Source: Candidatus Gastranaerophilales bacterium (GTDB taxonomy: Bacteria > Cyanobacteriota > Vampirovibrionia > Gastranaerophilales > Gastranaerophilaceae). From it: 64,000 nucleotides of DNA. Location of the stretch: NCBI GenBank assembly GCA_944326525.1, contig CALVEG010000001.1, forward strand, positions 372,001 to 436,000, read 5' to 3'. The notes under the pieces are model-generated. The model ran no database searches, had not been told where the DNA came from, and saw only the letters and a program-made list of their open reading frames with translations. A program made the translations under genes and the position numbers. Positions 1 through 64,000 of this stretch are shown one piece after another. Numbering within the stretch: position 1 is the stretch's first letter; each line of letters starts with the position of its first letter.

Positions 1-1
1 G

Positions 2-1459
2 ACGGCAATGACCGTCGGAACTATAGCAGCATTAGCTTTTGCTGCTCCTATAGCCGCAAGTTTGGGTGCTAGTGCAGCAGTTGTTGGGGCAGTTGCAGGA
101 ACTACAAAATTATTAGGTTTGGGTCTTGCAGGTTATATGACTTATAACGGTGGAAAAAATATTGTTGAAGGTACTCAAAAATATTATGAGTCTACAACGG
201 AGCAGGATGCAAAAAACAATATGGAACAAGCAATGGATGGTGCTGTAGAAGTTACGGCGGCTCTTCCTGCATTCTTGTTTATCAAAGGCGGAGCTAATAA
301 AGGTAAGAAAATGGCTTCTAAAAATGCAGATCCAAAGCCAGCGGCAGATCCAAAACCAGCGGCAGATCCAAAGCCAGTGGCAGATCCAAAGCCAGCGGCA
401 GATCCAAAGCCAGTGTCAGATCCAAAACCAGTGTCAGATCCAAAGCCAGCGGCAGATCCAAAACCAGTGTCAGATCCAAAGCCAGCGGCAGATCCAAAGC
501 CAGTGTCAGATCCAAAACCAGTGTCAGATCCAAAGCCAGCGGCAGATCCAAAACCGGCAGAATCGAAACCTGCGGAAAACAAGCCGTCTGCTACGGATAG
601 AAAAATCCCCGAAACTAAAAATCTTAGTGATGAGAAAAATTTAAAAGAATTAATCGCTAAATTATTAAATAAAGATTCTAAAAATTCCGATCTGGTAAAG
701 AGATTTATGGAAGACCTTAAGGATTATAACGATCCAGCTTTCAATGAGTCTGTTATACGACAAACATTAACTGAATCAGCAGATTTGTTAAATTGCGGAT
801 TAAAAGTTTATGTTGAAAACGGTAAAATCTTCTTAACTTTAGAGGATGGCGTAACCTATGCTGTAAAACTAAAAACCGCGGTAAAGCCGGCAACAGCGCC
901 GAAAGCAGGCGAGGCAAAGCCAGTGGCAGAGCAGAAAGTTGAAGCTCCTAAGTCAGGCGAGGCAAAGCCAGTGGCAGAGCAGAAAGTTGAAGCTTCAAAA
1001 GCAGAAGAAGTAAAACTGGCAGAGCAAAAGCCGACAGAACCTAAACCTGCGGAACCTAAAGCTGAAGCTGCTGTTGATTACAACAAATCTGTCAGAAGTA
1101 AATTAAGTAAAAGTTCTGATGGTTCTACTAATGAATACTTCTACAATGAAAAAGGTGATATGGTAAAATTGATAGAACGGGATAATACAGGTAAAATAAA
1201 GTATAAAAATATTTATGAGTACAATTCATCCGGTGAAAAAGTGAAATATATTTTGCAAACTTCAGATGGAAGAATTTGTGAAACTTTCTATAAAAACGGC
1301 ACTGAAGCAAAGAAAATATGGAAATTGGATGATGGTATAGTTGAAGAATTATATCCAAAGAGTAAAGACATTTATGAAGGAGTCAGAACATATCCAGATG
1401 GAAGAAAGGTGAAAATACGAGAGGAAAATCGTTACGTCCAAGAGCTTGGAGCACTATAA
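2..1459 (+). CDS. Repeat-rich protein with DPKP tandem repeats, 5' end outside the window
   Basis: I do not recognise the family. The frame is open to the left edge, and the first ATG (base 8) has no ribosome binding site, so the gene very probably starts upstream. The visible part begins with a small-residue-rich hydrophobic stretch (Ala, Gly, Val; about residues 1-45 from that ATG), which could be membrane-inserting. A short helical segment follows, then 13 copies of a six-residue DPKP-type repeat (about residues 108-185). Next come a charged segment, two copies of a 16-residue GEAKPVAEQKVEA-type repeat, and a C-terminal region rich in Tyr-Asn-Gly motifs resembling YwqK/RHS-like beta repeats. 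The proline-rich repeats probably form an extended stalk. It is followed directly by an intrinsic terminator and converges on pnp. A surface or envelope role is inference only. Confidence 0.7.
   Translation, partial: TAMTVGTIAALAFAAPIAASLGASAAVVGAVAGTTKLLGLGLAGYMTYNGGKNIVEGTQKYYESTTEQDAKNNMEQAMDGAVEVTAALPAFLFIKGGANKGKKMASKNADPKPAADPKPAADPKPVADPKPAADPKPVSDPKPVSDPKPAADPKPVSDPKPAADPKPVSDPKPVSDPKPAADPKPAESKPAENKPSATDRKIPETKNLSDEKNLKELIAKLLNKDSKNSDLVKRFMEDLKDYNDPAFNESVIRQTLTESADLLNCGLKVYVENGKIFLTLEDGVTYAVKLKTAVKPATAPKAGEAKPVAEQKVEAPKSGEAKPVAEQKVEASKAEEVKLAEQKPTEPKPAEPKAEAAVDYNKSVRSKLSKSSDGSTNEYFYNEKGDMVKLIERDNTGKIKYKNIYEYNSSGEKVKYILQTSDGRICETFYKNGTEAKKIWKLDDGIVEELYPKSKDIYEGVRTYPDGRKVKIREENRYVQELGAL
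329..562 (+). repeat. 18-bp tandem repeat, 13 copies, coding DPKP(A/V)(A/S)
   Basis: Thirteen in-frame copies of an 18-bp unit (GATCCAAAGCCAGCGGCA and variants). Variation is confined to AAG/AAA for Lys, GCG/GTG for Ala/Val and GCA/TCA for Ala/Ser, so the copies are nearly identical. Blocks of copies recur in the same order, which suggests recent expansion by slippage or unequal recombination. Copy-number changes would keep the frame. Confidence 0.95.
908..1003 (+). repeat. 48-bp direct tandem repeat, two copies
   Basis: Two adjacent 48-bp copies encoding a 16-residue unit that begins GEAKPVAEQKVEA. They differ mainly at the last codons. This is a second, independent repeat in the same protein. 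Confidence 0.9.
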
Positions 1460-1469
1460 TAGAAAAATA

Positions 1470-1505
1470 AAAAAGGAGTCTGTAGATTTACAGGCTCCTT
1501 TTTAG
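1470..1505 (+). terminator. Intrinsic terminator after the repeat protein
   Basis: A 10-bp stem (GGAGTCTGTA pairing with TACAGGCTCC, one G-T wobble), a GATT loop and a run of T. The A-rich 5' side means it could also serve pnp, whose stop codon lies just beyond on the other strand. Confidence 0.85.
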
Positions 1506-1521
1506 ATTTATATTTAATTAG

Positions 1522-3669
1522 CTATTGATTTAAAAGTTGAGCTTTTTCTTCTTCGGTTACACCTTTGATTGTAAGGTTTACTCTGCCTTTTTCATCAATT
1601 TTAATGATCTTCACAATTACTTCATCGCCGATTTTGACGTGTGGTTCAATTGTCTCAATTCTTTCATGGCAGATTTGAGAGATGTGTACCATTCCGTCTT
1701 TTCCGCCGCAAAGCTCTACGAATGCTCCGATTGGGATTATTCTTACAACTTTACCCTTCATAATCATTCCGACTTCGGGTTTGAAGGTTAATTCTTTAAT
1801 CATTCTTTTTGCGATTTCTGCACCCTCTTGGTCGTTTGATGTGATTGTCACAACTCCTGAATCTTGAATATCAATTTCGGCACCTGATGCGTCAATAATC
1901 GCTCTGATTTGTTTTCCGCCGGGTCCGATTACTGTTCCGATGTCTTCAACAGGAATTGTCATTGTAGTGATGCTTGGCGCAAACGGTGAAAGATGATCTG
2001 CAGGTTTTGTAATTACCTTTCTCATTTCACCTAAGATATGTAATCTGCCTTCTTTTGCTTGAGCTAAGGCTCTTCTAAGGGTATCGTTTGCGATACCTTT
2101 AGCTTTCATATCCATTTGCAACGCTGTGATACCGTCATCATTACCTGTTACTTTGAAGTCCATATCGCCTAAGAAGTCTTCAATACCTTGAATATCAGTT
2201 AATACAACGGGTTCTTTGCCTTCTTCGGTAATCATACCCATTGCAACGCCGCCTATCATACATTTTACAGGTACACCAGCGTTCATCAATGCCATTGATG
2301 ATCCGCAAGTTGATGCCATTGAGGTTGATCCGTTTGATTCTAATACGTCAGATGTTACTCTGATTGTGTATCCGAATTCTTCTTGGGAAGGAAGGGCCGG
2401 AACATTTGCTCTTTCTGCTAAGTTGCCGTGTCCGACTTCTCTTCTTCCGGGGCCTCTTAACGCTTTTACTTCACCTACTGAAAATCCAGGGAAGATGTAT
2501 TTGTGCATATATGTTTTTTCTGTTTCAGGATCAACACCGTCAAGCTCCTGTTTCATTCCTGGCCCTGCCAATGTTGCAACTGAAAGAACTTGAGTTTGTC
2601 CTCTTGTAAATACAGCTGATCCGTGTGCTCTTGGAATTACTCCAACTTCACACCAAATAGGTCTTACATCATGCGGCTTTCTGCCGTCTGCTCTTACGCC
2701 TTCATCCAAAATCATTGTACGCATTATTTTCTTTTCTGCGTTTTTGAATTCTTCTGCTACAAAATCAATGCCTGTTTCTTCAATGATTTTTTTGATGTAA
2801 TCATCTTCAGGAAGTGCATCAATTTTTTCTTTTACAAGAGCTTTTGCTTCTTCAAGTTTGTTTTGTCTGTATTCTCTGTCAAAGTTGTGGTATGCATCAA
2901 AAATCATATCGTGAGCTGTTTCATCAATAATTCTCTTGATTTCTGTTGTATCGTAAGGATTTACGAATTCTTCTTTCACAACTCCGCAAGCTTTTGCAAA
3001 TTCAACTTGTGCTTCACATTGTTTTCTGATTTCTACTTGTGCAAATTCAACAGCATTCATAATATCGTCTTCTGTTACAAATTTGCAGCCTGCTTCAACC
3101 ATAATTACGCTGTCGTGAGTTCCTGCTACAACAATATCAAGATCTGATTTGTCAGCCTGTTGATGTGTCGGATTAGCTATCATATTGCCGTTTTCATCTC
3201 TTGATACTCTGACTGCACCAATTGGTCCTTCAAATGGTGCTCCTGATAACATTAATGCAGTAGATGCACCAAGCATTGCAAGAGTGTCAGGCTGATTTTG
3301 CTGATCATAGCTGAATAATTGCGCTACTATTTGTATATCGTTTCTGTATCCTTTCGGAAACAGTGGTCTTATCGGTCTGTCAATTAAACGTGATATAAGT
3401 ATAGCTTTGTCGCTTGCTTTACCTTCTGAACGGTTGTAACCGCCAGGAATACGTCCGATTGCAGACATTCTTTCTTCATAATCAATTAATAGTGGGAAGA
3501 AATCTATTCCAACTCTTGGTTCTTTTGATACTACGCAATGTACAAAAAGCATTGTATCGCCGCATCTTACTGTTACTGAACCATTAGTGGATTTTGCATA
3601 CTTCCCGGTTTCGATAGTTACGTTTTTACCACCGATTTCAATTTCAAATTTTTTTGTTTCCGGTACCAT
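1522..3669 (-). CDS. pnp: Polyribonucleotide nucleotidyltransferase (PNPase)
   Basis: PNPase degrades RNA 3' to 5' by phosphorolysis and is a core mRNA-turnover enzyme. The 715 residues match the usual length. Two RNase PH-like halves are present; the second carries the expected FTRGQTQ and DGVD segments. A KH domain follows (GTVIGPGGKQIRAI near residue 560), then a C-terminal S1 domain (KGKVVRIIPIGAFVEL). The start at 3669 is preceded by GAAAGGAAA at good spacing. The gene stands alone, with a strong promoter about 120 bases upstream and a GC-rich leader hairpin (GCGGG pairing with CCCGC). In other bacteria pnp is autoregulated through its leader; here that is only inferred from the leader's length and structure. 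Confidence 0.97.
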   Translation of the reverse strand: MVPETKKFEIEIGGKNVTIETGKYAKSTNGSVTVRCGDTMLFVHCVVSKEPRVGIDFFPLLIDYEERMSAIGRIPGGYNRSEGKASDKAILISRLIDRPIRPLFPKGYRNDIQIVAQLFSYDQQNQPDTLAMLGASTALMLSGAPFEGPIGAVRVSRDENGNMIANPTHQQADKSDLDIVVAGTHDSVIMVEAGCKFVTEDDIMNAVEFAQVEIRKQCEAQVEFAKACGVVKEEFVNPYDTTEIKRIIDETAHDMIFDAYHNFDREYRQNKLEEAKALVKEKIDALPEDDYIKKIIEETGIDFVAEEFKNAEKKIMRTMILDEGVRADGRKPHDVRPIWCEVGVIPRAHGSAVFTRGQTQVLSVATLAGPGMKQELDGVDPETEKTYMHKYIFPGFSVGEVKALRGPGRREVGHGNLAERANVPALPSQEEFGYTIRVTSDVLESNGSTSMASTCGSSMALMNAGVPVKCMIGGVAMGMITEEGKEPVVLTDIQGIEDFLGDMDFKVTGNDDGITALQMDMKAKGIANDTLRRALAQAKEGRLHILGEMRKVITKPADHLSPFAPSITTMTIPVEDIGTVIGPGGKQIRAIIDASGAEIDIQDSGVVTITSNDQEGAEIAKRMIKELTFKPEVGMIMKGKVVRIIPIGAFVELCGGKDGMVHISQICHERIETIEPHVKIGDEVIVKIIKIDEKGRVNLTIKGVTEEEKAQLLNQ

Positions 3670-3787
3670 AATTTTCCTTTCTTGCCAGCTTTTCAGTTGT
3701 TGTTGTAAACTTCCTCTTACCGGCCATTAGCGGGGCTTAGAAACATTACCCGCCTGTTTGTTATACACTTCTGTTTGTTCATCTGAA

Positions 3788-3816
3788 TTATACCGCAAAC
3801 AAAAAATTATGTGAAT
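3788..3816 (-). promoter_or_regulatory. Sigma-70-type promoter of pnp
   Basis: On the minus strand: TTCACA, a 17-base spacer and a perfect TATAAT. It gives a leader of roughly 110 nt before the pnp ATG. Confidence 0.75.
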
Positions 3817-3844
3817 ATTGGAATTCTTTTTATAAGATTATTTA

Positions 3845-3888
3845 AAACCCAAATCTTTTTATTTGTATTTCTAAAGATTTGGGTTTTT
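3845..3888 (-). terminator. Intrinsic terminator of the matrixin-like operon
   Basis: AACCCAAATCTTT on one arm pairs with AAAGATTTGGGTT on the other, and T runs are present in both directions. It lies directly after the last protease gene and separates it from the pnp promoter. Confidence 0.85.
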
Positions 3889-3915
3889 GTGTTTAAAATT
3901 ATTGTATTTGTATTT

Positions 3916-4440
3916 TTATTTAGATTGATAAATCTCTTTTAAAGTTCTTATGTCATCTTTTGAAATATCAAGACATCGGTTTGTTGTTGCGTTCATAATT
4001 GAATTTGGTGAGGTCGTATGGTTTAGACCAATTGCGTGACCTATTTCGTGACGCATAATTTTCATTAATTGATGGTTTGTCATTTTTATTGTTTGGGTAT
4101 CTGAATATTTTGCTATTACTATTCTGGCACTTCTAAAATATCCGTCTTTCCCAACTGCTGGATAAGTTAGACCAACGGCATTTTCGGATACATCAGAAAC
4201 TTTATCTGCAAATGTTACGACTATCTGAGCATCTTCTGGTGTGTCGACATATTCAAATTCAACAGTTTTGTTGCTGGCTGATTCCCAGTCGCCGAAGGCT
4301 TTCTTCATCAAATAGTCCCTTCGATTCTTTTCTATATATACGCTAATCGGCATTTCTTTCCATACCCCGATTTTGTCTATTGCAAAAGCTGGAGCTGAAA
4401 TTAAAATAAATGCAAGTAATAAAATTAGTGTTTTTTTCAT
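3916..4440 (-). CDS. Secreted matrixin-like zinc metalloprotease, copy 1
   Basis: A 174-residue predicted secreted protease of the metzincin/matrixin type. Residues 1-20 are a clear signal peptide (MKK, hydrophobic core, AFA cleavage site). The zinc motif HEIGHAIGLNH is at 131-141, giving three His ligands and the catalytic Glu. A Met-turn (SIMNA, Met 149) follows at the expected distance. The N-terminal part shares a W..MPI.VY pattern and a mid-protein W with the two genes upstream, so the three are paralogues. It is the last gene of the cluster, 16 bp after copy 2, with a GGAGA ribosome site and a terminator behind it. The substrate is unknown. The lack of an obvious propeptide or C-terminal domain makes it one of the smallest forms of this fold. 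Confidence 0.85.
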   Translation of the reverse strand: MKKTLILLLAFILISAPAFAIDKIGVWKEMPISVYIEKNRRDYLMKKAFGDWESASNKTVEFEYVDTPEDAQIVVTFADKVSDVSENAVGLTYPAVGKDGYFRSARIVIAKYSDTQTIKMTNHQLMKIMRHEIGHAIGLNHTTSPNSIMNATTNRCLDISKDDIRTLKEIYQSK

Positions 4441-4456
4441 AATATATTCTCCGTTT

Positions 4457-4981
4457 TTAGTAAAGTTCCATTAATTTTTCAATATCTTTTTCTGTAATGC
4501 TTTGTCCCGGTAATACGTAGGGGTACATTATACTTTTCTTATCACTGTCGTGTCCTAGTCCAAGCGCGTGACCGATTTCGTGTCGTATTACAATATCCAC
4601 TTCCGGTTGTGTAAATTTTCTCCCGTTTGCTGAATATAATCCTATATCTATACTGGATTTGTATATTTTATTTACTCCCATTTGAGCTTCTGTCCTGCCG
4701 GCTGTTGCATCTTTAAAATTGCGGACTAAATTTACTGTTATGTTTGCATAGCCTGAATGTGGCTTTGTTACAAATTTAAATCTGACTTCGCCGTCGGTTT
4801 TTTCTTCCCAGTCTTTGAAGCCTGCTTCTATCATTTTTGTGTAATCGCCAGTTTCATTTAAGTAGACTCTTATTGGCATTCTGCTCCAGCCTTTTTCTAT
4901 TCTCGACCAGGCACTTTCTTCTCCGTTGCTGCTTAAGGGAATTAATATTATGGTAAGTATTGTTAATAATAGTTTTTTCAT
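4457..4981 (-). CDS. Secreted matrixin-like zinc metalloprotease, copy 2
   Basis: Again exactly 174 residues. The signal peptide is MKKLLLTILTIILIPLSS. The canonical zinc motif HEIGHALGLGH is at 134-144 and the Met-turn SIMYPY (Met 152) follows. It sits 6 bp after copy 3 and 16 bp before copy 1, so the three are almost certainly one transcript. Its ribosome site is weak (AAAAAG), consistent with coupling to the preceding stop codon. The enzyme presumably acts outside the cytoplasm on proteins or peptides. A role in nutrition, mucus degradation or envelope processing cannot be told from sequence. Confidence 0.85.
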   Translation of the reverse strand: MKKLLLTILTIILIPLSSNGEESAWSRIEKGWSRMPIRVYLNETGDYTKMIEAGFKDWEEKTDGEVRFKFVTKPHSGYANITVNLVRNFKDATAGRTEAQMGVNKIYKSSIDIGLYSANGRKFTQPEVDIVIRHEIGHALGLGHDSDKKSIMYPYVLPGQSITEKDIEKLMELY

Positions 4982-4987
4982 TGCTTT

Positions 4988-5506
4988 TTATTTGTATAAA
5001 TTGTTTACTTCTCTTATGGAGTCTTCTGTAATGTAGTATCCAGCTTTCACAGTCGGCTGCATAACGCTTTTGGGCGTGTTTGTGTGACTGATAAGACCGA
5101 TAGCATGTCCTATTTCGTGCATCATTATCGGCTGTAAAACTTCTTTTTGTGCTTTTTGACCGTCTTTTGTTAAAAAGCCGATTTCTATATGTGCTTTTCT
5201 TAAGTATCCGTTTCTGTATGAAAAGGTTGTGTTTGAATTCGTTTTGTTTGCTGTGTAGCTCACTGTTATTTGCGCATCAGGACAGCTGTTTGCTGTTAAA
5301 AATTTGAATGAAACCTTGTCCTTGCTTGCTTTTTGCCAGCTTGTAAATGCTTCTTTCATTGTTGCGCTGTTTGGATTTGGCGGTAAACATACTAGTAAGG
5401 GCATCTTTTGCCACTTTAGGTTTTGGGCATAACTTGTGCCTAATACCGTAAAAAATGTTAAAAATACTACTACCGTCTTTATAATATTTACTCTTATTTT
5501 ATACAC
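4988..5506 (-). CDS. Secreted matrixin-like zinc metalloprotease, copy 3 with altered zinc motif
   Basis: First gene of the protease cluster. I chose GTG at 5506 because AAGAGG lies six bases before it. A TTG at 5512 is in frame (174 residues, like the other copies), but its ribosome site would touch the start codon. A basic N-terminus, a hydrophobic core and TSYAQ form the signal peptide. The active site reads HEIGHAIGLISH, one residue longer than the family pattern HExxHxxGxxH, so the third His ligand is shifted or replaced by Ser. The Met-turn (SVMQPT) is kept. It also has two Cys (in VCLPP and SCPDA) absent from the siblings, possibly a disulfide. It may be a divergent or inactive paralogue; not provable here. 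Confidence 0.8.
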   Translation of the reverse strand: MYKIRVNIIKTVVVFLTFFTVLGTSYAQNLKWQKMPLLVCLPPNPNSATMKEAFTSWQKASKDKVSFKFLTANSCPDAQITVSYTANKTNSNTTFSYRNGYLRKAHIEIGFLTKDGQKAQKEVLQPIMMHEIGHAIGLISHTNTPKSVMQPTVKAGYYITEDSIREVNNLYK

Positions 5507-5570
5507 TACCAACCTCTTTTTATTCTTGTGCCTTTGGGCACAGCTAATCCTCGTATTACCTTATTTTATA

Positions 5571-5867
5571 CTAAAAATGCATGTCAAAGCTTGGAGGCAT
5601 TCCGTTTATTTTTTCGTCCTCCATGCGCATTGCTGAACCTATTGTAAAGCCTTCTGCAAAAAGTTTGTTTATTTGGAAAGTTATATCTCCGTTAAAGACT
5701 TCTTCGTTTTCCTCTAAAAATTTGAATAGTGGATCTACCGGACTTTTGGCAATGTTGCCTAATGTCTTGCCTGCTTGTTGTAAGGTCTTTTCACCAATTT
5801 CCGGTACTTTGACATTCATGCCGAAAGGTTTGTAAGGCCTGTTAAATGTAAATTGTGTGTCAGCCAT
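5571..5867 (-). CDS. Small protein of unknown function upstream of the proteases
   Basis: A 98-residue protein starting MADTQFTFNRPYKPFG; no family recognised. An in-frame ATG at 5912 would add 15 residues, but it is immediately preceded by TATAAT (5913-5918). That hexamer, if a -10 box, would start transcription inside the extension, so the start at 5867 is preferred. The protein is mixed charged and helical, with no signal peptide or membrane segment. It reads in the same direction as the three protease genes, 64 bp before the first. The gap holds a small TGTGCC/GGCACA hairpin with no T-run, so read-through into the proteases is likely. Confidence 0.6.
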   Translation of the reverse strand: MADTQFTFNRPYKPFGMNVKVPEIGEKTLQQAGKTLGNIAKSPVDPLFKFLEENEEVFNGDITFQINKLFAEGFTIGSAMRMEDEKINGMPPSFDMHF

Positions 5868-5957
5868 TTTTTCTACCCTATGTAATTTTGTTTCCGTATA
5901 GGGTATCGGCATATTATACGAACAAGTTTAATGTTTTATATGAAATGTTTACTTTTG

Positions 5958-7532
5958 TTAATAAAAGATTGCTTTCAAGTTGTTCGGTTTGACAACTATA
6001 CCGCATCTTTTGCGTAATTCTTGTTGAATCCAAAAGATATCTTTGCCTGAGATTAAGTAATTGTTAGCAAGATCAATAAAGTGTTCAAATTTCTCTTGTG
6101 CACTTTCTTCAGGAAAATTCTCCCTTAATATTTTCGTCGAAATTGTGGATATGTTCATTTGACGTCCGCTTTGAACGTAAATTGTCTCTTTCATTTGTAA
6201 CAGATCTTCCAGTGAAATAAATCCATCATTTACTATTCCTATCATGTCGTTAAAATAAACCTGAGGACTCGTTTGGGGAAATTTTTCAAGGTATTTTGCC
6301 ATGTCAGAATCAGCTCGAGCATGATTGCAAGGGCCGCAGGCATGAGCATAATTACCAAGTCGATTTACATAGGGACCATGTGTTGATTCCGGATTCATAT
6401 GCTCTATGGTTGTTATTGATGGTTTTAAAAGTTCATAGCCTATTGTTGCTGAACTAGAGTATTCGTGTTTTGCGATAAATGAATTTACGTTACTCGCTGA
6501 ATTTGGTAATTTGGATAGCGCTTTGAAAATCTTCTTTTTGACTTTTGAATTTTTGTAGCCGTTTAATACTTTTTCAATGTCGTGGCAAAACGCTTTGTTG
6601 CTGAATTTTAGCTGTACGTTTTTTCCCATTAGCATATCTTCGGCTGTTTTGCAGGCTACTAAAATATCATTTCTCCCAAGTTTTGTACCTATTTTCTTTA
6701 TTTGTTCTACTAAATATAGTTGAATACTTTTTAGGTTTACGGGCATACTATAGTCAAATTTTTCATTGCGTTGAAATGTTCTGTTGATTAAACTGTTATC
6801 ATAAAAATTGCTATATTTTGTTTGCGTTGTCGCAAGCATTACCTTAGCATAATTTGAAAGAGGTTCTTTATGGATGTTTTGGGTTACAGTTTCAGAAGCT
6901 TTCTTTATTTTGTAACTAAAATCTTTTGCACTGAACTCTTCGTGTTGTGGAATTCTTTTTAATCTGTTTTTATGGATTTTAAAAATATCCATAACCTTCT
7001 CGCGAATTCCATTCGGTAATTGTTGAAATTCCTTTTCAATTTGTTTAAATATCGGAAGTTGCTTTTCGGTTAATTCTTGTAATGCTTTTTCATTTAGAAT
7101 TTGTAAAGCCTCTGCCAAATGTGTTTGTGGTGCTCGTTGAGCGGTCTCTTCTATGTATTTAAATATATCAAATGAAGTCGGTTTTAAATGTGATTTGTAT
7201 GGCGCAAGTTCTTTTACAAAATCTGCAATTGTACCATCAAAGATTCCGCGTTTATTTAATTCTTCAACAAAATCAGGGCTGAAAACAGGCTTTTGACAGT
7301 AAAAACAATGAATTACGCGGTTCCTTGCCAGTTCTCTAAATTCTTTTTTTGTTTTTATTAGCGAGCTGGTTGTTAATATATGAGAGGTGAAACTTGGGGT
7401 GTTTCCTTTCTTTTCAAAAGTGTCATTAGGCTGTTGAAATCGGTTATTCTGAAATTTGTCAGAATAATTGTTTAAAGAGACTCTTTTGATGTTTGAATTT
7501 AAATTGTATGGTAGTATTTGTAAAATTTTCAT
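5958..7532 (-). CDS. Large HNH-nuclease-like protein with widely separated zinc pairs
   Basis: A 524-residue protein. HCFYCQKP (Cys 76 and Cys 79) is a typical first zinc pair. About 300 residues later (from about 378) comes IEHMNPESTHG, then GNYAHACGPCNHARAD. This matches the HNH core: (D/E)H, Pro, Ser, Gly, Asn, CxxCN. In ordinary HNH proteins the two halves are a few dozen residues apart; here a long, mainly helical Lys/Glu-rich segment lies between them. The N-terminus has a PSFTS motif like several other proteins of this window. No signal peptide. A ribosome site AGGAG lies 12 bases upstream. The gene follows the tsaB operon but is separated by a terminator. A nuclease function is plausible; target and role are unknown. 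Confidence 0.65.
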   Translation of the reverse strand: MKILQILPYNLNSNIKRVSLNNYSDKFQNNRFQQPNDTFEKKGNTPSFTSHILTTSSLIKTKKEFRELARNRVIHCFYCQKPVFSPDFVEELNKRGIFDGTIADFVKELAPYKSHLKPTSFDIFKYIEETAQRAPQTHLAEALQILNEKALQELTEKQLPIFKQIEKEFQQLPNGIREKVMDIFKIHKNRLKRIPQHEEFSAKDFSYKIKKASETVTQNIHKEPLSNYAKVMLATTQTKYSNFYDNSLINRTFQRNEKFDYSMPVNLKSIQLYLVEQIKKIGTKLGRNDILVACKTAEDMLMGKNVQLKFSNKAFCHDIEKVLNGYKNSKVKKKIFKALSKLPNSASNVNSFIAKHEYSSSATIGYELLKPSITTIEHMNPESTHGPYVNRLGNYAHACGPCNHARADSDMAKYLEKFPQTSPQVYFNDMIGIVNDGFISLEDLLQMKETIYVQSGRQMNISTISTKILRENFPEESAQEKFEHFIDLANNYLISGKDIFWIQQELRKRCGIVVKPNNLKAIFY

Positions 7533-7555
7533 ATTATTTAAAAACTCCTAAATAA

Positions 7556-7596
7556 AAAATTTGCCGATTCGTTAAGAAACGTAACCGGCAAATTTT
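7556..7596 (-). terminator. Intrinsic terminator after tsaB
   Basis: AAAATTTGCCG and CGGCAAATTTT form an 11-bp stem with an inner CGTT/AACG stem in the loop. T-rich sequence follows on the minus strand. It ends the yebC-dgc-tsaE-tsaB operon. Confidence 0.8.
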
Positions 7597-7598
7597 CG

Positions 7599-8240
7599 TT
7601 ATCCCATTGGTGGCGGTTGAATGTAAAGCGGTTTAAGCTTTCTCCAATCGCAATCTTCTGTTTTAGACTTTTTTATTGCAAGCTTTGTTAAAATTTCGCC
7701 GAGAGGAAGGTTTAATTTTTGATATGATTTCCCGCCCAAAATCGGTTCAAGCTTGTCATCTGTCAAAATTTCGTAATCACCTTTTGATATTATTGTCTTA
7801 ACATCATCTAAGGGAATTGCTCCTTTTACTTCATTATCTTTGTATAAGTAAGCCATGTTTTTTCTGGCGTCTAGTGCCGTAAGAACAGGCTTTGAGGGCT
7901 TTTGAGTTGCTTCGTAAGCTTTAGTTATAATTTCAAGACTCGAAATCCCTGTTGCTTTTATATTAAGTTGTTGCGCCATAACTCTTGCGGTTGTTGTGCA
8001 AGCTCTTATCCCCGTAAAACTTCCGGGGCCGTCGTTTATCCCTATCAAAAAAAGATTTTTCGGTTTTACACCGTTTTGATTCAGAATTTGTTCTATTGTT
8101 GAAATTAAAAATGCGCTATGATATTTCAAGTCGTGATTTTCGACTATCCTTGAATCTAAAATGGTTTCGTCTTTAGAAAGGGTTATATACATTTTATCAA
8201 GGCAGGTGTCAAAGCAGAGTGCATAATCTTTATTTTGCAT
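7599..8240 (-). CDS. tsaB: tRNA threonylcarbamoyladenosine biosynthesis protein TsaB
   Basis: TsaB is the inactive ASKHA-fold partner of TsaD in making t6A37 on ANN-decoding tRNAs. The 213 residues fit. The family signature INDGPGSFTGIRA is present near residue 70, and the N-terminus has the expected LCFDTCLDKMYITL beta-hairpin. It overlaps tsaE by 11 bp, and AAGGA lies at good spacing before the ATG. TsaE is in the same operon; the other partners, TsaC and TsaD, are not in this window. Confidence 0.92.
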   Translation of the reverse strand: MQNKDYALCFDTCLDKMYITLSKDETILDSRIVENHDLKYHSAFLISTIEQILNQNGVKPKNLFLIGINDGPGSFTGIRACTTTARVMAQQLNIKATGISSLEIITKAYEATQKPSKPVLTALDARKNMAYLYKDNEVKGAIPLDDVKTIISKGDYEILTDDKLEPILGGKSYQKLNLPLGEILTKLAIKKSKTEDCDWRKLKPLYIQPPPMG

Positions 8241-8709
8241 TATTTAGTCCTTCCGTAATTTTGATATTCTCTTCACCGAAAGCTTCAAATGAATATTTTC
8301 TTGATTCGTTATCTTCATAAGTGACATTAATTTTTATATGATTAAAAGGAATTTCATTCTGAGAGAATTCTGCCCATTCAACAAAGGTTAATTGTTTGCC
8401 TTCAGAGTATTCTCTTAATTCATCAAGAATTGTTTTTACTCCTTCATTTTCTAATCTGTATAAATCAAAATGATATATCGGAATTTTTGCCGTATGGTAT
8501 TCATTTAAAATTACAAAGCTTGGGCTTGTTACTTTTTCTTTTACCCCTAATGCTTCAGCTGCAAGTTTTACAAATGCAGTTTTTCCGGCACCTATTTCTC
8601 CGTAAAGGCTTACAAAACATCCGTTCTCGGCAAGTTTTGCAAAATTTTGTGCAAGTTTTTGGGTTTCCTCCAAGTTGTGACAAATTTGTTCGTATTTATT
8701 TCTGTTCAT
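8230..8709 (-). CDS. tsaE: tRNA threonylcarbamoyladenosine biosynthesis ATPase TsaE
   Basis: A small P-loop ATPase that activates the TsaB-TsaD complex in bacterial t6A synthesis. The 159 residues are typical. Walker A reads GEIGAGKTAFVK near residue 38, followed by TSPSFVILNEY and the conserved HFDLYRL and FVEWAEF segments. Its start lies 14 bp inside the end of the upstream GGDEF gene and its end overlaps tsaB, so translation is probably coupled. No clear ribosome site of its own is visible. Confidence 0.94.
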   Translation of the reverse strand: MNRNKYEQICHNLEETQKLAQNFAKLAENGCFVSLYGEIGAGKTAFVKLAAEALGVKEKVTSPSFVILNEYHTAKIPIYHFDLYRLENEGVKTILDELREYSEGKQLTFVEWAEFSQNEIPFNHIKINVTYEDNESRKYSFEAFGEENIKITEGLNNAK

Positions 8710-10054
8710 CTTTGTTTACCACTATTCTGTTTCTGCCGGATTCCTTTGCCTCGTATAGCGCTTTGTCTGCTTTTTTGAGTAAGTCGTCCGATGTGTCTGA
8801 CTTTTTAAACTCATATATTCCTGAGCTAATTGTAACATTAATTGTTGCATTTGTTTTTTCCGAATTTATTTTCGAAAAATCTACTTTTTTATTTTCAACG
8901 GCTTTCCTAAGCCTTTCTGCAACCATAATAGCTTCTTCTGTTCGTGTATTTGGAAGAAGAAGTGCAAACTCTTCTCCGCCATAGCGGCCTGCAATATCAT
9001 ATTCTCTAAGTTTTGAGCGAATTGTTTTTGATACTGTTTGTAATACTAAATCTCCTGCCGCATGTCCGTAGGTGTCATTTACACGTTTGAAGAAATCTAT
9101 ATCTGTCATTATTACACAAAGAGGTGTATTTTGACGTTTTGCTTTTGATGTCTCTTGTTTAATACGTTCTTCAAGTTGGTGCCTGTTGTAAAAACCTGTA
9201 AGAGCATCCATTGTCGCGTGTTTGAGGATTTCCGCGTAAACAATTGCACGATTTATTGTCGAAGAGGATTGTTTTGCAAGCTGTTCCAGGTAATTTATAT
9301 CTGTTTCATTAAATTCTGTTCCCATGCTTTTGGCTGCAATACATCCAAGAAGCGTGTTTTCATTTACAAGCGGAAATAATATCGTACTTTGTGACTTAAT
9401 TATATTGTAATCGTATTTGTCTTGTAGTTTTTTAATTTCTGCAAGAATAGTTGGATCTTTGCAATTTGACGGCCAGATTAGTTCCATTTTAGAATTGTTT
9501 TTTATAAATATATATATAAGATAATCCGGCATAAATTTGTCAATCATTTCTCCAATTAGCGGAACAACATAATTCAATTCATATTGTGTTTCAATAATCT
9601 TTGCAATGTTTCGCATAAGCTCATAAAAATCTATGTTTTTTTGCATAGATTCAGCGAGTAAAATGTTCTGAATTTTGATTGATATTATAAACGAAGCGGT
9701 TTGTAAAAATTCAATTAGTCTGTCAGAATTGCCGCCGTTAATCCTTATAAATCCGATGAGATCTCCGTTTTTGGTAAGTGCATATTCTAATGAATTTTTG
9801 TAATCAGTTAAATATTTTGTTGTTTTTAAATTATTAACTGTATTTTTATTGATTTCGGTAATATTATCAGAATTTGGATTTATCCAATCTTTAGAAAGAT
9901 CTTTTACGGTATTATTTTTTTTATCAATAACAAAAACGTCAAAGCGATTAACTTTAAAGTTTTTAATAAAAAAATCCCTTAAAGCGCCGGTAAGTTTTTT
10001 GGAATCATCTGCGCTGTCAATACTTTGGGCTAATTTTTCTATTAAATCAATCAT
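8696..10054 (-). CDS. Diguanylate cyclase with GAF-like sensor region
   Basis: A 452-residue protein whose C-terminal 165 residues are a GGDEF domain. It has DALTGFYNRH, DIDFFKRVNDTYGHAAGD and the active-site GRYGGEEF. The RxxD product-inhibition site is intact five residues before GGEEF (REYD). The N-terminal 270 residues look like one or two GAF-type sensor domains (for example ILFPLVNENTLLGCIAAKS). There is no membrane segment, so it is a cytosolic c-di-GMP synthase responding to an unknown signal. Its start overlaps the yebC stop (TAATG) and its end overlaps tsaE. No EAL or c-di-GMP-binding partner is in this window. Confidence 0.92.
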   Translation of the reverse strand: MIDLIEKLAQSIDSADDSKKLTGALRDFFIKNFKVNRFDVFVIDKKNNTVKDLSKDWINPNSDNITEINKNTVNNLKTTKYLTDYKNSLEYALTKNGDLIGFIRINGGNSDRLIEFLQTASFIISIKIQNILLAESMQKNIDFYELMRNIAKIIETQYELNYVVPLIGEMIDKFMPDYLIYIFIKNNSKMELIWPSNCKDPTILAEIKKLQDKYDYNIIKSQSTILFPLVNENTLLGCIAAKSMGTEFNETDINYLEQLAKQSSSTINRAIVYAEILKHATMDALTGFYNRHQLEERIKQETSKAKRQNTPLCVIMTDIDFFKRVNDTYGHAAGDLVLQTVSKTIRSKLREYDIAGRYGGEEFALLLPNTRTEEAIMVAERLRKAVENKKVDFSKINSEKTNATINVTISSGIYEFKKSDTSDDLLKKADKALYEAKESGRNRIVVNKDEQK

Positions 10055-10803
10055 TAATCCTCAAGTTTTTTAAGAATTTCATCAGATATATCAAAATTTG
10101 CATAAACATTTTGAACATCATCGTGTTCTTCAAGTTTTTCAAGCAATTTTAAAATCTGTTCAGCAGTTGCTTCATCAGTTATTTCGATAGTATTTTGCGG
10201 AATTCTGGTAAGTTCTGCCGTAACGCTTTTGAAGCCTTCTTTTTCAAGACCTTCAACTACATTTTGAAAATCTTCGACTGACGTATAAACTTTATACTCG
10301 CCATCATCTTCATTAATATCAAGCGCATTAAGATTAATAGCGGATTCAAAAAGTTTTTCAAAATCAACAGAGTTGTCAAAAGTAATAACGCCTCTTTGAT
10401 CAAACATCCAGCCTACGCATCCTGTAGCGCCTAAGCTTCCTCCAAATTTGGTGAAGAAACTTCTGATATCTCCAGCAGTTCTGTTTCTGTTATCTGTCAT
10501 TGCTTCTATAACAACAGCAACTCCGCCAGGGGCGTAACCTTCGTAAATTAGTTCTTCGTAGTTGTCAGCAGAACCTGAGCCTGCACCTTTTTCTATTGCT
10601 CTTTTGATGTTGTCGTTAGGCAATCCTGCAGCTTTAGCTTTTTCTATTGCTGTTCTTAAACGAAAGTTTCCAGCAGGATCAGGACCGCCTAATCTTGCTG
10701 ATACAATTAATTCTCTTGAATATTTTTGAAATACAACAGCTCTTTGGCTGTCTACTTTAGCTTTTTTGTGTTTAATGGTTGACCACTTTGAGTGTCCTGA
10801 CAT
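10054..10803 (-). CDS. yebC: YebC/PmpR family protein
   Basis: A 249-residue full-length member of the YebC family. It begins MSGHSKWSTIKHKKAKVD and carries the RNRTAGDIRSFFTKFGGSLG and DDVQNVYANFDIS segments. Members act as transcriptional regulators or, as described more recently, help translation of proline-rich stretches; which applies here is unknown, though proline-rich repeats do occur in this genome (1-1459). First gene of a four-gene operon; GGAGG precedes the ATG at ideal spacing. Confidence 0.95.
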   Translation of the reverse strand: MSGHSKWSTIKHKKAKVDSQRAVVFQKYSRELIVSARLGGPDPAGNFRLRTAIEKAKAAGLPNDNIKRAIEKGAGSGSADNYEELIYEGYAPGGVAVVIEAMTDNRNRTAGDIRSFFTKFGGSLGATGCVGWMFDQRGVITFDNSVDFEKLFESAINLNALDINEDDGEYKVYTSVEDFQNVVEGLEKEGFKSVTAELTRIPQNTIEITDEATAEQILKLLEKLEEHDDVQNVYANFDISDEILKKLED

Positions 10804-10873
10804 TGTTTTCCTCCAAATCTGTTACTTTATGAGTTCATGATATCAAAAATATTAATAAAATACAAATGTGGTC

Positions 10874-10902
10874 TTGAAAAAAAATAAGTGTAATGTTATA
10901 AT
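10874..10902 (+). promoter_or_regulatory. Strong sigma-70 promoter of the prepilin-like gene
   Basis: TTGAAA, a 17-base spacer and a perfect TATAAT on the plus strand. It reads into the long leader of the gene at 11115. Confidence 0.8.
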
Positions 10903-11114
10903 AAAGATGTAATTACTATATATTGAGCAAAAGGAACAATAATCGATATGAAAACCCTATCCAAACAGGTTATTTTGGAAAGGGCGGGCGCTTGGTATTT
11001 CGAGGGTCCGATATTTTAGTATGCGATCGTGGATTTTAAGATTGGTTAAGGTCTAACCTTTTGCATATACAGCATGAAAATAAAGTACACACTTATAAAT
11101 TAGGAGCAAAGAGT
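10903..11114 (+). promoter_or_regulatory. Structured 0.2-kb leader of the prepilin-like gene
   Basis: About 200 nt lie between the promoter and the ATG at 11115. A hairpin at 10955-10984 has two stem segments (CCCT/AGGG and CCAAA/TTTGG) around a 2x2 internal loop. A second small hairpin (GGTTA/TAACC) is followed by TTTT at about 11043-11063. A second short ORF (9 codons, 11074-11103) ends with its stop codon inside the TAGGAG ribosome site of the main gene. I match no known riboswitch class. Confidence 0.45.
10948..11019 (+). CDS. Possible 23-residue leader peptide
   Basis: ATG to TAG, 23 residues beginning MKTLSKQVILERAG, with AAGGA 12 bases upstream. It lies downstream of the strong promoter at 10874 and overlaps the leader hairpin. 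Its codons (CTA, TCC, GCG, GGC, TTC, CCG) are richer in G and C than the local average. It may be a regulatory upstream ORF or chance; a stop-free run of this length is not significant on its own. Confidence 0.3.
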   Translation: MKTLSKQVILERAGAWYFEGPIF

Positions 11115-14912
<3,798 letters not shown>

Positions 14913-14925
14913 CAATTAAGCAAAC

Positions 14926-14954
14926 AAGGTGCGGCGGAAACGCCGCACCTTTTG
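14926..14954 (+). terminator. Intrinsic terminator of the prepilin-like gene
   Basis: A perfect 11-bp stem AAGGTGCGGCG/CGCCGCACCTT with a GAAA tetraloop, followed by TTT. It is one of the strongest hairpins in the window. Confidence 0.92.
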
Positions 14955-14977
14955 ATCATAAACTTAATATTAAAATT

Positions 14978-15003
14978 AGCGTCTTTTATAGGCGCTTTTT
15001 TTT
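14978..15003 (+). terminator. Second intrinsic terminator before glyS
   Basis: AGCGTC pairs with GGCGCT (one wobble), then eight T. Only 24 bp after the previous terminator and just before the glyS promoter, it gives a double stop behind the highly transcribed surface gene. Confidence 0.7.
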
Positions 15004-15023
15004 ATAAACTTAATTTATCTTGC

Positions 15024-15051
15024 TTTACATTAATTTTTCAGCGGGTATAAT
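15024..15051 (+). promoter_or_regulatory. Promoter of glyS
   Basis: TTTACA, a 16-base spacer and TATAAT. The leader to the glyS ATG is about 50 nt. Confidence 0.65.
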
Positions 15052-15108
15052 GTTTTTGAAGTTATGTTTGCCTAAAAGGCATTGGAAAGTTAATCAAAAA
15101 GGCAGGAT

Positions 15109-17166
15109 ATGAGTAAATATTTATTGGAAATCGGAACGGAAGAGTTACCTTACAGGTTTATACCATCAGCTATCAGTCAGCTTAAAAAACTTTTTGAAGA
15201 TTTTTTGAATGATAATAAGGTCGGATTTAATGATATAAAAGTTTATGCGACTCCAAGACGTTTGGCTGTTATAGTTGACGGGCTTGAAAAGTCAAGTCCT
15301 GACGAGGTTAAGGTGGTTAAGGGACCTGTTAAAAAAGTTGCTTATGACGAAAACGGTAATTTAACAAAAGCTGCTCTTGGTTTTGCCAATAAAAACGGTG
15401 TTACGCCTGATGATTTGTATATAGAAGACGATTACATTCACGCTAAAGTTCTTATCAAAGGTAAATCTGTTGTAGAACTTTTGCAGCAAAATGTTCCGTC
15501 GTTGGTGTTGAAGCTTCAAGGCTCTCACTTTATGCGTTGGGCAGATAATGAACAGAAATTTTCACGTCCTATCAGATGGATTGTTTCCATGCTCGATAAA
15601 GACGAAGTTAAAATCAAAATTATTGATAAGGAAAGCTCAAATGTTTCACGCGGTCACAGGTTCGCTCAGCAGTCCGTAATTGTTGGAAGTCCTGATGATT
15701 ATGTTGAATTGATGCGCAATTGCTGTGTAATCGTCGATCAGGACGAAAGACGCCGGAGAATTATCGACAAGGCGCACGAGGAAGCCGCAAAATTTGGCGC
15801 AGAACCTTATTATACGGATGATTTGCTTGATGAAGTTACATTTATTACGGAATATCCTGTTCCTGCTGTTTGCGATTTTTCAGAAGAATATCTTAAATTG
15901 CCCGAAGAACTTGTTGTTACGGTTATGGCGGTTCACCAAAGATACTTCGCGCTCTATAAAGAAGGCAAACTTATTAACAAATTCATTACTATGACAAATT
16001 ACCTCGGCGATGATTTTGAAAATATTAAAGCTGGTAATGTCAGAGTAATTAAGGCAAGACTTGATGATGCGGTATTTTTCTTTAACGAAGATACTAAAAA
16101 GCCGCTTGAAAGTTATGTTGAAGATTTGAAAGGCATTACTTTCCAAAAGGGCATGGGCTCAATGTATGATAAAGCCTTAAGATTATCTTCGCTTTCCCGC
16201 ACTATTTGTAATCAAATAGGTGTTAAAGATTCAAGAACAGCAGAAAGAACTGCACTTCTTTGTAAAGCCGATCTTGCAACCAATCTCGTGTTTGAATTTA
16301 CCGAGCTTCAGGGCTATATCGGAGCTGATTACGCAAGAGTTTCGGGTGAATTGGATTCTGTTGCAGAAGGTATCAAAGAGCATTACTTCCCGCTTAATGC
16401 AGAAGGCGAAACCGCAAAAACAATAGAAGGTCAGGTCGTCGGAATTGCAGATAAAATTGATACTATCGCTGCAGTTTTTGCGGAAGGCAAAAAGCCGACA
16501 GGTTCATCTGATCCTCTTGGTGTAAGACGTGCCGCTTTAGGTATAATCAGAACAATCTTGGCTAATAATTTGAAAATTGATTTGCCTAAATTGATAGACG
16601 AAACACTATTAAATCTTCCTGTTCAGTTTGAGGGCGGATCTATTGTTGACAAGTTCAAGAAGGCTGCAGGCGACTGTGTCGGAAGAGTTTCAGGTAAAGT
16701 TACAGAAGAAATTAATGAATTTATCGTTCAAAGATTGATAATATATTTAAGTGATAAGTATTTTAAGAATGTTTTAGAAGCTTGTGCTTCAAACAAGAAT
16801 CCGTTGAGTGATTTAGCGGATTACATCCAAAGAGTTAAGGTTATGGCAGAATTTAATTCATCCGAAGTTTTGGAAAGTGCAAATCGAGTTGCAAGACTTT
16901 TGAAAGAACCGATTAATGCACAGATTAATAAAGAATTATTTAATTTGCCGGCTGAAGCAATGCTTTTAGAACAAATTGAAACGGTTAATGCTTCGGATTA
17001 TAGTGAATATTTAAAACAGCTTGTTGCAATAAATCCGTCCGTTGAAAAATTCTTTAATGATGTTTTGGTTATGGATAAGGATGAAAAAGTTAAGCAAAAC
17101 AGACTTGCATTGCTTAATAAATTGAAGCAAAAATACGATTATATCTGCGATTTCAGCAAAATATAA
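15109..17166 (+). CDS. glyS: Glycyl-tRNA synthetase beta subunit
   Basis: Beta chain of the bacterial alpha2beta2 glycyl-tRNA synthetase, needed for tRNA-Gly recognition. The 685 residues match the family. The protein opens with the signature LLEIGTEELPYRFIPSAI and contains TPRRLAV, FSRPIRWIV, AVHQRYFAL and SSDPLGVRRAALGIIR, plus an HD-like and DALR-like C-terminus. The ribosome site is in GGCAGGAT. The alpha subunit gene (glyQ), often adjacent in other bacteria, is not next to it here. Confidence 0.97.
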   Translation: MSKYLLEIGTEELPYRFIPSAISQLKKLFEDFLNDNKVGFNDIKVYATPRRLAVIVDGLEKSSPDEVKVVKGPVKKVAYDENGNLTKAALGFANKNGVTPDDLYIEDDYIHAKVLIKGKSVVELLQQNVPSLVLKLQGSHFMRWADNEQKFSRPIRWIVSMLDKDEVKIKIIDKESSNVSRGHRFAQQSVIVGSPDDYVELMRNCCVIVDQDERRRRIIDKAHEEAAKFGAEPYYTDDLLDEVTFITEYPVPAVCDFSEEYLKLPEELVVTVMAVHQRYFALYKEGKLINKFITMTNYLGDDFENIKAGNVRVIKARLDDAVFFFNEDTKKPLESYVEDLKGITFQKGMGSMYDKALRLSSLSRTICNQIGVKDSRTAERTALLCKADLATNLVFEFTELQGYIGADYARVSGELDSVAEGIKEHYFPLNAEGETAKTIEGQVVGIADKIDTIAAVFAEGKKPTGSSDPLGVRRAALGIIRTILANNLKIDLPKLIDETLLNLPVQFEGGSIVDKFKKAAGDCVGRVSGKVTEEINEFIVQRLIIYLSDKYFKNVLEACASNKNPLSDLADYIQRVKVMAEFNSSEVLESANRVARLLKEPINAQINKELFNLPAEAMLLEQIETVNASDYSEYLKQLVAINPSVEKFFNDVLVMDKDEKVKQNRLALLNKLKQKYDYICDFSKI

Positions 17167-17268
17167 AGAATTGTAAATAAACATATAAAAAAGGTAAATT
17201 ATTTTTTTCAGGGCATTTTATTATAGTACAATAAAGTAAAGGAAAAAATAAAGCGTAGAGGTAGCGTC

Positions 17269-17586
17269 ATGCTTAACAAGTTTAGAAATTTGAAAATAGT
17301 AAGAAAATTAAAAAATGAACTTTCACCTAAACTAAGATGGTTGATGTTTACCGATGCGAATAAAGATAAAGCGTCTTCCGAATATATAAAGATGATTACC
17401 GGAATCGGAGGCGAATTAAAATCAAAGTCTGACGAAATGAGGCTGGAAGCAATGGTCAGAGAACAGCTCAAAGAAGAGTTTCCAAATATTGAAAACATGA
17501 AATCTTATGAGTTACTAGTCGATGCAGTTATGCATAATTTGAAGAAAAAACAGCTTCAAGCCACCGATAACATTGATTTTTCGTAA
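17269..17586 (+). CDS. Small helical protein of unknown function
   Basis: 105 residues, no recognised domain. It is basic at the N-terminus (MLNKFRNLKIVRKLKNEL) and helical throughout, with no signal peptide or membrane segment. An AGAGGTAG ribosome site precedes the ATG, and codon use matches the neighbours, so it is likely real. It stands between glyS and the gene at 17718 with about 100 bp of AT-rich sequence before it. Confidence 0.65.
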   Translation: MLNKFRNLKIVRKLKNELSPKLRWLMFTDANKDKASSEYIKMITGIGGELKSKSDEMRLEAMVREQLKEEFPNIENMKSYELLVDAVMHNLKKKQLQATDNIDFS

Positions 17587-17642
17587 GCGAAAAATATATA
17601 AATAATGTTATCACTCGGCCTTTTTGTCGCCGAAAATTAATC

Positions 17643-17676
17643 AATAATACCCCCTTATCGGGGTATTATTTAATTT
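17643..17676 (+). terminator. Hairpin terminator after the 105-residue gene
   Basis: An 11-bp perfect stem AATAATACCCC/GGGGTATTATT with a six-base loop, followed by TAATTTT. The T-run is imperfect, so strength is uncertain. Confidence 0.65.
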
Positions 17677-17717
17677 TGAATGGGGGTTATTATTTAAGAA
17701 AAGGAGTTTTAAAAAAC

Positions 17718-17951
17718 ATGGCAAAAACAGTTATAGGTATAAGTATAGAAAACAGAATAGAATCAGCAATAGAGTTTCAAAAAATAATAACGAAATTCGG
17801 TTGTGAAATAAGAACAAGAATTGGTTTGCATTCATCAGAAAAAGATTCATGTTCAAACAATGGCGCAATTCTTCTTGAAGTTGCAGGAGATGGAAATGAG
17901 CTTATAGATGAACTTAAAAAGCATTGGGAAGTTCAAATAATGAAATTTTAA
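17718..17951 (+). CDS. Small ACT-like protein resembling the TM1266 hydrogenase-system regulator family
   Basis: 77 residues. ATG at 17718 is chosen because AAGGAG lies 11 bases before it and the conserved part begins there (MAKTVIGISIENR). The pattern is a beta strand, a helix, GCEIRTRIGLH, a Cys/Gly loop, a hydrophobic strand (AILLEVAGDG) and a final helix and strand. This fits the ferredoxin-like fold of the small TM1266-type proteins linked to iron-only hydrogenases. No hydrogenase gene is in this window, so the link is by similarity only. In such anaerobes it may be a stand-alone metabolite-binding regulator. Confidence 0.6.
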   Translation: MAKTVIGISIENRIESAIEFQKIITKFGCEIRTRIGLHSSEKDSCSNNGAILLEVAGDGNELIDELKKHWEVQIMKF

Positions 17952-18037
17952 AACCGCTTTTTAAGATTTGTAAAAATCGGATATAAAACTGTCAAAAAAA
18001 AATATTCAGGAGTTTTCTACCTGTTGGGACAGGAAAT

Positions 18038-19609
18038 ATGATAACGCCCATAAACTCGACAAATACGAACTTAATACAAAGAGCGCACCTCACAAAGCCG
18101 CCGGAGAAAAGGGAAACGCAAAAGCAGCCCGTAAGGACAAGTATTTTTTACATAAACGATTTTCATGGCAAATCAATAAACATAGAAAGGACGATGACAG
18201 CATCCAATGCTTTTGATAATTTTAAACCGTCCGCCCCTACAGATAAATTAAAGTTTTCATCTGGAGATATATTGCTAGGAGAGATAGAAAAGGTAAATAA
18301 AGCTGCAGTAGCAGGCGAAAATGCTCTTGGAATAATGGCTTCAGCTGTAGGGAATCATGAATACGACATGCCCAAAAGCATAGGTAAATTAATTCCTGAT
18401 ATGAAATACAAATTGTTAGCGTGCAATATTGATATAAGACCTGAGTATCCGATGTCTAAAAAAGTTCAAAAGTCTTATATTCAGGAAAAGAACGGAAACA
18501 GATACGGTGTCATCGGAACTTCTCCAACGGATTTAATTTCACGTCTAAAGTATAGTGTTCTTTTTAATGAGCATGAAATTCATGAGATTAATGAAACGAT
18601 TAAAGATATACAGAAAGAAGCTGACAAGTTAAAAGCTCAAGGGGTTGATAAAATTATACTGCTTTCGCATTTAGGTTACGGATATGACAGGAAGGTTGCT
18701 CAGGAAACCGACGGAATAGATGTAATTTTGGGCGGTCATTCACATAATCTTGTATTAGGTGCTCAAGAAGGAGAAAATCTTTTGTATAACAAGTCCGGTG
18801 ATCCTGTAATTATTACGCAGGCCGGTCGCGACGGTAAATATTTTGGTGTTTTAAACTTGGAATTTGATGATAAAGGAGTTATAACAAAAGTTCAAAATAA
18901 TGTTACTCCGACAAGAGGATTCAAGCGAAATGCGCCATTAAGATATGTTTTCGAAAAGATTTTAGGCAAACCGGAAGTTGTTGGTTTTGTAAAATCTGCA
19001 GCACCTCCAATAACGAATGATTTAACCGAACCAAATCCTCATGCACAATTTATAGTAGATTGTATGCGACAGGAACTTGGCGGAGATATTGCTTTGTTAA
19101 GTGCAGCAAATGTCAGGGGCTATTTTGAAAGCGGAAACCTTGATACAAGAGTTCTAGAAGATATGTCGCCGTTCAAAAATAATCTTACAATAATTCCATA
19201 TACAGAAAAGGAAATTGTAGAAGCTCTAAAGGCAACGGCAAAATCTGTAATTAATATGAATAATAAACCCGGAATTCTTCATACTTCGGGGTTAAGATAT
19301 AACATAAATGAGAATGGTGACATTTCAGATCTGTATTATGTTGATAAAAGCGGAAAAGAAACAAAAATTGATATAGATAATCCAAGAGAAGATAAAATTT
19401 ATAGAACCGTAGTAAACGATTATTATGCTATGGGTAAGGATAATCTTAGAATGTTAGATAAAATAGATTGGGCAGAAAAGATTTATGATTTTGATTTTAC
19501 GAAGTGTGTAAAAGATCATTTTAAAAAGGATAAAACTCCGGTAGTGATAAAAGATGACGGAAGAATAAAAATATTAAACTCAAATTCCCAAAATAAAACT
19601 GCTTCTTAA
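18038..19609 (+). CDS. 5'-nucleotidase/UshA-like metallophosphoesterase without signal peptide
   Basis: A 523-residue two-domain enzyme of the 5'-nucleotidase family. The N-terminal metallophosphoesterase domain has NDFHG (40-44), the metal motif GNHEYD (usually GNHEFD), SHLGYGYD and GGHSHN. The C-terminal substrate-binding domain has the typical NVRGYFESG and PFKNNLTIIPYT segments. Family members hydrolyse nucleotides or related phosphate esters and are normally exported. Here the N-terminus (MITPINSTNTN...) is polar with no signal peptide, so it is either cytosolic or exported by another route. The first strand metal motif is NDFHG rather than the usual D-x-H-G. A monocistronic gene with its own terminator. 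Confidence 0.85.
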   Translation: MITPINSTNTNLIQRAHLTKPPEKRETQKQPVRTSIFYINDFHGKSINIERTMTASNAFDNFKPSAPTDKLKFSSGDILLGEIEKVNKAAVAGENALGIMASAVGNHEYDMPKSIGKLIPDMKYKLLACNIDIRPEYPMSKKVQKSYIQEKNGNRYGVIGTSPTDLISRLKYSVLFNEHEIHEINETIKDIQKEADKLKAQGVDKIILLSHLGYGYDRKVAQETDGIDVILGGHSHNLVLGAQEGENLLYNKSGDPVIITQAGRDGKYFGVLNLEFDDKGVITKVQNNVTPTRGFKRNAPLRYVFEKILGKPEVVGFVKSAAPPITNDLTEPNPHAQFIVDCMRQELGGDIALLSAANVRGYFESGNLDTRVLEDMSPFKNNLTIIPYTEKEIVEALKATAKSVINMNNKPGILHTSGLRYNINENGDISDLYYVDKSGKETKIDIDNPREDKIYRTVVNDYYAMGKDNLRMLDKIDWAEKIYDFDFTKCVKDHFKKDKTPVVIKDDGRIKILNSNSQNKTAS

Positions 19610-19626
19610 TATAAAGAAGCAGTTTT
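19595..19626 (+). terminator. Bidirectional terminator overlapping a stop codon
   Basis: An 11-bp perfect stem AAAACTGCTTC/GAAGCAGTTTT. The left arm lies in the last codons of the nucleotidase-like gene. It probably also serves the convergent membrane-protein gene at 19648. Confidence 0.8.
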
Positions 19627-19647
19627 AAAATTTATATAATATTTTTA

Positions 19648-20502
19648 TTAAGCTGATTGTGTATTATTTTGTTTTTCAATTCTATTGTAGAAGATATGAG
19701 CTACTGCATAATAATAACCAAGGCTAATTATAACTGATATGTAAACATACAAAGTACAAAAGAAAGTTAAATAAACAGGGTTTTGTACGATGTCAGGGAT
19801 GTTTGCAAATCCGCCAATAGACATAACAAAGGTGATAAGAAAAATAATTAATAGTCCTAAAATTCCGAATAATATTGATGATCCAAAAAATTTCAAGTCA
19901 AGTACAATTATTGGTAAAAAAGTTTTAGCCAGATATTTAAAAACTAATAGAGGGTTAATGTTTTTCTTGATTGAAAATTCTTTAACAAATCCGCAAAGGA
20001 TAAGCGGCATAGCTAATCCGAAAGCCAAAATGAAAATTAATAGCACAGGTATACCGATAAATCCACCGTATGGGATGAAGCAAATAAAAGCGGCACAAAT
20101 AACAATTGCCAAAAGTATTAAAAGCCAAATAACCCAGTAACCTACAATACTCCCCAATTTATAGAATAGCATTTTGTCAATTTCTGGCATAATTTGTAGG
20201 GCGTTAATTTTTTCGTTGTCTGTTTGTTTGTCTTTCCAGATACAAAATTTAAGTGCATTGCGTAAAAAATGTATCATATATAAACCGAGCATAACACTTC
20301 CGATAAAAGATATAATACCAAGTAACGGATATTGAATATATAGATAACGAAAAACTTCAGTGTCATTTCCATTAGTATTCATGGACGCAATAGCACTAGG
20401 CATTACAACCAAAGTTGAAATAATAATCAGAAAAATATGTTTTATAATAACATTATTTCCTGTATAGCATTTCTTAATTCCTTCAATAATTCCGCCTGAC
20501 AT
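19648..20502 (-). CDS. Multi-pass membrane protein of unknown function
   Basis: 284 residues. The start at 20502 is chosen for the strong AAGGAGG site before ATGTCAGGCGG; an upstream in-frame ATG at 20544 has none. About six hydrophobic segments, starting with HIFLIIISTLVVMP near residue 22, and a polar loop after the second or third segment. It resembles the loosely defined DUF4013-like integral membrane proteins, but the match is not firm. It has no evident functional partner; prfB is divergent to it. Confidence 0.65.
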   Translation of the reverse strand: MSGGIIEGIKKCYTGNNVIIKHIFLIIISTLVVMPSAIASMNTNGNDTEVFRYLYIQYPLLGIISFIGSVMLGLYMIHFLRNALKFCIWKDKQTDNEKINALQIMPEIDKMLFYKLGSIVGYWVIWLLILLAIVICAAFICFIPYGGFIGIPVLLIFILAFGLAMPLILCGFVKEFSIKKNINPLLVFKYLAKTFLPIIVLDLKFFGSSILFGILGLLIIFLITFVMSIGGFANIPDIVQNPVYLTFFCTLYVYISVIISLGYYYAVAHIFYNRIEKQNNTQSA

Positions 20503-20613
20503 AAAACCTCCTTTCAGGCATAATTTAACAAAATAACCAAACAAATTCTATCAATTTTATATATAATTTTCATACTCTGTTTAATGTATGTTTTTTGTGT
20601 TAAGATTCAGGAT

Positions 20614-21715
20614 ATGGAGACAGAATTAAAACAAATAATATCAAACATAAAACCCCGATATGAAAAGATAAAGGAGTGTCTTTGACCCGACAGTTCTAAA
20701 TGATGAATTGTCTGTATTAGAAAAGGATATGCAGAGCCCTGAAATTTGGTCAGATAAGGCAAAAGTTTCAAAGCTTGGTGCAAGAATAAGAGAAATAAAA
20801 GAAAATCTTGAAAGGCTTTCAACATGGCAAGGGGTAATAGAAGATTCAGAAGTATCACTAGAGGTAGGTGATATGGAGCTCATAGCCGAGAGTTTAGAGA
20901 GCGTAAAAAGAGTTGAAAAAGATATTGATAGTTTTGAAATTCGATTAATGTTGAGTGGTGAGTATGACGAAGCGGACGCCATATTAACAATAAATGCAGG
21001 TGCTGGCGGAACTGATGCTCAAGACTGGGCAAGTATGTTATTAAGAATGTATATGCGATGGGCTGAAAATCGAGGCTGGAAGGTAGATCTTCTTGATAAA
21101 TTAGACGGTGAAGAAGCAGGGATAAAATCAGCAACGATAAAAATTTCAGGTAAATACGCTTTTGGATATGCAAAAGCGGAAAAAGGAGTTCACAGGTTGG
21201 TGAGGATATCACCATTTAATGCAAACGGAAAACGTCAGACAAGCTTTGCATCATTAGAAGTATCTCCGATAATAGAAGATTTTGAAAAAACAATAGATAT
21301 TCCGCCGGAAGAATTGGAGATAGACACAATGCGTTCAGGCGGTGCCGGCGGGCAGAATGTTAATAAAGTAGAAACAGCGGTAAGAATATTGCACAAACCG
21401 ACAGGCATTGTTGTAAAGTGTCAGCAGGAACGCTCACAGTTGCAGAATAAAGAAAATGCAATGCAGATTCTAGCTTCAAAACTTCTTGCGATAAGACAGG
21501 CGGAGCATGAGAAAAAACTTGCAGAATTAAAGGGCGAAAATGTAGATATAAACTTTGGCTCCCAAATTCGTTCGTATGTATTCCATCCTTATAAAATGGT
21601 AAAGGATCATAGAACAGGCTGCGAAGTTGGAAATGTTGATGCTGTAATGGACGGAGATATTGATGTTTTTGTAGACAGTTACCTGAAAAGTCAAGCTTCT
21701 TCAAATAGAGCCTAA
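20614..21715 (+). CDS. prfB: Peptide chain release factor 2, with programmed +1 frameshift
   Basis: RF2 reads UGA and UAA stop codons. The gene is in two frames. A 23-codon first part starts at ATG 20614 (after CAGGAT) and ends at CTT TGA (TGA at 20683-20685). Translation then shifts +1, skipping base 20683, and continues GAC CCG ACA to 21715, giving 366 residues, the normal RF2 length. The GGQ catalytic loop is in [19 protein letters not shown]. The shift is the classic autoregulatory device: low RF2 causes pausing at its own UGA and so frameshifting. Annotation as a single open frame would miss the first 23 codons. It overlaps the convergent PHP gene by 4 bp. Confidence 0.97.
20671..20686 (+). 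other. RF2 programmed frameshift site
   Basis: AAGGAGTGTCTTTGAC: an internal Shine-Dalgarno-like AAGGAG, then CTT in the P site and TGA followed by C, a weak stop context. It has the same architecture as the E. coli site. Confidence 0.95.
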
Positions 21716-22353
21716 TTTAGTTTAAGAGAAGTTTCGTGGCAGTCAGTGCCGCCGGTTTTAATAAGATTGTATTTTTCTGCAGCTTTTTTGAAAGTTTCTT
21801 CGTTGTGGAATTTTAAAATGCCTCTAAGTCTAGGGTAAGGGTAATAAATTTCAATACCGTCAAGCCCGAGGTTTACAAGTTTTTTAACAAATCTTTCAGG
21901 TGATAGACACCAGCAGCAAGCAGGGTGCGCAAGTACAGCGATTCCACCTGCCTGATGAATGCTGTCAATTAATTTTTTAAGATTTCTTTTAGAGAAAAGT
22001 CTTGCAATATCAGATTCTTTTTCAGAATCAGATGAGAAAAACTTTTTAAATTCAGGGTGATTGCGATCAGCTCCGTAAGATAAAAGATGCATAAATACAT
22101 ACCCGCACCAGACGTCAAATTCGGCTCCTGGAATTAAAATCTGCGAAGAAGCTTTTGGTGATTTGTCGTAACCTTTCATTGTGTTGTGATCGGTTATTGA
22201 AATATATTTAAAACCAAGTTTTTCTGCTTCTTCTACAAGGGTTGAGAAATCGCCTTTCCCGTCAGAAAAAGTTGAGTGAATGTGCAGGTTCACACGATTT
22301 TGTTTGAAGTCTTCTTCTGTTAAATTTTTAATTAAGTTTTTGAAATTTTTCAT
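21712..22353 (-). CDS. PHP-domain phosphoesterase-like protein
   Basis: 213 residues from ATG 22353. An in-frame run upstream to 22482 overlaps the divergent gene and is not needed. The PHP metal-binding motifs are present: [36 protein letters not shown] and GGTDCHE. Small PHP proteins of this type hydrolyse phosphoesters (for example nucleoside 3',5'-bisphosphates or 5'-3' RNA); the exact substrate is not visible. No clear ribosome site. It converges on prfB with a 4-bp overlap of stop regions. Confidence 0.85.
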
Positions 22354-22405
22354 TGTTTTTGTAAATATATTTGTAATAAAATTATTATACAACAAAGGAG
22401 TGTGT

Positions 22406-23377
22406 ATGGCGAAGAATAAGTTGAGTGAGAGTATTTGGGGAGTTTTAGGCGAAGGGCTTAAACTATATTGTATACATTTCAAAAAGTATTCTCAATATAT
22501 GTTATTCCCTGTATTGGGGCAATTTGTAGGGTTATTTTGGGTGTTTGGAACCAGCTGGATTTTTAGTCAAAATTTAGATTATTTAACCAGAGAAATTCCG
22601 GCGTTAGATAGTTTTGGAACAGTTATGATATGTTTAATGCTTATCACGCTTCCGGGATTAATTTTGTGGATGAAAGCATTCTGGGATTATTTGGTAGCTT
22701 ATGGGGCTTTAAACTCAATGACTGAGGCTGCGATGTCAACCGGAAAAATTTATGATTTTCCTGCATATAATGCCGTTGTAACCAGAAGAGCAGCAAGTTT
22801 TATCGGAATTTGGCTTTTGTTCAGTTTGTTTTCTATAGTATCAGTAATACCGTTTTTCTGGGTAATCGGGCTAATATTCTTTGTTTATTTTGTTTTGATA
22901 TTTCAGGTGTTTACATTCGAGGAGGATGTTTCACCATCTGGATGTTTTAAAAGAAGTTTGATGCTTATAAAAGGAAATTTCGCAAGAACTTTAGCGATAA
23001 TGGTTGTTTTATTTGCATTAACTTATTATTTTTTAGAAATTGGAGTTTCAGTGATTTTTGATGCTTTAAAAATTTCAGATTTCTTTTATGGAATTTTAGA
23101 AGGCTGGGCATCAACAATTCCTGTAGATAGTATAAATTCAATTTTGGCCATGGGTGGTTCAACACAGATAACACCGCTTGATATTTCAAAATCGGTTGTA
23201 CAGCAAATTATTTTCTTTTTGGTTGTAGGTTTTACATTGCCGTTAAGAAGTGCTATCTGGACGTTGTGGTATAAAGTTTTAGGTGAGAAGGATGGAGTTC
23301 CGTTGAAAGTGTCGCATAAAAAGACAAAAAAATTGGATCCGGAAATTATAAAACGTGCTAAAGAAAAGGATGAATAA
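22406..23377 (+). CDS. Multi-pass membrane protein, first gene of the rph operon
   Basis: 323 residues from ATG 22406, preceded by AAAGGAG at five bases. About six hydrophobic segments in two groups, a basic C-terminus (KKTKKLDPEIIKRAKEKDE) and no catalytic motif. It is similar in layout to the protein at 19648-20502, and the two could be distant members of one family. It begins a tight same-strand run (gaps 14, 10, 33 and 20 bp) with a zinc ribbon, rph and two secreted coiled-coil proteins. Confidence 0.65.
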   Translation: MAKNKLSESIWGVLGEGLKLYCIHFKKYSQYMLFPVLGQFVGLFWVFGTSWIFSQNLDYLTREIPALDSFGTVMICLMLITLPGLILWMKAFWDYLVAYGALNSMTEAAMSTGKIYDFPAYNAVVTRRAASFIGIWLLFSLFSIVSVIPFFWVIGLIFFVYFVLIFQVFTFEEDVSPSGCFKRSLMLIKGNFARTLAIMVVLFALTYYFLEIGVSVIFDALKISDFFYGILEGWASTIPVDSINSILAMGGSTQITPLDISKSVVQQIIFFLVVGFTLPLRSAIWTLWYKVLGEKDGVPLKVSHKKTKKLDPEIIKRAKEKDE

Positions 23378-23391
23378 AAGGTTAAAAATTA

Positions 23392-23607
23392 ATGTTTATT
23401 TGCAAAAATTGTAAGTCAATCGATAAATTTGAGTTGATGTTTTCGCCGGATTACAAGGGTGAAAGACGATTTGCGCAAAAATACAACGATAAAGGTGAAA
23501 TAGAAATATCAGTAGACGGTTATACTTTTATACCTGATTTAAGGTTTATGAATGAGCATGCTGTATGCAGATATTGCGGTCAGATATATATGTGGGATTA
23601 TGAGTGA
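23392..23607 (+). CDS. Small zinc-ribbon protein
   Basis: 71 residues with CKNC (Cys 4 and 7) and CRYC (Cys 59 and 62), a classic two-knuckle zinc ribbon, joined by a beta-rich middle. It sits 14 bp after the membrane protein and 10 bp before rph, so it is almost certainly co-transcribed with the RNase. A role as an RNA- or protein-binding adaptor is possible but unproven. Confidence 0.75.
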   Translation: MFICKNCKSIDKFELMFSPDYKGERRFAQKYNDKGEIEISVDGYTFIPDLRFMNEHAVCRYCGQIYMWDYE

Positions 23608-23617
23608 GGATAAAATA

Positions 23618-24319
23618 ATGAGAACAAGCAGAAAAAATAATGAACTAAGAGAAATTAAATTTACAAGAAATTACACAAAACATGCAATGGGCAGTGTATT
23701 AACGGAATTTGGAGATACAAAAGTTATAGTAACAGCATCTGTTGAGCAGGGCAAGCCAAAATGGATGGATAAGGAAGAACAAAGAGGCTGGTTAACGGCG
23801 GAATATTCTTTGCTACCTGCATCAACCAATACAAGGTGCCAAAGAGAAAGAATGAAAATATCAGGAAGAACTCAAGAGATACAAAGGTTAATCGGCAGAA
23901 GCTTAAGAGCATGTATAGATTTGGAAAAAATTCCTGACTTAACTATAACAATAGATGCTGATGTAATACAAGCTGATGGAGGCACAAGAACAGCAAGTAT
24001 TTGCGGGGGGTATTTAGCTCTTAAGGATGCTGTAGAAAAGCTTATGAAAGATGGAATAATAAAAGAAAATCCGATAATAGAGCCTGTTGCAGCTATTTCA
24101 GCGGGAATTGTAAATGGTGAATTGTTGCTTGATTTGGAGTATGAAGAAGATTCTCACGCTCAAGTTGATTCTAATGTAGTTTTGCCAAAAAGCGGAAAAA
24201 TAATAGAATTTCAAACAACAGCAGAGGGAGATCCTTATCCGGAAGATATGTTGATGGAAATATTCAAGATTGCAAAATCAGGAATAGAAAAAATTATTGC
24301 GAAATACGATTCAATTTAG
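23618..24319 (+). CDS. rph: Ribonuclease PH
   Basis: RNase PH trims the 3' ends of tRNA precursors by phosphorolysis. 233 residues from ATG 23618, preceded by GAGGA. Conserved MRTSRKNNELREIKFTRN, GWLTAEYSLLP, RTQEIQRLIGRSLR, DADVIQADGGTRTASICGGY and DLEYEEDSHAQVD are all present. The usual length is about 238. Together with pnp, a second phosphorolytic RNase is in the window. Confidence 0.97.
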   Translation: MRTSRKNNELREIKFTRNYTKHAMGSVLTEFGDTKVIVTASVEQGKPKWMDKEEQRGWLTAEYSLLPASTNTRCQRERMKISGRTQEIQRLIGRSLRACIDLEKIPDLTITIDADVIQADGGTRTASICGGYLALKDAVEKLMKDGIIKENPIIEPVAAISAGIVNGELLLDLEYEEDSHAQVDSNVVLPKSGKIIEFQTTAEGDPYPEDMLMEIFKIAKSGIEKIIAKYDSI

Positions 24320-24352
24320 TATAATGATGAAATAGTGAAAGGAGATATGTTT

Positions 24353-25033
24353 ATGAAAAAACTCTTAATCCTGTCAATGGTTTTGGTTATGAGTGCAGGA
24401 GCAAACGTATGGGCAGATGAAAATGATACATATATGGATCAACTTTTGGAACAGCATACAAAAAGGATAACGGAAACAGAACAGAAGTTAAATCAAGAAA
24501 TGGATGAAGCCCAGACTGAGATTGAAATGCAGATTCAAGAAAAAAATGAAGCTGTAGGAAAAGAGCTGGAAAATATCCAAACACAAAAGGAAGAACAAAA
24601 AGAACAAATTCAACAAAAAATTGAAGATGCGCAAAAAACAATAGAAGAGAATCGTAAAGAACAAAATGAAGCAATAGAGAATAAGCTGGAATCTTTGGAA
24701 CAACAAAGAGAAGATGCCAGCGAGGCAATTAAACAGAAAATAGAAGATAATCAAAAATCAATAGATGCCAAGAAAGAAGAACAAAATAAATTAATAGAAA
24801 AAAAACTGGAAGAACTCCAATTGCAAAAAGAGCAGCAAGAAGCAGAAAGAGCAAAACAAATAGAAGCATTTCAACAAAAACAAGAAGCTCAAAAGCAAGA
24901 GTTTAATAAAAAGTTAAATGATATAGATAAGGCCATAGAGAATGCAAAACAAAAAGGCCAAGAAGCATCAAAGACAAGACAACAAAAAATAGAAAATAAA
25001 AAACAGTTGTTTAATCAGTTAATTTCCGAGTAG
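24353..25033 (+). CDS. Secreted long coiled-coil protein
   Basis: 226 residues from ATG 24353 (AAAGGAG eight bases upstream; earlier GTG and ATG codons are too close to it). Signal peptide MKKLLILSMVLVMSAGANVWA. The rest is one long Glu/Gln/Lys-rich coiled coil with a repeat of about 28 residues (EEQKEQIQQKIEDAQKTIEE, then EQNEAIENKLESL and so on). No enzymatic motif. Together with the next gene, which has the same signal-plus-charged-helix plan, it may form a periplasmic filament or spacer. Family unknown. Confidence 0.75.
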   Translation: MKKLLILSMVLVMSAGANVWADENDTYMDQLLEQHTKRITETEQKLNQEMDEAQTEIEMQIQEKNEAVGKELENIQTQKEEQKEQIQQKIEDAQKTIEENRKEQNEAIENKLESLEQQREDASEAIKQKIEDNQKSIDAKKEEQNKLIEKKLEELQLQKEQQEAERAKQIEAFQQKQEAQKQEFNKKLNDIDKAIENAKQKGQEASKTRQQKIENKKQLFNQLISE

Positions 25034-25053
25034 GAAAAGAAAGGAATGGAAAA

Positions 25054-25350
25054 ATGAAAAAAGGAATTGTAGCATTACTAGCTTTAATTATGTTGAGTTC
25101 AACTGCTGTGTATGCGTCAGATACACCTATTTCAGACTGGATTAACAGTAAGACTTCAAAGATAACTCAGAAAGAAAAATCAGCATCTCAAAAAGCAGCA
25201 GAAAGAGAGAAAAAACGTCAAGAAAAAATTCAAAAGCAAAAACAAAAACAAGCAGAAGCAAAGAAAAAAGCAGAGCAGAAACAAGCAGAACGTAAAAAGA
25301 AAGTAGAAACAAAGAAAAAACAATGGAAAGATCTTTTTACATTTGACTAA
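25054..25350 (+). CDS. Small secreted basic helical protein
   Basis: 98 residues. Signal peptide MKKGIVALLALIMLSSTAVYA, then a short acidic or neutral part (SDTPISDWINSKTSK), a strongly basic Lys/Gln/Ala helix and the end KKKQWKDLFTFD. The last gene of the rph operon, 20 bp after the acidic coiled-coil protein. Opposite charge (basic here, acidic there) suggests that the two exported helices may bind each other. Both end in a similar K-K-Q-x(2,3)-L tail. Confidence 0.7.
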   Translation: MKKGIVALLALIMLSSTAVYASDTPISDWINSKTSKITQKEKSASQKAAEREKKRQEKIQKQKQKQAEAKKKAEQKQAERKKKVETKKKQWKDLFTFD

Positions 25351-25369
25351 TCAAAAATAGTTAAATTAG

Positions 25370-25402
25370 AGGGGAACCGATATTAATTCGGTTCCCTTTT
25401 TT
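25370..25402 (+). terminator. Intrinsic terminator of the rph operon
   Basis: GGGAACCGA/TCGGTTCCC 9-bp stem with a seven-base loop, followed by six T. Confidence 0.92.
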
Positions 25403-25453
25403 AGTGGAAAATAAATAAAAAGTGTGCTAAAATTGTCTTAGGATTAAAAGAAA

Positions 25454-27067
25454 ATGTTAAAAACAGAAACTAAAATTTTAACAGCCTCGCAAATTCTGGT
25501 TAAGACTTTACAAAAGTTGGGAATACAGAATATTTTTGGATATCCAGGGAGTACAGTTTTAGATTTTTATGAAGAGTTGCAAAATTCAACAATTAAGCAT
25601 TATCTAATGCAATGTGAGCAAGGAGTTATTCATGCTGCGGAGGGATATTCAAGGATTAGCGCTAACTGTGGAGTTGGGGTTGTTACAGCAGGCCCTGGTG
25701 CGTTGAATACTGTAACAGGTTTAGCCAATGCTTATAAAGATGGTTTTCCCTTATTATTAATTGCAGGGGATATAAATTCGTCACTTAATGGAAAGGATGC
25801 TTTTCAAGAGGTTAATTTCCCTGAAGTCGTAAAACATTGTGTGAAGTCAGTATTTAAAATTTCTGATGTTGAAGAAATAGAAAGTTCTATATTGCAAGCG
25901 TATTTAATAGCAATGAGCGGGAAAAAAGGTCCTGTTGTAATAGATATTCCTTCAGATATTTTCTTGCAAAAAACAGAATATAAAGATTTAGGTCTGCCTA
26001 TGGATAAGGTAGATGTGTTGTCAGATATAGATGTTTCAAGAGCTTTGGAAATTCTTAAAAATGCAAAATCTCCGGTAATTGTTTGCGGCGGAGGTGTTGT
26101 TCATTCAAAAGCTTCAAAAGAATTGGTTCGGCTTGCTGAAGTGTTAAATATTCCTGTTGTTACGACAATGATGGGGGTAGGCGCTTTCCCATCAACAAAC
26201 AGTCTTTGTGCTGGCATGATAGGTGTTTTTGGGCACAAGTTAGCTAACAATTTGTTAAAAACATCTGACACAATTCTTGTTTTAGGGGCAAGGTTTAATG
26301 ACAGAGTTTTAACACAGTCAGAAATGGATGATTTAAATAGCAAAACAATAATTCAGGTTGACATAAATTCTAAAGAACTTATACGAAATTTATCTTCTGA
26401 TTTAGCGTTGAATGCAGACATAAAAATGTTTTTGAATTCTCTGTTAGCAAAAATTGAAGCTGATGCAGACGGTGATTTTAATTATGAATATGAATGTAGT
26501 TTAGATAAGGATTTTTTTGAAGATGAGAACAAAGTTACCTCAAAATCGGTTGCAAAAGCGATAAACAATGTAGCACAGGGAATTGTAATTGCAACTGATG
26601 TTGGACAGCATCAGATTTCAGTTATAAAAAACTTTAAATTTGAATTTCCAGGGCAATTGCTGACCTCAGGTGGACTTGGTACGATGGGATTTGGCTTTGG
26701 TGCAGCTATTGGTGCATCTGTTGCGATGGGCAAAAAGCCTGTAATCCTTTTTACAGGAGATGGTTCTTTTCAGATGAGTCTTGCAGAACTTGCAGTTTGC
26801 AAACGTTACGAAATTCCTGTTAAAATTTTTATAATGAATAACGGTGAACTTGGACTTGTTCGTCAGCTGCAAGATGAATTGTATGACGGAAGACATCCTG
26901 AGGCTTCACTCTGCAATCCGGATTTTGTAAAGCTGTCTGAAAGTTATGGAATAAAAGCTGAAAGAGTTGAAAATTATTCAGAAATTTTACCGGCTATAGA
27001 GCGAGCAATTAATGAAAAAGCTCCATATTTGGTGGATTTTATTTTGGCGGATAATGAGGTTGTTTAA
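25454..27067 (+). CDS. ilvB: Acetolactate synthase large subunit-like ThDP enzyme
   Basis: 537 residues. The pattern is that of acetohydroxyacid synthase: FGYPGSTVLDFYEEL, catalytic Glu in QCEQGVIHAAEGYSR, GPGALNTVTGLANAY and the ThDP site GDGSFQMSLAELAVC...NNGELGLV. It condenses pyruvate to acetolactate for valine/leucine synthesis, or for acetoin formation if it is the catabolic form. No regulatory subunit (ilvN) or ilvC lies adjacent, so the role is not settled by context. It has a weak upstream ribosome site and converges on the glycosylase gene with a 4-bp overlap. Confidence 0.85.
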   Translation: MLKTETKILTASQILVKTLQKLGIQNIFGYPGSTVLDFYEELQNSTIKHYLMQCEQGVIHAAEGYSRISANCGVGVVTAGPGALNTVTGLANAYKDGFPLLLIAGDINSSLNGKDAFQEVNFPEVVKHCVKSVFKISDVEEIESSILQAYLIAMSGKKGPVVIDIPSDIFLQKTEYKDLGLPMDKVDVLSDIDVSRALEILKNAKSPVIVCGGGVVHSKASKELVRLAEVLNIPVVTTMMGVGAFPSTNSLCAGMIGVFGHKLANNLLKTSDTILVLGARFNDRVLTQSEMDDLNSKTIIQVDINSKELIRNLSSDLALNADIKMFLNSLLAKIEADADGDFNYEYECSLDKDFFEDENKVTSKSVAKAINNVAQGIVIATDVGQHQISVIKNFKFEFPGQLLTSGGLGTMGFGFGAAIGASVAMGKKPVILFTGDGSFQMSLAELAVCKRYEIPVKIFIMNNGELGLVRQLQDELYDGRHPEASLCNPDFVKLSESYGIKAERVENYSEILPAIERAINEKAPYLVDFILADNEVV

Positions 27068-27663
27068 TCCATTTGATCATACACCCGTCGAATTTCTTTG
27101 ATATCTTGCCACATTTGCCACTTAGGGCTGCCTTTTTCTCTGGAATCATTTCTTAAAAGATAAGACGGATGATAAATCGGCATCATTTTAGAAAAGTTTG
27201 GGCCTTCATACCATTTGCCTCGAATTTTTGTAATCCCTTGTGTTGTGCCGAGCATTGCGTGTGCAGCAATTCTTCCGCAAAGGAGAATTATCTTAGGTTT
27301 TAGAATTTCAATTTGGGCATTCAAATATTCTCTGCAAGCAGTTTCTTCTTCTGGTAGAGGATCTCGGTTTTCAGGCGGGCGACATTTTAGGGTGTTACAG
27401 ATGTATAAGTGCTCTTTTCTTGAAAATCCGACAGATGCCAGAATTTTGTCCAAAAGCTGACCAGCTTTACCGACAAAAGGTTCTCCCTGCTGATCTTCAT
27501 AAAACCCTGGAGCTTCACCGATAAGCATCATTTTATGATTTGGAATCCCGCCTGAAAATACGACATTTGTTCGGGTTTTTGAAAGCGGACATTTTGTACA
27601 GTGCAAACATTTATCTTTTGTTTGTTCAAGTTCAGCTTTTTCTTTTTCCGATAATAATGTCAT
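27064..27663 (-). CDS. Family 4 uracil-DNA glycosylase
   Basis: Removes uracil from DNA. 199 residues. Motif A is GEAPGFYEDQQGEPFVGKAGQ and motif B is HPSYLLRN. The four Cys of the [4Fe-4S] cluster are visible: C22 and C25 in HCTKCPL, one in NTLKCRPPENRDP and one in TACREYL. This iron-sulphur type is common in anaerobes and thermophiles. A single gene; its stop overlaps the convergent ilvB-like stop. Confidence 0.94.
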   Translation of the reverse strand: MTLLSEKEKAELEQTKDKCLHCTKCPLSKTRTNVVFSGGIPNHKMMLIGEAPGFYEDQQGEPFVGKAGQLLDKILASVGFSRKEHLYICNTLKCRPPENRDPLPEEETACREYLNAQIEILKPKIILLCGRIAAHAMLGTTQGITKIRGKWYEGPNFSKMMPIYHPSYLLRNDSREKGSPKWQMWQDIKEIRRVYDQMD

Positions 27664-27688
27664 ATCAGTCCTTTTTGTGTTTTATTCG

Positions 27689-29017
27689 TTATTTTTCTGG
27701 AACTAAAACCGAAATAACACAGTTATTAATATCAAGATATTTTTTAATTGTTTCGTTTAAGTCATCAACAGTAACACTATCAAGGTCTGCAAGATATTGT
27801 TCTACAAGTTTTAAGTCCTCGCAAACAGTCATATAGTAGCCAATTGTTTCTCCGATTTCAGAAACGGTTTCTGTTGAGTATGCAAAGCGTGTTTTTATTC
27901 TTTTTTTAGCTTTTTCAAGTTCTTTTTCCGTAATTCTTTTTTCTGTTAGGTTTTTAAGTTCTGCTTTTATTAAATCAAGAGCAGTATCTTTACCTTCAGG
28001 TTTGAAGTTTGCTTGAATAAAGAAATTATCACCGTCTTTAAATTGATAATGTTCAGAACTTACCATATTAAATAATGCATCATCTCTTTTTTCGATTAAA
28101 TTTTGGTACATTCTTGAACTTGTGCTGTCACCAAGAATTATGCTGATTAAATCAAGCTCGATAGAAGCTTTAATATCGCATGCTTTAGGTCCTAACCAGC
28201 CAAAAATTGCGTAAGAAGTGTTAACCTGTCCTGATGCTTCAAAATATTTTGTTTCTTGAACAGGTTTGTCAATAGAGTTTTCTTTTTTTGGAGCGTTAGG
28301 TCTGCCTTTGAAGTCAAATTCTTTTTCAACTTTTTTCAAAATATCTTCACTATTAAAATCTCCGACCACAATGGTTGTAATATTTTCAGGAGAATAGAAA
28401 GTTTTATAATAATTCATAATATCATCTCTTGTCACTTGCGAGATAATTTCTGGAGTTCCGATTACATCACGCTTGTATGGGTGAGAGGTGTACATATTAA
28501 AGTTGCAAGTGTTGTAAGCTTTTGTCCAAGGCTGATCCTTGCGCATTCTTATTTCTTCAATTACAACGTGGCGTTCGCGTTTTGTCTTAACTTCAGTTGA
28601 ATTCAAGTCAAAAGCGGGCCCGATTTCATCCTCCGGTAAAATGGGATCAAGCATCATATCAGCATGAAGTTCAATTGCAAGGTTAAGGTTTTCATTGTTA
28701 TCGCCTTTTGGAAGTGTTACATAATAAAAGGTATAATCTTTCCAAGTGGCAGCGTTTACGATAGCGCCTTTAGCTTCCAAAATTTTGTCAAATTCGCCTG
28801 CTTTATGTTTGTGAGTCCCTTTAAACATCAAATGTTCAAGAAAGTGCGAAATTCCGTTAATCCTGTCATCTTCATTAATGGAGCCTGTTTTAACCCAGGA
28901 ACTTACATTAACAAGTTCGCCTTCTTTATGAGCAAGTACAATTTTGTGTCCGTTTTCTCTTTCATAAATTTCTACTTCTTGTGTCAGATACGGATAATTA
29001 ACGGTTGATTTTTTCAT
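27689..29017 (-). CDS. M16 family zinc peptidase
   Basis: 442 residues, the length of a single pitrilysin-type subunit. The inverted zinc motif HFLEH is in GISHFLEHLMFKGT (about residue 62) with the distal Glu in the following helix. The C-terminal half is the usual inactive-like M16C domain. No signal peptide, so it is probably cytosolic, degrading peptides. GGAGAAAG precedes the ATG. Divergent from nanE. Confidence 0.93.
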   Translation of the reverse strand: MKKSTVNYPYLTQEVEIYERENGHKIVLAHKEGELVNVSSWVKTGSINEDDRINGISHFLEHLMFKGTHKHKAGEFDKILEAKGAIVNAATWKDYTFYYVTLPKGDNNENLNLAIELHADMMLDPILPEDEIGPAFDLNSTEVKTKRERHVVIEEIRMRKDQPWTKAYNTCNFNMYTSHPYKRDVIGTPEIISQVTRDDIMNYYKTFYSPENITTIVVGDFNSEDILKKVEKEFDFKGRPNAPKKENSIDKPVQETKYFEASGQVNTSYAIFGWLGPKACDIKASIELDLISIILGDSTSSRMYQNLIEKRDDALFNMVSSEHYQFKDGDNFFIQANFKPEGKDTALDLIKAELKNLTEKRITEKELEKAKKRIKTRFAYSTETVSEIGETIGYYMTVCEDLKLVEQYLADLDSVTVDDLNETIKKYLDINNCVISVLVPEK

Positions 29018-29104
29018 AAAACTTTCTCCAGATTTAGTATAAGGATAATTTAAATTTCTTCTTAATTATACAATAAAAAATTATTTTTGTAGTATCATGA
29101 TTAT

Positions 29105-29785
29105 ATGATTAATCGTTTGAAGAATAAGGTTGTGGTTTCAGTTCAGGCAATGCCTTCTGAACCTTTGTATTTAGAAAAGTGCATGGTTGCAATGATGAAG
29201 TCTGTTGTAAAAGGTGGTGCAGGCGGACTTAGAGTTGCGGGTGTAAGGGATGTTAAAAATGCCAAAAATCTTTTTGATATACCTGTTATAGGTATAACGA
29301 AGCCAGATGTTATTCCGCCAAATTGGCAGGAAATAGTTTATATTACACCTGAGTTGAAGGATGTAATATCTCTTGTTGAGGCGGGAGCAGATATTATAGC
29401 ATTTGACGGAACCCAAAGAAAGCGTCCGAATGGTGCGACTTTGGATGAAATTATAAAGTATATCAAAATAAATAAAAGGGTTTCAATGGCGGATATTTCA
29501 ACAGTAGAAGAAGGTATAAAAGCTGCAGAAGCAGGTGCGGATGTTTTATCGACTACACTTTCCGGATATACACTTGAGTCGCCTTTGAAAAATGATGGAC
29601 CCGATTTTGAATTATTAGAAGAACTTGTAAAGAAAGTTGATATTCCTGTTGTATTGGAAGGTCGGATTTGGGAGCCTGAAGAAGTCGACAGGGCTTTTGA
29701 ATTGGGTGCACATTGTGTAGTAATTGGCTCTGCTATTACAAGACCGCAGTTGATAACAAAGCGTTTTGTATGTAGAAATAAATAA
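29105..29785 (+). CDS. nanE: N-acetylmannosamine-6-phosphate 2-epimerase
   Basis: Converts ManNAc-6-P to GlcNAc-6-P in sialic acid and amino-sugar use. 226 residues, TIM-barrel. Family signatures include VVSVQAMPSEPL, GGAGGLRVAGV, GITKPD, IAFDGTQRKRPNG, DISTVEEG and VLEGRIWEPE. A TATCAT hexamer lies six bases before the ATG and there is no ribosome site, so the mRNA may be leaderless. The ROK kinase 190 bp downstream matches the pathway. No sialic acid lyase (nanA) or transporter is in the window. Confidence 0.93.
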   Translation: MINRLKNKVVVSVQAMPSEPLYLEKCMVAMMKSVVKGGAGGLRVAGVRDVKNAKNLFDIPVIGITKPDVIPPNWQEIVYITPELKDVISLVEAGADIIAFDGTQRKRPNGATLDEIIKYIKINKRVSMADISTVEEGIKAAEAGADVLSTTLSGYTLESPLKNDGPDFELLEELVKKVDIPVVLEGRIWEPEEVDRAFELGAHCVVIGSAITRPQLITKRFVCRNK

Positions 29786-29797
29786 GGGATTTGGGTT

Positions 29798-29977
29798 ATG
29801 AAAATTAGAATTATGTCAAATTATGATATCGCAAAGAATTTGATTCATATAATTAATGAGTCTGCGGCGCTTGCAAAAAAACAATTGGGATCTGAAAATC
29901 TTTCAGGTAAAGCTTCTAAAATTGGTAAAGATGTATCAGATGTTTTTGTTAAAAGTTCAGAAAAGGCCGGTAAGTAG
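29798..29977 (+). CDS. 59-residue protein between nanE and the ROK kinase
   Basis: Too short to be found by simple length filters but well supported. Its ATG is 12 bp after nanE, and its TAG is immediately followed by the ATG of the kinase with no gap. It is helical, with MKIRIMSNYDIAKNLIHIINE then a Lys/Ser-rich second half (KASKIGKDVSDVFVKSSEKAG). No family recognised. It could be a small regulator or subunit of the epimerase/kinase pair, or unrelated. Confidence 0.6.
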   Translation: MKIRIMSNYDIAKNLIHIINESAALAKKQLGSENLSGKASKIGKDVSDVFVKSSEKAGK

Positions 29978-30916
29978 ATGAAAAAAGCTTTAGCAATAGA
30001 TGTTGGCGGGACTAAGATTTATAATACTATCGTTGATGAGTTAGGAAATATTGTTGCAGAAATAGAAAAAAGAGCAACTCCAAAAACATTTGAGGAAATT
30101 CGAGCAGTATTACAAGAAATAGTGCAAAAATATGAAGGTGAAGTTGATGTAATTGCTTTTGCAACAGCAGGTGCCGTAAATAACGAAAACACCGGAGTGT
30201 TAGGTTCTACAGGAAATATAGCACCAGGGTATCCGAATATGGATTTTGTAAATTTAAGTACAAAGAAGGTTTTTGTAGAGAATGACGCTAATGCAGCTGC
30301 TTGGGCAGAGCATGTTTTGGGCGCATCAAAGGGTTGTGCGCATAGTGTTATGCTTACTTTAGGAACAGGTGTTGGCGGCGGAATAATTATTGATAACAAA
30401 CTTTTGAAAGGTAAAAGCGGCGCTGCAGGTGAAATGCACTTTAAATTGTATCGTGATAAAAGGCGTAAATGTACTTGTGGTGCTTATGATTGTTTTGAAG
30501 CTTACGCATCTGGTACTGGCTTAAGAACAACGGCTGCTGAAATTACAAATGTTCCGAATGTAACTACTTATGATGTTATTGCAGAGGTTAATGCTGTTTT
30601 GGAGCAGACAAAAGCTTTAGAGGCTAAACATACTAAAACAGAAAGATTGCAAAAAGGAATTTCGTCAAAGTATGTGGAAGCTTTTTTGAGATGGCAGGAC
30701 GATATTTTGATAGGATGTATAGGGCTTGCAGACCTTTTTGATCCTGATGTAATTGTTCTTTCAGGTTCAATGGCAGAGTTTGTTGATGTAAATTATATAG
30801 AAACAGAAATGAATAAAGAAATTGTGACTACTTATGCAAAAGTAAGACAAGCAAGTGCAGGAAATTATTCTGGAATGATAGGTGCAGCACTTCTGGCACT
30901 AGGCGTCGGGAGATAA
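29978..30916 (+). CDS. nanK: ROK family sugar kinase, probably N-acetylmannosamine kinase
   Basis: 312 residues. Phosphate-1 motif AIDVGGTKIYNTIVDE, ROK signature region with GTGVGGGIIIDNKLLKGKSGAAGE and the zinc motif CTCGAYDCFE. ROK kinases phosphorylate ManNAc, GlcNAc or glucose. Position right after nanE favours ManNAc, giving the ManNAc-6-P used by NanE. Substrate by context only; glucokinase remains possible. It starts directly at the stop of the 59-residue gene. Confidence 0.8.
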   Translation: MKKALAIDVGGTKIYNTIVDELGNIVAEIEKRATPKTFEEIRAVLQEIVQKYEGEVDVIAFATAGAVNNENTGVLGSTGNIAPGYPNMDFVNLSTKKVFVENDANAAAWAEHVLGASKGCAHSVMLTLGTGVGGGIIIDNKLLKGKSGAAGEMHFKLYRDKRRKCTCGAYDCFEAYASGTGLRTTAAEITNVPNVTTYDVIAEVNAVLEQTKALEAKHTKTERLQKGISSKYVEAFLRWQDDILIGCIGLADLFDPDVIVLSGSMAEFVDVNYIETEMNKEIVTTYAKVRQASAGNYSGMIGAALLALGVGR

Positions 30917-30932
30917 AGCAAAAGGGATACCG

Positions 30933-31151
30933 ATGGGAAAAGCTAAAAAAAGAAGTTTACATCTGGGGATACGTGACCGTTTTAGCAAGCTTAGTCGTAG
31001 TGAAGCTATTGAACAGGTCGTTGATATGCTTAAAAAAAATGACAGTGACGTGTATGGGCTTGTGACTTTGTTTGGAATTACGGCAGAAGAACTATTGGAA
31101 GCAGGGGCAAGTTATGAGGCTGTAAAAGGGCTTGGAGGTTTGCTTAGTTGA
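30933..31151 (+). CDS. Small protein of unknown function
   Basis: 72 residues with a basic start (MGKAKKRSLHLGIRDRF), then a helical part with a hydrophobic end (ASYEAVKGLGGLLS). An AAAGGGAT ribosome site. It overlaps the following UbiA-family gene by 4 bp (TTGA), so translation is coupled. No domain recognised; the C-terminal part could be a helix-turn-helix-like three-helix unit. Confidence 0.65.
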   Translation: MGKAKKRSLHLGIRDRFSKLSRSEAIEQVVDMLKKNDSDVYGLVTLFGITAEELLEAGASYEAVKGLGGLLS

Positions 31152-32095
31152 TTAGTTTTCGTGGAATTTTAACAGTTATAAAAAATTCCAGATGGTATTC
31201 TGCGGATATGACTGTGTTTTCGTGCTTGGCGTGTTTTCTTTATGCTTTGGGTGATCAGGGATGTGTTATAAATGGTATAATCGCTTTTGTAGGAATTTTG
31301 TTTGCGCATATGGCAACTAATCTTTATGATGATTATTCTGATTATAAAGTCTTGTTTAAAAATCCTAGAGCTGTAGAGTTTGTTCCGGATGTTAAATGCG
31401 ATTATTTAAGAAAAAATATTAGCAGTACAAAGGATTTGATGTTTGTAATCGTTATGTATTGTTTGATTGCGATGTCAGCAGGTGCGTTTTTGTTTTATGT
31501 CGCAGGAAAAAATGTTTTTTGGCTTGCTTTGGCGGGCGGAATTATTGTTTTAAGTTATCCTGTATTTTCAAGAGTCGGGTTGAGCGAAATAGCTGTTGGA
31601 CTTGCATTCGGACCGCTTTTGTTTGAGGGAATGTATTTTGTTATGACCGGTGGTTTTTCTTGGGGTGTTTTCCTGCTTGGGCTTGCGGTTGTTATGTTTA
31701 CGGTTGGGGTTATGTATGTTCATACCCTTTTGGACTATGAAAGTGATAATTCGTCCGGCAAAAAAACACTTGCTTTAAGGTTTAACAATAAAGATTTAGC
31801 TGTAAAATTGTTTTGGGTTGTTTATGGATTCGGGTATTTATTTTTGTTGATTTTTGCTATTGTTGAAAAAAAGTATTTTTGTTTATCTGCATTTTTTACA
31901 TTACCGTTTTTAGTTGGACTTTATAGATCAGTTGGTAAATATTCTTCTCCTGAAAATTATATGAGAGATGAATCGTATCTTGCTGTTTTAAAAGGTTCCG
32001 CAAAAGTTATGGCATTGTTTACTTTTTTGATATCAGCAGGATTGTTTGTGCATTTGTTAATAAATTATTTTTTAACTGAGCCTATTGTTATATAA
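31148..32095 (+). CDS. UbiA-family prenyltransferase, MenA-like
   Basis: 315 residues, about eight membrane segments. TTG start at 31148, supported by GGAGG nine bases upstream and the 4-bp overlap with the preceding stop. The first Asp-rich motif reads NLYDDYSDYK. The second Asp-rich region is around HTLLDYESDNSSGKKTLALRF. This is the arrangement of MenA-type enzymes that attach an isoprenoid tail to a quinone precursor. No other menaquinone genes are in the window, so the acceptor is uncertain. Confidence 0.8.
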   Translation: MISFRGILTVIKNSRWYSADMTVFSCLACFLYALGDQGCVINGIIAFVGILFAHMATNLYDDYSDYKVLFKNPRAVEFVPDVKCDYLRKNISSTKDLMFVIVMYCLIAMSAGAFLFYVAGKNVFWLALAGGIIVLSYPVFSRVGLSEIAVGLAFGPLLFEGMYFVMTGGFSWGVFLLGLAVVMFTVGVMYVHTLLDYESDNSSGKKTLALRFNNKDLAVKLFWVVYGFGYLFLLIFAIVEKKYFCLSAFFTLPFLVGLYRSVGKYSSPENYMRDESYLAVLKGSAKVMALFTFLISAGLFVHLLINYFLTEPIVI

Positions 32096-32164
32096 ATTTA
32101 TATTCAAAAAAACTTATATCTGTGTTATTCTCATTGTATAGGAGATTAAATTTGAGGGCTGATT

Positions 32165-33490
32165 ATGGAGAGTACTAATCAATTTTTAAAACCGATTACA
32201 GCAAAACGAAACGAGTCCGGAAATCTTGAAATTGGCGGATGTGACCTTGTTGAACTTGCCGAAAAACACGGTACACCGCTGTATGTTATTGATGAAGCTA
32301 CATTAAGAAGTATTTGTAATGATTATAAAAAAGCTTTTTCTAAGTATGAAAGAGTTAATATGATGTTTGCATCAAAAGCTTTATGTACGATGGCAACTTC
32401 TAAAATCCTTGCAGAGGAAGCTTTTGGGTTTGATGTTGTTTCAGCAGGCGAAATTTATACTGTTTATAAAGCAGGTGTTGATATGTCTAAAGTCTTGTTT
32501 AACGGTAATAACAAGTCTTTTGACGAGTTAGATTTGGCTATTGAACTTGGTGTTGGCAGAATTTCTGTTGATAATTTTTTAGAGTTGGATCTTCTTAACG
32601 AAATAGCTAAATCAAAAAACAAATCAGTTGATATTTTGTTAAGAATTACTCCAGGAATTGAATGCCATACACATGAATATATTCAGACTGGGCATTTGGA
32701 TTCCAAATTCGGGTTCGATTTAACTCAGATTGATGAAGCTGTTGAGCTTATCCTGACTAATTATAAACATTTAAATTTACGTGGACTTCACGCTCATATA
32801 GGTTCTCAGATTTTTGAAACTCAGGTTTATTCAGATGAAATTGAAATTTTGATAAGAGAAATTTCAAGATTGGATGAAAAATTTGGAATTAAACTTACAG
32901 AAATAAATGCAGGCGGAGGCTTAGGTGTAAAATATACTGATGAAGATGTTCCGCCGTCTACCTATAAAATTGCTGATGTAATAATAGATAGCTTAAACAG
33001 AAATATTCAAAAATATAAAATTGAACCTCCCATATTATACATTGAGCCGGGACGAAGTGTTATTTCTACATCAGGAGTAACTTTGTATACTGTCGGAAGT
33101 TCAAAACAAGTTCCGAAAGGTAAAAAATATGTAGCGGTCGATGGAGGAATGGCTGATAACCCGAGACCTTCAATGTATCAGGCTAAATATTTTGCAGAGG
33201 CTGCAAATTTTAAAGAAGATTTGCCTTTACAAACTGTTACAATCGCAGGAAGATTTTGTGAAAGCGGAGATATTTTGATTAAGGATATTTCACTTCCCGA
33301 ACTCTTTGAAGGAGATGTTTTATGCGTGTTTAACACCGGAGCTTACAACTATTCTATGGCTTCAAATTATAATAGAGTACAAAAATCTCAAATGGTTATT
33401 GTAAATAATTCAAAATCTGATATTATAGTAAATAGAGAGACGTTAGAAGATTTAATTTCTCATGATGTTATTCCGGATAGGTTAAAGTAA
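32165..33490 (+). CDS. lysA: Diaminopimelate decarboxylase
   Basis: Last step of lysine synthesis, meso-DAP to lysine with PLP. 441 residues. The PLP lysine is in MMFASKALCTMA. HAHIGSQIFE, NAGGGLGVKYT, EPGRSV and GRFCESGD are all conserved. GAGGG precedes the ATG. It abuts cdaA with no gap. A DapL-like aminotransferase at 46437 could supply the pathway. No lysine riboswitch is visible upstream. Confidence 0.96.
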   Translation: MESTNQFLKPITAKRNESGNLEIGGCDLVELAEKHGTPLYVIDEATLRSICNDYKKAFSKYERVNMMFASKALCTMATSKILAEEAFGFDVVSAGEIYTVYKAGVDMSKVLFNGNNKSFDELDLAIELGVGRISVDNFLELDLLNEIAKSKNKSVDILLRITPGIECHTHEYIQTGHLDSKFGFDLTQIDEAVELILTNYKHLNLRGLHAHIGSQIFETQVYSDEIEILIREISRLDEKFGIKLTEINAGGGLGVKYTDEDVPPSTYKIADVIIDSLNRNIQKYKIEPPILYIEPGRSVISTSGVTLYTVGSSKQVPKGKKYVAVDGGMADNPRPSMYQAKYFAEAANFKEDLPLQTVTIAGRFCESGDILIKDISLPELFEGDVLCVFNTGAYNYSMASNYNRVQKSQMVIVNNSKSDIIVNRETLEDLISHDVIPDRLK

Positions 33491-34390
33491 ATGCTTGAAG
33501 AACTTTTAAAATATCTGCAAATGCAAATAGGAATGCTTGATTTGTCTTTCAGCGGGACTAATTTCGTTGAAATATTTATTATTGCTTTTGTGTTGTTTGT
33601 ATTTTATAAAAAGTTCATCAAAAATACTCAGTCGGAAAAATTTGTTAAAGGTGCATTTGTTCTGGTTTTCCTGTGGGTATTTTCTGAAATTTTAATCAGA
33701 TTTGATCTTAAAATTTTGGGTGTGTTTTTAAAATCTATCGTAACTTTGGTTTCATTAAGTTTGATAGTTATTTTTCAGCCTGAGCTTAGAAGATTTCTCG
33801 GATATCTTGGTCAGGCGGATTGGATTTCCAGAGTTTTTGGCGGCGGAAATAAGCATAAAGATGAAAAAATTGATGTTATTAAAGAGCTTATTGAGGCAGT
33901 TAAATTTCTTTCAAAGTCTCATACAGGTGCATTAATAGTTTTCCAAAGTGATTTAAGTAATACATATTATGATGTTGGAACAAAGCTTAATGCCGATGTT
34001 TCTACAGAATTGCTACTTACGATTTTCCATCCGAACACTCCTCTTCATGATGGGGCTGTCGTTATTAATGGAAGTAAAATTATTTCGGCCGGAGTATTGC
34101 TTCCGTTAACCGAAGATCCTAAATTAAGCTGGAAATACGGAACTCGTCACCGAGCAGCTATCGGTATGACAGAAACAAGTAATGCCGCTTGTTTGGTTGT
34201 GTCAGAAGAAACCGGTGATGTGTCGGTTGCGCTGGATGGAACTTTAAAAAAATATGAGGATATTGTTTCTTTAAAACAAGATCTTGAGAAAATATTGGGA
34301 TATAAAGATTCTGAGGATCTTGATGATAAAAGAACAATATTTAAAATTAATAATCTTTTGGCTATTAGAAAAAACGATATGAAAAATTAA
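33491..34390 (+). CDS. cdaA: Diadenylate cyclase CdaA
   Basis: Makes the second messenger c-di-AMP from two ATP. 299 residues: N-terminal membrane segments (about 25-95), then a DAC domain with the catalytic DGAVVI and GTRHRAAIGMTE motifs. The membrane-bound single-DAC layout identifies CdaA rather than DisA. No cdaR or glmM follows, unlike Firmicutes; instead a YitT-family gene comes next. The matching hydrolase (PgpH-like) is encoded 5 kb downstream. Confidence 0.94.
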   Translation: MLEELLKYLQMQIGMLDLSFSGTNFVEIFIIAFVLFVFYKKFIKNTQSEKFVKGAFVLVFLWVFSEILIRFDLKILGVFLKSIVTLVSLSLIVIFQPELRRFLGYLGQADWISRVFGGGNKHKDEKIDVIKELIEAVKFLSKSHTGALIVFQSDLSNTYYDVGTKLNADVSTELLLTIFHPNTPLHDGAVVINGSKIISAGVLLPLTEDPKLSWKYGTRHRAAIGMTETSNAACLVVSEETGDVSVALDGTLKKYEDIVSLKQDLEKILGYKDSEDLDDKRTIFKINNLLAIRKNDMKN

Positions 34391-34409
34391 AAAGAAAGAA
34401 GAATGCTTT

Positions 34410-35282
34410 ATGCCTGAGAGGAAAATAACATTAAAAGAAAGAATTTTATTTTTAATAAATAAAATGTTTTTTTTAGCTTTTGGTGCTTTCATTGCAGCTT
34501 TTGCTTTGGAATGTTTTTTGGTTCCAAATAATATTATTGATGGTGGTGTTGTTGGTATATCAATGATTACCAGTTATTTGAGCAGCTTAAACCTAGGGCT
34601 TTTAGTTATTGTATTGAATATTCCGTTTTTGTGTTTTGCATTTACAAAAATGGGTAAATATTTTGTGTTCCAGACTGTGTATGCTGTAACAATGCTTGCT
34701 ATTGGAGTTAACCTTTTTCAGCCATACCATATAACGGACGATCTTTTGCTTGCAACAGTTTTTGGCGGGATAATTCTTGGAACGGGAGTTGGTATTGTTT
34801 TAAAAAATGAAGGTTCGCTTGATGGAACAGAGATTATGTCTTTGGTTTTGTCAAAAAAATTCGGTTTGTCTGTTGGCGAAATTATAATGGCATTTAATGT
34901 TTTTATATATTTTGGTGCAGGTCTTGTGTTTGGTTGGAATAAGGCTATGTATTCTGTTTTAACCTATTTTATTGCGTATAGGGTTATTGATATTGTTTTA
35001 GAAGGCTTGAACTCTTCTAAATCCGTTAGAATTATTAGCGATAAGGCTTATGAAATAGGGCAGGAGCTTATTGATAAGTTCGAAATCAGTGTTACTTATA
35101 TTAAAGGTGTAGGCGGGTATTCAAAACAGGAAAAGGTTTTAATCTATTGTGTTGTATCAAGGTTGGAACTTACAAAGGTAAAAGAAGTAGTTAAGGAATT
35201 TGATAATAAAGCTTTTATGTCAATTGGAGATATACATGAAACTTACGGCTCAAGAATGGGTAAGTATATTGACAAAATTTAA
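34410..35282 (+). CDS. YitT family membrane protein (DUF2179)
   Basis: 290 residues. Five or so N-terminal membrane segments (GAFIAAFALECFLVPNNIIDGGVVGISM is the diagnostic opening), then a soluble C-terminal DUF2179 domain from about residue 215. Function is not firmly known for the family. It is 19 bp after cdaA and so likely in the same transcript. Confidence 0.9.
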   Translation: MPERKITLKERILFLINKMFFLAFGAFIAAFALECFLVPNNIIDGGVVGISMITSYLSSLNLGLLVIVLNIPFLCFAFTKMGKYFVFQTVYAVTMLAIGVNLFQPYHITDDLLLATVFGGIILGTGVGIVLKNEGSLDGTEIMSLVLSKKFGLSVGEIIMAFNVFIYFGAGLVFGWNKAMYSVLTYFIAYRVIDIVLEGLNSSKSVRIISDKAYEIGQELIDKFEISVTYIKGVGGYSKQEKVLIYCVVSRLELTKVKEVVKEFDNKAFMSIGDIHETYGSRMGKYIDKI

Positions 35283-35341
35283 CATATAGACAGAACAGCT
35301 TAAATATAATATAATGTAAAAGTTAAACGACAGAAGAACTT

Positions 35342-35716
35342 ATGGAAAGTTCGGAAGGATTAGAGAAAATGGCAAAAAATTTAGATATGGTTCCTATAGA
35401 AGTCAGCATTTTGACAGCAGACCATGATATAAAAGGTGTGGTTTATGTGTCAAAATATACAAATACAAATCGTGAATTGACAGATTTGCTTAATGATAAG
35501 GAAAGACGCTTTCTTGCCGTAACAAACGCTGAAATTTACCCTCGTAACGCAGGGCAATCCCCAAGAAAATATAATTTTTTAGAAATTCACATGGATTACG
35601 TTTTAATGGTTCATCCTTCGACACAAGCTGTATTTAAGGATTCAGGTAAAACACAGGAAGATATTGCACGTTTTAGAGATTTAAGAATAAAATTAAATCA
35701 AACAAAACCGTTTTAA
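35342..35716 (+). CDS. Small conserved beta-rich protein, possibly DUF6812-like
   Basis: 124 residues. The middle (VPIEVSILTADHDIKGVVYV, then LTDLLNDKERRFLAVTNAEI) is the pattern of small beta-barrel proteins in which a polypeptide is tested for a bound ligand or surface; DUF6812 is my best match but unconfirmed. No signal peptide. The first ATG has weak GAAGAA; a second ATG (35369) is possible. It ends the run begun upstream, with a strong terminator behind it. Confidence 0.6.
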   Translation: MESSEGLEKMAKNLDMVPIEVSILTADHDIKGVVYVSKYTNTNRELTDLLNDKERRFLAVTNAEIYPRNAGQSPRKYNFLEIHMDYVLMVHPSTQAVFKDSGKTQEDIARFRDLRIKLNQTKPF

Positions 35717-35727
35717 ATATTTTAAGA

Positions 35728-35751
35728 AACGGTGCGGGGCACCGTTTTTTT
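35728..35751 (+). terminator. Intrinsic terminator before serA
   Basis: AACGGTGC/GCACCGTT stem with GGG loop, then a T run of seven in total. Confidence 0.92.
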
Positions 35752-35778
35752 GTAGTTATTTGATAAGGAGTAAGGGTT

Positions 35779-36729
35779 ATGAAAGTTCTTGTATTAGACA
35801 ACGTTAACACAGTTGCAGAAAAAAATCTTAAAACAGCAGGCTTAGATGTTGATGTAATGAAATCCCAGTCGGAAGAAGAACTTTGTGAAATTATCAATAA
35901 TTACGAGGCTGTGATATTAAGAAATACAACTAAAATAACTCGAAAAGTTATTGAAACGGCAGATAAGCTGAAAGTTATTGCAAGAGCAGGGGTTGGTGTT
36001 GATAATATTGATGTTGAGGATGCAACCCAAAAAGGTATTTGGGTTATAAATTCGCCAAATGGAAATACCGAAGCAACCGCAGAACATACAATTGCAATGA
36101 TTCTATCTGTTGCAAGAAATATCCCTCAAGGTTATGACAATATTAGAGAGGGTAAATTTGACCGTTCTAAGTTTGTCGGAGTGGAACTTTGGGGTAAAAC
36201 CTTAGGTATTGCAGGGTTTGGTAAGATTGGATCGCGTGTTGCGGAAATTGCGCGCGTTTTAGGTATGAATATTATTGTTTATGATCCATATTCTACTGAA
36301 GAAAAAATTCAAAATGCAGGCGCTAAAAAAGTTGAAAATATTGATCAACTTTTACCGCTGTGTGACTTTATAACTGTCCATGTGCCCAAAAATAAAGATA
36401 CAATAGATTTAATAAATTCAGATAATATTTATAAAATTAAAAAAGGTGCACGCTTGATAAATTGTGCAAGGGGTGGAATTATTAACGAAAAAGCTCTTGT
36501 TAAAGCCCTTAATGACGGTCATATTGCAGGGGCTGCGTTGGATGTTTTTGAGGACGAACCTGATATCCAAAAATCGGTTTTATATAATTGTTGCCCGAAT
36601 TTGATTATTGTGCCGCACCTTGGGGCAAGTACAATAGAAGCTCAGATTAAAGTTGCAGATGATGTTAGTATTCAAGTTGTGGATGTATTGTCCGGTAAAT
36701 TGCCCAAAACACCGGTAAATAAAATATAA
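35779..36729 (+). CDS. serA: D-3-phosphoglycerate dehydrogenase, short form
   Basis: First step of serine synthesis. 316 residues: catalytic Arg in [10 protein letters not shown], Glu in FEDEP, His in [11 protein letters not shown]-binding GIAGFGKIG. It lacks the C-terminal ACT or ASB domains, so it is the short form, which would not be feedback-inhibited by serine through ACT. Other 2-hydroxyacid dehydrogenases are possible, but the full set of motifs ([25 protein letters not shown]) is of the SerA type. AAGGAG precedes the start. Confidence 0.88.
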
Positions 36730-36741
36730 TTTTTGTTAATA

Positions 36742-36780
36742 AGCAAAAGTCACCTAAAAATTCAGGTGGCTTTTGTTTAT
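36742..36780 (+). terminator. Bidirectional terminator between serA and the membrane-protein pair
   Basis: CAAAAGTCACCT/AGGTGGCTTTTG 12-bp stem (one T-G wobble), followed by TTTAT. Confidence 0.85.
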
Positions 36781-36808
36781 TTTAATGGATTAATTATTAT
36801 GTTTAAAT

Positions 36809-37612
36809 TTAAGGCTTTTGTTCAGTTTGGTATTTGGTAATTGCTTTTAATAGTAAGTTATTTGATATTTGAGATTTTGTTGATTGCGGATTTTGTTTTG
36901 TTTTTTGAGCTTCAGCCTTTTCACCTGCTGAAATTGAAGTATCATAAGTGTTTTTTGTGTCTTTGTGAATTTGTGTCGGCTTGTCGTTTCGGCACATCCA
37001 TTCTTTAGTTTTATCAGCAAGCGGAGTTGCGATAAATGGTGTAATTATACGTTTACCGATTGTTGTTGCCGCAATTAGTGCTGTTAGGGAGCCAAATGCC
37101 GCAATTGAGGCATCTTTATAGCTTTCAAAAGCTCTATGGAAGTCCTGATTGCCTTTAACTTTACCTTTCAGGTGGTCTTTTTGTTCCATTATTGCCTGAA
37201 TGCTCTTTGATGTCTGTCGGTTAAACATCTTGCCAAATAGTTTGTTGAACATTTTTTCTTGGAATGCTTTTTTAGAAATTGTATATGTCATTAAGATTTG
37301 AAGTAAAATCATTAAACCGCCGTTTGCAAGATCCAATGCTGCAACAAATTTTCGTTTATCTTCAGGAATCTTTTTGTTATTTAAACTTTGAGTTACGTAT
37401 AAGTAGCAGCCAAATCCGTCTTTTAGGATTACTGAAAATACTCCTAATCCTGCAATCCAGGCAGCATTTGTTTTTGGATCCTGAAATTTTTCGCAGGCTT
37501 TTTCCAGAAATTTAGTTCTTGATAACATTAAATCCGGTTTTTTAAGACAATAGTCATAGCAAGTTCTTAATCCTGATCCTATTCTGTTGGTTATAGGTGA
37601 AATAAAACTCAT
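36809..37612 (-). CDS. Membrane protein of unknown function, coupled to the next gene
   Basis: 267 residues with hydrophobic segments near 50-75 (AWIAGLGVFSVILKDGFGC), 95-110 and 175-200 (SIAAFGSLTALIAATTIGK), and a basic polar tail. No recognised family. It starts 4 bp inside the end of the 474-residue upstream gene (ATGA), so the two are translationally coupled and may form one complex. Neither has a cleavable signal peptide. Confidence 0.7.
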   Translation of the reverse strand: MSFISPITNRIGSGLRTCYDYCLKKPDLMLSRTKFLEKACEKFQDPKTNAAWIAGLGVFSVILKDGFGCYLYVTQSLNNKKIPEDKRKFVAALDLANGGLMILLQILMTYTISKKAFQEKMFNKLFGKMFNRQTSKSIQAIMEQKDHLKGKVKGNQDFHRAFESYKDASIAAFGSLTALIAATTIGKRIITPFIATPLADKTKEWMCRNDKPTQIHKDTKNTYDTSISAGEKAEAQKTKQNPQSTKSQISNNLLLKAITKYQTEQKP

Positions 37613-39033
37613 GATTTCACCTCCTGTTTGTTATTTGCTTTGTTTACAAGGTCTTTAATCTCTTTTGGATGTTTTTTGCTTGATAAGTTCGGGAATACTG
37701 CATCCATAAACCTTGGATAGCACCAGTTAAGAAGTGCGCAAGATATCGGAAGTATTAAGAAGGATACAATCAAACCTGTTATTTGTTTGTGTGCTTTAAG
37801 GTTATTTTTTACGATATCTGCCATTTTTTGGGCAATATTTTTAGATAATTTGAATTTAAATAATCTATGTTCTTCTTTTCCTTTAATTGCTGTTGCAAGA
37901 TAATCTTCTATTTCTCCGACAGATTTGTTTTCTGAAATCATTTTTTTCATTTGATTAAGTGCTTCTAATGATTCATTTATCGGATTAATACGAGATTTGG
38001 TTTCAAAGTCGATTACACCTTGTTTAAGCTCCTCTGCGGTTTTGAATTTTTTATGGAAATCAATATCTCTTAAAATATCCTCTAATTTTGCTTGAATTGC
38101 GACTTTTAATTCAGAATCTTTGTTGCCTCGTCTTTGTAAAATTTCGTCGAGAATTGTAAGTAATTCTTTATCACCGTTTTTGTTTTGTTTTATCAGTTGT
38201 TTAACTTGTTTCCTTACAATATTTGGGTCATTTGTATTTATGAGTTTATTATTAAGTTCAGTAAATATTTTGGTCGCTTCATCGGCGTGAGTTCTGTAAT
38301 ATTCACCTCGTTTAATTTTTTTCGGAATTGTAATGTTATTGCATTTGTTAAGTTCGCTTTGTTCAAAATCTATTTTTTTCTGTATAACACTTTCGGCGAG
38401 TTCTTTGTATTTCTTTTGCGCAAGCGGTACAGGGGTTCCGTCAGATTTGCTCATTACGACTTTGTTTTCTTGAATCATCCGGATAAGATTTTGTCTTTGT
38501 TCAGCCATTTTTTCTTGTGTCATTTGTGCAATTTGTTTTTTTGTTGCATAAGGATAAAGTTTTTTTAGTCGTTTTGCAATGAATTTTTCATCTTGGAATA
38601 ATGTTTTATTATATTGTTCGTCGTAAAAACCGGTGTTTGCCCTATGTTCGATCATTTTGTTAAAAGGAATTGTAACACCGACTTGAGTAACAACTGCTAG
38701 AAATGCTGATACCGGCTGTCTCCAAGCTGAATAAGTTCTTGTGTCTTCATCTGTTTTAGAAAGGGGGTTCCACTTTATAAAAATAGGAGCAACTAAACCT
38801 GTGCCAAGTGCATTGATTATGATATTTTGCACTTCGCCCATGTTGTCACTTAATTTTTTCATTCCCTTCACTGCGGATGGCATGAATTCTTTTATTTCAT
38901 TTGCCATATTTATTTCAGGAGCTGCGTTATAAATTCTAGCGGAATATCCTGCTGTAAAGTTTGGCATTGTCGAATTTTTTAGACCTTTTTCGCCTGCATT
39001 TTGAATATTATATTTTATCGGTTCTACTTTCAT
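37609..39033 (-). CDS. Large membrane-associated protein of unknown function
   Basis: 474 residues. The N-terminus has a MPNFTAGY segment like the F-T/K-G motif in other proteins of this window. Hydrophobic segments flank a central 270-residue, Lys/Glu-rich helical domain (about 135-400). One pair lies near 70-130 (ALGTGLVAPIFIKW and AFLAVVTQVGVTIPF) and one near 415-445 (GLIVSFLILPISCALLNW). This looks like a cytoplasmic helical domain held between membrane anchors. No family recognised; the downstream 267-residue protein overlaps by 4 bp. Confidence 0.7.
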   Translation of the reverse strand: MKVEPIKYNIQNAGEKGLKNSTMPNFTAGYSARIYNAAPEINMANEIKEFMPSAVKGMKKLSDNMGEVQNIIINALGTGLVAPIFIKWNPLSKTDEDTRTYSAWRQPVSAFLAVVTQVGVTIPFNKMIEHRANTGFYDEQYNKTLFQDEKFIAKRLKKLYPYATKKQIAQMTQEKMAEQRQNLIRMIQENKVVMSKSDGTPVPLAQKKYKELAESVIQKKIDFEQSELNKCNNITIPKKIKRGEYYRTHADEATKIFTELNNKLINTNDPNIVRKQVKQLIKQNKNGDKELLTILDEILQRRGNKDSELKVAIQAKLEDILRDIDFHKKFKTAEELKQGVIDFETKSRINPINESLEALNQMKKMISENKSVGEIEDYLATAIKGKEEHRLFKFKLSKNIAQKMADIVKNNLKAHKQITGLIVSFLILPISCALLNWCYPRFMDAVFPNLSSKKHPKEIKDLVNKANNKQEVKS

Positions 39034-39394
39034 GCCACTTCACCAATAATCAAACCTTCCATATATATATAGTTTCAAAAATAATAAAAATTGCTATTTT
39101 TTGGTCATTTGTTAAGATTTGTTAAGGTTGTTTGAATTGGTCCATATCTCACACTACAATTGTGTTTTGGACACTTAATTAAAAAGGCGGAAAACGTTTT
39201 ATAAAAATTCTAGGATGGTAAGGCTCTTTTTATACACCGTCTTGAAGTTGCCGTTTTATAACGCAATTTCTATTAAAATTATTATTTTTATGGTTTAATT
39301 ATATAATAAAAATATTTTCTTATGTATGGGCTTGCAAAACTTTGCAAAATAATACACAATAGATTGAATTTATTTAGATGAGGTTTTAAAACAA
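39034..39394 (+). other. Divergent intergenic region, 361 bp
   Basis: No gene seen. It must hold the promoters of the membrane-protein pair (minus) and of the HD phosphodiesterase (plus). A TATAAT is at about 39302, and a TTGCAA (39332), 17-base spacer, CACAAT arrangement is the nearest candidate for the plus gene. TTGCAAAA occurs twice in direct repeat (39332-39349), and CACACTACAATTGTGT (near 39150) is a small palindrome; both could be regulator sites. No terminator or structured RNA is convincing. Confidence 0.4.
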
Positions 39395-41602
39395 ATGCAA
39401 AATAACGGTTTTTTGGAAAGAGTAAAAGAGTTTTTCGCAGCATCTATAACCCTAAAAGTATTGGCTTTCTTAGGTTTTACTATTCTAATGACTGCGATTA
39501 TTTCATCTCAAAACTACTTTTTTCAAAGTATTATAGAAAACGGTATAAGTAAAAAAGATATAATTGCCCAGAAAACATTTACGGTAATTGATGTTAAAAG
39601 AACTGAGCAGCATAAAAAAGAAGTGGCTCAAAAGGTTGATTATGTTTTGACTCCGGCCGAAGATGATTTTATTCGGACTAACCTTGAAACTCTTGAAAAT
39701 TCAATTCTTCAAATCAGAAAAAAAGAAGTTGAAGAAAAGGTTAAGAGAGATGAATTATCAATACTTTTAGATATTTCAAATAAAGATAGAAAAGAATTTG
39801 TTATAGACTTTTTGTTAAAATCTGATGATACGGCGTTAAGAGAGGTTTACGACAAAGCAAATTTAACACTTGCAAATATTTTAAGGGTTGGGATTACAGA
39901 AAAGGATTACGAGCGTAATAATATTGATCAAATCGTTACGGATAATATTGTATCAAATGTTTCAAAGCGTCAGGTATCAGTAATAAAGGGAATCTTAGAG
40001 CAGGTTATAGTTCCAAACCTTGTTGTGGACGAGTTTGCAACAGAAATTGCACGTAAAAATGCTGAAAATTCTGTTAAGCCTTACGAAATTACAATTCATA
40101 AAGGCGATAAAATCGTATTTGAAGGTGAGCCGGTTACACGTCTAAAGCGTGATGCATTAAGACAGGCAGGATATAATGTCTATGAACTTAATTGGCAAGG
40201 ACTTTTGGCTATTTATGTTCTTGTATTTATAAGTACTTTAATTTTCTTGAGTTATATGAAATTCTTTGAAAAGGCGTTTCTTGAACCAAGATATATGGCG
40301 ATTACTTCTGTTTTATCACTAATGCTTGCGATGATTGCTGTTGTTTTGCCAACCGGTTTTTCGCCGTATGTGCTTCCGATTCCGGCATATATTTTGCTGC
40401 TTGCTATTTTTACAAATTCAAGAATCGCTTTTGTTGCATCAACGGTTTTACTTACGGTTTTGACTGTAGGGGTTCAGTATGATACCCAGTTCTTAATTAC
40501 ATTTTTGCTGTTAGGGTTAATCTCAATGATTACGATTTCTAGAATTCGTTATTCAAGAAGGTTTGACCTTATTAAGGCAGGATTCGTTATTTCTTTAAGC
40601 GGTCTAATTATAGTTTTAAGTATTTATATGCTTGAAAAATGTTTGATAGATGTAAGCAATGTTTTAATTGTTAAGAATAGCGCTTTTATACTTCTAAACG
40701 GAATTATAAGTTCAATGATAGTTTTAGGTACATTACCGTTGTTTGAAAGTGTATTCCAGATAATTACACCTTACGGACTGGCTGAACTTGCAGATCACAA
40801 CCAACCTTTGTTAAAGCGTTTGCAAATAGAGGCTCCTGGAACTTATCATCACAGTCTTATGGTTTCAAATTTGTGTGAGGCGGCAGCTGAAGCAATCGGG
40901 GCAAATCCTATTTTAGCAAGAGTTGGGGCTTTTTATCATGATATCGGAAAATTAAAAAGACCGTTATTCTTTGTTGAAAATCAGTCTTATTTCGGAATTG
41001 AAAACCCGCATTCAAAATTAAATCCTAGATTAAGCAAGATGGTTATTACCGCGCACCCGAAAGACGGAGTTGAACTGGCTAAAGAATATCACTTGCCTTC
41101 AATTATAAATAATTTTATTTTGCAGCACCATGGAGAAGGGCTTGCTAAGTATTTCTACAATCAAGCTGTACAGGAAGAAGGAATTGAAAACGTTAAAGAA
41201 GATCAGTTCAGATATACAGGTCCAAAACCGAATATGAAAGAAACTGCAATTCTGATGATTGCTGATGCTGTTGAGTCAGCAGTAAGATCGTTGAAAAATC
41301 CGACACCTGAGGAAATTGATGATATAATAGATAAAATTATTGTTGAAAGACTTAATGATACTCAGCTTGCGGATAGTCCTCTGACTTTGCATGATATAAA
41401 AGTTATTGCGGCAACTTTCAGCAGAATTTTAAGAGGCATGCAGCATAACAGGATTAAATATCAAGAAAACATTGTTGAGGAATTCAGCAAGAATAAAATT
41501 AAAATGCCTGCAAAAATACTTGATGAAGATCTTGAAAATAAGATTGCTAAATTAGAAGAGCAGCACTCTGAAGATGAAAAAAAGGATGAAAATGGTAACT
41601 AA
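39395..41602 (+). CDS. pgpH: Membrane HD phosphodiesterase, PgpH-like (c-di-AMP hydrolase)
   Basis: 735 residues. An N-terminal anchor is followed by a large extracytoplasmic 7TMR-HDED-type domain (about 60-260), a seven-segment membrane domain (about 265-470) and a cytoplasmic HD domain. The HD domain has HHSLMVSNLCEAAA, YHDIGKLKRP and ILQHHGEG. This is the YqfF/PgpH layout, shown in other bacteria to degrade c-di-AMP to pApA. With cdaA at 33491 the window contains both sides of c-di-AMP turnover. It overlaps ybeY by 11 bp, a linkage also common in Firmicutes (yqfF-ybeY-dgkA). Confidence 0.92.
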   Translation: MQNNGFLERVKEFFAASITLKVLAFLGFTILMTAIISSQNYFFQSIIENGISKKDIIAQKTFTVIDVKRTEQHKKEVAQKVDYVLTPAEDDFIRTNLETLENSILQIRKKEVEEKVKRDELSILLDISNKDRKEFVIDFLLKSDDTALREVYDKANLTLANILRVGITEKDYERNNIDQIVTDNIVSNVSKRQVSVIKGILEQVIVPNLVVDEFATEIARKNAENSVKPYEITIHKGDKIVFEGEPVTRLKRDALRQAGYNVYELNWQGLLAIYVLVFISTLIFLSYMKFFEKAFLEPRYMAITSVLSLMLAMIAVVLPTGFSPYVLPIPAYILLLAIFTNSRIAFVASTVLLTVLTVGVQYDTQFLITFLLLGLISMITISRIRYSRRFDLIKAGFVISLSGLIIVLSIYMLEKCLIDVSNVLIVKNSAFILLNGIISSMIVLGTLPLFESVFQIITPYGLAELADHNQPLLKRLQIEAPGTYHHSLMVSNLCEAAAEAIGANPILARVGAFYHDIGKLKRPLFFVENQSYFGIENPHSKLNPRLSKMVITAHPKDGVELAKEYHLPSIINNFILQHHGEGLAKYFYNQAVQEEGIENVKEDQFRYTGPKPNMKETAILMIADAVESAVRSLKNPTPEEIDDIIDKIIVERLNDTQLADSPLTLHDIKVIAATFSRILRGMQHNRIKYQENIVEEFSKNKIKMPAKILDEDLENKIAKLEEQHSEDEKKDENGN

Positions 41603-42107
41603 ATTTCATATTTTTAGTGAAAATATATATTCAGATTGGGAAATTGATGAAAAAAAATTTATTCAGCTCGCGAAAAAAATATTGAAATATTACCTTGCAA
41701 AGCCCGATGTTTATGATAAATCCACCCTTTTAGGATTAGATTTTAACACAATTTCATTTGATATATTGTACTGTGATAGTGTAAAAACTCATGAAATTAA
41801 TAAAGAATACAGGCATAAGGATTATCCGGCTGATATAATAACTTTTGCAATATTCGCAGATAGTGATGAAAAATTTGTTTTTGATGGTGAAATTAATCTT
41901 GGTGAAATTTTGATTGCTTTAGACAAAATTAAAGAAGAAGCTCTTAAAAAAGGTGTGAAAGACGAAGAAGAACTAGCTTTTCTAATAAGTCATGGAATTT
42001 TGCACCTATTGGGATTTGACCATCAGACTGAAGAGGATTATAATTTTGTTGTCGCATTGCAGATTGAAGCTTTGCAAAGTATAGGGATAAAGTATGAGCA
42101 GATTTAA
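41592..42107 (+). CDS. ybeY: Endoribonuclease YbeY
   Basis: Zinc-dependent rRNA maturation and quality-control RNase. 171 residues from ATG 41592; AAAGGA lies five bases upstream, while in-frame ATGs at 41574 and 41586 do not fit it. Metal motif HGILHLLGFDH near the C-terminus; RHKDYPADIITFA is the other conserved segment. Overlaps the HD gene by 11 bp and dgkA by 14 bp. Confidence 0.94.
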   Translation: MVTKFHIFSENIYSDWEIDEKKFIQLAKKILKYYLAKPDVYDKSTLLGLDFNTISFDILYCDSVKTHEINKEYRHKDYPADIITFAIFADSDEKFVFDGEINLGEILIALDKIKEEALKKGVKDEEELAFLISHGILHLLGFDHQTEEDYNFVVALQIEALQSIGIKYEQI

Positions 42108-42468
42108 AGCGCAAGGTGTTAGCAATACCTTTAAAAATGCCGGAAAAGGAATAAGAATAGTTTTTAAAAGTGAACATAACATTAGAGTACACTTTTTTGT
42201 CGCTATTTTTGTAATTGTTTTGGGTATAGTTTTAGATTTGAGTGTGGCAAAACTTTGTATCCTGCTTCTTGCAATCGGGTTAGTTGTTGTTGCGGAAATG
42301 CTTAATTCTGCAATTGAATTTACGCTTGATGCAATGTTTCATAATAAATATTCAAGGCTTGTTGGAATGGCTAAGGATATCTCTGCAGGCGCTGTTATGT
42401 TTGCAACTTTTATTGCAGTTGCAATCGGGCTTATTATGTTCGGCTCTGAATTGTATGCACTTTTTTAA
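42094..42468 (+). CDS. dgkA: Diacylglycerol/undecaprenol kinase
   Basis: 124 residues, three membrane helices. The family signature is EMLNSAIEFTLDAMF followed by AKDISAGAV. It phosphorylates undecaprenol (Gram-positive type) or diacylglycerol, recycling lipid carriers for wall synthesis. The N-terminal FKNAGKGIRIVFKSEHNIRVH is typical. Third gene of the coupled pgpH-ybeY-dgkA operon. Confidence 0.93.
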   Translation: MSRFKAQGVSNTFKNAGKGIRIVFKSEHNIRVHFFVAIFVIVLGIVLDLSVAKLCILLLAIGLVVVAEMLNSAIEFTLDAMFHNKYSRLVGMAKDISAGAVMFATFIAVAIGLIMFGSELYALF

Positions 42469-42525
42469 ATATTAAATTGGTAGTGTACAGGTTTTCAACT
42501 TAAAAAAGTATTATGTAAGCCAATT

Positions 42526-42558
42526 AAAAAAGCACCGCTTTTTTACGGTGCTTTTTTT
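42526..42558 (+). terminator. Bidirectional terminator after dgkA
   Basis: AAAAAAGCACCG/CGGTGCTTTTTT perfect stem with an eight-base loop, T run on both strands. It serves dgkA and the convergent small gene at 42586. Confidence 0.92.
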
Positions 42559-42585
42559 ATACAGAAAAGTTTAATATTGAATTAA

Positions 42586-42789
42586 TTAGTTGTTGCTTAA
42601 GACAAGCTTGAATGTTGCAAGATTTTTGATTGACAACATTGTGTGCTTGTTATGCTGTTCGTCAGCAATATTAAATATACGAATAATTCTCTGAATTTCT
42701 TCTAAATCTTTTCTTGATTCAATTTTATAAACATTTTTGATTGGATCTGAAACTACTGACATCAATGTGTTTAATTCTTGTTCTTTCAT
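42586..42789 (-). CDS. Small protein of unknown function
   Basis: 67 residues, helical, without membrane segment (MKEQELNTLMSVVSDPIKNVYKIE...). AGAGG lies nine bases before the ATG and a shared terminator follows the stop, so expression is likely. No family recognised. Possibly a small regulatory or structural protein. Confidence 0.6.
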   Translation of the reverse strand: MKEQELNTLMSVVSDPIKNVYKIESRKDLEEIQRIIRIFNIADEQHNKHTMLSIKNLATFKLVLSNN

Positions 42790-42875
42790 AATTCAAAACC
42801 TCTTTCCTGTATATTTATATAAAAAATTTTTGGGGTAATTTATTGCTTTTTTAGTGTGAATTGTGTTTACAATAA

Positions 42876-43655
42876 TTAACAATTGGTGTTTTGTTTTTGT
42901 AACGCTTGTTTTGCGGATTTCCAAAGAGTGTCGTATTCTTCAAGTGAATATTCTTCTAATGGCTTTTGTGCTAACTCTTCCATTTTTCTAAAGCGTGTCA
43001 TAAACTTTTGATTTGCTTTTATTAAGGCTTGTTCTGCATCGATTTTGTTCCATCTGGCAAGGTTTACGACAGCAAAAAGGATGTCGCCCATCTCTTCTTC
43101 CATGTTTTCCTTGTCATTTGATTTTACGGCATCTTCAAACTCTTTAAACTCACTTTTAATACAATCGTATAGAGAATCTTTATTGGGCCATTCAAAGCCG
43201 CATTTAACGGCTTTTTTGCTGATTTTTTGAGCACTCATTAATGCTGATTGAGCTTTTGAAACTCCATCCATTGCAGATTTTCTGTGGGATTTTTCTTCTT
43301 TTTTTATCTTGTCCCAACTTAAAAGAGCTTCTTCCGGCGAATTTACCTTAACATCTCCGAAAACATGCGGGTGGCGGTGGATTATTTTGTCATGAAGTCC
43401 TTTTGCCACATCTTCAATGTCAAAGGCACCTTCTTCTTTTGCTATTTGTGAATGCAAAATTACCTGTAATAAAACATCTCCCAATTCTTCTTGCAAATGT
43501 TTCATATCATTATCGTTTATTGCATCAATAGCTTCGTAGGCTTCTTCAACCATATTAGGGCGTAAAGTAGCATGAGTTTGCTCTCTGTCCCACGGGCATC
43601 CATTCTCCGAGCGGAGTACTCCTATTAGGTCAACAAGTTTTTCTAAATATCCCAT
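42876..43655 (-). CDS. mazG: Nucleoside triphosphate pyrophosphohydrolase MazG
   Basis: Cleaves NTPs and dNTPs to NMP and pyrophosphate, clearing non-canonical nucleotides. 259 residues: two MazG domains with the EExxE and ExxD metal motifs (VEEAYEAIDAIN, EELGDVLLQVILHSQIA; second copy EEMGDILFAVVNLARW). No ribosome site. A TAATAT hexamer lies six bases before the ATG, so the transcript may be leaderless. Confidence 0.95.
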   Translation of the reverse strand: MGYLEKLVDLIGVLRSENGCPWDREQTHATLRPNMVEEAYEAIDAINDNDMKHLQEELGDVLLQVILHSQIAKEEGAFDIEDVAKGLHDKIIHRHPHVFGDVKVNSPEEALLSWDKIKKEEKSHRKSAMDGVSKAQSALMSAQKISKKAVKCGFEWPNKDSLYDCIKSEFKEFEDAVKSNDKENMEEEMGDILFAVVNLARWNKIDAEQALIKANQKFMTRFRKMEELAQKPLEEYSLEEYDTLWKSAKQALQKQNTNC

Positions 43656-43815
43656 AGCTGTATATTATCATAAATAAATCATGGAGTATATTAAATTTTT
43701 ACAACTTTTGTATAACTTTATAATTCAACAATACACCAAAAGGTTGATAACATTATAAAATGCTATGGTATCCTAATAGTGTAGAAAAGTTTACTAAAAG
43801 AAAGGATTACTACAT

Positions 43816-44337
43816 ATGGCAGATTTATTATCTATCTCAAGCATCCGCGAACGTATTTTTAATCCTACAAAACATGAAAAATCAGTAGCGAGATCATCAA
43901 ATCCGTTCGCACAGACATCTTTTAAAGGTAATGTTTTGACCGCAGATGTTTTTGTAAGTGAAAATCAGCACAAGGCTGAAAATCAAAATGTTAGCTTTAC
44001 AGGAAAACTTAAAGCAAGTGCATTAGTTGGTTCAATTGCTGGAATAGGCAATAAGATTAAAGCAGGTATTGAATCAGTTGCAGCTTTTGCAAACAAAATT
44101 AAAGACAATGTTGTGAACTGTTGGAATAAATTAAACAATACCGAAATCACATTTGAACCAGCAAAGCAAGCTATTTCAAGAGCAAATGAAAGAATGGCGG
44201 ATGCACTTCATTCAATGTTTGAACCCGGAATTTCCAAAAATCAAATTGCGAAAATGGAAGATTTGTCCGTTGCAAGACAATTGTTTATGGATAACGCTGA
44301 AACTTGGGCTATACAGTCAGGTTTAAGAGCAGTGTAG
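43816..44337 (+). CDS. Protein of unknown function with paired F-x-G motifs
   Basis: 173 residues, no known domain. Two short motifs, TSFKGN (about 33-38) and VSFTGKL (about 59-65), precede a region starting LKASALVGSIAGIGNKIKAGIESVAAFANKI that looks like an amphipathic helix. A ribosome site AAAGGA is present. It is followed 12 bp later by a HEAT-like small protein, so the two are probably an operon. The motif resembles those in the proteins at 5958, 37609 and 58728. Confidence 0.65.
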   Translation: MADLLSISSIRERIFNPTKHEKSVARSSNPFAQTSFKGNVLTADVFVSENQHKAENQNVSFTGKLKASALVGSIAGIGNKIKAGIESVAAFANKIKDNVVNCWNKLNNTEITFEPAKQAISRANERMADALHSMFEPGISKNQIAKMEDLSVARQLFMDNAETWAIQSGLRAV

Positions 44338-44349
44338 GAGGGGTTTGTA

Positions 44350-44721
44350 ATGGTAGATAAGAAGATAGTAAAAAACGTTAAAAATATTATTGATGGGTTG
44401 GCTATGCATCAAAATCCAGAGTCTGTTGCTATATTGGAAGATATAGGAACAAATTCACCGGTCGATGAAATAAGAGAAATGACTGCAAAAGCGCTAGTGC
44501 AGAAAAACTTGCCGGAATCATTAAAAGTTGTCATTACAAACAAAGGTAAAGGTATTAATGACATGTCAACAGGTGTTGCAATGTGCACAATTAACGAATT
44601 GTTATCACTTGAAGACAAAACAGAAGCAATCAGAATTTTAGAAGACACAGTTGAAAATAATTCTGATGATGAAGTAAGAGATAATGCCCGTTCTATTAAA
44701 GCTTTGATGGCACTTTCATAG
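44350..44721 (+). CDS. Small HEAT-repeat-like protein
   Basis: 123 residues made of three or so helical hairpins of HEAT/PBS-lyase type (PESVAILEDIGTNSPVDEIREMTAKAL, TEAIRILEDTVENNSDDEVRDNARSI). Such proteins act as protein-binding scaffolds. GGAGGGG precedes the ATG. It could be the partner of the preceding protein. A terminator follows at 44764. Confidence 0.65.
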   Translation: MVDKKIVKNVKNIIDGLAMHQNPESVAILEDIGTNSPVDEIREMTAKALVQKNLPESLKVVITNKGKGINDMSTGVAMCTINELLSLEDKTEAIRILEDTVENNSDDEVRDNARSIKALMALS

Positions 44722-44763
44722 AACATTTTGGGAAAATATAAATTTGCCGATTTTATATATTAA

Positions 44764-44796
44764 TAAAAGAGCCTTATTCAAAAGGCTCTTTTTATA
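44764..44796 (+). terminator. Intrinsic terminator after the HEAT-like gene
   Basis: AAAAGAGCC/GGCTCTTTT 9-bp stem, ten-base loop, then TTTAT. Confidence 0.85.
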
Positions 44797-44835
44797 TATG
44801 CTTTTAAAACTTATAAAATTATTGTCTATTTGCTA

Positions 44836-45156
44836 TTACAATAGAAAAGTACGTATATACTTATATGCTAAAGATAATTCTTCGGGGGGTAATTTATCAA
44901 GCATTGTTATTATCTCGTTTTTTAAGTTAGCCGGATTTTGTAAATGATAAAATTCAAATAAATCTTTAGGTTCGACATTTAGTGCTGTTGAAAATCTCTC
45001 TATTAAATCTGCCGAAGGGAAATTTTTTCCGCTTTCAATGCAACTAATATGTTTATCGTCAACATTAACAAGTTCAGCTAATTGTGCTTGTGTTAAATGT
45101 CTTTTTTTGCGATAGTCTTTTATTTTTTTTCCAAAAAGGCTTTTTATTTCACTCAT
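44836..45156 (-). CDS. XRE-family transcriptional regulator
   Basis: 106 residues. HTH domain at 10-65 (IKDYRKKRHLTQAQLAELVNVDDKHISCIESGKNFPSADLIERF), with a C-terminal helical tail (KNEIITMLDKLPPEELSLAYKYIRTFLL). Such small XRE proteins usually repress their own gene and a neighbour. It is divergent from the glycosyltransferase-like gene at 45308, and palindromes lie between the two. AGAGGT precedes the ATG. Confidence 0.9.
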   Translation of the reverse strand: MSEIKSLFGKKIKDYRKKRHLTQAQLAELVNVDDKHISCIESGKNFPSADLIERFSTALNVEPKDLFEFYHLQNPANLKNEIITMLDKLPPEELSLAYKYIRTFLL

Positions 45157-45166
45157 AATTACCTCT

Positions 45167-45209
45167 TTTTTATTCTATAAATAAAAGATGTTTTTCGATA
45201 TGGTATATC
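45167..45209. promoter_or_regulatory. Candidate XRE operator palindromes
   Basis: Two inverted repeats in the divergent region: TTTTATT-CTATA-AATAAAA (45168-45186) and GATAT-GGT-ATATC (45197-45209). Both lie between the XRE start and the promoter of the gene at 45308. Which one the XRE binds is not known. Confidence 0.35.
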
Positions 45210-45219
45210 AGGTAAATAA

Positions 45220-45248
45220 TTGACAATAAATTACGCGTTTGGTAATAT
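45220..45248 (+). promoter_or_regulatory. Promoter of the glycosyltransferase-like gene
   Basis: A perfect TTGACA, a 17-base spacer and TAATAT. It sits next to the GATAT palindrome, giving the XRE protein a plausible way to control it. Confidence 0.65.
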
Positions 45249-45307
45249 TTGTTTGATAATATTAAAAAATTGGTATTTAAAGTTGAAAAAGTTTAGAAGG
45301 TGAAGCA

Positions 45308-46363
45308 ATGAATATTATTGAGAAAATTATTGTAAAAGTTAAAAAAGGTAAATTTAGACAAATTAGAGTTTTAGGGATATTGGTTTTTGAATACTATAAG
45401 GAAAATAATAAAGTTGTGAATCTTCAAATTTCTTTATTCAAAAAATGTCATGTTGATAAGAGTAGACCTGTTTTTTATTTAAAAATAAATAGAAATACAG
45501 ACTATACATTTTTGTGTCTTCAGCACTGGGTAGATGTTTTGTCGGCATCAAATAGAGATTTTTTTATTTTATGTGATAATTTGCAATTAGAAAAAGCAGT
45601 TTTACGGAAGGTCATTTTTCCTAATTCAAATATAAAATTTATTAGAAGTTGCAAAAATAGCAGATTGAAAAAATATGTAAAAAAAATAGCTACGAAATGG
45701 TGGCCTAATGCTACTTTCGCGCATTTAACAACATTTTATCATGCAAAACAGAATAATATTAAAGAATTTTGGAATATTGATGCCGATGATACAATGTTTG
45801 CTTTAGAACCAGAAGATATAATGTCTATTCTTCAAAATGTAGAGAATTATTCTAAAACAAATAATATTGATGCAATGTCATTAGATATGTGGCATAGTAG
45901 AACGCGCCAAAGACATTGGTCTTTTGGAATTACATATATAAATAATTTTTCGGAGATTTTTAATATATTAGATAGTCTTACGAATACAGATTGGCAAAAT
46001 AATTATAAAGATTGTGATGTCGCATTTAATTTGGATTGGTTTTTCACTTACTTAAAAGATGAAAAAAAATACAAAATAGAAAGTTTTTATATAGAAAATT
46101 GTTATTTTATTCATTGGGGCAACTTTTTAATAAATGCAATCGGCAGCAGTATTTATTTTTGGCAAAATGGTTATTTGAATTTTGTTATTCTAAAAGATAT
46201 TTATAAAGATAATTCCTTAGGCATGATTCCAATTGCTGATGATTGTATAAGGTTTAGTTTAGAAAATAATAATTATGTTTGTTTTGAAAAATTTGCAAAT
46301 AAATATATTTCAAATTTAAAATATTTTCCACCAGAACTTAAAAAATTACATAATATAAAATGA
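45308..46363 (+). CDS. Glycosyltransferase-like protein, strongly AT-rich
   Basis: 351 residues. The N-terminus (RQIRVLGILVFEYYK) resembles the short prefix of many LPS glycosyltransferases. A metal-binding DxD-type motif sits in WNIDADDTMF (about residue 157), with a GT-A-like hydrophobic lead-in. The middle has MWHSRTRQRHWSFGITYI and a C-terminal CYFIHWGN. No membrane segment. The role is probably in surface polysaccharide, the sugar unknown. Base composition is clearly lower in GC than neighbours (runs of AAT, ATT, TTT), and it is isolated between an XRE gene and a terminator, which suggests horizontal transfer. Confidence 0.65.
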   Translation: MNIIEKIIVKVKKGKFRQIRVLGILVFEYYKENNKVVNLQISLFKKCHVDKSRPVFYLKINRNTDYTFLCLQHWVDVLSASNRDFFILCDNLQLEKAVLRKVIFPNSNIKFIRSCKNSRLKKYVKKIATKWWPNATFAHLTTFYHAKQNNIKEFWNIDADDTMFALEPEDIMSILQNVENYSKTNNIDAMSLDMWHSRTRQRHWSFGITYINNFSEIFNILDSLTNTDWQNNYKDCDVAFNLDWFFTYLKDEKKYKIESFYIENCYFIHWGNFLINAIGSSIYFWQNGYLNFVILKDIYKDNSLGMIPIADDCIRFSLENNNYVCFEKFANKYISNLKYFPPELKKLHNIK

Positions 46364-46376
46364 TTGGATAAAATAA

Positions 46377-46413
46377 AAAAACAGGGTGCTTTAAAATAGG
46401 CATCCTGTTTTTT
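46377..46413 (+). terminator. Bidirectional terminator between the glycosyltransferase and aminotransferase genes
   Basis: AAAACAGGGTGC/GCATCCTGTTTT 12-bp stem with one G-T pair; T run on the right side, A run on the left. Confidence 0.88.
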
Positions 46414-46436
46414 ATTGGTTAAAAAGATTTAAGAAA

Positions 46437-47696
46437 TTAATTAAAAGTAAAACCGTCGGCTTTCATTCTGTCTATTACTTCCTGAAGTTTTTCGTCGCTG
46501 CATACGAATGAAATTCTAAAGAAGCCTTCACCATATTTTCCGAAAGCGTTACCCGGAACTACAACTATACCGGATTTTTCAAGAAGTTCTTCGCAAAAAT
46601 CAACTGAAGATTTGTATCTTGCAGGTATTGGAAGCCATAGGTAAAAAGTAGTATGCGGAACTGTTGCTTCATCTATTGGCCAGCCCAGTTCTTTTAATCC
46701 ATTTACCATGATTTCTTGTTTATGCTTGAAGCCTTTGTTCATTTTAGCGATGTATTCGTCCCCTTCTTTAGAATTAAGAACTGCGGCTGCGGCTTTTTGA
46801 AGAGGTTTATAAATGCCGTTATCTATTGATGATTTAACCTTGCCAAATCTTTGTACAATTGCAGAATTTCCGCAAATCCAGCCTAATCTCCAGCCAGTCA
46901 TTGCATATGGTTTAGAGAATGAGAAGAATTCAACCGCTATATCCTTTGCTCCTTTAAGCTCAAATATGCTGAACGGTTTTTCTTCTTCCGAACCGTAGTA
47001 CAAATCAGAATATGCGGCATCTGAAATTAACAAAATTTCGTGTTTTGTACAAAAATCAATAACAGATTGCAAATATGCTTTTGTTGCAGTTACGCCAAGC
47101 GGGTTGTTCGGATAGTTTACGATAAGTGCCTTAACTTTCTTTTCGTCAAGTCCTTCTTTTTTAAGTTGAGCAAGGACTTCTTCCATATCAGGCATATAAT
47201 TGTTATCAGCCTTTAAAGGTACAGGATAAGCGTATCCGCCAGAACATTTGATGAATTGAGAATATGATGCATATCCGGGATCCGGAACCATTATAATATC
47301 TTTTTCTTTTTCTTCGTGTTTAGGATTTATTAATGCGCGCATCATGTTTGCAATACCCTCTTTAGAACCGATTAGAGAAAAAATTTCCGTGTTCGGATCC
47401 ATATCAACACCAAATCTTGTTTTCATCCTTTCAGAAACAGCTTTTCTGAAATAATCTTCACCTTTTGGAATTGAATAAGTATGAATTCCATCTTCATTCA
47501 GGCATTCTTTGAGTTTATTTATTACAAATTCCGGCGGGTCTGCTGTCGGCGCACCCATCGAAAGTGAAATCGGTGCTCTGTTTTTTGCAGTAAGTTCCGG
47601 GGTTAATTTAGTTTGTTTTTCTTTAATTTTAAACATTATATAAGTGTCTAATGTCATAACATGCTCATTAAACAATTTTTCTTCCAGTGTTGACAT
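46437..47696 (-). CDS. dapL: PLP-dependent aminotransferase, LL-diaminopimelate aminotransferase-like
   Basis: 419 residues from ATG 47696; GAGGA lies seven bases before it, while the ATG at 47702 is too close. Fold-type I class I/II: NYPNNPLGVTA, SDAAYSDLYYG and the PLP lysine in SFSKPYAMTGWRLGW. The overall pattern (MGAPTADPPEFVINKL, YSIPKGEDYFRKAVSERMK) is nearest to LL-DAP aminotransferases, which in cyanobacteria and relatives take tetrahydrodipicolinate straight to LL-DAP. lysA in this window fits that pathway. Other aspartate-type aminotransferases cannot be excluded. Confidence 0.72.
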   Translation of the reverse strand: MSTLEEKLFNEHVMTLDTYIMFKIKEKQTKLTPELTAKNRAPISLSMGAPTADPPEFVINKLKECLNEDGIHTYSIPKGEDYFRKAVSERMKTRFGVDMDPNTEIFSLIGSKEGIANMMRALINPKHEEKEKDIIMVPDPGYASYSQFIKCSGGYAYPVPLKADNNYMPDMEEVLAQLKKEGLDEKKVKALIVNYPNNPLGVTATKAYLQSVIDFCTKHEILLISDAAYSDLYYGSEEEKPFSIFELKGAKDIAVEFFSFSKPYAMTGWRLGWICGNSAIVQRFGKVKSSIDNGIYKPLQKAAAAVLNSKEGDEYIAKMNKGFKHKQEIMVNGLKELGWPIDEATVPHTTFYLWLPIPARYKSSVDFCEELLEKSGIVVVPGNAFGKYGEGFFRISFVCSDEKLQEVIDRMKADGFTFN

Positions 47697-47749
47697 AAAC
47701 ATATCCTCATTTTGCTAATACGTTCGCCAGTATAACATAACTAACTTTT

Positions 47750-48469
47750 TTACGCAATCATTTTCATAGGGCCTTCTAAAGATGCCGTTACAAACTGTTT
47801 TGTGTATGGATTATCCTGTCTTAACAATTCTTCCGGAGTGCCCTCAAATACAATTTTGCCATCATACAGCATAATAACTCTGTCTGCAGTTCTTGTAATT
47901 GTTGACATTTGGTGGGTTACAACTATTGATGCGGCTTTCGTTTCTTCTTTAAGCCTTACAATATAATCTTCAATCAAGGTTGAAGATATAGGATCAAGAC
48001 CTGAAGTCGGTTCATCATAAAGGATTGAGTTGGGTTCTGTTACTATTGCTCTGGCAAAGCTTACTCTTTTTTGCATACCGCCGGAAAGTTCTGCGGGAAA
48101 CTTGTTTTCGATTCCCTTTAATCCTACAAGTTCAAGCTTTTGCGCTACTATTTCTTTTAAATCTTTTTCTTTGAATTTTTTTCTTAAATCTTTACGTTCT
48201 CTAAGTGCAAAAGAAATATTATCAGCTACATTTAGGGAATCAAACAAGGCCGAGTATTGGAAAACCATTGCGGTATCTCCTTCGGATGTTATAATTTCTC
48301 CGCTGTCGGGTTGTAAGAGTCCGCAAATGAGTTTTAAAATTGTACTTTTACCTGATCCGCTAAACCCAACTATTGCAAGAGTTTCACTGTCGTGTACTTT
48401 AAACGAAATATCGTCAATTACTCTTTTTTCGTCAAATATTTTTACAAGATTTTTAACTTCAATACTCAT
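47750..48469 (-). CDS. mlaF: MlaF-like ABC transporter ATP-binding protein
   Basis: 239 residues. Walker A GFSGSGKST, signature LSGGMQKRVSFARAI and Walker B ILYDEPTSGLD, with the long RERKDLRKKFKEKDLKEI insert typical of the MlaF/Ttg2A type. It pairs with MlaE 23 bp upstream to move phospholipids between membranes. The MCE-domain partner (MlaD) is not in the window. Confidence 0.9.
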   Translation of the reverse strand: MSIEVKNLVKIFDEKRVIDDISFKVHDSETLAIVGFSGSGKSTILKLICGLLQPDSGEIITSEGDTAMVFQYSALFDSLNVADNISFALRERKDLRKKFKEKDLKEIVAQKLELVGLKGIENKFPAELSGGMQKRVSFARAIVTEPNSILYDEPTSGLDPISSTLIEDYIVRLKEETKAASIVVTHQMSTITRTADRVIMLYDGKIVFEGTPEELLRQDNPYTKQFVTASLEGPMKMIA

Positions 48470-48492
48470 TTTAAATTATCCTTATCTAATTA

Positions 48493-49302
48493 TTAAAAGA
48501 AAAATATAATTGAGAAAATCATATCCCATATAACAATTGCGACAAAAGACCAAACAACGGCTTTTGTTGTTGCAAGTCCGACGCCTTTTGCTCCGCCTGA
48601 AGCGTAATAACCGCAGGTACAGCTTATAAGAGAAATTGTTCCGCCGAAGGTTACGGCTTTTAATAGGCTAACGCCTAAATCTTTCATGTAAACGCCAAGC
48701 CAGGCTGAGTCAAAGTATGCTCTAAAGCTTAAGTCTGTCGTCATAGCAGTTGCAACTGCCCCTGCTAAAACACCGACAACTGATGCTAGAATCACAATTA
48801 CAGGCATCATCATAATTCCTGATAAAATCCTCGGGACAAAAAGATATTCAACAGGATTTACTTTTAAAACCTTTATTGCGTCAATTTGTTCCGTAACTCT
48901 CATTGTCGCAAGTTCAGAAGCCATTGATGAACCTATCATTGAAATTATTGCAAAACCTGACATAATTGAGCCAACTTCTCTTACGATAAGCATTGTCATT
49001 AAAAGTCCGACAAAATGTCCGCCGCCTTGCTTAACCATTTCATTTGCAACTTGAGATGACACAATAATTGACGTCATACCGACTATTGAAAGCGTTATTG
49101 GCAGTGAGCTTATTCCAAAACGTTCACATTGAAAAGCCAACTCTTGTTTGTCTATTCTTGCGGTTAATAGCCATTTTAAGAACTGGGCGCCCTTGATCGT
49201 AATCTGCCCTAATGTAGTTAAAAAGTCCTCTAATAGAGCAAAAACCCCGCTGAAAATTTTATATGTAGCCGATTGCTTGTAATATTTTTGTAGTGCCCTC
49301 AT
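48493..49302 (-). CDS. mlaE: MlaE-like phospholipid transport permease
   Basis: 269 residues, five or six membrane segments, the MlaE/YrbE family (GRIDKQELAFQCERFGISSLPITLSIVGMTSIIVSSQ-type core; MTVTEQIDAIKVLKVNP-like segment seen as MRVTEQIDAIKVLKVNP). It works with MlaF in maintaining outer-membrane lipid asymmetry, implying a diderm envelope. The ATG has no ribosome site and starts 8 bases after the -10 box, so the mRNA is probably leaderless. Confidence 0.92.
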   Translation of the reverse strand: MRALQKYYKQSATYKIFSGVFALLEDFLTTLGQITIKGAQFLKWLLTARIDKQELAFQCERFGISSLPITLSIVGMTSIIVSSQVANEMVKQGGGHFVGLLMTMLIVREVGSIMSGFAIISMIGSSMASELATMRVTEQIDAIKVLKVNPVEYLFVPRILSGIMMMPVIVILASVVGVLAGAVATAMTTDLSFRAYFDSAWLGVYMKDLGVSLLKAVTFGGTISLISCTCGYYASGGAKGVGLATTKAVVWSFVAIVIWDMIFSIIFFF

Positions 49303-49309
49303 CGTCTTT

Positions 49310-49339
49310 ATTATAATTGAATTACGCTTTTGAAGTCAA
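49310..49339 (-). promoter_or_regulatory. Promoter of mlaE-mlaF, leaderless
   Basis: TTGACT, an 18-base spacer and a perfect TATAAT. Only seven bases separate the -10 box from the mlaE ATG, so transcription should begin at or within a base or two of the start codon. Confidence 0.7.
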
Positions 49340-49430
49340 TTATTTAGTATGATTATTAAAGTATTAATCTTGTTTTAAATATAATTGAAAAAACGTTCCA
49401 TTTTATATCGTTTTGTGATATCCTGAAATT

Positions 49431-49958
49431 ATGATTGAATTATTGATTTTGTATGTTTTAACAAAGCGTGAAGTTACAATGTACGGTATAAACAAAGAAA
49501 TTGAGAGTGAATTTGCACCGTATACTTCACCAAGTTTTGGGGCTTTGAAGCCCGCTTTAAGAAGATTGGAAGCTAATGGCGCGATAACATCAAGAAAAAT
49601 GATGTCAGATGGTGGAAAACTTTCGGTATTTTATTCTTTGACAAAAGAGGGAAGAAAACTTTTAAAAGAACTTTTGCTTGAGGATTTGAGTGAAAATCCG
49701 CTTCAATTTCTGTCAAATTCCAGAATTAAGCTTTCTCTTGCAGAATTTCTTGAGGGCGAGGAAAAAGAAGAAATGTTTCTGCATTTGAAAACTTTGGCGT
49801 TAAAGTTTCGTTCAGAGGCGGAGAATATTCTTAATGATGAATATATAAAACTTTCGTTTTATCAAAAAATAGTGCTGGATAATACCGTTTGTGAGTTTAC
49901 AAATTTAATTAATATGATAGAAGGATTCGAAAAAGACAATGCCGGCTTTAGTAAGTGA
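49431..49958 (+). CDS. PadR-family transcriptional regulator
   Basis: 175 residues. The N-terminal winged helix is of PadR type (LLILYVLTKREVTMYGINKEIESEF, then SFGALKPALRRLEANGAITSRKM, and SVFYSLTKEGRKLLKELL). The C-terminal half is helical, as in PadR dimerisation tails. Its stop overlaps the DUF512 gene by 20 bp in another frame, so the two are coupled. The signal and target are unknown. Confidence 0.85.
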   Translation: MIELLILYVLTKREVTMYGINKEIESEFAPYTSPSFGALKPALRRLEANGAITSRKMMSDGGKLSVFYSLTKEGRKLLKELLLEDLSENPLQFLSNSRIKLSLAEFLEGEEKEEMFLHLKTLALKFRSEAENILNDEYIKLSFYQKIVLDNTVCEFTNLINMIEGFEKDNAGFSK

Positions 49959-51207
49959 TGTTTTAAAAGGTTCGATTGCTGAAGAACTTGAAATTCAAAA
50001 AGGTGATGAAATTTTATCAATTGATGGCGCTGAAATGCTTGACATGATTGATTATAATTTTTTGTGCAAATCTGATTTGCTTACTTTGGAAGTTAAAAAA
50101 GCAAACGGTGAAATTGAAGAAATCGAGCTTGAAAAAGATTTTGAAGATGAGCTGGGTATTGTTTTTGAGAGTGCTGTTTTTGACAGAGTTAAGCCTTGTC
50201 TAAATAAGTGTATTTTTTGTTTTGTAGATCAGCAGCCAAAAGGTTTAAGAGATACTCTTTACATAAAAGATGATGATTACAGGCTTTCTTATCTTCAGGG
50301 AACTTATATTACGCTTACCAATTTAACGGATAAAGACAGAGAACGAATTAAAAAAATGCACTTAGGGCCTTTTTATGTGTCAGTGCATACAACAAATCCG
50401 GATTTGCGAGTGAAAATGCTTCGAAATCCGGCTGCGGCAAAGATTATGGATAATTTGAGTTGGTTTAGAAAAAATAAAATTCCGTTTCATGCTCAGATTG
50501 TTCTTTGTCCCGGATATAACGATGGCGTTGAGTTGGAAAGAACTTTAACGGATTTGGCTTCTTTAAAAAATACCGTTTTATCTACGGCAATTGTTCCTGT
50601 TGGGGTTACACAGTTTAGAAAGGAAAACTTGAAGCAGGTTGATGAGAAAATAGCCAAAGAAACAATAAAAATTGCTTCTAAATTCAAGCGAGTTTGTCTT
50701 TCTGATGAGTTTTTTCTGCTGGCTGGAGAAAAAATTCCGCCAGCTAAATATTATGGTAATTTTGCGCAATTGGAAGATGGTGTTGGGGCAATTAGGCTTC
50801 TTATTGATGATTATAAGTCAAGAGAACTACCTAGAGAAATTTCAAAACCTGCAAAGTTTATTTTTGCTGTGTCTTATGCTGCTTTAAATGCGTTTGAATT
50901 TATTGTAGATGACTTAAATAAAAAGATTAAAAACTTGGAAATTGAGCTTGCACCTGTTAAATCAAGTTATTGGGGCCGTAATATTACTGTTGCAGGGCTT
51001 ATAACTTCAGATGATTTAATAGAAGCTGTTAAAGATAAAAAAGGTGAAACTGTTGTTATTCCATCTGTTATGCTTCGCCCTTACAGTGAAGATTTTCTTG
51101 ATGGAAATAATCTTGATTATGTCAAGCAAAAAACCGGTAAATCTTTTGTTGTACTAAGTGATAATTATTCAATCAAAGAGTTTATTGACAATTTATATAA
51201 AATCTAG
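49939..51207 (+). CDS. PDZ-radical SAM-DUF512 protein
   Basis: 422 residues: an N-terminal PDZ-like domain (about 5-65), a radical SAM motif CLNKCIFCFVDQ (CxxxCxxC, near residue 91), and a C-terminal DUF512 domain. This domain combination is common in cyanobacteria and Firmicutes; its substrate is unresolved. It is translated from a start within the PadR gene, and a clear ribosome site is not separable from that gene. Probably an oxygen-sensitive enzyme, as expected of an anaerobe. Confidence 0.88.
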   Translation: MPALVSDVLKGSIAEELEIQKGDEILSIDGAEMLDMIDYNFLCKSDLLTLEVKKANGEIEEIELEKDFEDELGIVFESAVFDRVKPCLNKCIFCFVDQQPKGLRDTLYIKDDDYRLSYLQGTYITLTNLTDKDRERIKKMHLGPFYVSVHTTNPDLRVKMLRNPAAAKIMDNLSWFRKNKIPFHAQIVLCPGYNDGVELERTLTDLASLKNTVLSTAIVPVGVTQFRKENLKQVDEKIAKETIKIASKFKRVCLSDEFFLLAGEKIPPAKYYGNFAQLEDGVGAIRLLIDDYKSRELPREISKPAKFIFAVSYAALNAFEFIVDDLNKKIKNLEIELAPVKSSYWGRNITVAGLITSDDLIEAVKDKKGETVVIPSVMLRPYSEDFLDGNNLDYVKQKTGKSFVVLSDNYSIKEFIDNLYKI

Positions 51208-51249
51208 TTATATAAAATAATAATAATATTTACAAAAATTGGAGGTATT

Positions 51250-51894
51250 ATGGCTAAAAGTAAGAGTAAGAGTAGTGATTCTAATAAAAAGAAGAAAGGC
51301 AATATTTTACCGGTTTTGGTAATCGCAATAATTGCATTTTTGGCATATAAGGCAAATCCTGAATACTGGCAGCAAGGTCGTCTTTTTGAGGATTTGAAAA
51401 ATGCAGGTAAAAAGCCTTCTACTGAAGATGTTGTTCAAAAACCTGTAACTCCTAAAAAGCCAAAAGAAGATCCTAATATGATGTATGATGGTAGTATCAA
51501 AGGTTCTAAAACAATTCCATTGGCTGTAAGACGTGCTGTTAATACTAGTGATCCTACGTATTATACTTTTAGATCAAAAAAGATTACGTTTTATTTAGTT
51601 TATCCTGATGGCGCAAACGGTAAAAAAATTGTAGCTGATATTAGAGAAGGAATTATAAATAAAGATTTAAGAGACAAATTTAGTGTAGATTCATTGCTAT
51701 ACGACCAGAGAAAAAAGTCAGAACAGTGTGGGGTTTCAGTACCACAACAGTTTTTATGTGACCAGTGTGACAGAAAAATATGTGTTGTAAATCCTAAAAA
51801 ATCTGAATTTTTAGTAATTTCACCAACTGCGCAGGCTGCAGTGTCAAAAATGGTTGCTCTAGACAAGTCGGGTGAATGGGGACTTGATGAATAA
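51250..51894 (+). CDS. Membrane-anchored protein of unknown function
   Basis: 214 residues. A Lys/Ser-rich tail, then one membrane segment (about 20-36, ILPVLVIAIIAFLAYK), a Pro/Lys-rich linker and a C-terminal globular domain with a CDQCDRKIC cluster. That Cys-rich loop could bind metal or be redox-active; a thioredoxin-like fold is possible but unproven. AGGAGGT-like GGAGGT precedes the ATG. Confidence 0.65.
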   Translation: MAKSKSKSSDSNKKKKGNILPVLVIAIIAFLAYKANPEYWQQGRLFEDLKNAGKKPSTEDVVQKPVTPKKPKEDPNMMYDGSIKGSKTIPLAVRRAVNTSDPTYYTFRSKKITFYLVYPDGANGKKIVADIREGIINKDLRDKFSVDSLLYDQRKKSEQCGVSVPQQFLCDQCDRKICVVNPKKSEFLVISPTAQAAVSKMVALDKSGEWGLDE

Positions 51895-51917
51895 GGGTCA
51901 ATAAATATTTTTGTATA

Positions 51918-51949
51918 ACAAAAGCCCCGACAATTGTCGGGGCTTTTGT
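51918..51949. terminator. Bidirectional terminator before glnA
   Basis: A 32-base perfect palindrome: ACAAAAGCCCCGAC, then AATT in the middle, then the exact complement. T-rich in both directions, serving the membrane-anchored protein and glnA. Confidence 0.95.
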
Positions 51950-51952
51950 TGT

Positions 51953-53317
51953 TTAGTATCGTTCAAGGTACTTGTCAATTTCCCATTGAGAAACATAAGT
52001 TCTGAAAGAATCCCATTCCTTTTGTTTAGCAGATACAAATTCATTGAATATATGGTCTCCCAGTGCAGCTCTTGCAACAAGTGATTTATCCAAATATTCA
52101 AGAGCCTCTGCAAGGCTTCCCGGTAAAGATTCAATTCTTTGTTTTTTGCGTTCTTTGGTTGTAAGTTTATAAATATTGCTTTCAACCGGTGCTGGTGGAT
52201 CGATTTTGTTTTTTACCCCGTCTATGCAAGCTTGAAGTATTGTTGCGAATGCAATATATGGGTTGCACGCAGGATCAGGTGATCTTAATTCAACACGTGT
52301 TGCGTTACCTCGTTTTGCAGGAACTCTTAAAAGAGCACTTCTGTTTGCGAGAGACCAAGCCAGATATACGGGTGCTTCATAGCCCGGAACAAGTCTTTTA
52401 AAGCTGTTAACAGTCGGATTTAATGCGGCCGTAATTCCTTTTACGTGTTTTAATAAGCCGCCTATTGAGTATTTTGCGATATCTGACAGTTGATATTCTG
52501 CCTTTTCATCATAAAATGCGTTCTTTCCGTTTTTAAAAAGCGAAATGTTACAATGCATTCCCGAACCGTTAATTCCGTAAATCGGTTTTGGCATAAACGT
52601 AGCATGAAGATTGTGTTTTGCCGCAATCGCTCTTACTGCAATTTTGAAGGTTGCTACATTATCTGCTGCTGTCAAAATATCAGCATATCTGAAATCAACT
52701 TCGTGCTGGCCGTCAGCTACTTCGTGATGGGAGGCTTCTATATCAAACCCCATTTCCTGAAGAGTTAGTACAATGTCAGATCTGACATCTTCTCCTAAAT
52801 CTTCCGGTCCTACATCATAATATCCTGCCTTATCCTGCGTGGTTGTTGTAACTTTGCCGTCTTTATCTCGTGCAAATAAAAAGAATTCAGCTTCAGGGCC
52901 TATATTCATTGAAAATCCCATCTTCTCAGCTTCTGCCATTACTCTTTTTAAGTTGCATCGCGGGCATCCCTCAAACGGTGTTCCGTCTGAATTGTATATG
53001 TCGCATATTAGGCGTGCTGAATTTGCACCTGCCTCCCCTCTCCAAGGTAATATCTGGAACGAGTTTTTGTCCGGATAGAAAAACATATCGGATGTTTCAA
53101 TGCTTCTAAATCCTTTTATAGATGAGCCGTCAAGCATTATTTCGTTATTAAGAACTTTCTCTATATGTTGTGAGGGTACAGTCATATTTTTTACTTGTCC
53201 GTTTATATCAACAAACTGTAGTTTTATAAATTTGATGTTGTATTCCTTGATAAGCTTTTTGATCTCTTCCGTTGTAAACTGTTTGCCGTCTAAACGTGTG
53301 TGGCTGAATTCTTTCAT
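51953..53317 (-). CDS. glnA: Glutamine synthetase type I-alpha
   Basis: Main ammonium-assimilating enzyme. 454 residues, the length of the Bacillus-like GSI-alpha group. Beta-Grasp domain then a catalytic domain with DGSSIKGF, EAEFFLF, HHEVADGQHEVD, NGSGMHCN and VELRSPDPACNPY. The adenylylation-loop region (KLTTKERKKQRIESLPGSL) lacks the Tyr site of GSI-beta, so control is probably by feedback or a regulator. TTGGAGGACAG precedes the ATG and a strong promoter lies just upstream. Confidence 0.95.
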   Translation of the reverse strand: MKEFSHTRLDGKQFTTEEIKKLIKEYNIKFIKLQFVDINGQVKNMTVPSQHIEKVLNNEIMLDGSSIKGFRSIETSDMFFYPDKNSFQILPWRGEAGANSARLICDIYNSDGTPFEGCPRCNLKRVMAEAEKMGFSMNIGPEAEFFLFARDKDGKVTTTTQDKAGYYDVGPEDLGEDVRSDIVLTLQEMGFDIEASHHEVADGQHEVDFRYADILTAADNVATFKIAVRAIAAKHNLHATFMPKPIYGINGSGMHCNISLFKNGKNAFYDEKAEYQLSDIAKYSIGGLLKHVKGITAALNPTVNSFKRLVPGYEAPVYLAWSLANRSALLRVPAKRGNATRVELRSPDPACNPYIAFATILQACIDGVKNKIDPPAPVESNIYKLTTKERKKQRIESLPGSLAEALEYLDKSLVARAALGDHIFNEFVSAKQKEWDSFRTYVSQWEIDKYLERY

Positions 53318-53349
53318 AACTGTCCTCCAAATTAAAAAATTACTTTTTT

Positions 53350-53378
53350 ATTAGAATACTTTTTTTTTAAAAGGTCAA
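53350..53378 (-). promoter_or_regulatory. Promoter of glnA
   Basis: TTGACC, a 17-base A/T-rich spacer and TCTAAT. It gives a leader of about 26 nt. Because it lies downstream of the structured element at 53469, that element is not part of the glnA leader from this promoter. Confidence 0.75.
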
Positions 53379-53420
53379 GCGTTTTAATATTAAGATTAAG
53401 TAAAGATGCAAGTTTACACA

Positions 53421-53449
53421 TTCTCAAAAAGTGTGATTTTTTTTATAAT
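53421..53449 (+). promoter_or_regulatory. Promoter of the orphan RNA
   Basis: TTCTCA, a 17-base spacer and a perfect TATAAT on the plus strand, a dozen bases before the structured element and with no protein gene downstream in that direction until 56010. Confidence 0.6.
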
Positions 53450-53455
53450 AATGGG

Positions 53456-53791
53456 AATTATTATATTAGGGCAGGGCTAAAAAGCGTGAAATTTTTATGC
53501 GGAAAGGAATTACCGGAGTTTTTCTGTAAAAACAGTTACCCTCTCGCTTCCCTGCCTTTTGGTGATAGAATTGTTAATTTATGTAACAAAAACTGATTGA
53601 TATAGCAATTATATACTCAAAAAATACTTTATTAATATGTAAGCAATATGCAATAAAAAAGACTTAAATAAACACGAGATATATACAAACACACACTTAC
53701 TATTTACACTACCTACTACACACTAACCTTCTACACACGAGGAATTACTAAAAAGAATTCCGAACTCTATCTTCTGATAGAGTTTTTTTTT
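53456..53791 (+). ncRNA. Probable noncoding RNA of unknown class
   Basis: A 532-bp gap between two minus-strand genes (53318-53849) has no credible protein gene. On the plus strand it carries a promoter at 53421. A structured element follows: stem 53470-53476 with 53550-53556, extended by AAGCG 482-486 with CGCTT 545-549 across a CTAAA bulge. Inside is the hairpin GTTTTT-CTGT-AAAAAC at 53518-53533. The closing stem is followed by TTTT, so a short RNA of about 100 nt may end there. Otherwise the transcript runs on through an unstructured A/C-rich stretch (53680-53740) and a GGAATT/AATTCC hairpin to an intrinsic terminator at 53763, giving about 335 nt. It shows no conserved tmRNA, RNase P, SRP or 6S features that I can recognise. 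Small ORFs inside are under 11 codons. Class unknown. Confidence 0.45.
53763..53791 (+). terminator. Orphan plus-strand intrinsic terminator
   Basis: AACTCTATC/GATAGAGTT 9-bp stem, TTCT loop, then seven more T. No plus-strand gene precedes it, so it implies a noncoding transcript. On the minus strand it lacks a T run. Confidence 0.9.
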
Positions 53792-53849
53792 GCCTTAAAT
53801 TGAATATTTATGAAAGTATCATTTTTAGTAGTTAATCAAAATGTAATTT

Positions 53850-55856
53850 TTATTCTTGGATTATTTGCGGATAAAGTTCGTGAACTTTGTTTAAATAATC
53901 ATCCGGTTCAAAGGTTCCGATTGCAAATTCTACTATATTAAGTCCGATTTGTTGCGCTCCCGGAACTTCAATAGGAGGACCTGCTGGAGTTGAACGAGTT
54001 GTGTTCTCAGGATTTGATATTATACCGACACTTCTTAAAAGTGTTATTAATATTGAATTATCTTTTACTTCATATTCGGTTAAGCCTTTTGTAATAATAC
54101 CGACTCCTTGAGCTCCTACGTATCTTTGCATTGGTGCAAAATTGGTTTTAGCTTCAATACCTTTTGTTGTTGGGAAGTGCTGGCGGATATCATAATAAGG
54201 GTTAAAAGTTCTCTCTATTATTGAATCCATATCTTCAGAATATGTTTGTGTAACTGGTTTGGGTAATTTTATTTTAGCCTGCCAAAGCATATTTGTCAGT
54301 TGGTTTATCCATTCTATTCTAAAGTTTATAAGACTTGCTGTTCTTGTGAGTATTATGTTAAAAAAGTCTGACTTGATAAGAAATGCATCGTGTTCGTTAA
54401 TTTTGCTTATTTCTGTAAAAATTGCCGTTTCTCCGCTGTCATCTCTTAGAGGGCCGAAATTATAGGTATCTCCAAAATCGCGGCATCTGTGAAAACTTAT
54501 TTCAATTCCGTTTATGTTTATTGTGTCAGCAGAAACTTTGATTTCAGCTTCAGGGGTTGTTTCAGGGTGTTTTTTAAGTATGTAAATATCACGAGAATCT
54601 TCCGTAACAGGAATTTTTTGAGTATCGTAAAGAATTTTACTGTCAAACCCTTTTTGAACTGATATAACGTCAAAGCCGTTTTCAGGTTCAGTTGCGCGGA
54701 AGCCAAAACCGCTGTTTTTTATTAAATCTTCCGCCTGCGGATAATTTAATCGTAATTCTTCAATAATTGTATCTGCGATTTGAATGATTTTTTCATATCT
54801 TGTGATGTTTTCAAGGTGAACATCATCTGTAGAGCACCCGCAAATACTGTCGTGCGCTTGGTTTTGAATTAGAAGTTTGTAAGCATATTCAATTATTAAA
54901 TTATAATTTGCGTTTAAATGTTTTTGAAGTTTGTCGGCTTGTTCCAGTCTGTAAGAAGCTTCAGCTCTGTATTGTTTAAGTCTTGTTCTTGCTGAATAGC
55001 AGCCTGGTAGTATAAAAGTTTTGGAATTATCTCTTAATTCGTCATTCCATTCAGGAATTTCTTTTCCATCTAACGCCCTTATAGTCTTGTTTTTTTTGTC
55101 TTTGTATAGATCAGCAAAAACTAAATCAAAATATTCAAAAGGATTGGATAATTTAATTTCGTAATCTTTAAGCAGATTATTTACTGCAGCAACTTGTTCA
55201 GCAATATCAGGTTCTACTCCAAGATGATCTGCACCTATCGGCAAAAGCAGGTAATCTCCTGATTTTGCTGCGATTTTATCTAAATTATCTTTTAAAAATT
55301 CAGCTTTTTCTTCAATAGTTTTGGAGCTTGAAAAAATATCCATAAAATAGCCTCTTACAAGGTTTACTGTATTTACGCCATTGAAGATAAATTCAGAAGG
55401 CAAATCAGGCACCCCTCTCCAGACCATAATTTTATCAATCCCGTATTCTTTAATAATTGGCGGTATGTTTTTGCTATGTCCAAATGTATCCGCAAAATAT
55501 CCGATAAAGTCTTCGCAGCCAAAATCTTTGGCAATTTTTAGTCCTATTTCAAGGTTCTTTTTAAAAACGGTTTTATCAGTTAAGTATTCATCAATAAGGC
55601 AGTAAAACGGTCCGATAAAAAGTTTCTTTTCTTTAATTAGTCTTCTAATCAGTTGTTCTTTTTCAGGGCGGATTTCGAGGTAATCTAAAAGTGCAGCAAC
55701 TTGACCGTCGAAGTAGAATGACGGAATTTTGTTATTCTCTAGCATATCAAGCACATTATCGAAAACTCTTAAAAGCCTGAGTCTGAATACTTCAAACTCT
55801 CTATACCATTCTCTGTCCCAGTGTGTATGTAAATATGCAATAACCGTCTTTTTCAT
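53850..55856 (-). CDS. Glycoside hydrolase family 38-like alpha-mannosidase, short form
   Basis: 668 residues; GH38 enzymes are usually 850-1000. The family opening HTHWDREWY is at 10-18. The nucleophile Asp is in YFADTFGHSKNIPP (Asp 123), where the usual form is IDPFGHS. HDSICGCS (with QNQAHDSICGCSTDD) supplies the other conserved His/Asp. The C-terminal beta domains appear reduced. It would remove alpha-mannose from host or microbial glycans, or from mannosylglycerate-type compounds. No signal peptide, so a cytosolic step is likely. Confidence 0.8.
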   Translation of the reverse strand: MKKTVIAYLHTHWDREWYREFEVFRLRLLRVFDNVLDMLENNKIPSFYFDGQVAALLDYLEIRPEKEQLIRRLIKEKKLFIGPFYCLIDEYLTDKTVFKKNLEIGLKIAKDFGCEDFIGYFADTFGHSKNIPPIIKEYGIDKIMVWRGVPDLPSEFIFNGVNTVNLVRGYFMDIFSSSKTIEEKAEFLKDNLDKIAAKSGDYLLLPIGADHLGVEPDIAEQVAAVNNLLKDYEIKLSNPFEYFDLVFADLYKDKKNKTIRALDGKEIPEWNDELRDNSKTFILPGCYSARTRLKQYRAEASYRLEQADKLQKHLNANYNLIIEYAYKLLIQNQAHDSICGCSTDDVHLENITRYEKIIQIADTIIEELRLNYPQAEDLIKNSGFGFRATEPENGFDVISVQKGFDSKILYDTQKIPVTEDSRDIYILKKHPETTPEAEIKVSADTININGIEISFHRCRDFGDTYNFGPLRDDSGETAIFTEISKINEHDAFLIKSDFFNIILTRTASLINFRIEWINQLTNMLWQAKIKLPKPVTQTYSEDMDSIIERTFNPYYDIRQHFPTTKGIEAKTNFAPMQRYVGAQGVGIITKGLTEYEVKDNSILITLLRSVGIISNPENTTRSTPAGPPIEVPGAQQIGLNIVEFAIGTFEPDDYLNKVHELYPQIIQE

Positions 55857-55874
55857 AATTAATTTGTAACATTA

Positions 55875-55902
55875 ATCATAAGCAAAGGCAAATTTTTTAC
55901 AA
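55875..55902 (-). promoter_or_regulatory. Promoter of the GH38-like gene
   Basis: TTGTAA, a 16-base spacer and TATGAT. The leader to the ATG is only about a dozen bases and has no ribosome site. Confidence 0.5.
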
Positions 55903-55931
55903 ATTAAATAATTAATTAAAGATTAATTTCA

Positions 55932-55982
55932 ATGACTTTTTCTAAATCAACGTTAAAATAAAAATATAGGTTAACGCCTATA
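55932..55982 (+). promoter_or_regulatory. clpB promoter with a TATAGG-N6-CCTATA inverted repeat
   Basis: ATGACT (55932), a 16-base spacer and TAAAAT (55954), then an exact 6-6-6 inverted repeat TATAGG-TTAACG-CCTATA at 55965-55982, about 27 bases before the clpB ATG. No CIRCE element. The repeat may be a repressor site or a small mRNA hairpin. Confidence 0.5.
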
Positions 55983-56009
55983 GAATTTTCGTAAAAAGGA
56001 GTTGATTTT

Positions 56010-58628
56010 ATGGCAGACATTAATAAATTTACAAATTATTCTCAGGAAATTTTATCATCTGCAAGTGCGATAATGAATTCTCACAGCAATTCGGAACTTC
56101 AGCCAGAGCATATAATGCTTGCAATGATTAAGGATAACGGGATTATAAAGGATTACCTGACAGAATTAAAACTGTTAAATCAATCTTTTATCGACAAAAT
56201 TGTTGGAGCTGTTAATTCTTTTCCGAAGGTTTCGGGGCCTGTGAACGCACAGCAGATGTTTTTGTCAAACCAAACATACAGATTACTAGACATTGCAGAA
56301 CAGCAATCTACAGAAATGAAGGATGAGTTTGTAAGTATTGAATCAATTCTGCTTGCGATGACAAAGCTTGATAATAGTAATATTCAAAGTATTTTAAGAA
56401 GTTTTGGAGTTGATTCAAACAAAGTATTAAATGCAATGAAAAAAATAAGAGGAAATAAAAAAGTGGACAATAAAAATGCTGAAGAAAATATGAAAGCGTT
56501 GGAAAAATATTCAACAGATTTGACAGCGCTTGCAAGAAAGGGAAAACTGGATCCTGTAATCGGTCGAGATGAGGAAGTCAGACGAATTATTCAGGTATTG
56601 AACAGAAGAACCAAAAACAACCCTGTATTAATAGGTGAACCGGGAGTTGGTAAAACCGCTATTGTTGAAGGTTTGGCACAGAGAATTGTGCGTGGAGATG
56701 TTCCTGAGAGTTTGAAGGATGTAAAACTTGTATCGCTTGATATGGGTGCATTAGTTGCCGGTGCAAAATTCAGAGGTGAATTTGAGGAACGTTTGAAAGC
56801 CGTATTAAAAGAGGTTGAAGACTCAAACGGCGAAATTGTAATGTTTATTGATGAATTACACACAGTTGTCGGTGCAGGCGCCACAGAAGGTTCTATGGAT
56901 GCAGGAAACCTCTTAAAACCTATGCTTGCAAGAGGTGTTTTAAGAACAATCGGGGCTACTACAATTAATGAATACAGAAAATATATTGAAAAAGACCCTG
57001 CATTAGAAAGAAGATTTCAGCCTGTGCTTGTCGATGAGCCATCAGTCGAAGATACAATAAGTATATTAAGAGGTTTGAAAGAGAAATATGAAGTTCACCA
57101 CGGAATTCGTATTCTTGATAGTGCGCTAATTCAAGCTGCAAAGTTGTCAGACCGTTATATCACTGACAGGTTTTTACCGGATAAAGCGATTGACCTAATT
57201 GATGAAGCAGCGTCATCTTTACGTATAGAAATAGATTCAATGCCTGAAGAAATTGATTCTATGATGCGTCAAAAAATTCAGCTTGAAATTGAAAGGGAAG
57301 CTTTGAAAAAAGAAACTTCCGATGAAGCGAAAGCAAAAGTTGATGATATTTCAAAACAAATTGAAAATTTAGAAAGCAAAATTAATACCCTTAAAGTTCA
57401 GTGGGAAAAAGAAAAAGCTTCAATCACAGGAGAAGCTGCAATAAAAGATGAGATAGATCAAGTTAAGAAAAAAATAGAAGAAGCAGAAAGAAATACAGAT
57501 TTGCAAACTGCTGCTGAATTGAAGTACGGTAAATTGCTTGAACTTGAAAAACAACTAAAAGCATGCCAGTCAAAAGAAAAGACAGATAATAAACTTCTGA
57601 AAGAAGAAATCGACGATGAAGACATTGCAAATGTTGTAAGTAAGTGGACAGGAATTCCTGTAAACAAACTTGTAGAAAGCGAAAAGCAAAAGTTAGTAAA
57701 TATGGAAGATATTTTGCATAAACGCTTAATTGGGCAGGATGAAGCTGTAGTAACAGTTTCAGATGCAATCCGCAGAGCAAGATCAGGATTGAAAGATCCA
57801 AAACGTCCGATAGGTACATTCCTTTTCTTAGGACCGACAGGTGTAGGTAAGACTGAACTTGCAAAATCATTGGCAGAATTTATGTTTAATGATGAAGACG
57901 CTCTTATAAGAATTGATATGTCTGAGTATATGGAAAAACATAACGTTGCACGTTTAGTCGGAGCGCCTCCGGGATATGTAGGTTATGAAGAAGGAGGTCA
58001 ATTGACTGAAGCTGTTAGACGAAAACCTTATTCAGTAGTGCTTTTTGATGAAATCGAAAAGGCTCATCCTGATGTATTTAATATAATGCTTCAAATTTTC
58101 GATGACGGACGTTTGACAGATTCAAAAGGCAGAACAGTTGACTTTAAAAATACTTTGATAATTATGACGTCAAACATCGGAAGCGATATAATTCTTGAAA
58201 ATACATTGAATAATATGGTATCACCTGCTGAATTTGACGAAACAAAGGAAAAAGTCATGGCTGTCTTAAGGAGTAAGTTTAAGCCTGAATTTTTGAACAG
58301 AATTGATGAAACAATTTTCTTTAAAGCTTTGACTTTGCAAGATTTGTCACAAATTGTTGATATCCAAATGGATTATTTGAGAAGACTTCTGAAAGATCAG
58401 GAATTAGAACTTGAAGTTACAGATGAAGCTAAGGAATTACTTGCAACCAGAGGTTACAATCCGGTGTATGGAGCGAGACCTTTGAAACGAGTAATTCGTC
58501 AGATGGTTGAAAATCCGCTATCAAAAATGATTTTATCTCAAAATTATTTAAGTGGAGATAAGATAAAGATTGATGTTGATAATGATGAGATAAAATTTGA
58601 GCGAATACCGTCATCTGAAAATGCTTAA
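56010..58628 (+). CDS. clpB: Disaggregase chaperone ClpB
   Basis: AAA+ disaggregase that works with DnaK on aggregated proteins. 872 residues, normal length. N-domain to about 150; first ATPase domain with [16 protein letters not shown] near 208; middle coiled-coil domain (about 395-530, [19 protein letters not shown] and so on); second ATPase domain with [16 protein letters not shown] near 607; C-terminal [10 protein letters not shown]. The middle coiled coil separates it from ClpA/ClpC. AAAAAGGAG precedes the ATG. A terminator follows. Confidence 0.97.
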
Positions 58629-58634
58629 TATATT

Positions 58635-58661
58635 AAAATGCCCTCTTAAAGAGGGCATTTA
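58635..58661 (+). terminator. Hairpin terminator after clpB
   Basis: AAATGCCCTC/GAGGGCATTT 10-bp perfect stem with a TTAAA loop. The T run is only three, so termination may be partial. Confidence 0.7.
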
Positions 58662-58727
58662 AGCCTGTGTGTAAAGTTATTTTCTTAATAATTTGTGGAA
58701 TATTAGAACTAGATGTAACATTGTTGT

Positions 58728-59402
58728 ATGAGAACAACAAAAATTCAAAGCGGTGTAAATTTCGGATTGAAAGCAGAAACCCATAGAGAAATAGCAGAAA
58801 AGCTTATAAGAGAAGAATACCCCAAACTTCAAAAATATGCCCCGATTTTAAAATCATCTGTTGCGAAACCGGATTTTGAGGAATGCGGGTTCCATTGTAA
58901 TACGCATTTTTATTATCCTGTAAAGAATCTTCTTCAAATGAGAGAAAGCTTTTTTGATTTTGACGGTCTGCATAATGCAAGATCAAAATTCAATGAGCAT
59001 ATAAACAATTTTATGGAGGCTAAAAAGTATTGTCGTTACAGTGAAATGATGGATGAAGCAGGTCGTGCGAAGCATTTTCTGGATGATATGAGTGTTGGGC
59101 TTCATGTTCAAAGGGGTAATATTTTCCAAAAATGGCGCGATAAGAAAATGCATGAACAATTTGAATATTATTTGTTCGAAAATCAAGATACTTTTATAAA
59201 AAATGCTCAAAAAACACCTATAGAATTTAAGAACGAGACTTTTGATGATATTTTTATGAGTGTAGTCAATTACGTTAAAAACACAGAATTCCCAACAAAA
59301 AATAATAAAGCTAAATGGCCTCAGCTGGCTCAGGAATCAGTAAATGTTGCAATGGATGCTTCAAGGGTTTTCTTGGATAAAATAAGTGGGTTTCTGCATT
59401 AG
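58728..59402 (+). CDS. Putative zinc phospholipase C/nuclease-fold protein
   Basis: 224 residues. His and Asp residues are spaced as in the zinc-dependent phospholipase C/S1-P1 fold: ETHREIAEKLI, then SSVAKPDFEECGFHCNTHFYYP, then AGRAKHFLDDMSVGLHVQ. No signal peptide; instead the N-terminus reads MRTTKIQSGVNFGLKAETH, with the F-x-G-like motif of other proteins in the window. No ribosome site: TAACAT lies six bases before the ATG, with TTGTGG 17 bases further up, so it may be leaderless. The trimetal ligands are not all confirmed by eye, so the fold assignment is tentative. Confidence 0.6.
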   Translation: MRTTKIQSGVNFGLKAETHREIAEKLIREEYPKLQKYAPILKSSVAKPDFEECGFHCNTHFYYPVKNLLQMRESFFDFDGLHNARSKFNEHINNFMEAKKYCRYSEMMDEAGRAKHFLDDMSVGLHVQRGNIFQKWRDKKMHEQFEYYLFENQDTFIKNAQKTPIEFKNETFDDIFMSVVNYVKNTEFPTKNNKAKWPQLAQESVNVAMDASRVFLDKISGFLH

Positions 59403-59519
59403 GTTCAAGTTTCGCTTTGTGAAGGAATAATGATGTAAAACTTTTATAAACGTAATTAAAAAACTTGGTTTTGATGTTATAATTAAGTTACAGACGATAT
59501 TTTTTTGGAGAGAACAAAT

Positions 59520-61364
59520 ATGTGCGGAATAGTAGGATATGTAGGATATAAATCCGTAATGGATATTCTTGTTGATGGTTTGGAACAGCTTGAATATAGA
59601 GGATATGATTCATCAGGCGTCGCGGTTATGTGTGATGAAGAAATTAAGGTTTATAAAGCAATTGGAAAGCTAAATAATTTGAGAGAAGAACTTCAGCATC
59701 ATAGAGGCGAATTCGAAAACTCAACAATGGGAATAGGGCACATCCGATGGGCAACACATGGCGCTCCGACTGTAATTAATGCTCATCCGCATACTTGTAA
59801 TTGTGGGAATCTAGTTATTGTACATAACGGAATTATAGAAAATTACAAGGAGTTAAGAGAGGAATTGTCTAAGAAAGGCTGTGTGTTCCGTTCTCAAACA
59901 GATACTGAAGTTGTAGCGCATCTTGTTGCGCAAAAATATGCACAAACAAAAGATTTGACAAAAGCTGTCAGAGAAGCTACAAAAGAAATCGACGGAGCTT
60001 ATGCTCTTTGCGTAATGCATAATGATTGCAAAAATACTTTAGTTTTAACGAAGAGAAATGCTCCCTTGCTTGTTGGAATAGGAGAGGGTGAATATTTTGC
60101 AGCATCTGATGTTCCGGCAATTATTAAACATACAAAAAAAGCAGTTTATTTAAGTGATAATCAGTTAGCTGTTTTAACTCCTGAAAATATGGTATTAACA
60201 GACATTAACGGGCATGAAATTAAGCCTAAAATAGAGGTGCTTCCTTGGGAGCCTGTAGCATTAAGCAAAATGGGTTATAAGCACTATATGCTTAAAGAAA
60301 TCCATGAACAGCCTGATGTTATAAGAAATATTCTTGTCGGAAAGCTTCACGCTCCGGACGAAGACATTATTTTGAATGAAGTTAAGCTGACAAAAGAAAC
60401 TTTGAAAAATTTAAACAGAATACAGATAATTGCTTGTGGAACATCATTACACGCTGCAATGATAGGAAAGTATGTTATAGAAAATTATTGCGGAATTGCG
60501 GTTGATGTTGAAGCTTCAAGTGAATATATTTACCGCCGTAATGTAACCGATGAACATACTCTTGTAATCGGTGTTTCTCAATCTGGTGAAACTGCTGATA
60601 CACTTACGGCGATTAAACAGGCAAAGGCTAAAGGTTCTCACATTTTGATAATCACGAACCGCCCTGACAGTGCTATGGCTCGTGAAGCAGACAGTCTTAT
60701 TCCTGTAAATGCCGGAATTGAAGTTTCTGTCGCTGCTACAAAATCTTATACGGCTCAATTAATGGCATTTTATCTTTTAGCACTTTATATGGCAGAAGTT
60801 AAGGAAAGCACTTCTAAAGCTGAATTAACGGCTTTAAAAACTGAGTTGATGTTTCTTCCGCAAAAAATTGAGCAGATTTTGTCAAATACCGAAAGTATTC
60901 AAAAATGTGCAAAAGTGTATTCTTCAACTAAAGATTTTATTTTTGTCGCAAGAGGTATAAATTACCCGACAGCGCTTGAAGGTGCTTTAAAGCTTAAAGA
61001 AATAAGCTATATCAATGCAACAGGATATCCAGCTGGAGAACTTAAGCACGGGCCGATAGCGATGTTGGATGAAACCATGCCTGTGTTATCAATTTTAATG
61101 AAGGGGTGCGTTTTTGAAAAACTTCTTTCAAACAGTGAAGAAGCAAAAGCTCGTAATGCAAGAATGATTGCGCTTACAAATTCTAAAGATGAAAAACTTG
61201 AAGATTTGTTTGAGAATATAATAAGAGTTCCTGATGTAGAAGAAGTCTTTTCACCATTGGTTGCGATTGTTCCATTGCAGCTTTTGGCTTATTATATTGC
61301 AGAATTCTTGGGTAAAGACGTCGATCAGCCGAGAAACCTTGCAAAATCAGTTACTGTGGAGTAA
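59520..61364 (+). CDS. glmS: Glutamine-fructose-6-phosphate aminotransferase
   Basis: Makes glucosamine-6-phosphate from fructose-6-P and glutamine, the entry to peptidoglycan and LPS amino sugars. 614 residues from ATG 59520; GGAGAG lies eight bases upstream and the mature enzyme must begin with Cys (MCGIVGYVG). N-terminal glutaminase with GHIRWATHG and RSQTDTEV. Two SIS domains with CGTSLHAA, SQSGETADTL and C-terminal QPRNLAKSVTVE. TATAAT is about 40 bases upstream. No glmS ribozyme is visible in the short leader. Confidence 0.96.
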   Translation: MCGIVGYVGYKSVMDILVDGLEQLEYRGYDSSGVAVMCDEEIKVYKAIGKLNNLREELQHHRGEFENSTMGIGHIRWATHGAPTVINAHPHTCNCGNLVIVHNGIIENYKELREELSKKGCVFRSQTDTEVVAHLVAQKYAQTKDLTKAVREATKEIDGAYALCVMHNDCKNTLVLTKRNAPLLVGIGEGEYFAASDVPAIIKHTKKAVYLSDNQLAVLTPENMVLTDINGHEIKPKIEVLPWEPVALSKMGYKHYMLKEIHEQPDVIRNILVGKLHAPDEDIILNEVKLTKETLKNLNRIQIIACGTSLHAAMIGKYVIENYCGIAVDVEASSEYIYRRNVTDEHTLVIGVSQSGETADTLTAIKQAKAKGSHILIITNRPDSAMAREADSLIPVNAGIEVSVAATKSYTAQLMAFYLLALYMAEVKESTSKAELTALKTELMFLPQKIEQILSNTESIQKCAKVYSSTKDFIFVARGINYPTALEGALKLKEISYINATGYPAGELKHGPIAMLDETMPVLSILMKGCVFEKLLSNSEEAKARNARMIALTNSKDEKLEDLFENIIRVPDVEEVFSPLVAIVPLQLLAYYIAEFLGKDVDQPRNLAKSVTVE

Positions 61365-61425
61365 AATGTTTGTGTCATGTCGTATTAGCGACTGATTTTT
61401 AGAGATTTGAAAATTTAATAGGCAA

Positions 61426-61498
61426 GCCGATATAGCTCAGTTGGTAGAGCAACTCATTCGTAATGAGTAGGTCAAGGGTTCAAGTCCCTTTATCGGCT
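61426..61498 (+). tRNA. tRNA-Thr (anticodon CGT)
   Basis: 73 nt, all arms present: acceptor GCCGATA/TATCGGC, anticodon stem ACTCA/TGAGT with loop TTCGTAA (anticodon CGT, reads ACG), and T arm AAGGG-TTCAAGT-CCCTT. CCA is not encoded. It follows glmS with no promoter of its own visible. Its 3' end is repeated 133 bp downstream. Confidence 0.95.
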
Positions 61499-61643
61499 GA
61501 TTGCCGATTGGAACTTGAACCAGTTTTTGCTCATGATGTTCGCAAAAACAGGGTTAGCCAAAGGCATACTTATCCGTAAGGTTCGGATTTCCTATCCTCA
61601 CCCACGGCTAAGCAAAGTCCCTTTATCGGCTGATTGCCGATTG
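61482..61643 (+). repeat. Duplicated tRNA-Thr 3' end, 29-bp direct repeat
   Basis: A 29-bp exact repeat (61482-61510 and 61615-61643) comprises the last 17 bases of the tRNA and 12 bases of flank. Similarity continues imperfectly for about 50 bp more, including GTTCGCAAAAACAGGG against GTTCGCTAAAACAGGG. Period is 133 bp. It looks like a tandem duplication or the remnant of an attachment site. No integrase gene is near. Confidence 0.85.
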
Positions 61644-61698
61644 AACTTAAATCTTTTATACTTACAAAGTTCGCTAAAACAGGGTAAGCTTAGGTTTT

Positions 61699-61854
61699 AT
61701 GATTAAATCAGATATTATAAAAATTCCATTTACTACAGATAACAACGAAATTGAAAACATTCTTCGCTCAAAAGGTATTGTTCCTTTAAGATGGGCTGTT
61801 GTGAAGGTAAGTGAAAATGCTTTAGAAATCAGTGTTTCTTATCACTGTGATTAA
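61699..61854 (+). CDS. 51-residue protein of unknown function
   Basis: A small ORF that begins MIKSDIIKIPFTTDNNEIEN and ends SYHCD. It has normal codon use, a clear amphipathic pattern (ILRSKGIVPLRWAVVKVSENALEISV, i.e. a helix then two strands) and converges on the rqcH-like gene with a 4-bp overlap. It lies just past the duplicated tRNA end. No strong ribosome site (TAAGCTTAGG is near), so expression is uncertain. Confidence 0.5.
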   Translation: MIKSDIIKIPFTTDNNEIENILRSKGIVPLRWAVVKVSENALEISVSYHCD

Positions 61855-63440
61855 TCTATAATTATTTCTTTTTCGTTTTTGTAAGTTACGTAGCCCAAGT
61901 TAGCTGCAGGTGGCTTTCTTAAATTTTTGCGTTTTGTATAAATTACTCCGACTTTTGATGAGTCGGGTGCTGAAGAATATTTTTTAGCAATTTTAGCGCA
62001 TTCAAGCAAAAGTTCGTCTGTCGGTGACTGGCATTTTAAAAGCACGTGAGAACCAGCGCAGTCTTTTGTGTGAAACCAGTAGTCCTCATCTTTTGCAAGC
62101 TTTGAAACAATATAATCATTCTGACGGTTGTTTTTGCCGATATAAACTTTAAATCCCTCAAGTTCAATTTCTTCCGGTAAAACTGCTTTTTTATGTTTTT
62201 CTTTTATAGTGTTTTCAGGCTCAAGCTCCTCTTTTATTTCCATTAAATTGCCAATTTCTTTGGAGCTTTCAATTGTGTACACCACTTCGTTTAAATAGTT
62301 TATGTTGTTTTGGGCTTCTTCGAGGAGTTCTGAAAGCTTGGATTTCTTGGTTTTTGACTTGTTGTAAAGCTTGTAAAAATTATTGGCATTATCTTTTAAT
62401 GTTTTTGTTTCGTCCAGTTCAATAGTTATGTTTTTATTATTTTCATAGTCAAAAACTTCAATTGATTTGGTAAAATCTTTAAGGTTATAGAGATTTGCCA
62501 TAATTAAATCGCCATAAAGCCTGTATTGAGTTGAGTTTTCTATTTCCGAAAGTTGGGCTTGCATTTTTTCGATTGAGTTTTTGTGTTTTTTAAGTTTGGC
62601 TGTTGCAAGTGACAAAAGGTGCGATTTTAAGTTCTTAAACTTATCTTCTGCCTGATAGAAGGAATAATAATTATCAAGCATTTCGTTTACAGAATTTTGC
62701 GGGAATGATTCAGGAAGAAGTTTTGAAAAAAGCGAATATTCTTTGTAATCTTTCCCGATTGCGGGGGACAAATTTTTAAGCTGTACAAAATCTTTTAATT
62801 CAAATAAAGTGCAATTTTTTACTTGAGAAGCAAAAGCCTTTGAAAACCAGTAAAAATCTTTTGAAAGAGTTTTATAATCAACTTCTCCATTGTAGGTCAA
62901 GATATCATTTTTGAATTGTTTTGGCGGATAAATATAAGGAAGAGTACCTGCCATTTCTCGTTCTCTGCTTTTTTCAGCGCCGACATTATGAGCGCACCCC
63001 AGAATTATATTTGTGTCGTGGTTGTACAAGATTACATTTGAATGTTTGCCCATCAATTCGATTGCAAGGCACAGGTAAATTTTTTCTGAAAGCTCGTTAA
63101 AGGTTTCGATGTAAAATTCCAAAATTCTTTCGTAAGGCGGCTGATTAACTTGGGCAATCACTGCATTTTCAAGATATTTTCTAAGCAGCATACAAAACAT
63201 CGGAGGCTTTTGAGGAATTTCAATAAGCCTTTTTTCTTCGTTTTCTTTGCTCATAAAGCAAACGTGATGAAATTGGGGGTTGATATTTATATAAAATTTT
63301 CTGCTCTCGCCTTTTTGTCGGATTGTAAATACAAAATCCTTTCTTGTCGGCTGCTGAATTTTTTGAATTCTAGCACCGGTTAGAAATTCTCGGTTTTCTT
63401 CTATCCACGCTTTTAAGGTTAAACTATCGAATGTAATCAT
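61851..63440 (-). CDS. rqcH: NFACT-family protein, RqcH-like
   Basis: 529 residues. N-terminal NFACT-N domain (MITFDSLTLKAWIEENREFLTGARIQKIQQP), a HhH-like and coiled-coil middle (about 230-400), and a C-terminal NFACT-R domain with DYWFHTKDCAGSHVLLK. RqcH binds obstructed 60S/50S subunits with peptidyl-tRNA and directs Ala tailing in bacterial ribosome quality control; older annotations call it fibronectin-binding protein. No ribosome site is obvious. Divergent to aspS. Confidence 0.9.
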   Translation of the reverse strand: MITFDSLTLKAWIEENREFLTGARIQKIQQPTRKDFVFTIRQKGESRKFYININPQFHHVCFMSKENEEKRLIEIPQKPPMFCMLLRKYLENAVIAQVNQPPYERILEFYIETFNELSEKIYLCLAIELMGKHSNVILYNHDTNIILGCAHNVGAEKSREREMAGTLPYIYPPKQFKNDILTYNGEVDYKTLSKDFYWFSKAFASQVKNCTLFELKDFVQLKNLSPAIGKDYKEYSLFSKLLPESFPQNSVNEMLDNYYSFYQAEDKFKNLKSHLLSLATAKLKKHKNSIEKMQAQLSEIENSTQYRLYGDLIMANLYNLKDFTKSIEVFDYENNKNITIELDETKTLKDNANNFYKLYNKSKTKKSKLSELLEEAQNNINYLNEVVYTIESSKEIGNLMEIKEELEPENTIKEKHKKAVLPEEIELEGFKVYIGKNNRQNDYIVSKLAKDEDYWFHTKDCAGSHVLLKCQSPTDELLLECAKIAKKYSSAPDSSKVGVIYTKRKNLRKPPAANLGYVTYKNEKEIIID

Positions 63441-63590
63441 AGGATTATATTACAACAAATAAGTTGTCAAACAATATTTTATTTTCTGTATATAGTTTAA
63501 AATAATTTATAAAAATTCAAAATTTTCGTTCATTTTTTTATGTTTTTGCTATGATATTAATAGACGTTTAAACAAAGTAAGGAAATTAAG

Positions 63591-64000
63591 ATGATAACAA
63601 CAAAACTTAAAAACCACAACTGCGGAGAGCTTAATTTAAACAACTTAAACGAAGAAGTTACTCTCTCAGGCTGGGCATCAACAATCCGTGATTTGGGCGG
63701 AATTTTATTTGTGGAATTGAGAGACAGAACAGGCTTTTTCCAGCTTGTTGCCAACCCTCAAATTAACCCTCAGGTTCACAAAGTATTTGAAAAATTGAGA
63801 TCAGAATATGTAATCTGCGTAAAAGGTAAAGTTACCAGAAGACCGGAAGAAACTTACAATGAAAAATACGCGACAGGACAAGTTGAAATGTATCCTGAAA
63901 GCGTCGAAATTCTTTCTGAAGCTAAGACATTACCTTTTGTTCTTGATGATGAAAATGTATCTGAAGACGTAAGATTAAAATACAGATATTTAGATATCAG
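63591..64000 (+). CDS. aspS: Aspartyl-tRNA synthetase, 3' end outside the window
   Basis: The first 136 codons are visible. The N-terminal OB-fold anticodon-binding domain has VTLSGWASTIRDLGGILFVELRDRTG, then FEKLRSEYVICVKGKVTRRPEETYN and the start of the catalytic domain (RLKYRYLDI). ATG 63591 is preceded by AAGGA at seven bases. Whether it is the discriminating or AspRS/AsnRS-like non-discriminating form cannot be told without the rest. Confidence 0.9.
   Translation, partial: MITTKLKNHNCGELNLNNLNEEVTLSGWASTIRDLGGILFVELRDRTGFFQLVANPQINPQVHKVFEKLRSEYVICVKGKVTRRPEETYNEKYATGQVEMYPESVEILSEAKTLPFVLDDENVSEDVRLKYRYLDI

Follow-up and report, generated by a model that had tools for sequence, protein, structure and literature searches.

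The 64,000-nt stretch of DNA analysed here (hereafter, the window) comes from a Candidatus Gastranaerophilales bacterium, a non-photosynthetic gut relative of cyanobacteria. Next to its glutamine synthetase gene, glnA, lies a small RNA locus, which we term sRNA-A. An initial annotation had proposed, between two minus-strand genes, an orphan noncoding RNA on the plus strand that has a promoter and a terminator of its own; the two flanking genes proved to be glnA and a family 38 glycosidase gene. Our analysis upholds the orphan RNA, the possession of a promoter and the terminator, but not the extent and defining structure originally assigned, as the conserved unit lies downstream. The annotation thus caught a true RNA gene through its terminator and misplaced its body. 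The features of the locus, in window coordinates, are as follows.

51953..53317, minus strand: glnA, glutamine synthetase; neighbour of sRNA-A in most loci.
53444..53558, plus strand: TATAAT and bulged hairpin of the initial annotation; close relatives only, outside the conserved unit.
53570..53587, plus strand: HLR1-like direct repeat ATTGTTAATTTATGTAAC, a putative RpaB site; reverse complement of KTTACAWW-N2-KTTACAWW with 1 mismatch.
53605..53636, plus strand: core promoter GCAATT-N14-TACTTTATNNAT, with GCAATT 17 bp before TTTATT (53628-53633); predicted start ~53635-53645.
~53640..53791, plus strand: sRNA-A, ~150 nt; predicted start, with the match to covariance model R1 at 53664-53790.
53664..53678, plus strand: TTAAATAAACACGAG, by sequence comparison a perfect complement of part of TCCTCGTGTTTATTTAA in sRNA-B.
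53682..53739, plus strand: unpaired arm of 58 bases containing a single G, with complementarity to two GU-rich mRNA leaders.
53718..53746, plus strand: nearly invariant block ACACACTAACCTTCTACACACGAGGAATT (alignment A1).
53741..53761, plus strand: small hairpin GGAATT/AATTCC; 89.1% of cells paired, mostly invariant.
53762..53791, plus strand: intrinsic terminator; helix formed by 53764-53771 and 53776-53783, followed by a T-run.
53850..55856, minus strand: glycosyl hydrolase family 38 protein gene; neighbour of sRNA-A in many loci.

In the conserved unit, an upstream box is followed by a core promoter and by an RNA ending at the terminator (stem 53762-53785 followed by a T-run), and from this arrangement we infer that sRNA-A is transcribed. 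In alignment A1 (25 rows from 24 loci, excluding L029-L031 as well as L015, L016 and L018, which are cut by contig ends), the block around ACACTAACCT...ACACGAGGAATT was almost invariant. The terminator helix showed two-sided changes in 8 of 8 pairs, and the two-helix structure reached a covariation score of 0.295 as compared to 0.123 ± 0.015 in shuffles, falling to 0.039-0.121 when pairing partners were slid by 1-3 columns. This covariation fixes the plus strand as that of sRNA-A; the small hairpin, being mostly invariant, gains weak support from it. No conserved reading frame was seen across sRNA-A loci. The element forms an independent intergenic unit with its own conserved plus-strand promoter and intrinsic terminator, and is indeed not a glnA leader.

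The initial annotation had the transcript begin at ~53456, behind a perfect -10 box, and contain a bulged 12-bp closing stem around an inner hairpin. Inspection of the sequence confirmed TATAAT at 53444-53449 with TTCTCA 17 bp upstream, but promoter-like sites were no commoner here than in shuffles (19 in 4 kb versus 15.3 ± 3.6). A stem can be folded at ~53468-53558, though its closing helix comprises 9 + 5 pairs across a 5-nt bulge instead of 12. While the entire 336 nt folded with a z of -3.28 (0 of 100 shuffles as good), the hairpin alone gave -1.5, with 17 of 200 shuffles folding equally well. A transcript from ~53456 whose function resides in the bulged hairpin would agree with the presence of both elements and with a short block (~53427-53471) retained in several same-genus genomes. 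However, the hairpin was recognisable in just 4 of 14 same-genus glnA-upstream regions (L002-L005), its stability does not exceed that of shuffles, and the conserved promoter (53570-53636) and the predicted RNA start near 53640 lie downstream. We therefore rejected it as a functional domain, given its 4 of 14 genus loci, and consider such a transcript very improbable; a second, upstream start at ~53456 may exist in addition. A perfect inverted repeat, ATAATAAT-GGGA-ATTATTAT at 53445-53464, overlaps TATAAT, is retained in the closest relatives and is a possible operator.

A DNA search matched 45 of 59 related genomes, and beyond the closest relatives the main matches spanned ~53570 to ~53792, with the hairpin outside them. 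The comparative covariance model that had been suggested as a check was built (R1) and, at E ≤ 0.001, detected the RNA in 261 of the order's 286 genomes (1-6 matches per genome); all but two of these, 259, belong to the window's own family, and the remaining two gave weak matches. Among the 20 misses listed for the order, 5 belong to that family. In a phylum sample of 386 genomes, 166 matched, every one in the window's own family, and no match was found outside it; 20 of the 220 misses were listed by name. Within 1.5 kb of sRNA-A, glnA was present in 42 of 50 tabulated loci, 7 of the 50 duplicating an already counted place. It is mostly divergent from sRNA-A, and lies downstream and codirectional in four loci with tandem sRNA-A copies (L017, L054, L059, L062).

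The class had not been recognised in the initial annotation, and an Rfam search of the interval likewise returned no match at the gathering threshold and nothing usable at permissive ones, where matches were at chance level only. Within the sources that it covered, our literature search turned up no study of small RNAs in the Gastranaerophilales group, nor of an HLR1 regulon there. sRNA-A is a small RNA new to Rfam with an HLR1-type promoter, and it occurs almost universally across a large family of cyanobacterial relatives that do not photosynthesise. Its length would probably suit a divergent form of 6S, SRP or another established housekeeping RNA, a reading we regard as extremely improbable: besides the Rfam result, the invariant unpaired arm is unlike such structured classes, and the genome's best 6S candidate sits on a different contig. 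6S RNA (RF00013) was accordingly dismissed, having no match at the locus and a candidate elsewhere in the genome. That candidate (L001, G000:C4:580-747, minus strand) scored 37.9 bits against an Rfam gathering score of 46.4. Most likely, sRNA-A belongs to the base-pairing sRNAs.

In cyanobacteria, the RpaB system and its HLR1 sites serve light-stress, light and redox control. The HLR1 motif bound by RpaB is given as KTTACAWW-N2-KTTACAWW in PMC13421787 and PMC9241938. The box upstream of sRNA-A, WWTGTAAM-NN-WWTGTAAM, is its reverse complement. At ≤1 mismatch, the core GCAATT-N14-TACTTTATNNAT occurred in 14 of 14 genus genomes at 16-28 sites each, whereas the reversed control pattern yielded 0 or 1 site per genome. 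The window's own genome has 24 core sites at this threshold, and 48 versus 9 for the control at ≤2 mismatches. At the spacing seen ahead of sRNA-A, five of the 24 carry a perfect HLR1-like box (0.01 expected from shuffles) and 11 carry one with ≤2 mismatches (0.57 expected). A good HLR1 match is absent at the other 13, which leaves room for the core to respond to a different factor, for example another sigma factor.

Before sRNA-A itself, the box was present at ≤2 mismatches in 48 of 59 scored core matches and perfect in 18, nearly always starting 35 bases ahead of GCAATT. These 59 matches represent 52 loci; L025 and L027 are each counted twice for one RNA, and L009 and L018 rest on an off-register promoter match. 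According to PMC13421787, activation in cyanobacteria is associated with an HLR1 located upstream, at about -45 to -66. With the RNA predicted to start at 53640, the sRNA-A box would occupy -70 to -53; with 53635, likewise a prediction, it would occupy -65 to -48. The genome encodes an RpaB orthologue (NCBIfam NF045944, 361.2 bits against a cut-off of 330), the other two of the three OmpR-type regulators found falling below that cut-off. From sequence, we infer binding of RpaB to the sRNA-A promoter and the direction of its effect.

Downstream of the 24 own-genome sites lie four small RNAs and some 20 genes, mostly unnamed; the promoter signature thereby yields about 24 candidate transcription units per genome, two of them candidate sRNA targets. 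A Pfam scan of nine regulon proteins identified an HD domain (L094) and a ribbon-helix-helix domain (L132) above cut-off, and no match above cut-off in the remaining seven. Within the window, a copy of the promoter core with two mismatches lies directly before an ATG (39063-39094, minus strand), possibly marking a further regulon member. The small RNAs sharing the promoter with sRNA-A are listed below.

L133, G000:C3 ~42900-43082, minus strand: sRNA-B, TACTCTCTCTCTTAATATCCTCGTGTTTATTTAATG plus terminator; relatives L206-L235.
L131, G000:C2:109397-109428, plus strand: sRNA-C, a second AC-rich small RNA with motifs in common with sRNA-A.
L137, G000:C6:70530-70561, minus strand: sRNA-D, AG-rich; relatives L245-L258.

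Further sRNA-C loci are L066, L071, L074 and L077.

Two regulon genes have GU-rich leaders directly after the shared promoter: L138, an unnamed gene for a 226-aa protein, matched in 48 of 60 genomes of the family, and L094, encoding the HD-domain protein, matched in 60 of 60 (paralogues included). Across genera, these leaders retain GUAGUGUAGU-like and AAGGU-like sequence. When 30 loci were fetched for each of the two targets (T1 and T2), the promoter could not be located at 5 of the T1 and 2 of the T2 loci, and at least three of the matches for T2 (L201, L202, L204) are not leaders. Pairing of the leaders with their own sRNA-A was predicted at -30.4 kcal/mol (L138) and -26.5 kcal/mol (L094), as compared to a mean of -11.6 (sd 4.3) kcal/mol for 54 start regions of the window, one unrelated start reaching -27.2. 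When 45-nt leaders were compared, L138 (-26.8), L094 (-26.5) and L135 (-17.1 kcal/mol) stood against a range of -3.9 to -14.8 kcal/mol for the other 17.

Pairing was then scored at 21 T1 and 23 T2 loci (one of the latter without a leader) out of 30 each, all from genomes with an sRNA-A locus. Leaders shuffled at the dinucleotide level came close to the real ones in pairing strength (mean z -1.3 and -1.36; 9 of 43 below -2), implying that much of the affinity reflects an AC-against-GU composition. Because energies barely differed from those of shuffled leaders, the longest exact pairing was scored as well. It averaged 8.6 versus 7.5 in shuffles for T1 (n = 21) and 8.8 versus 7.1 for T2 (n = 22), with 0 of 100 shuffled sets as high for either target; as the genomes are related, this does not amount to 43 independent tests. 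The recurrent pairing segments ACACTACC, CTACACAC and ACACACTA sit in the well conserved arm. Altogether, the sequence evidence for pairing between sRNA-A and the leaders appears real but moderate, and the likeliest outcome of such pairing would be repression through covering of AAGG.

Two other pairings emerged. The unrelated start region at -27.2 kcal/mol belongs to a 123-aa gene (window 44350-44721) with no promoter copy nearby, and reflects either chance or a further target. The glnA mRNA was discarded as a target: its pairing (-15.1 kcal/mol) occurred in one genome only and, judging by sequence, rested on a GAATTC palindrome.

That leader pairing energies are largely compositional would also fit a different role, that of a protein sponge: repeated AC/UAC motifs of sRNA-A would bind and titrate Rho or an RNA-binding protein, and composition alone would account for the leader complementarity. 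The arm does lack pairing and is repetitive, and the ACACTAACCT unit is duplicated in L025 and L027. Yet exact pairing exceeds shuffles, and titration of a protein does not explain why two GU-rich leaders lie behind sRNA-A's own promoter type; we deem this role rather unlikely.

Complementarity also links the small RNAs to one another. Most of TCCTCGTGTTTATTTAA in sRNA-B is the complement of the sRNA-A 5' segment, and the two RNAs share a perfect complement of 15-16 bases in the window's own genome as well as in 5 of the 9 tested relatives. At ≤1 mismatch, the sRNA-B motif occurred in 54 of 60 family genomes, one match each in G014, G032 and G241 being sRNA-A itself read backwards; the shared promoter, at ≤2 mismatches, lay 85-142 bases upstream of it in 23 of 30 loci inspected. 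In the window's own genome, 12 of 200 sRNA-B shuffles reached the A-B pairing energy. In G022, sRNA-A is altered within the paired segment and sRNA-B is unaltered; a compensating change was looked for in this genome and not found. The B-D duplex scored -55.6 versus -26.0 ± 3.9 for shuffles, none of 200 being as strong, and a D-type motif at ≤2 mismatches was present in 14 of 60 genomes. To judge by its sequence, sRNA-D looks like a target mimic of sRNA-B. Many regulon leaders among loci L118-L139 are AG-rich and score best with the CU-rich sRNA-B.

Might sRNA-A act mainly on other small RNAs, namely sRNA-B, with the two mRNAs not its main targets? Conservation of the 15-16-base complement in most genera examined would favour this, as would the B-D pairing far beyond chance. 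However, the block of sRNA-A that varies least is located in and next to the arm, outside the 5' segment, and that segment is lost or changed in four rows of A1 (L025-L028). We consider this reading quite unlikely.

Taking these observations together, we lean slightly towards sRNA-A being a trans-acting sRNA activated by an RpaB-type regulator, which represses mRNAs through its arm and pairs with sRNA-B through its 5' segment. According to this model, the genome's RpaB-type response regulator would activate the sRNA-A promoter, and the intrinsic terminator would end the transcript. The nearly G-free arm would then pair with at least two mRNAs that carry the same promoter as sRNA-A, those for the HD-domain and 226-aa proteins, at their GU-rich 5' leaders. 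Such pairing is predicted to cover the AAGG(U) ribosome-binding sequence and lower translation; since the repressed mRNAs share the sRNA's promoter, regulator, sRNA and mRNAs would form a feed-forward loop. The 5' segment TTAAATAAACACGAG would pair with sRNA-B, which either titrates sRNA-A or is titrated by it. Both pairing in the cell and repression by sRNA-A are thus predictions.

On a broader scale, it is possible, albeit a tentative proposal, that in these non-photosynthetic gut bacteria the RpaB system persists at the centre of an RNA circuit. A single class of HLR1-type promoter would drive unnamed genes with GU-rich or AG-rich leaders; the AC-rich sRNA-A and sRNA-C would face the GU-rich leaders and the CU-rich sRNA-B the AG-rich ones, with the AG-rich sRNA-D mimicking the targets of sRNA-B, and A and B complementary to each other.

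Several known systems invite comparison. Yfr1 of cyanobacteria is a short RNA whose unpaired C-rich motif has been proposed to pair close to ribosome-binding sites; this motif and its two flanking stem-loops were not seen in sRNA-A. The LhrC-type sRNAs of Listeria are multicopy paralogues under one response regulator that direct unpaired motifs against ribosome-binding sites. They belong to a different phylum and are CU-rich, as opposed to the AC-rich arm of sRNA-A, which, unlike LhrC, has a complementary sRNA under the same promoter. PsrR1 of Synechocystis is described in PMC13421787 as an RpaB-controlled base-pairing sRNA tied to HLR1, with a proposed feed-forward loop in which it prevents mRNAs of its own regulon from being translated. 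sRNA-A differs from PsrR1 in having an AC-rich arm, no photosystem targets and no Rfam match, and in that its candidate mRNA targets are under the same promoter as the sRNA. Like PsrR1, it is linked to RpaB and HLR1 and, in the model proposed here, acts in a feed-forward manner. sRNA-A would hence work like PsrR1, a likeness we propose for function only.
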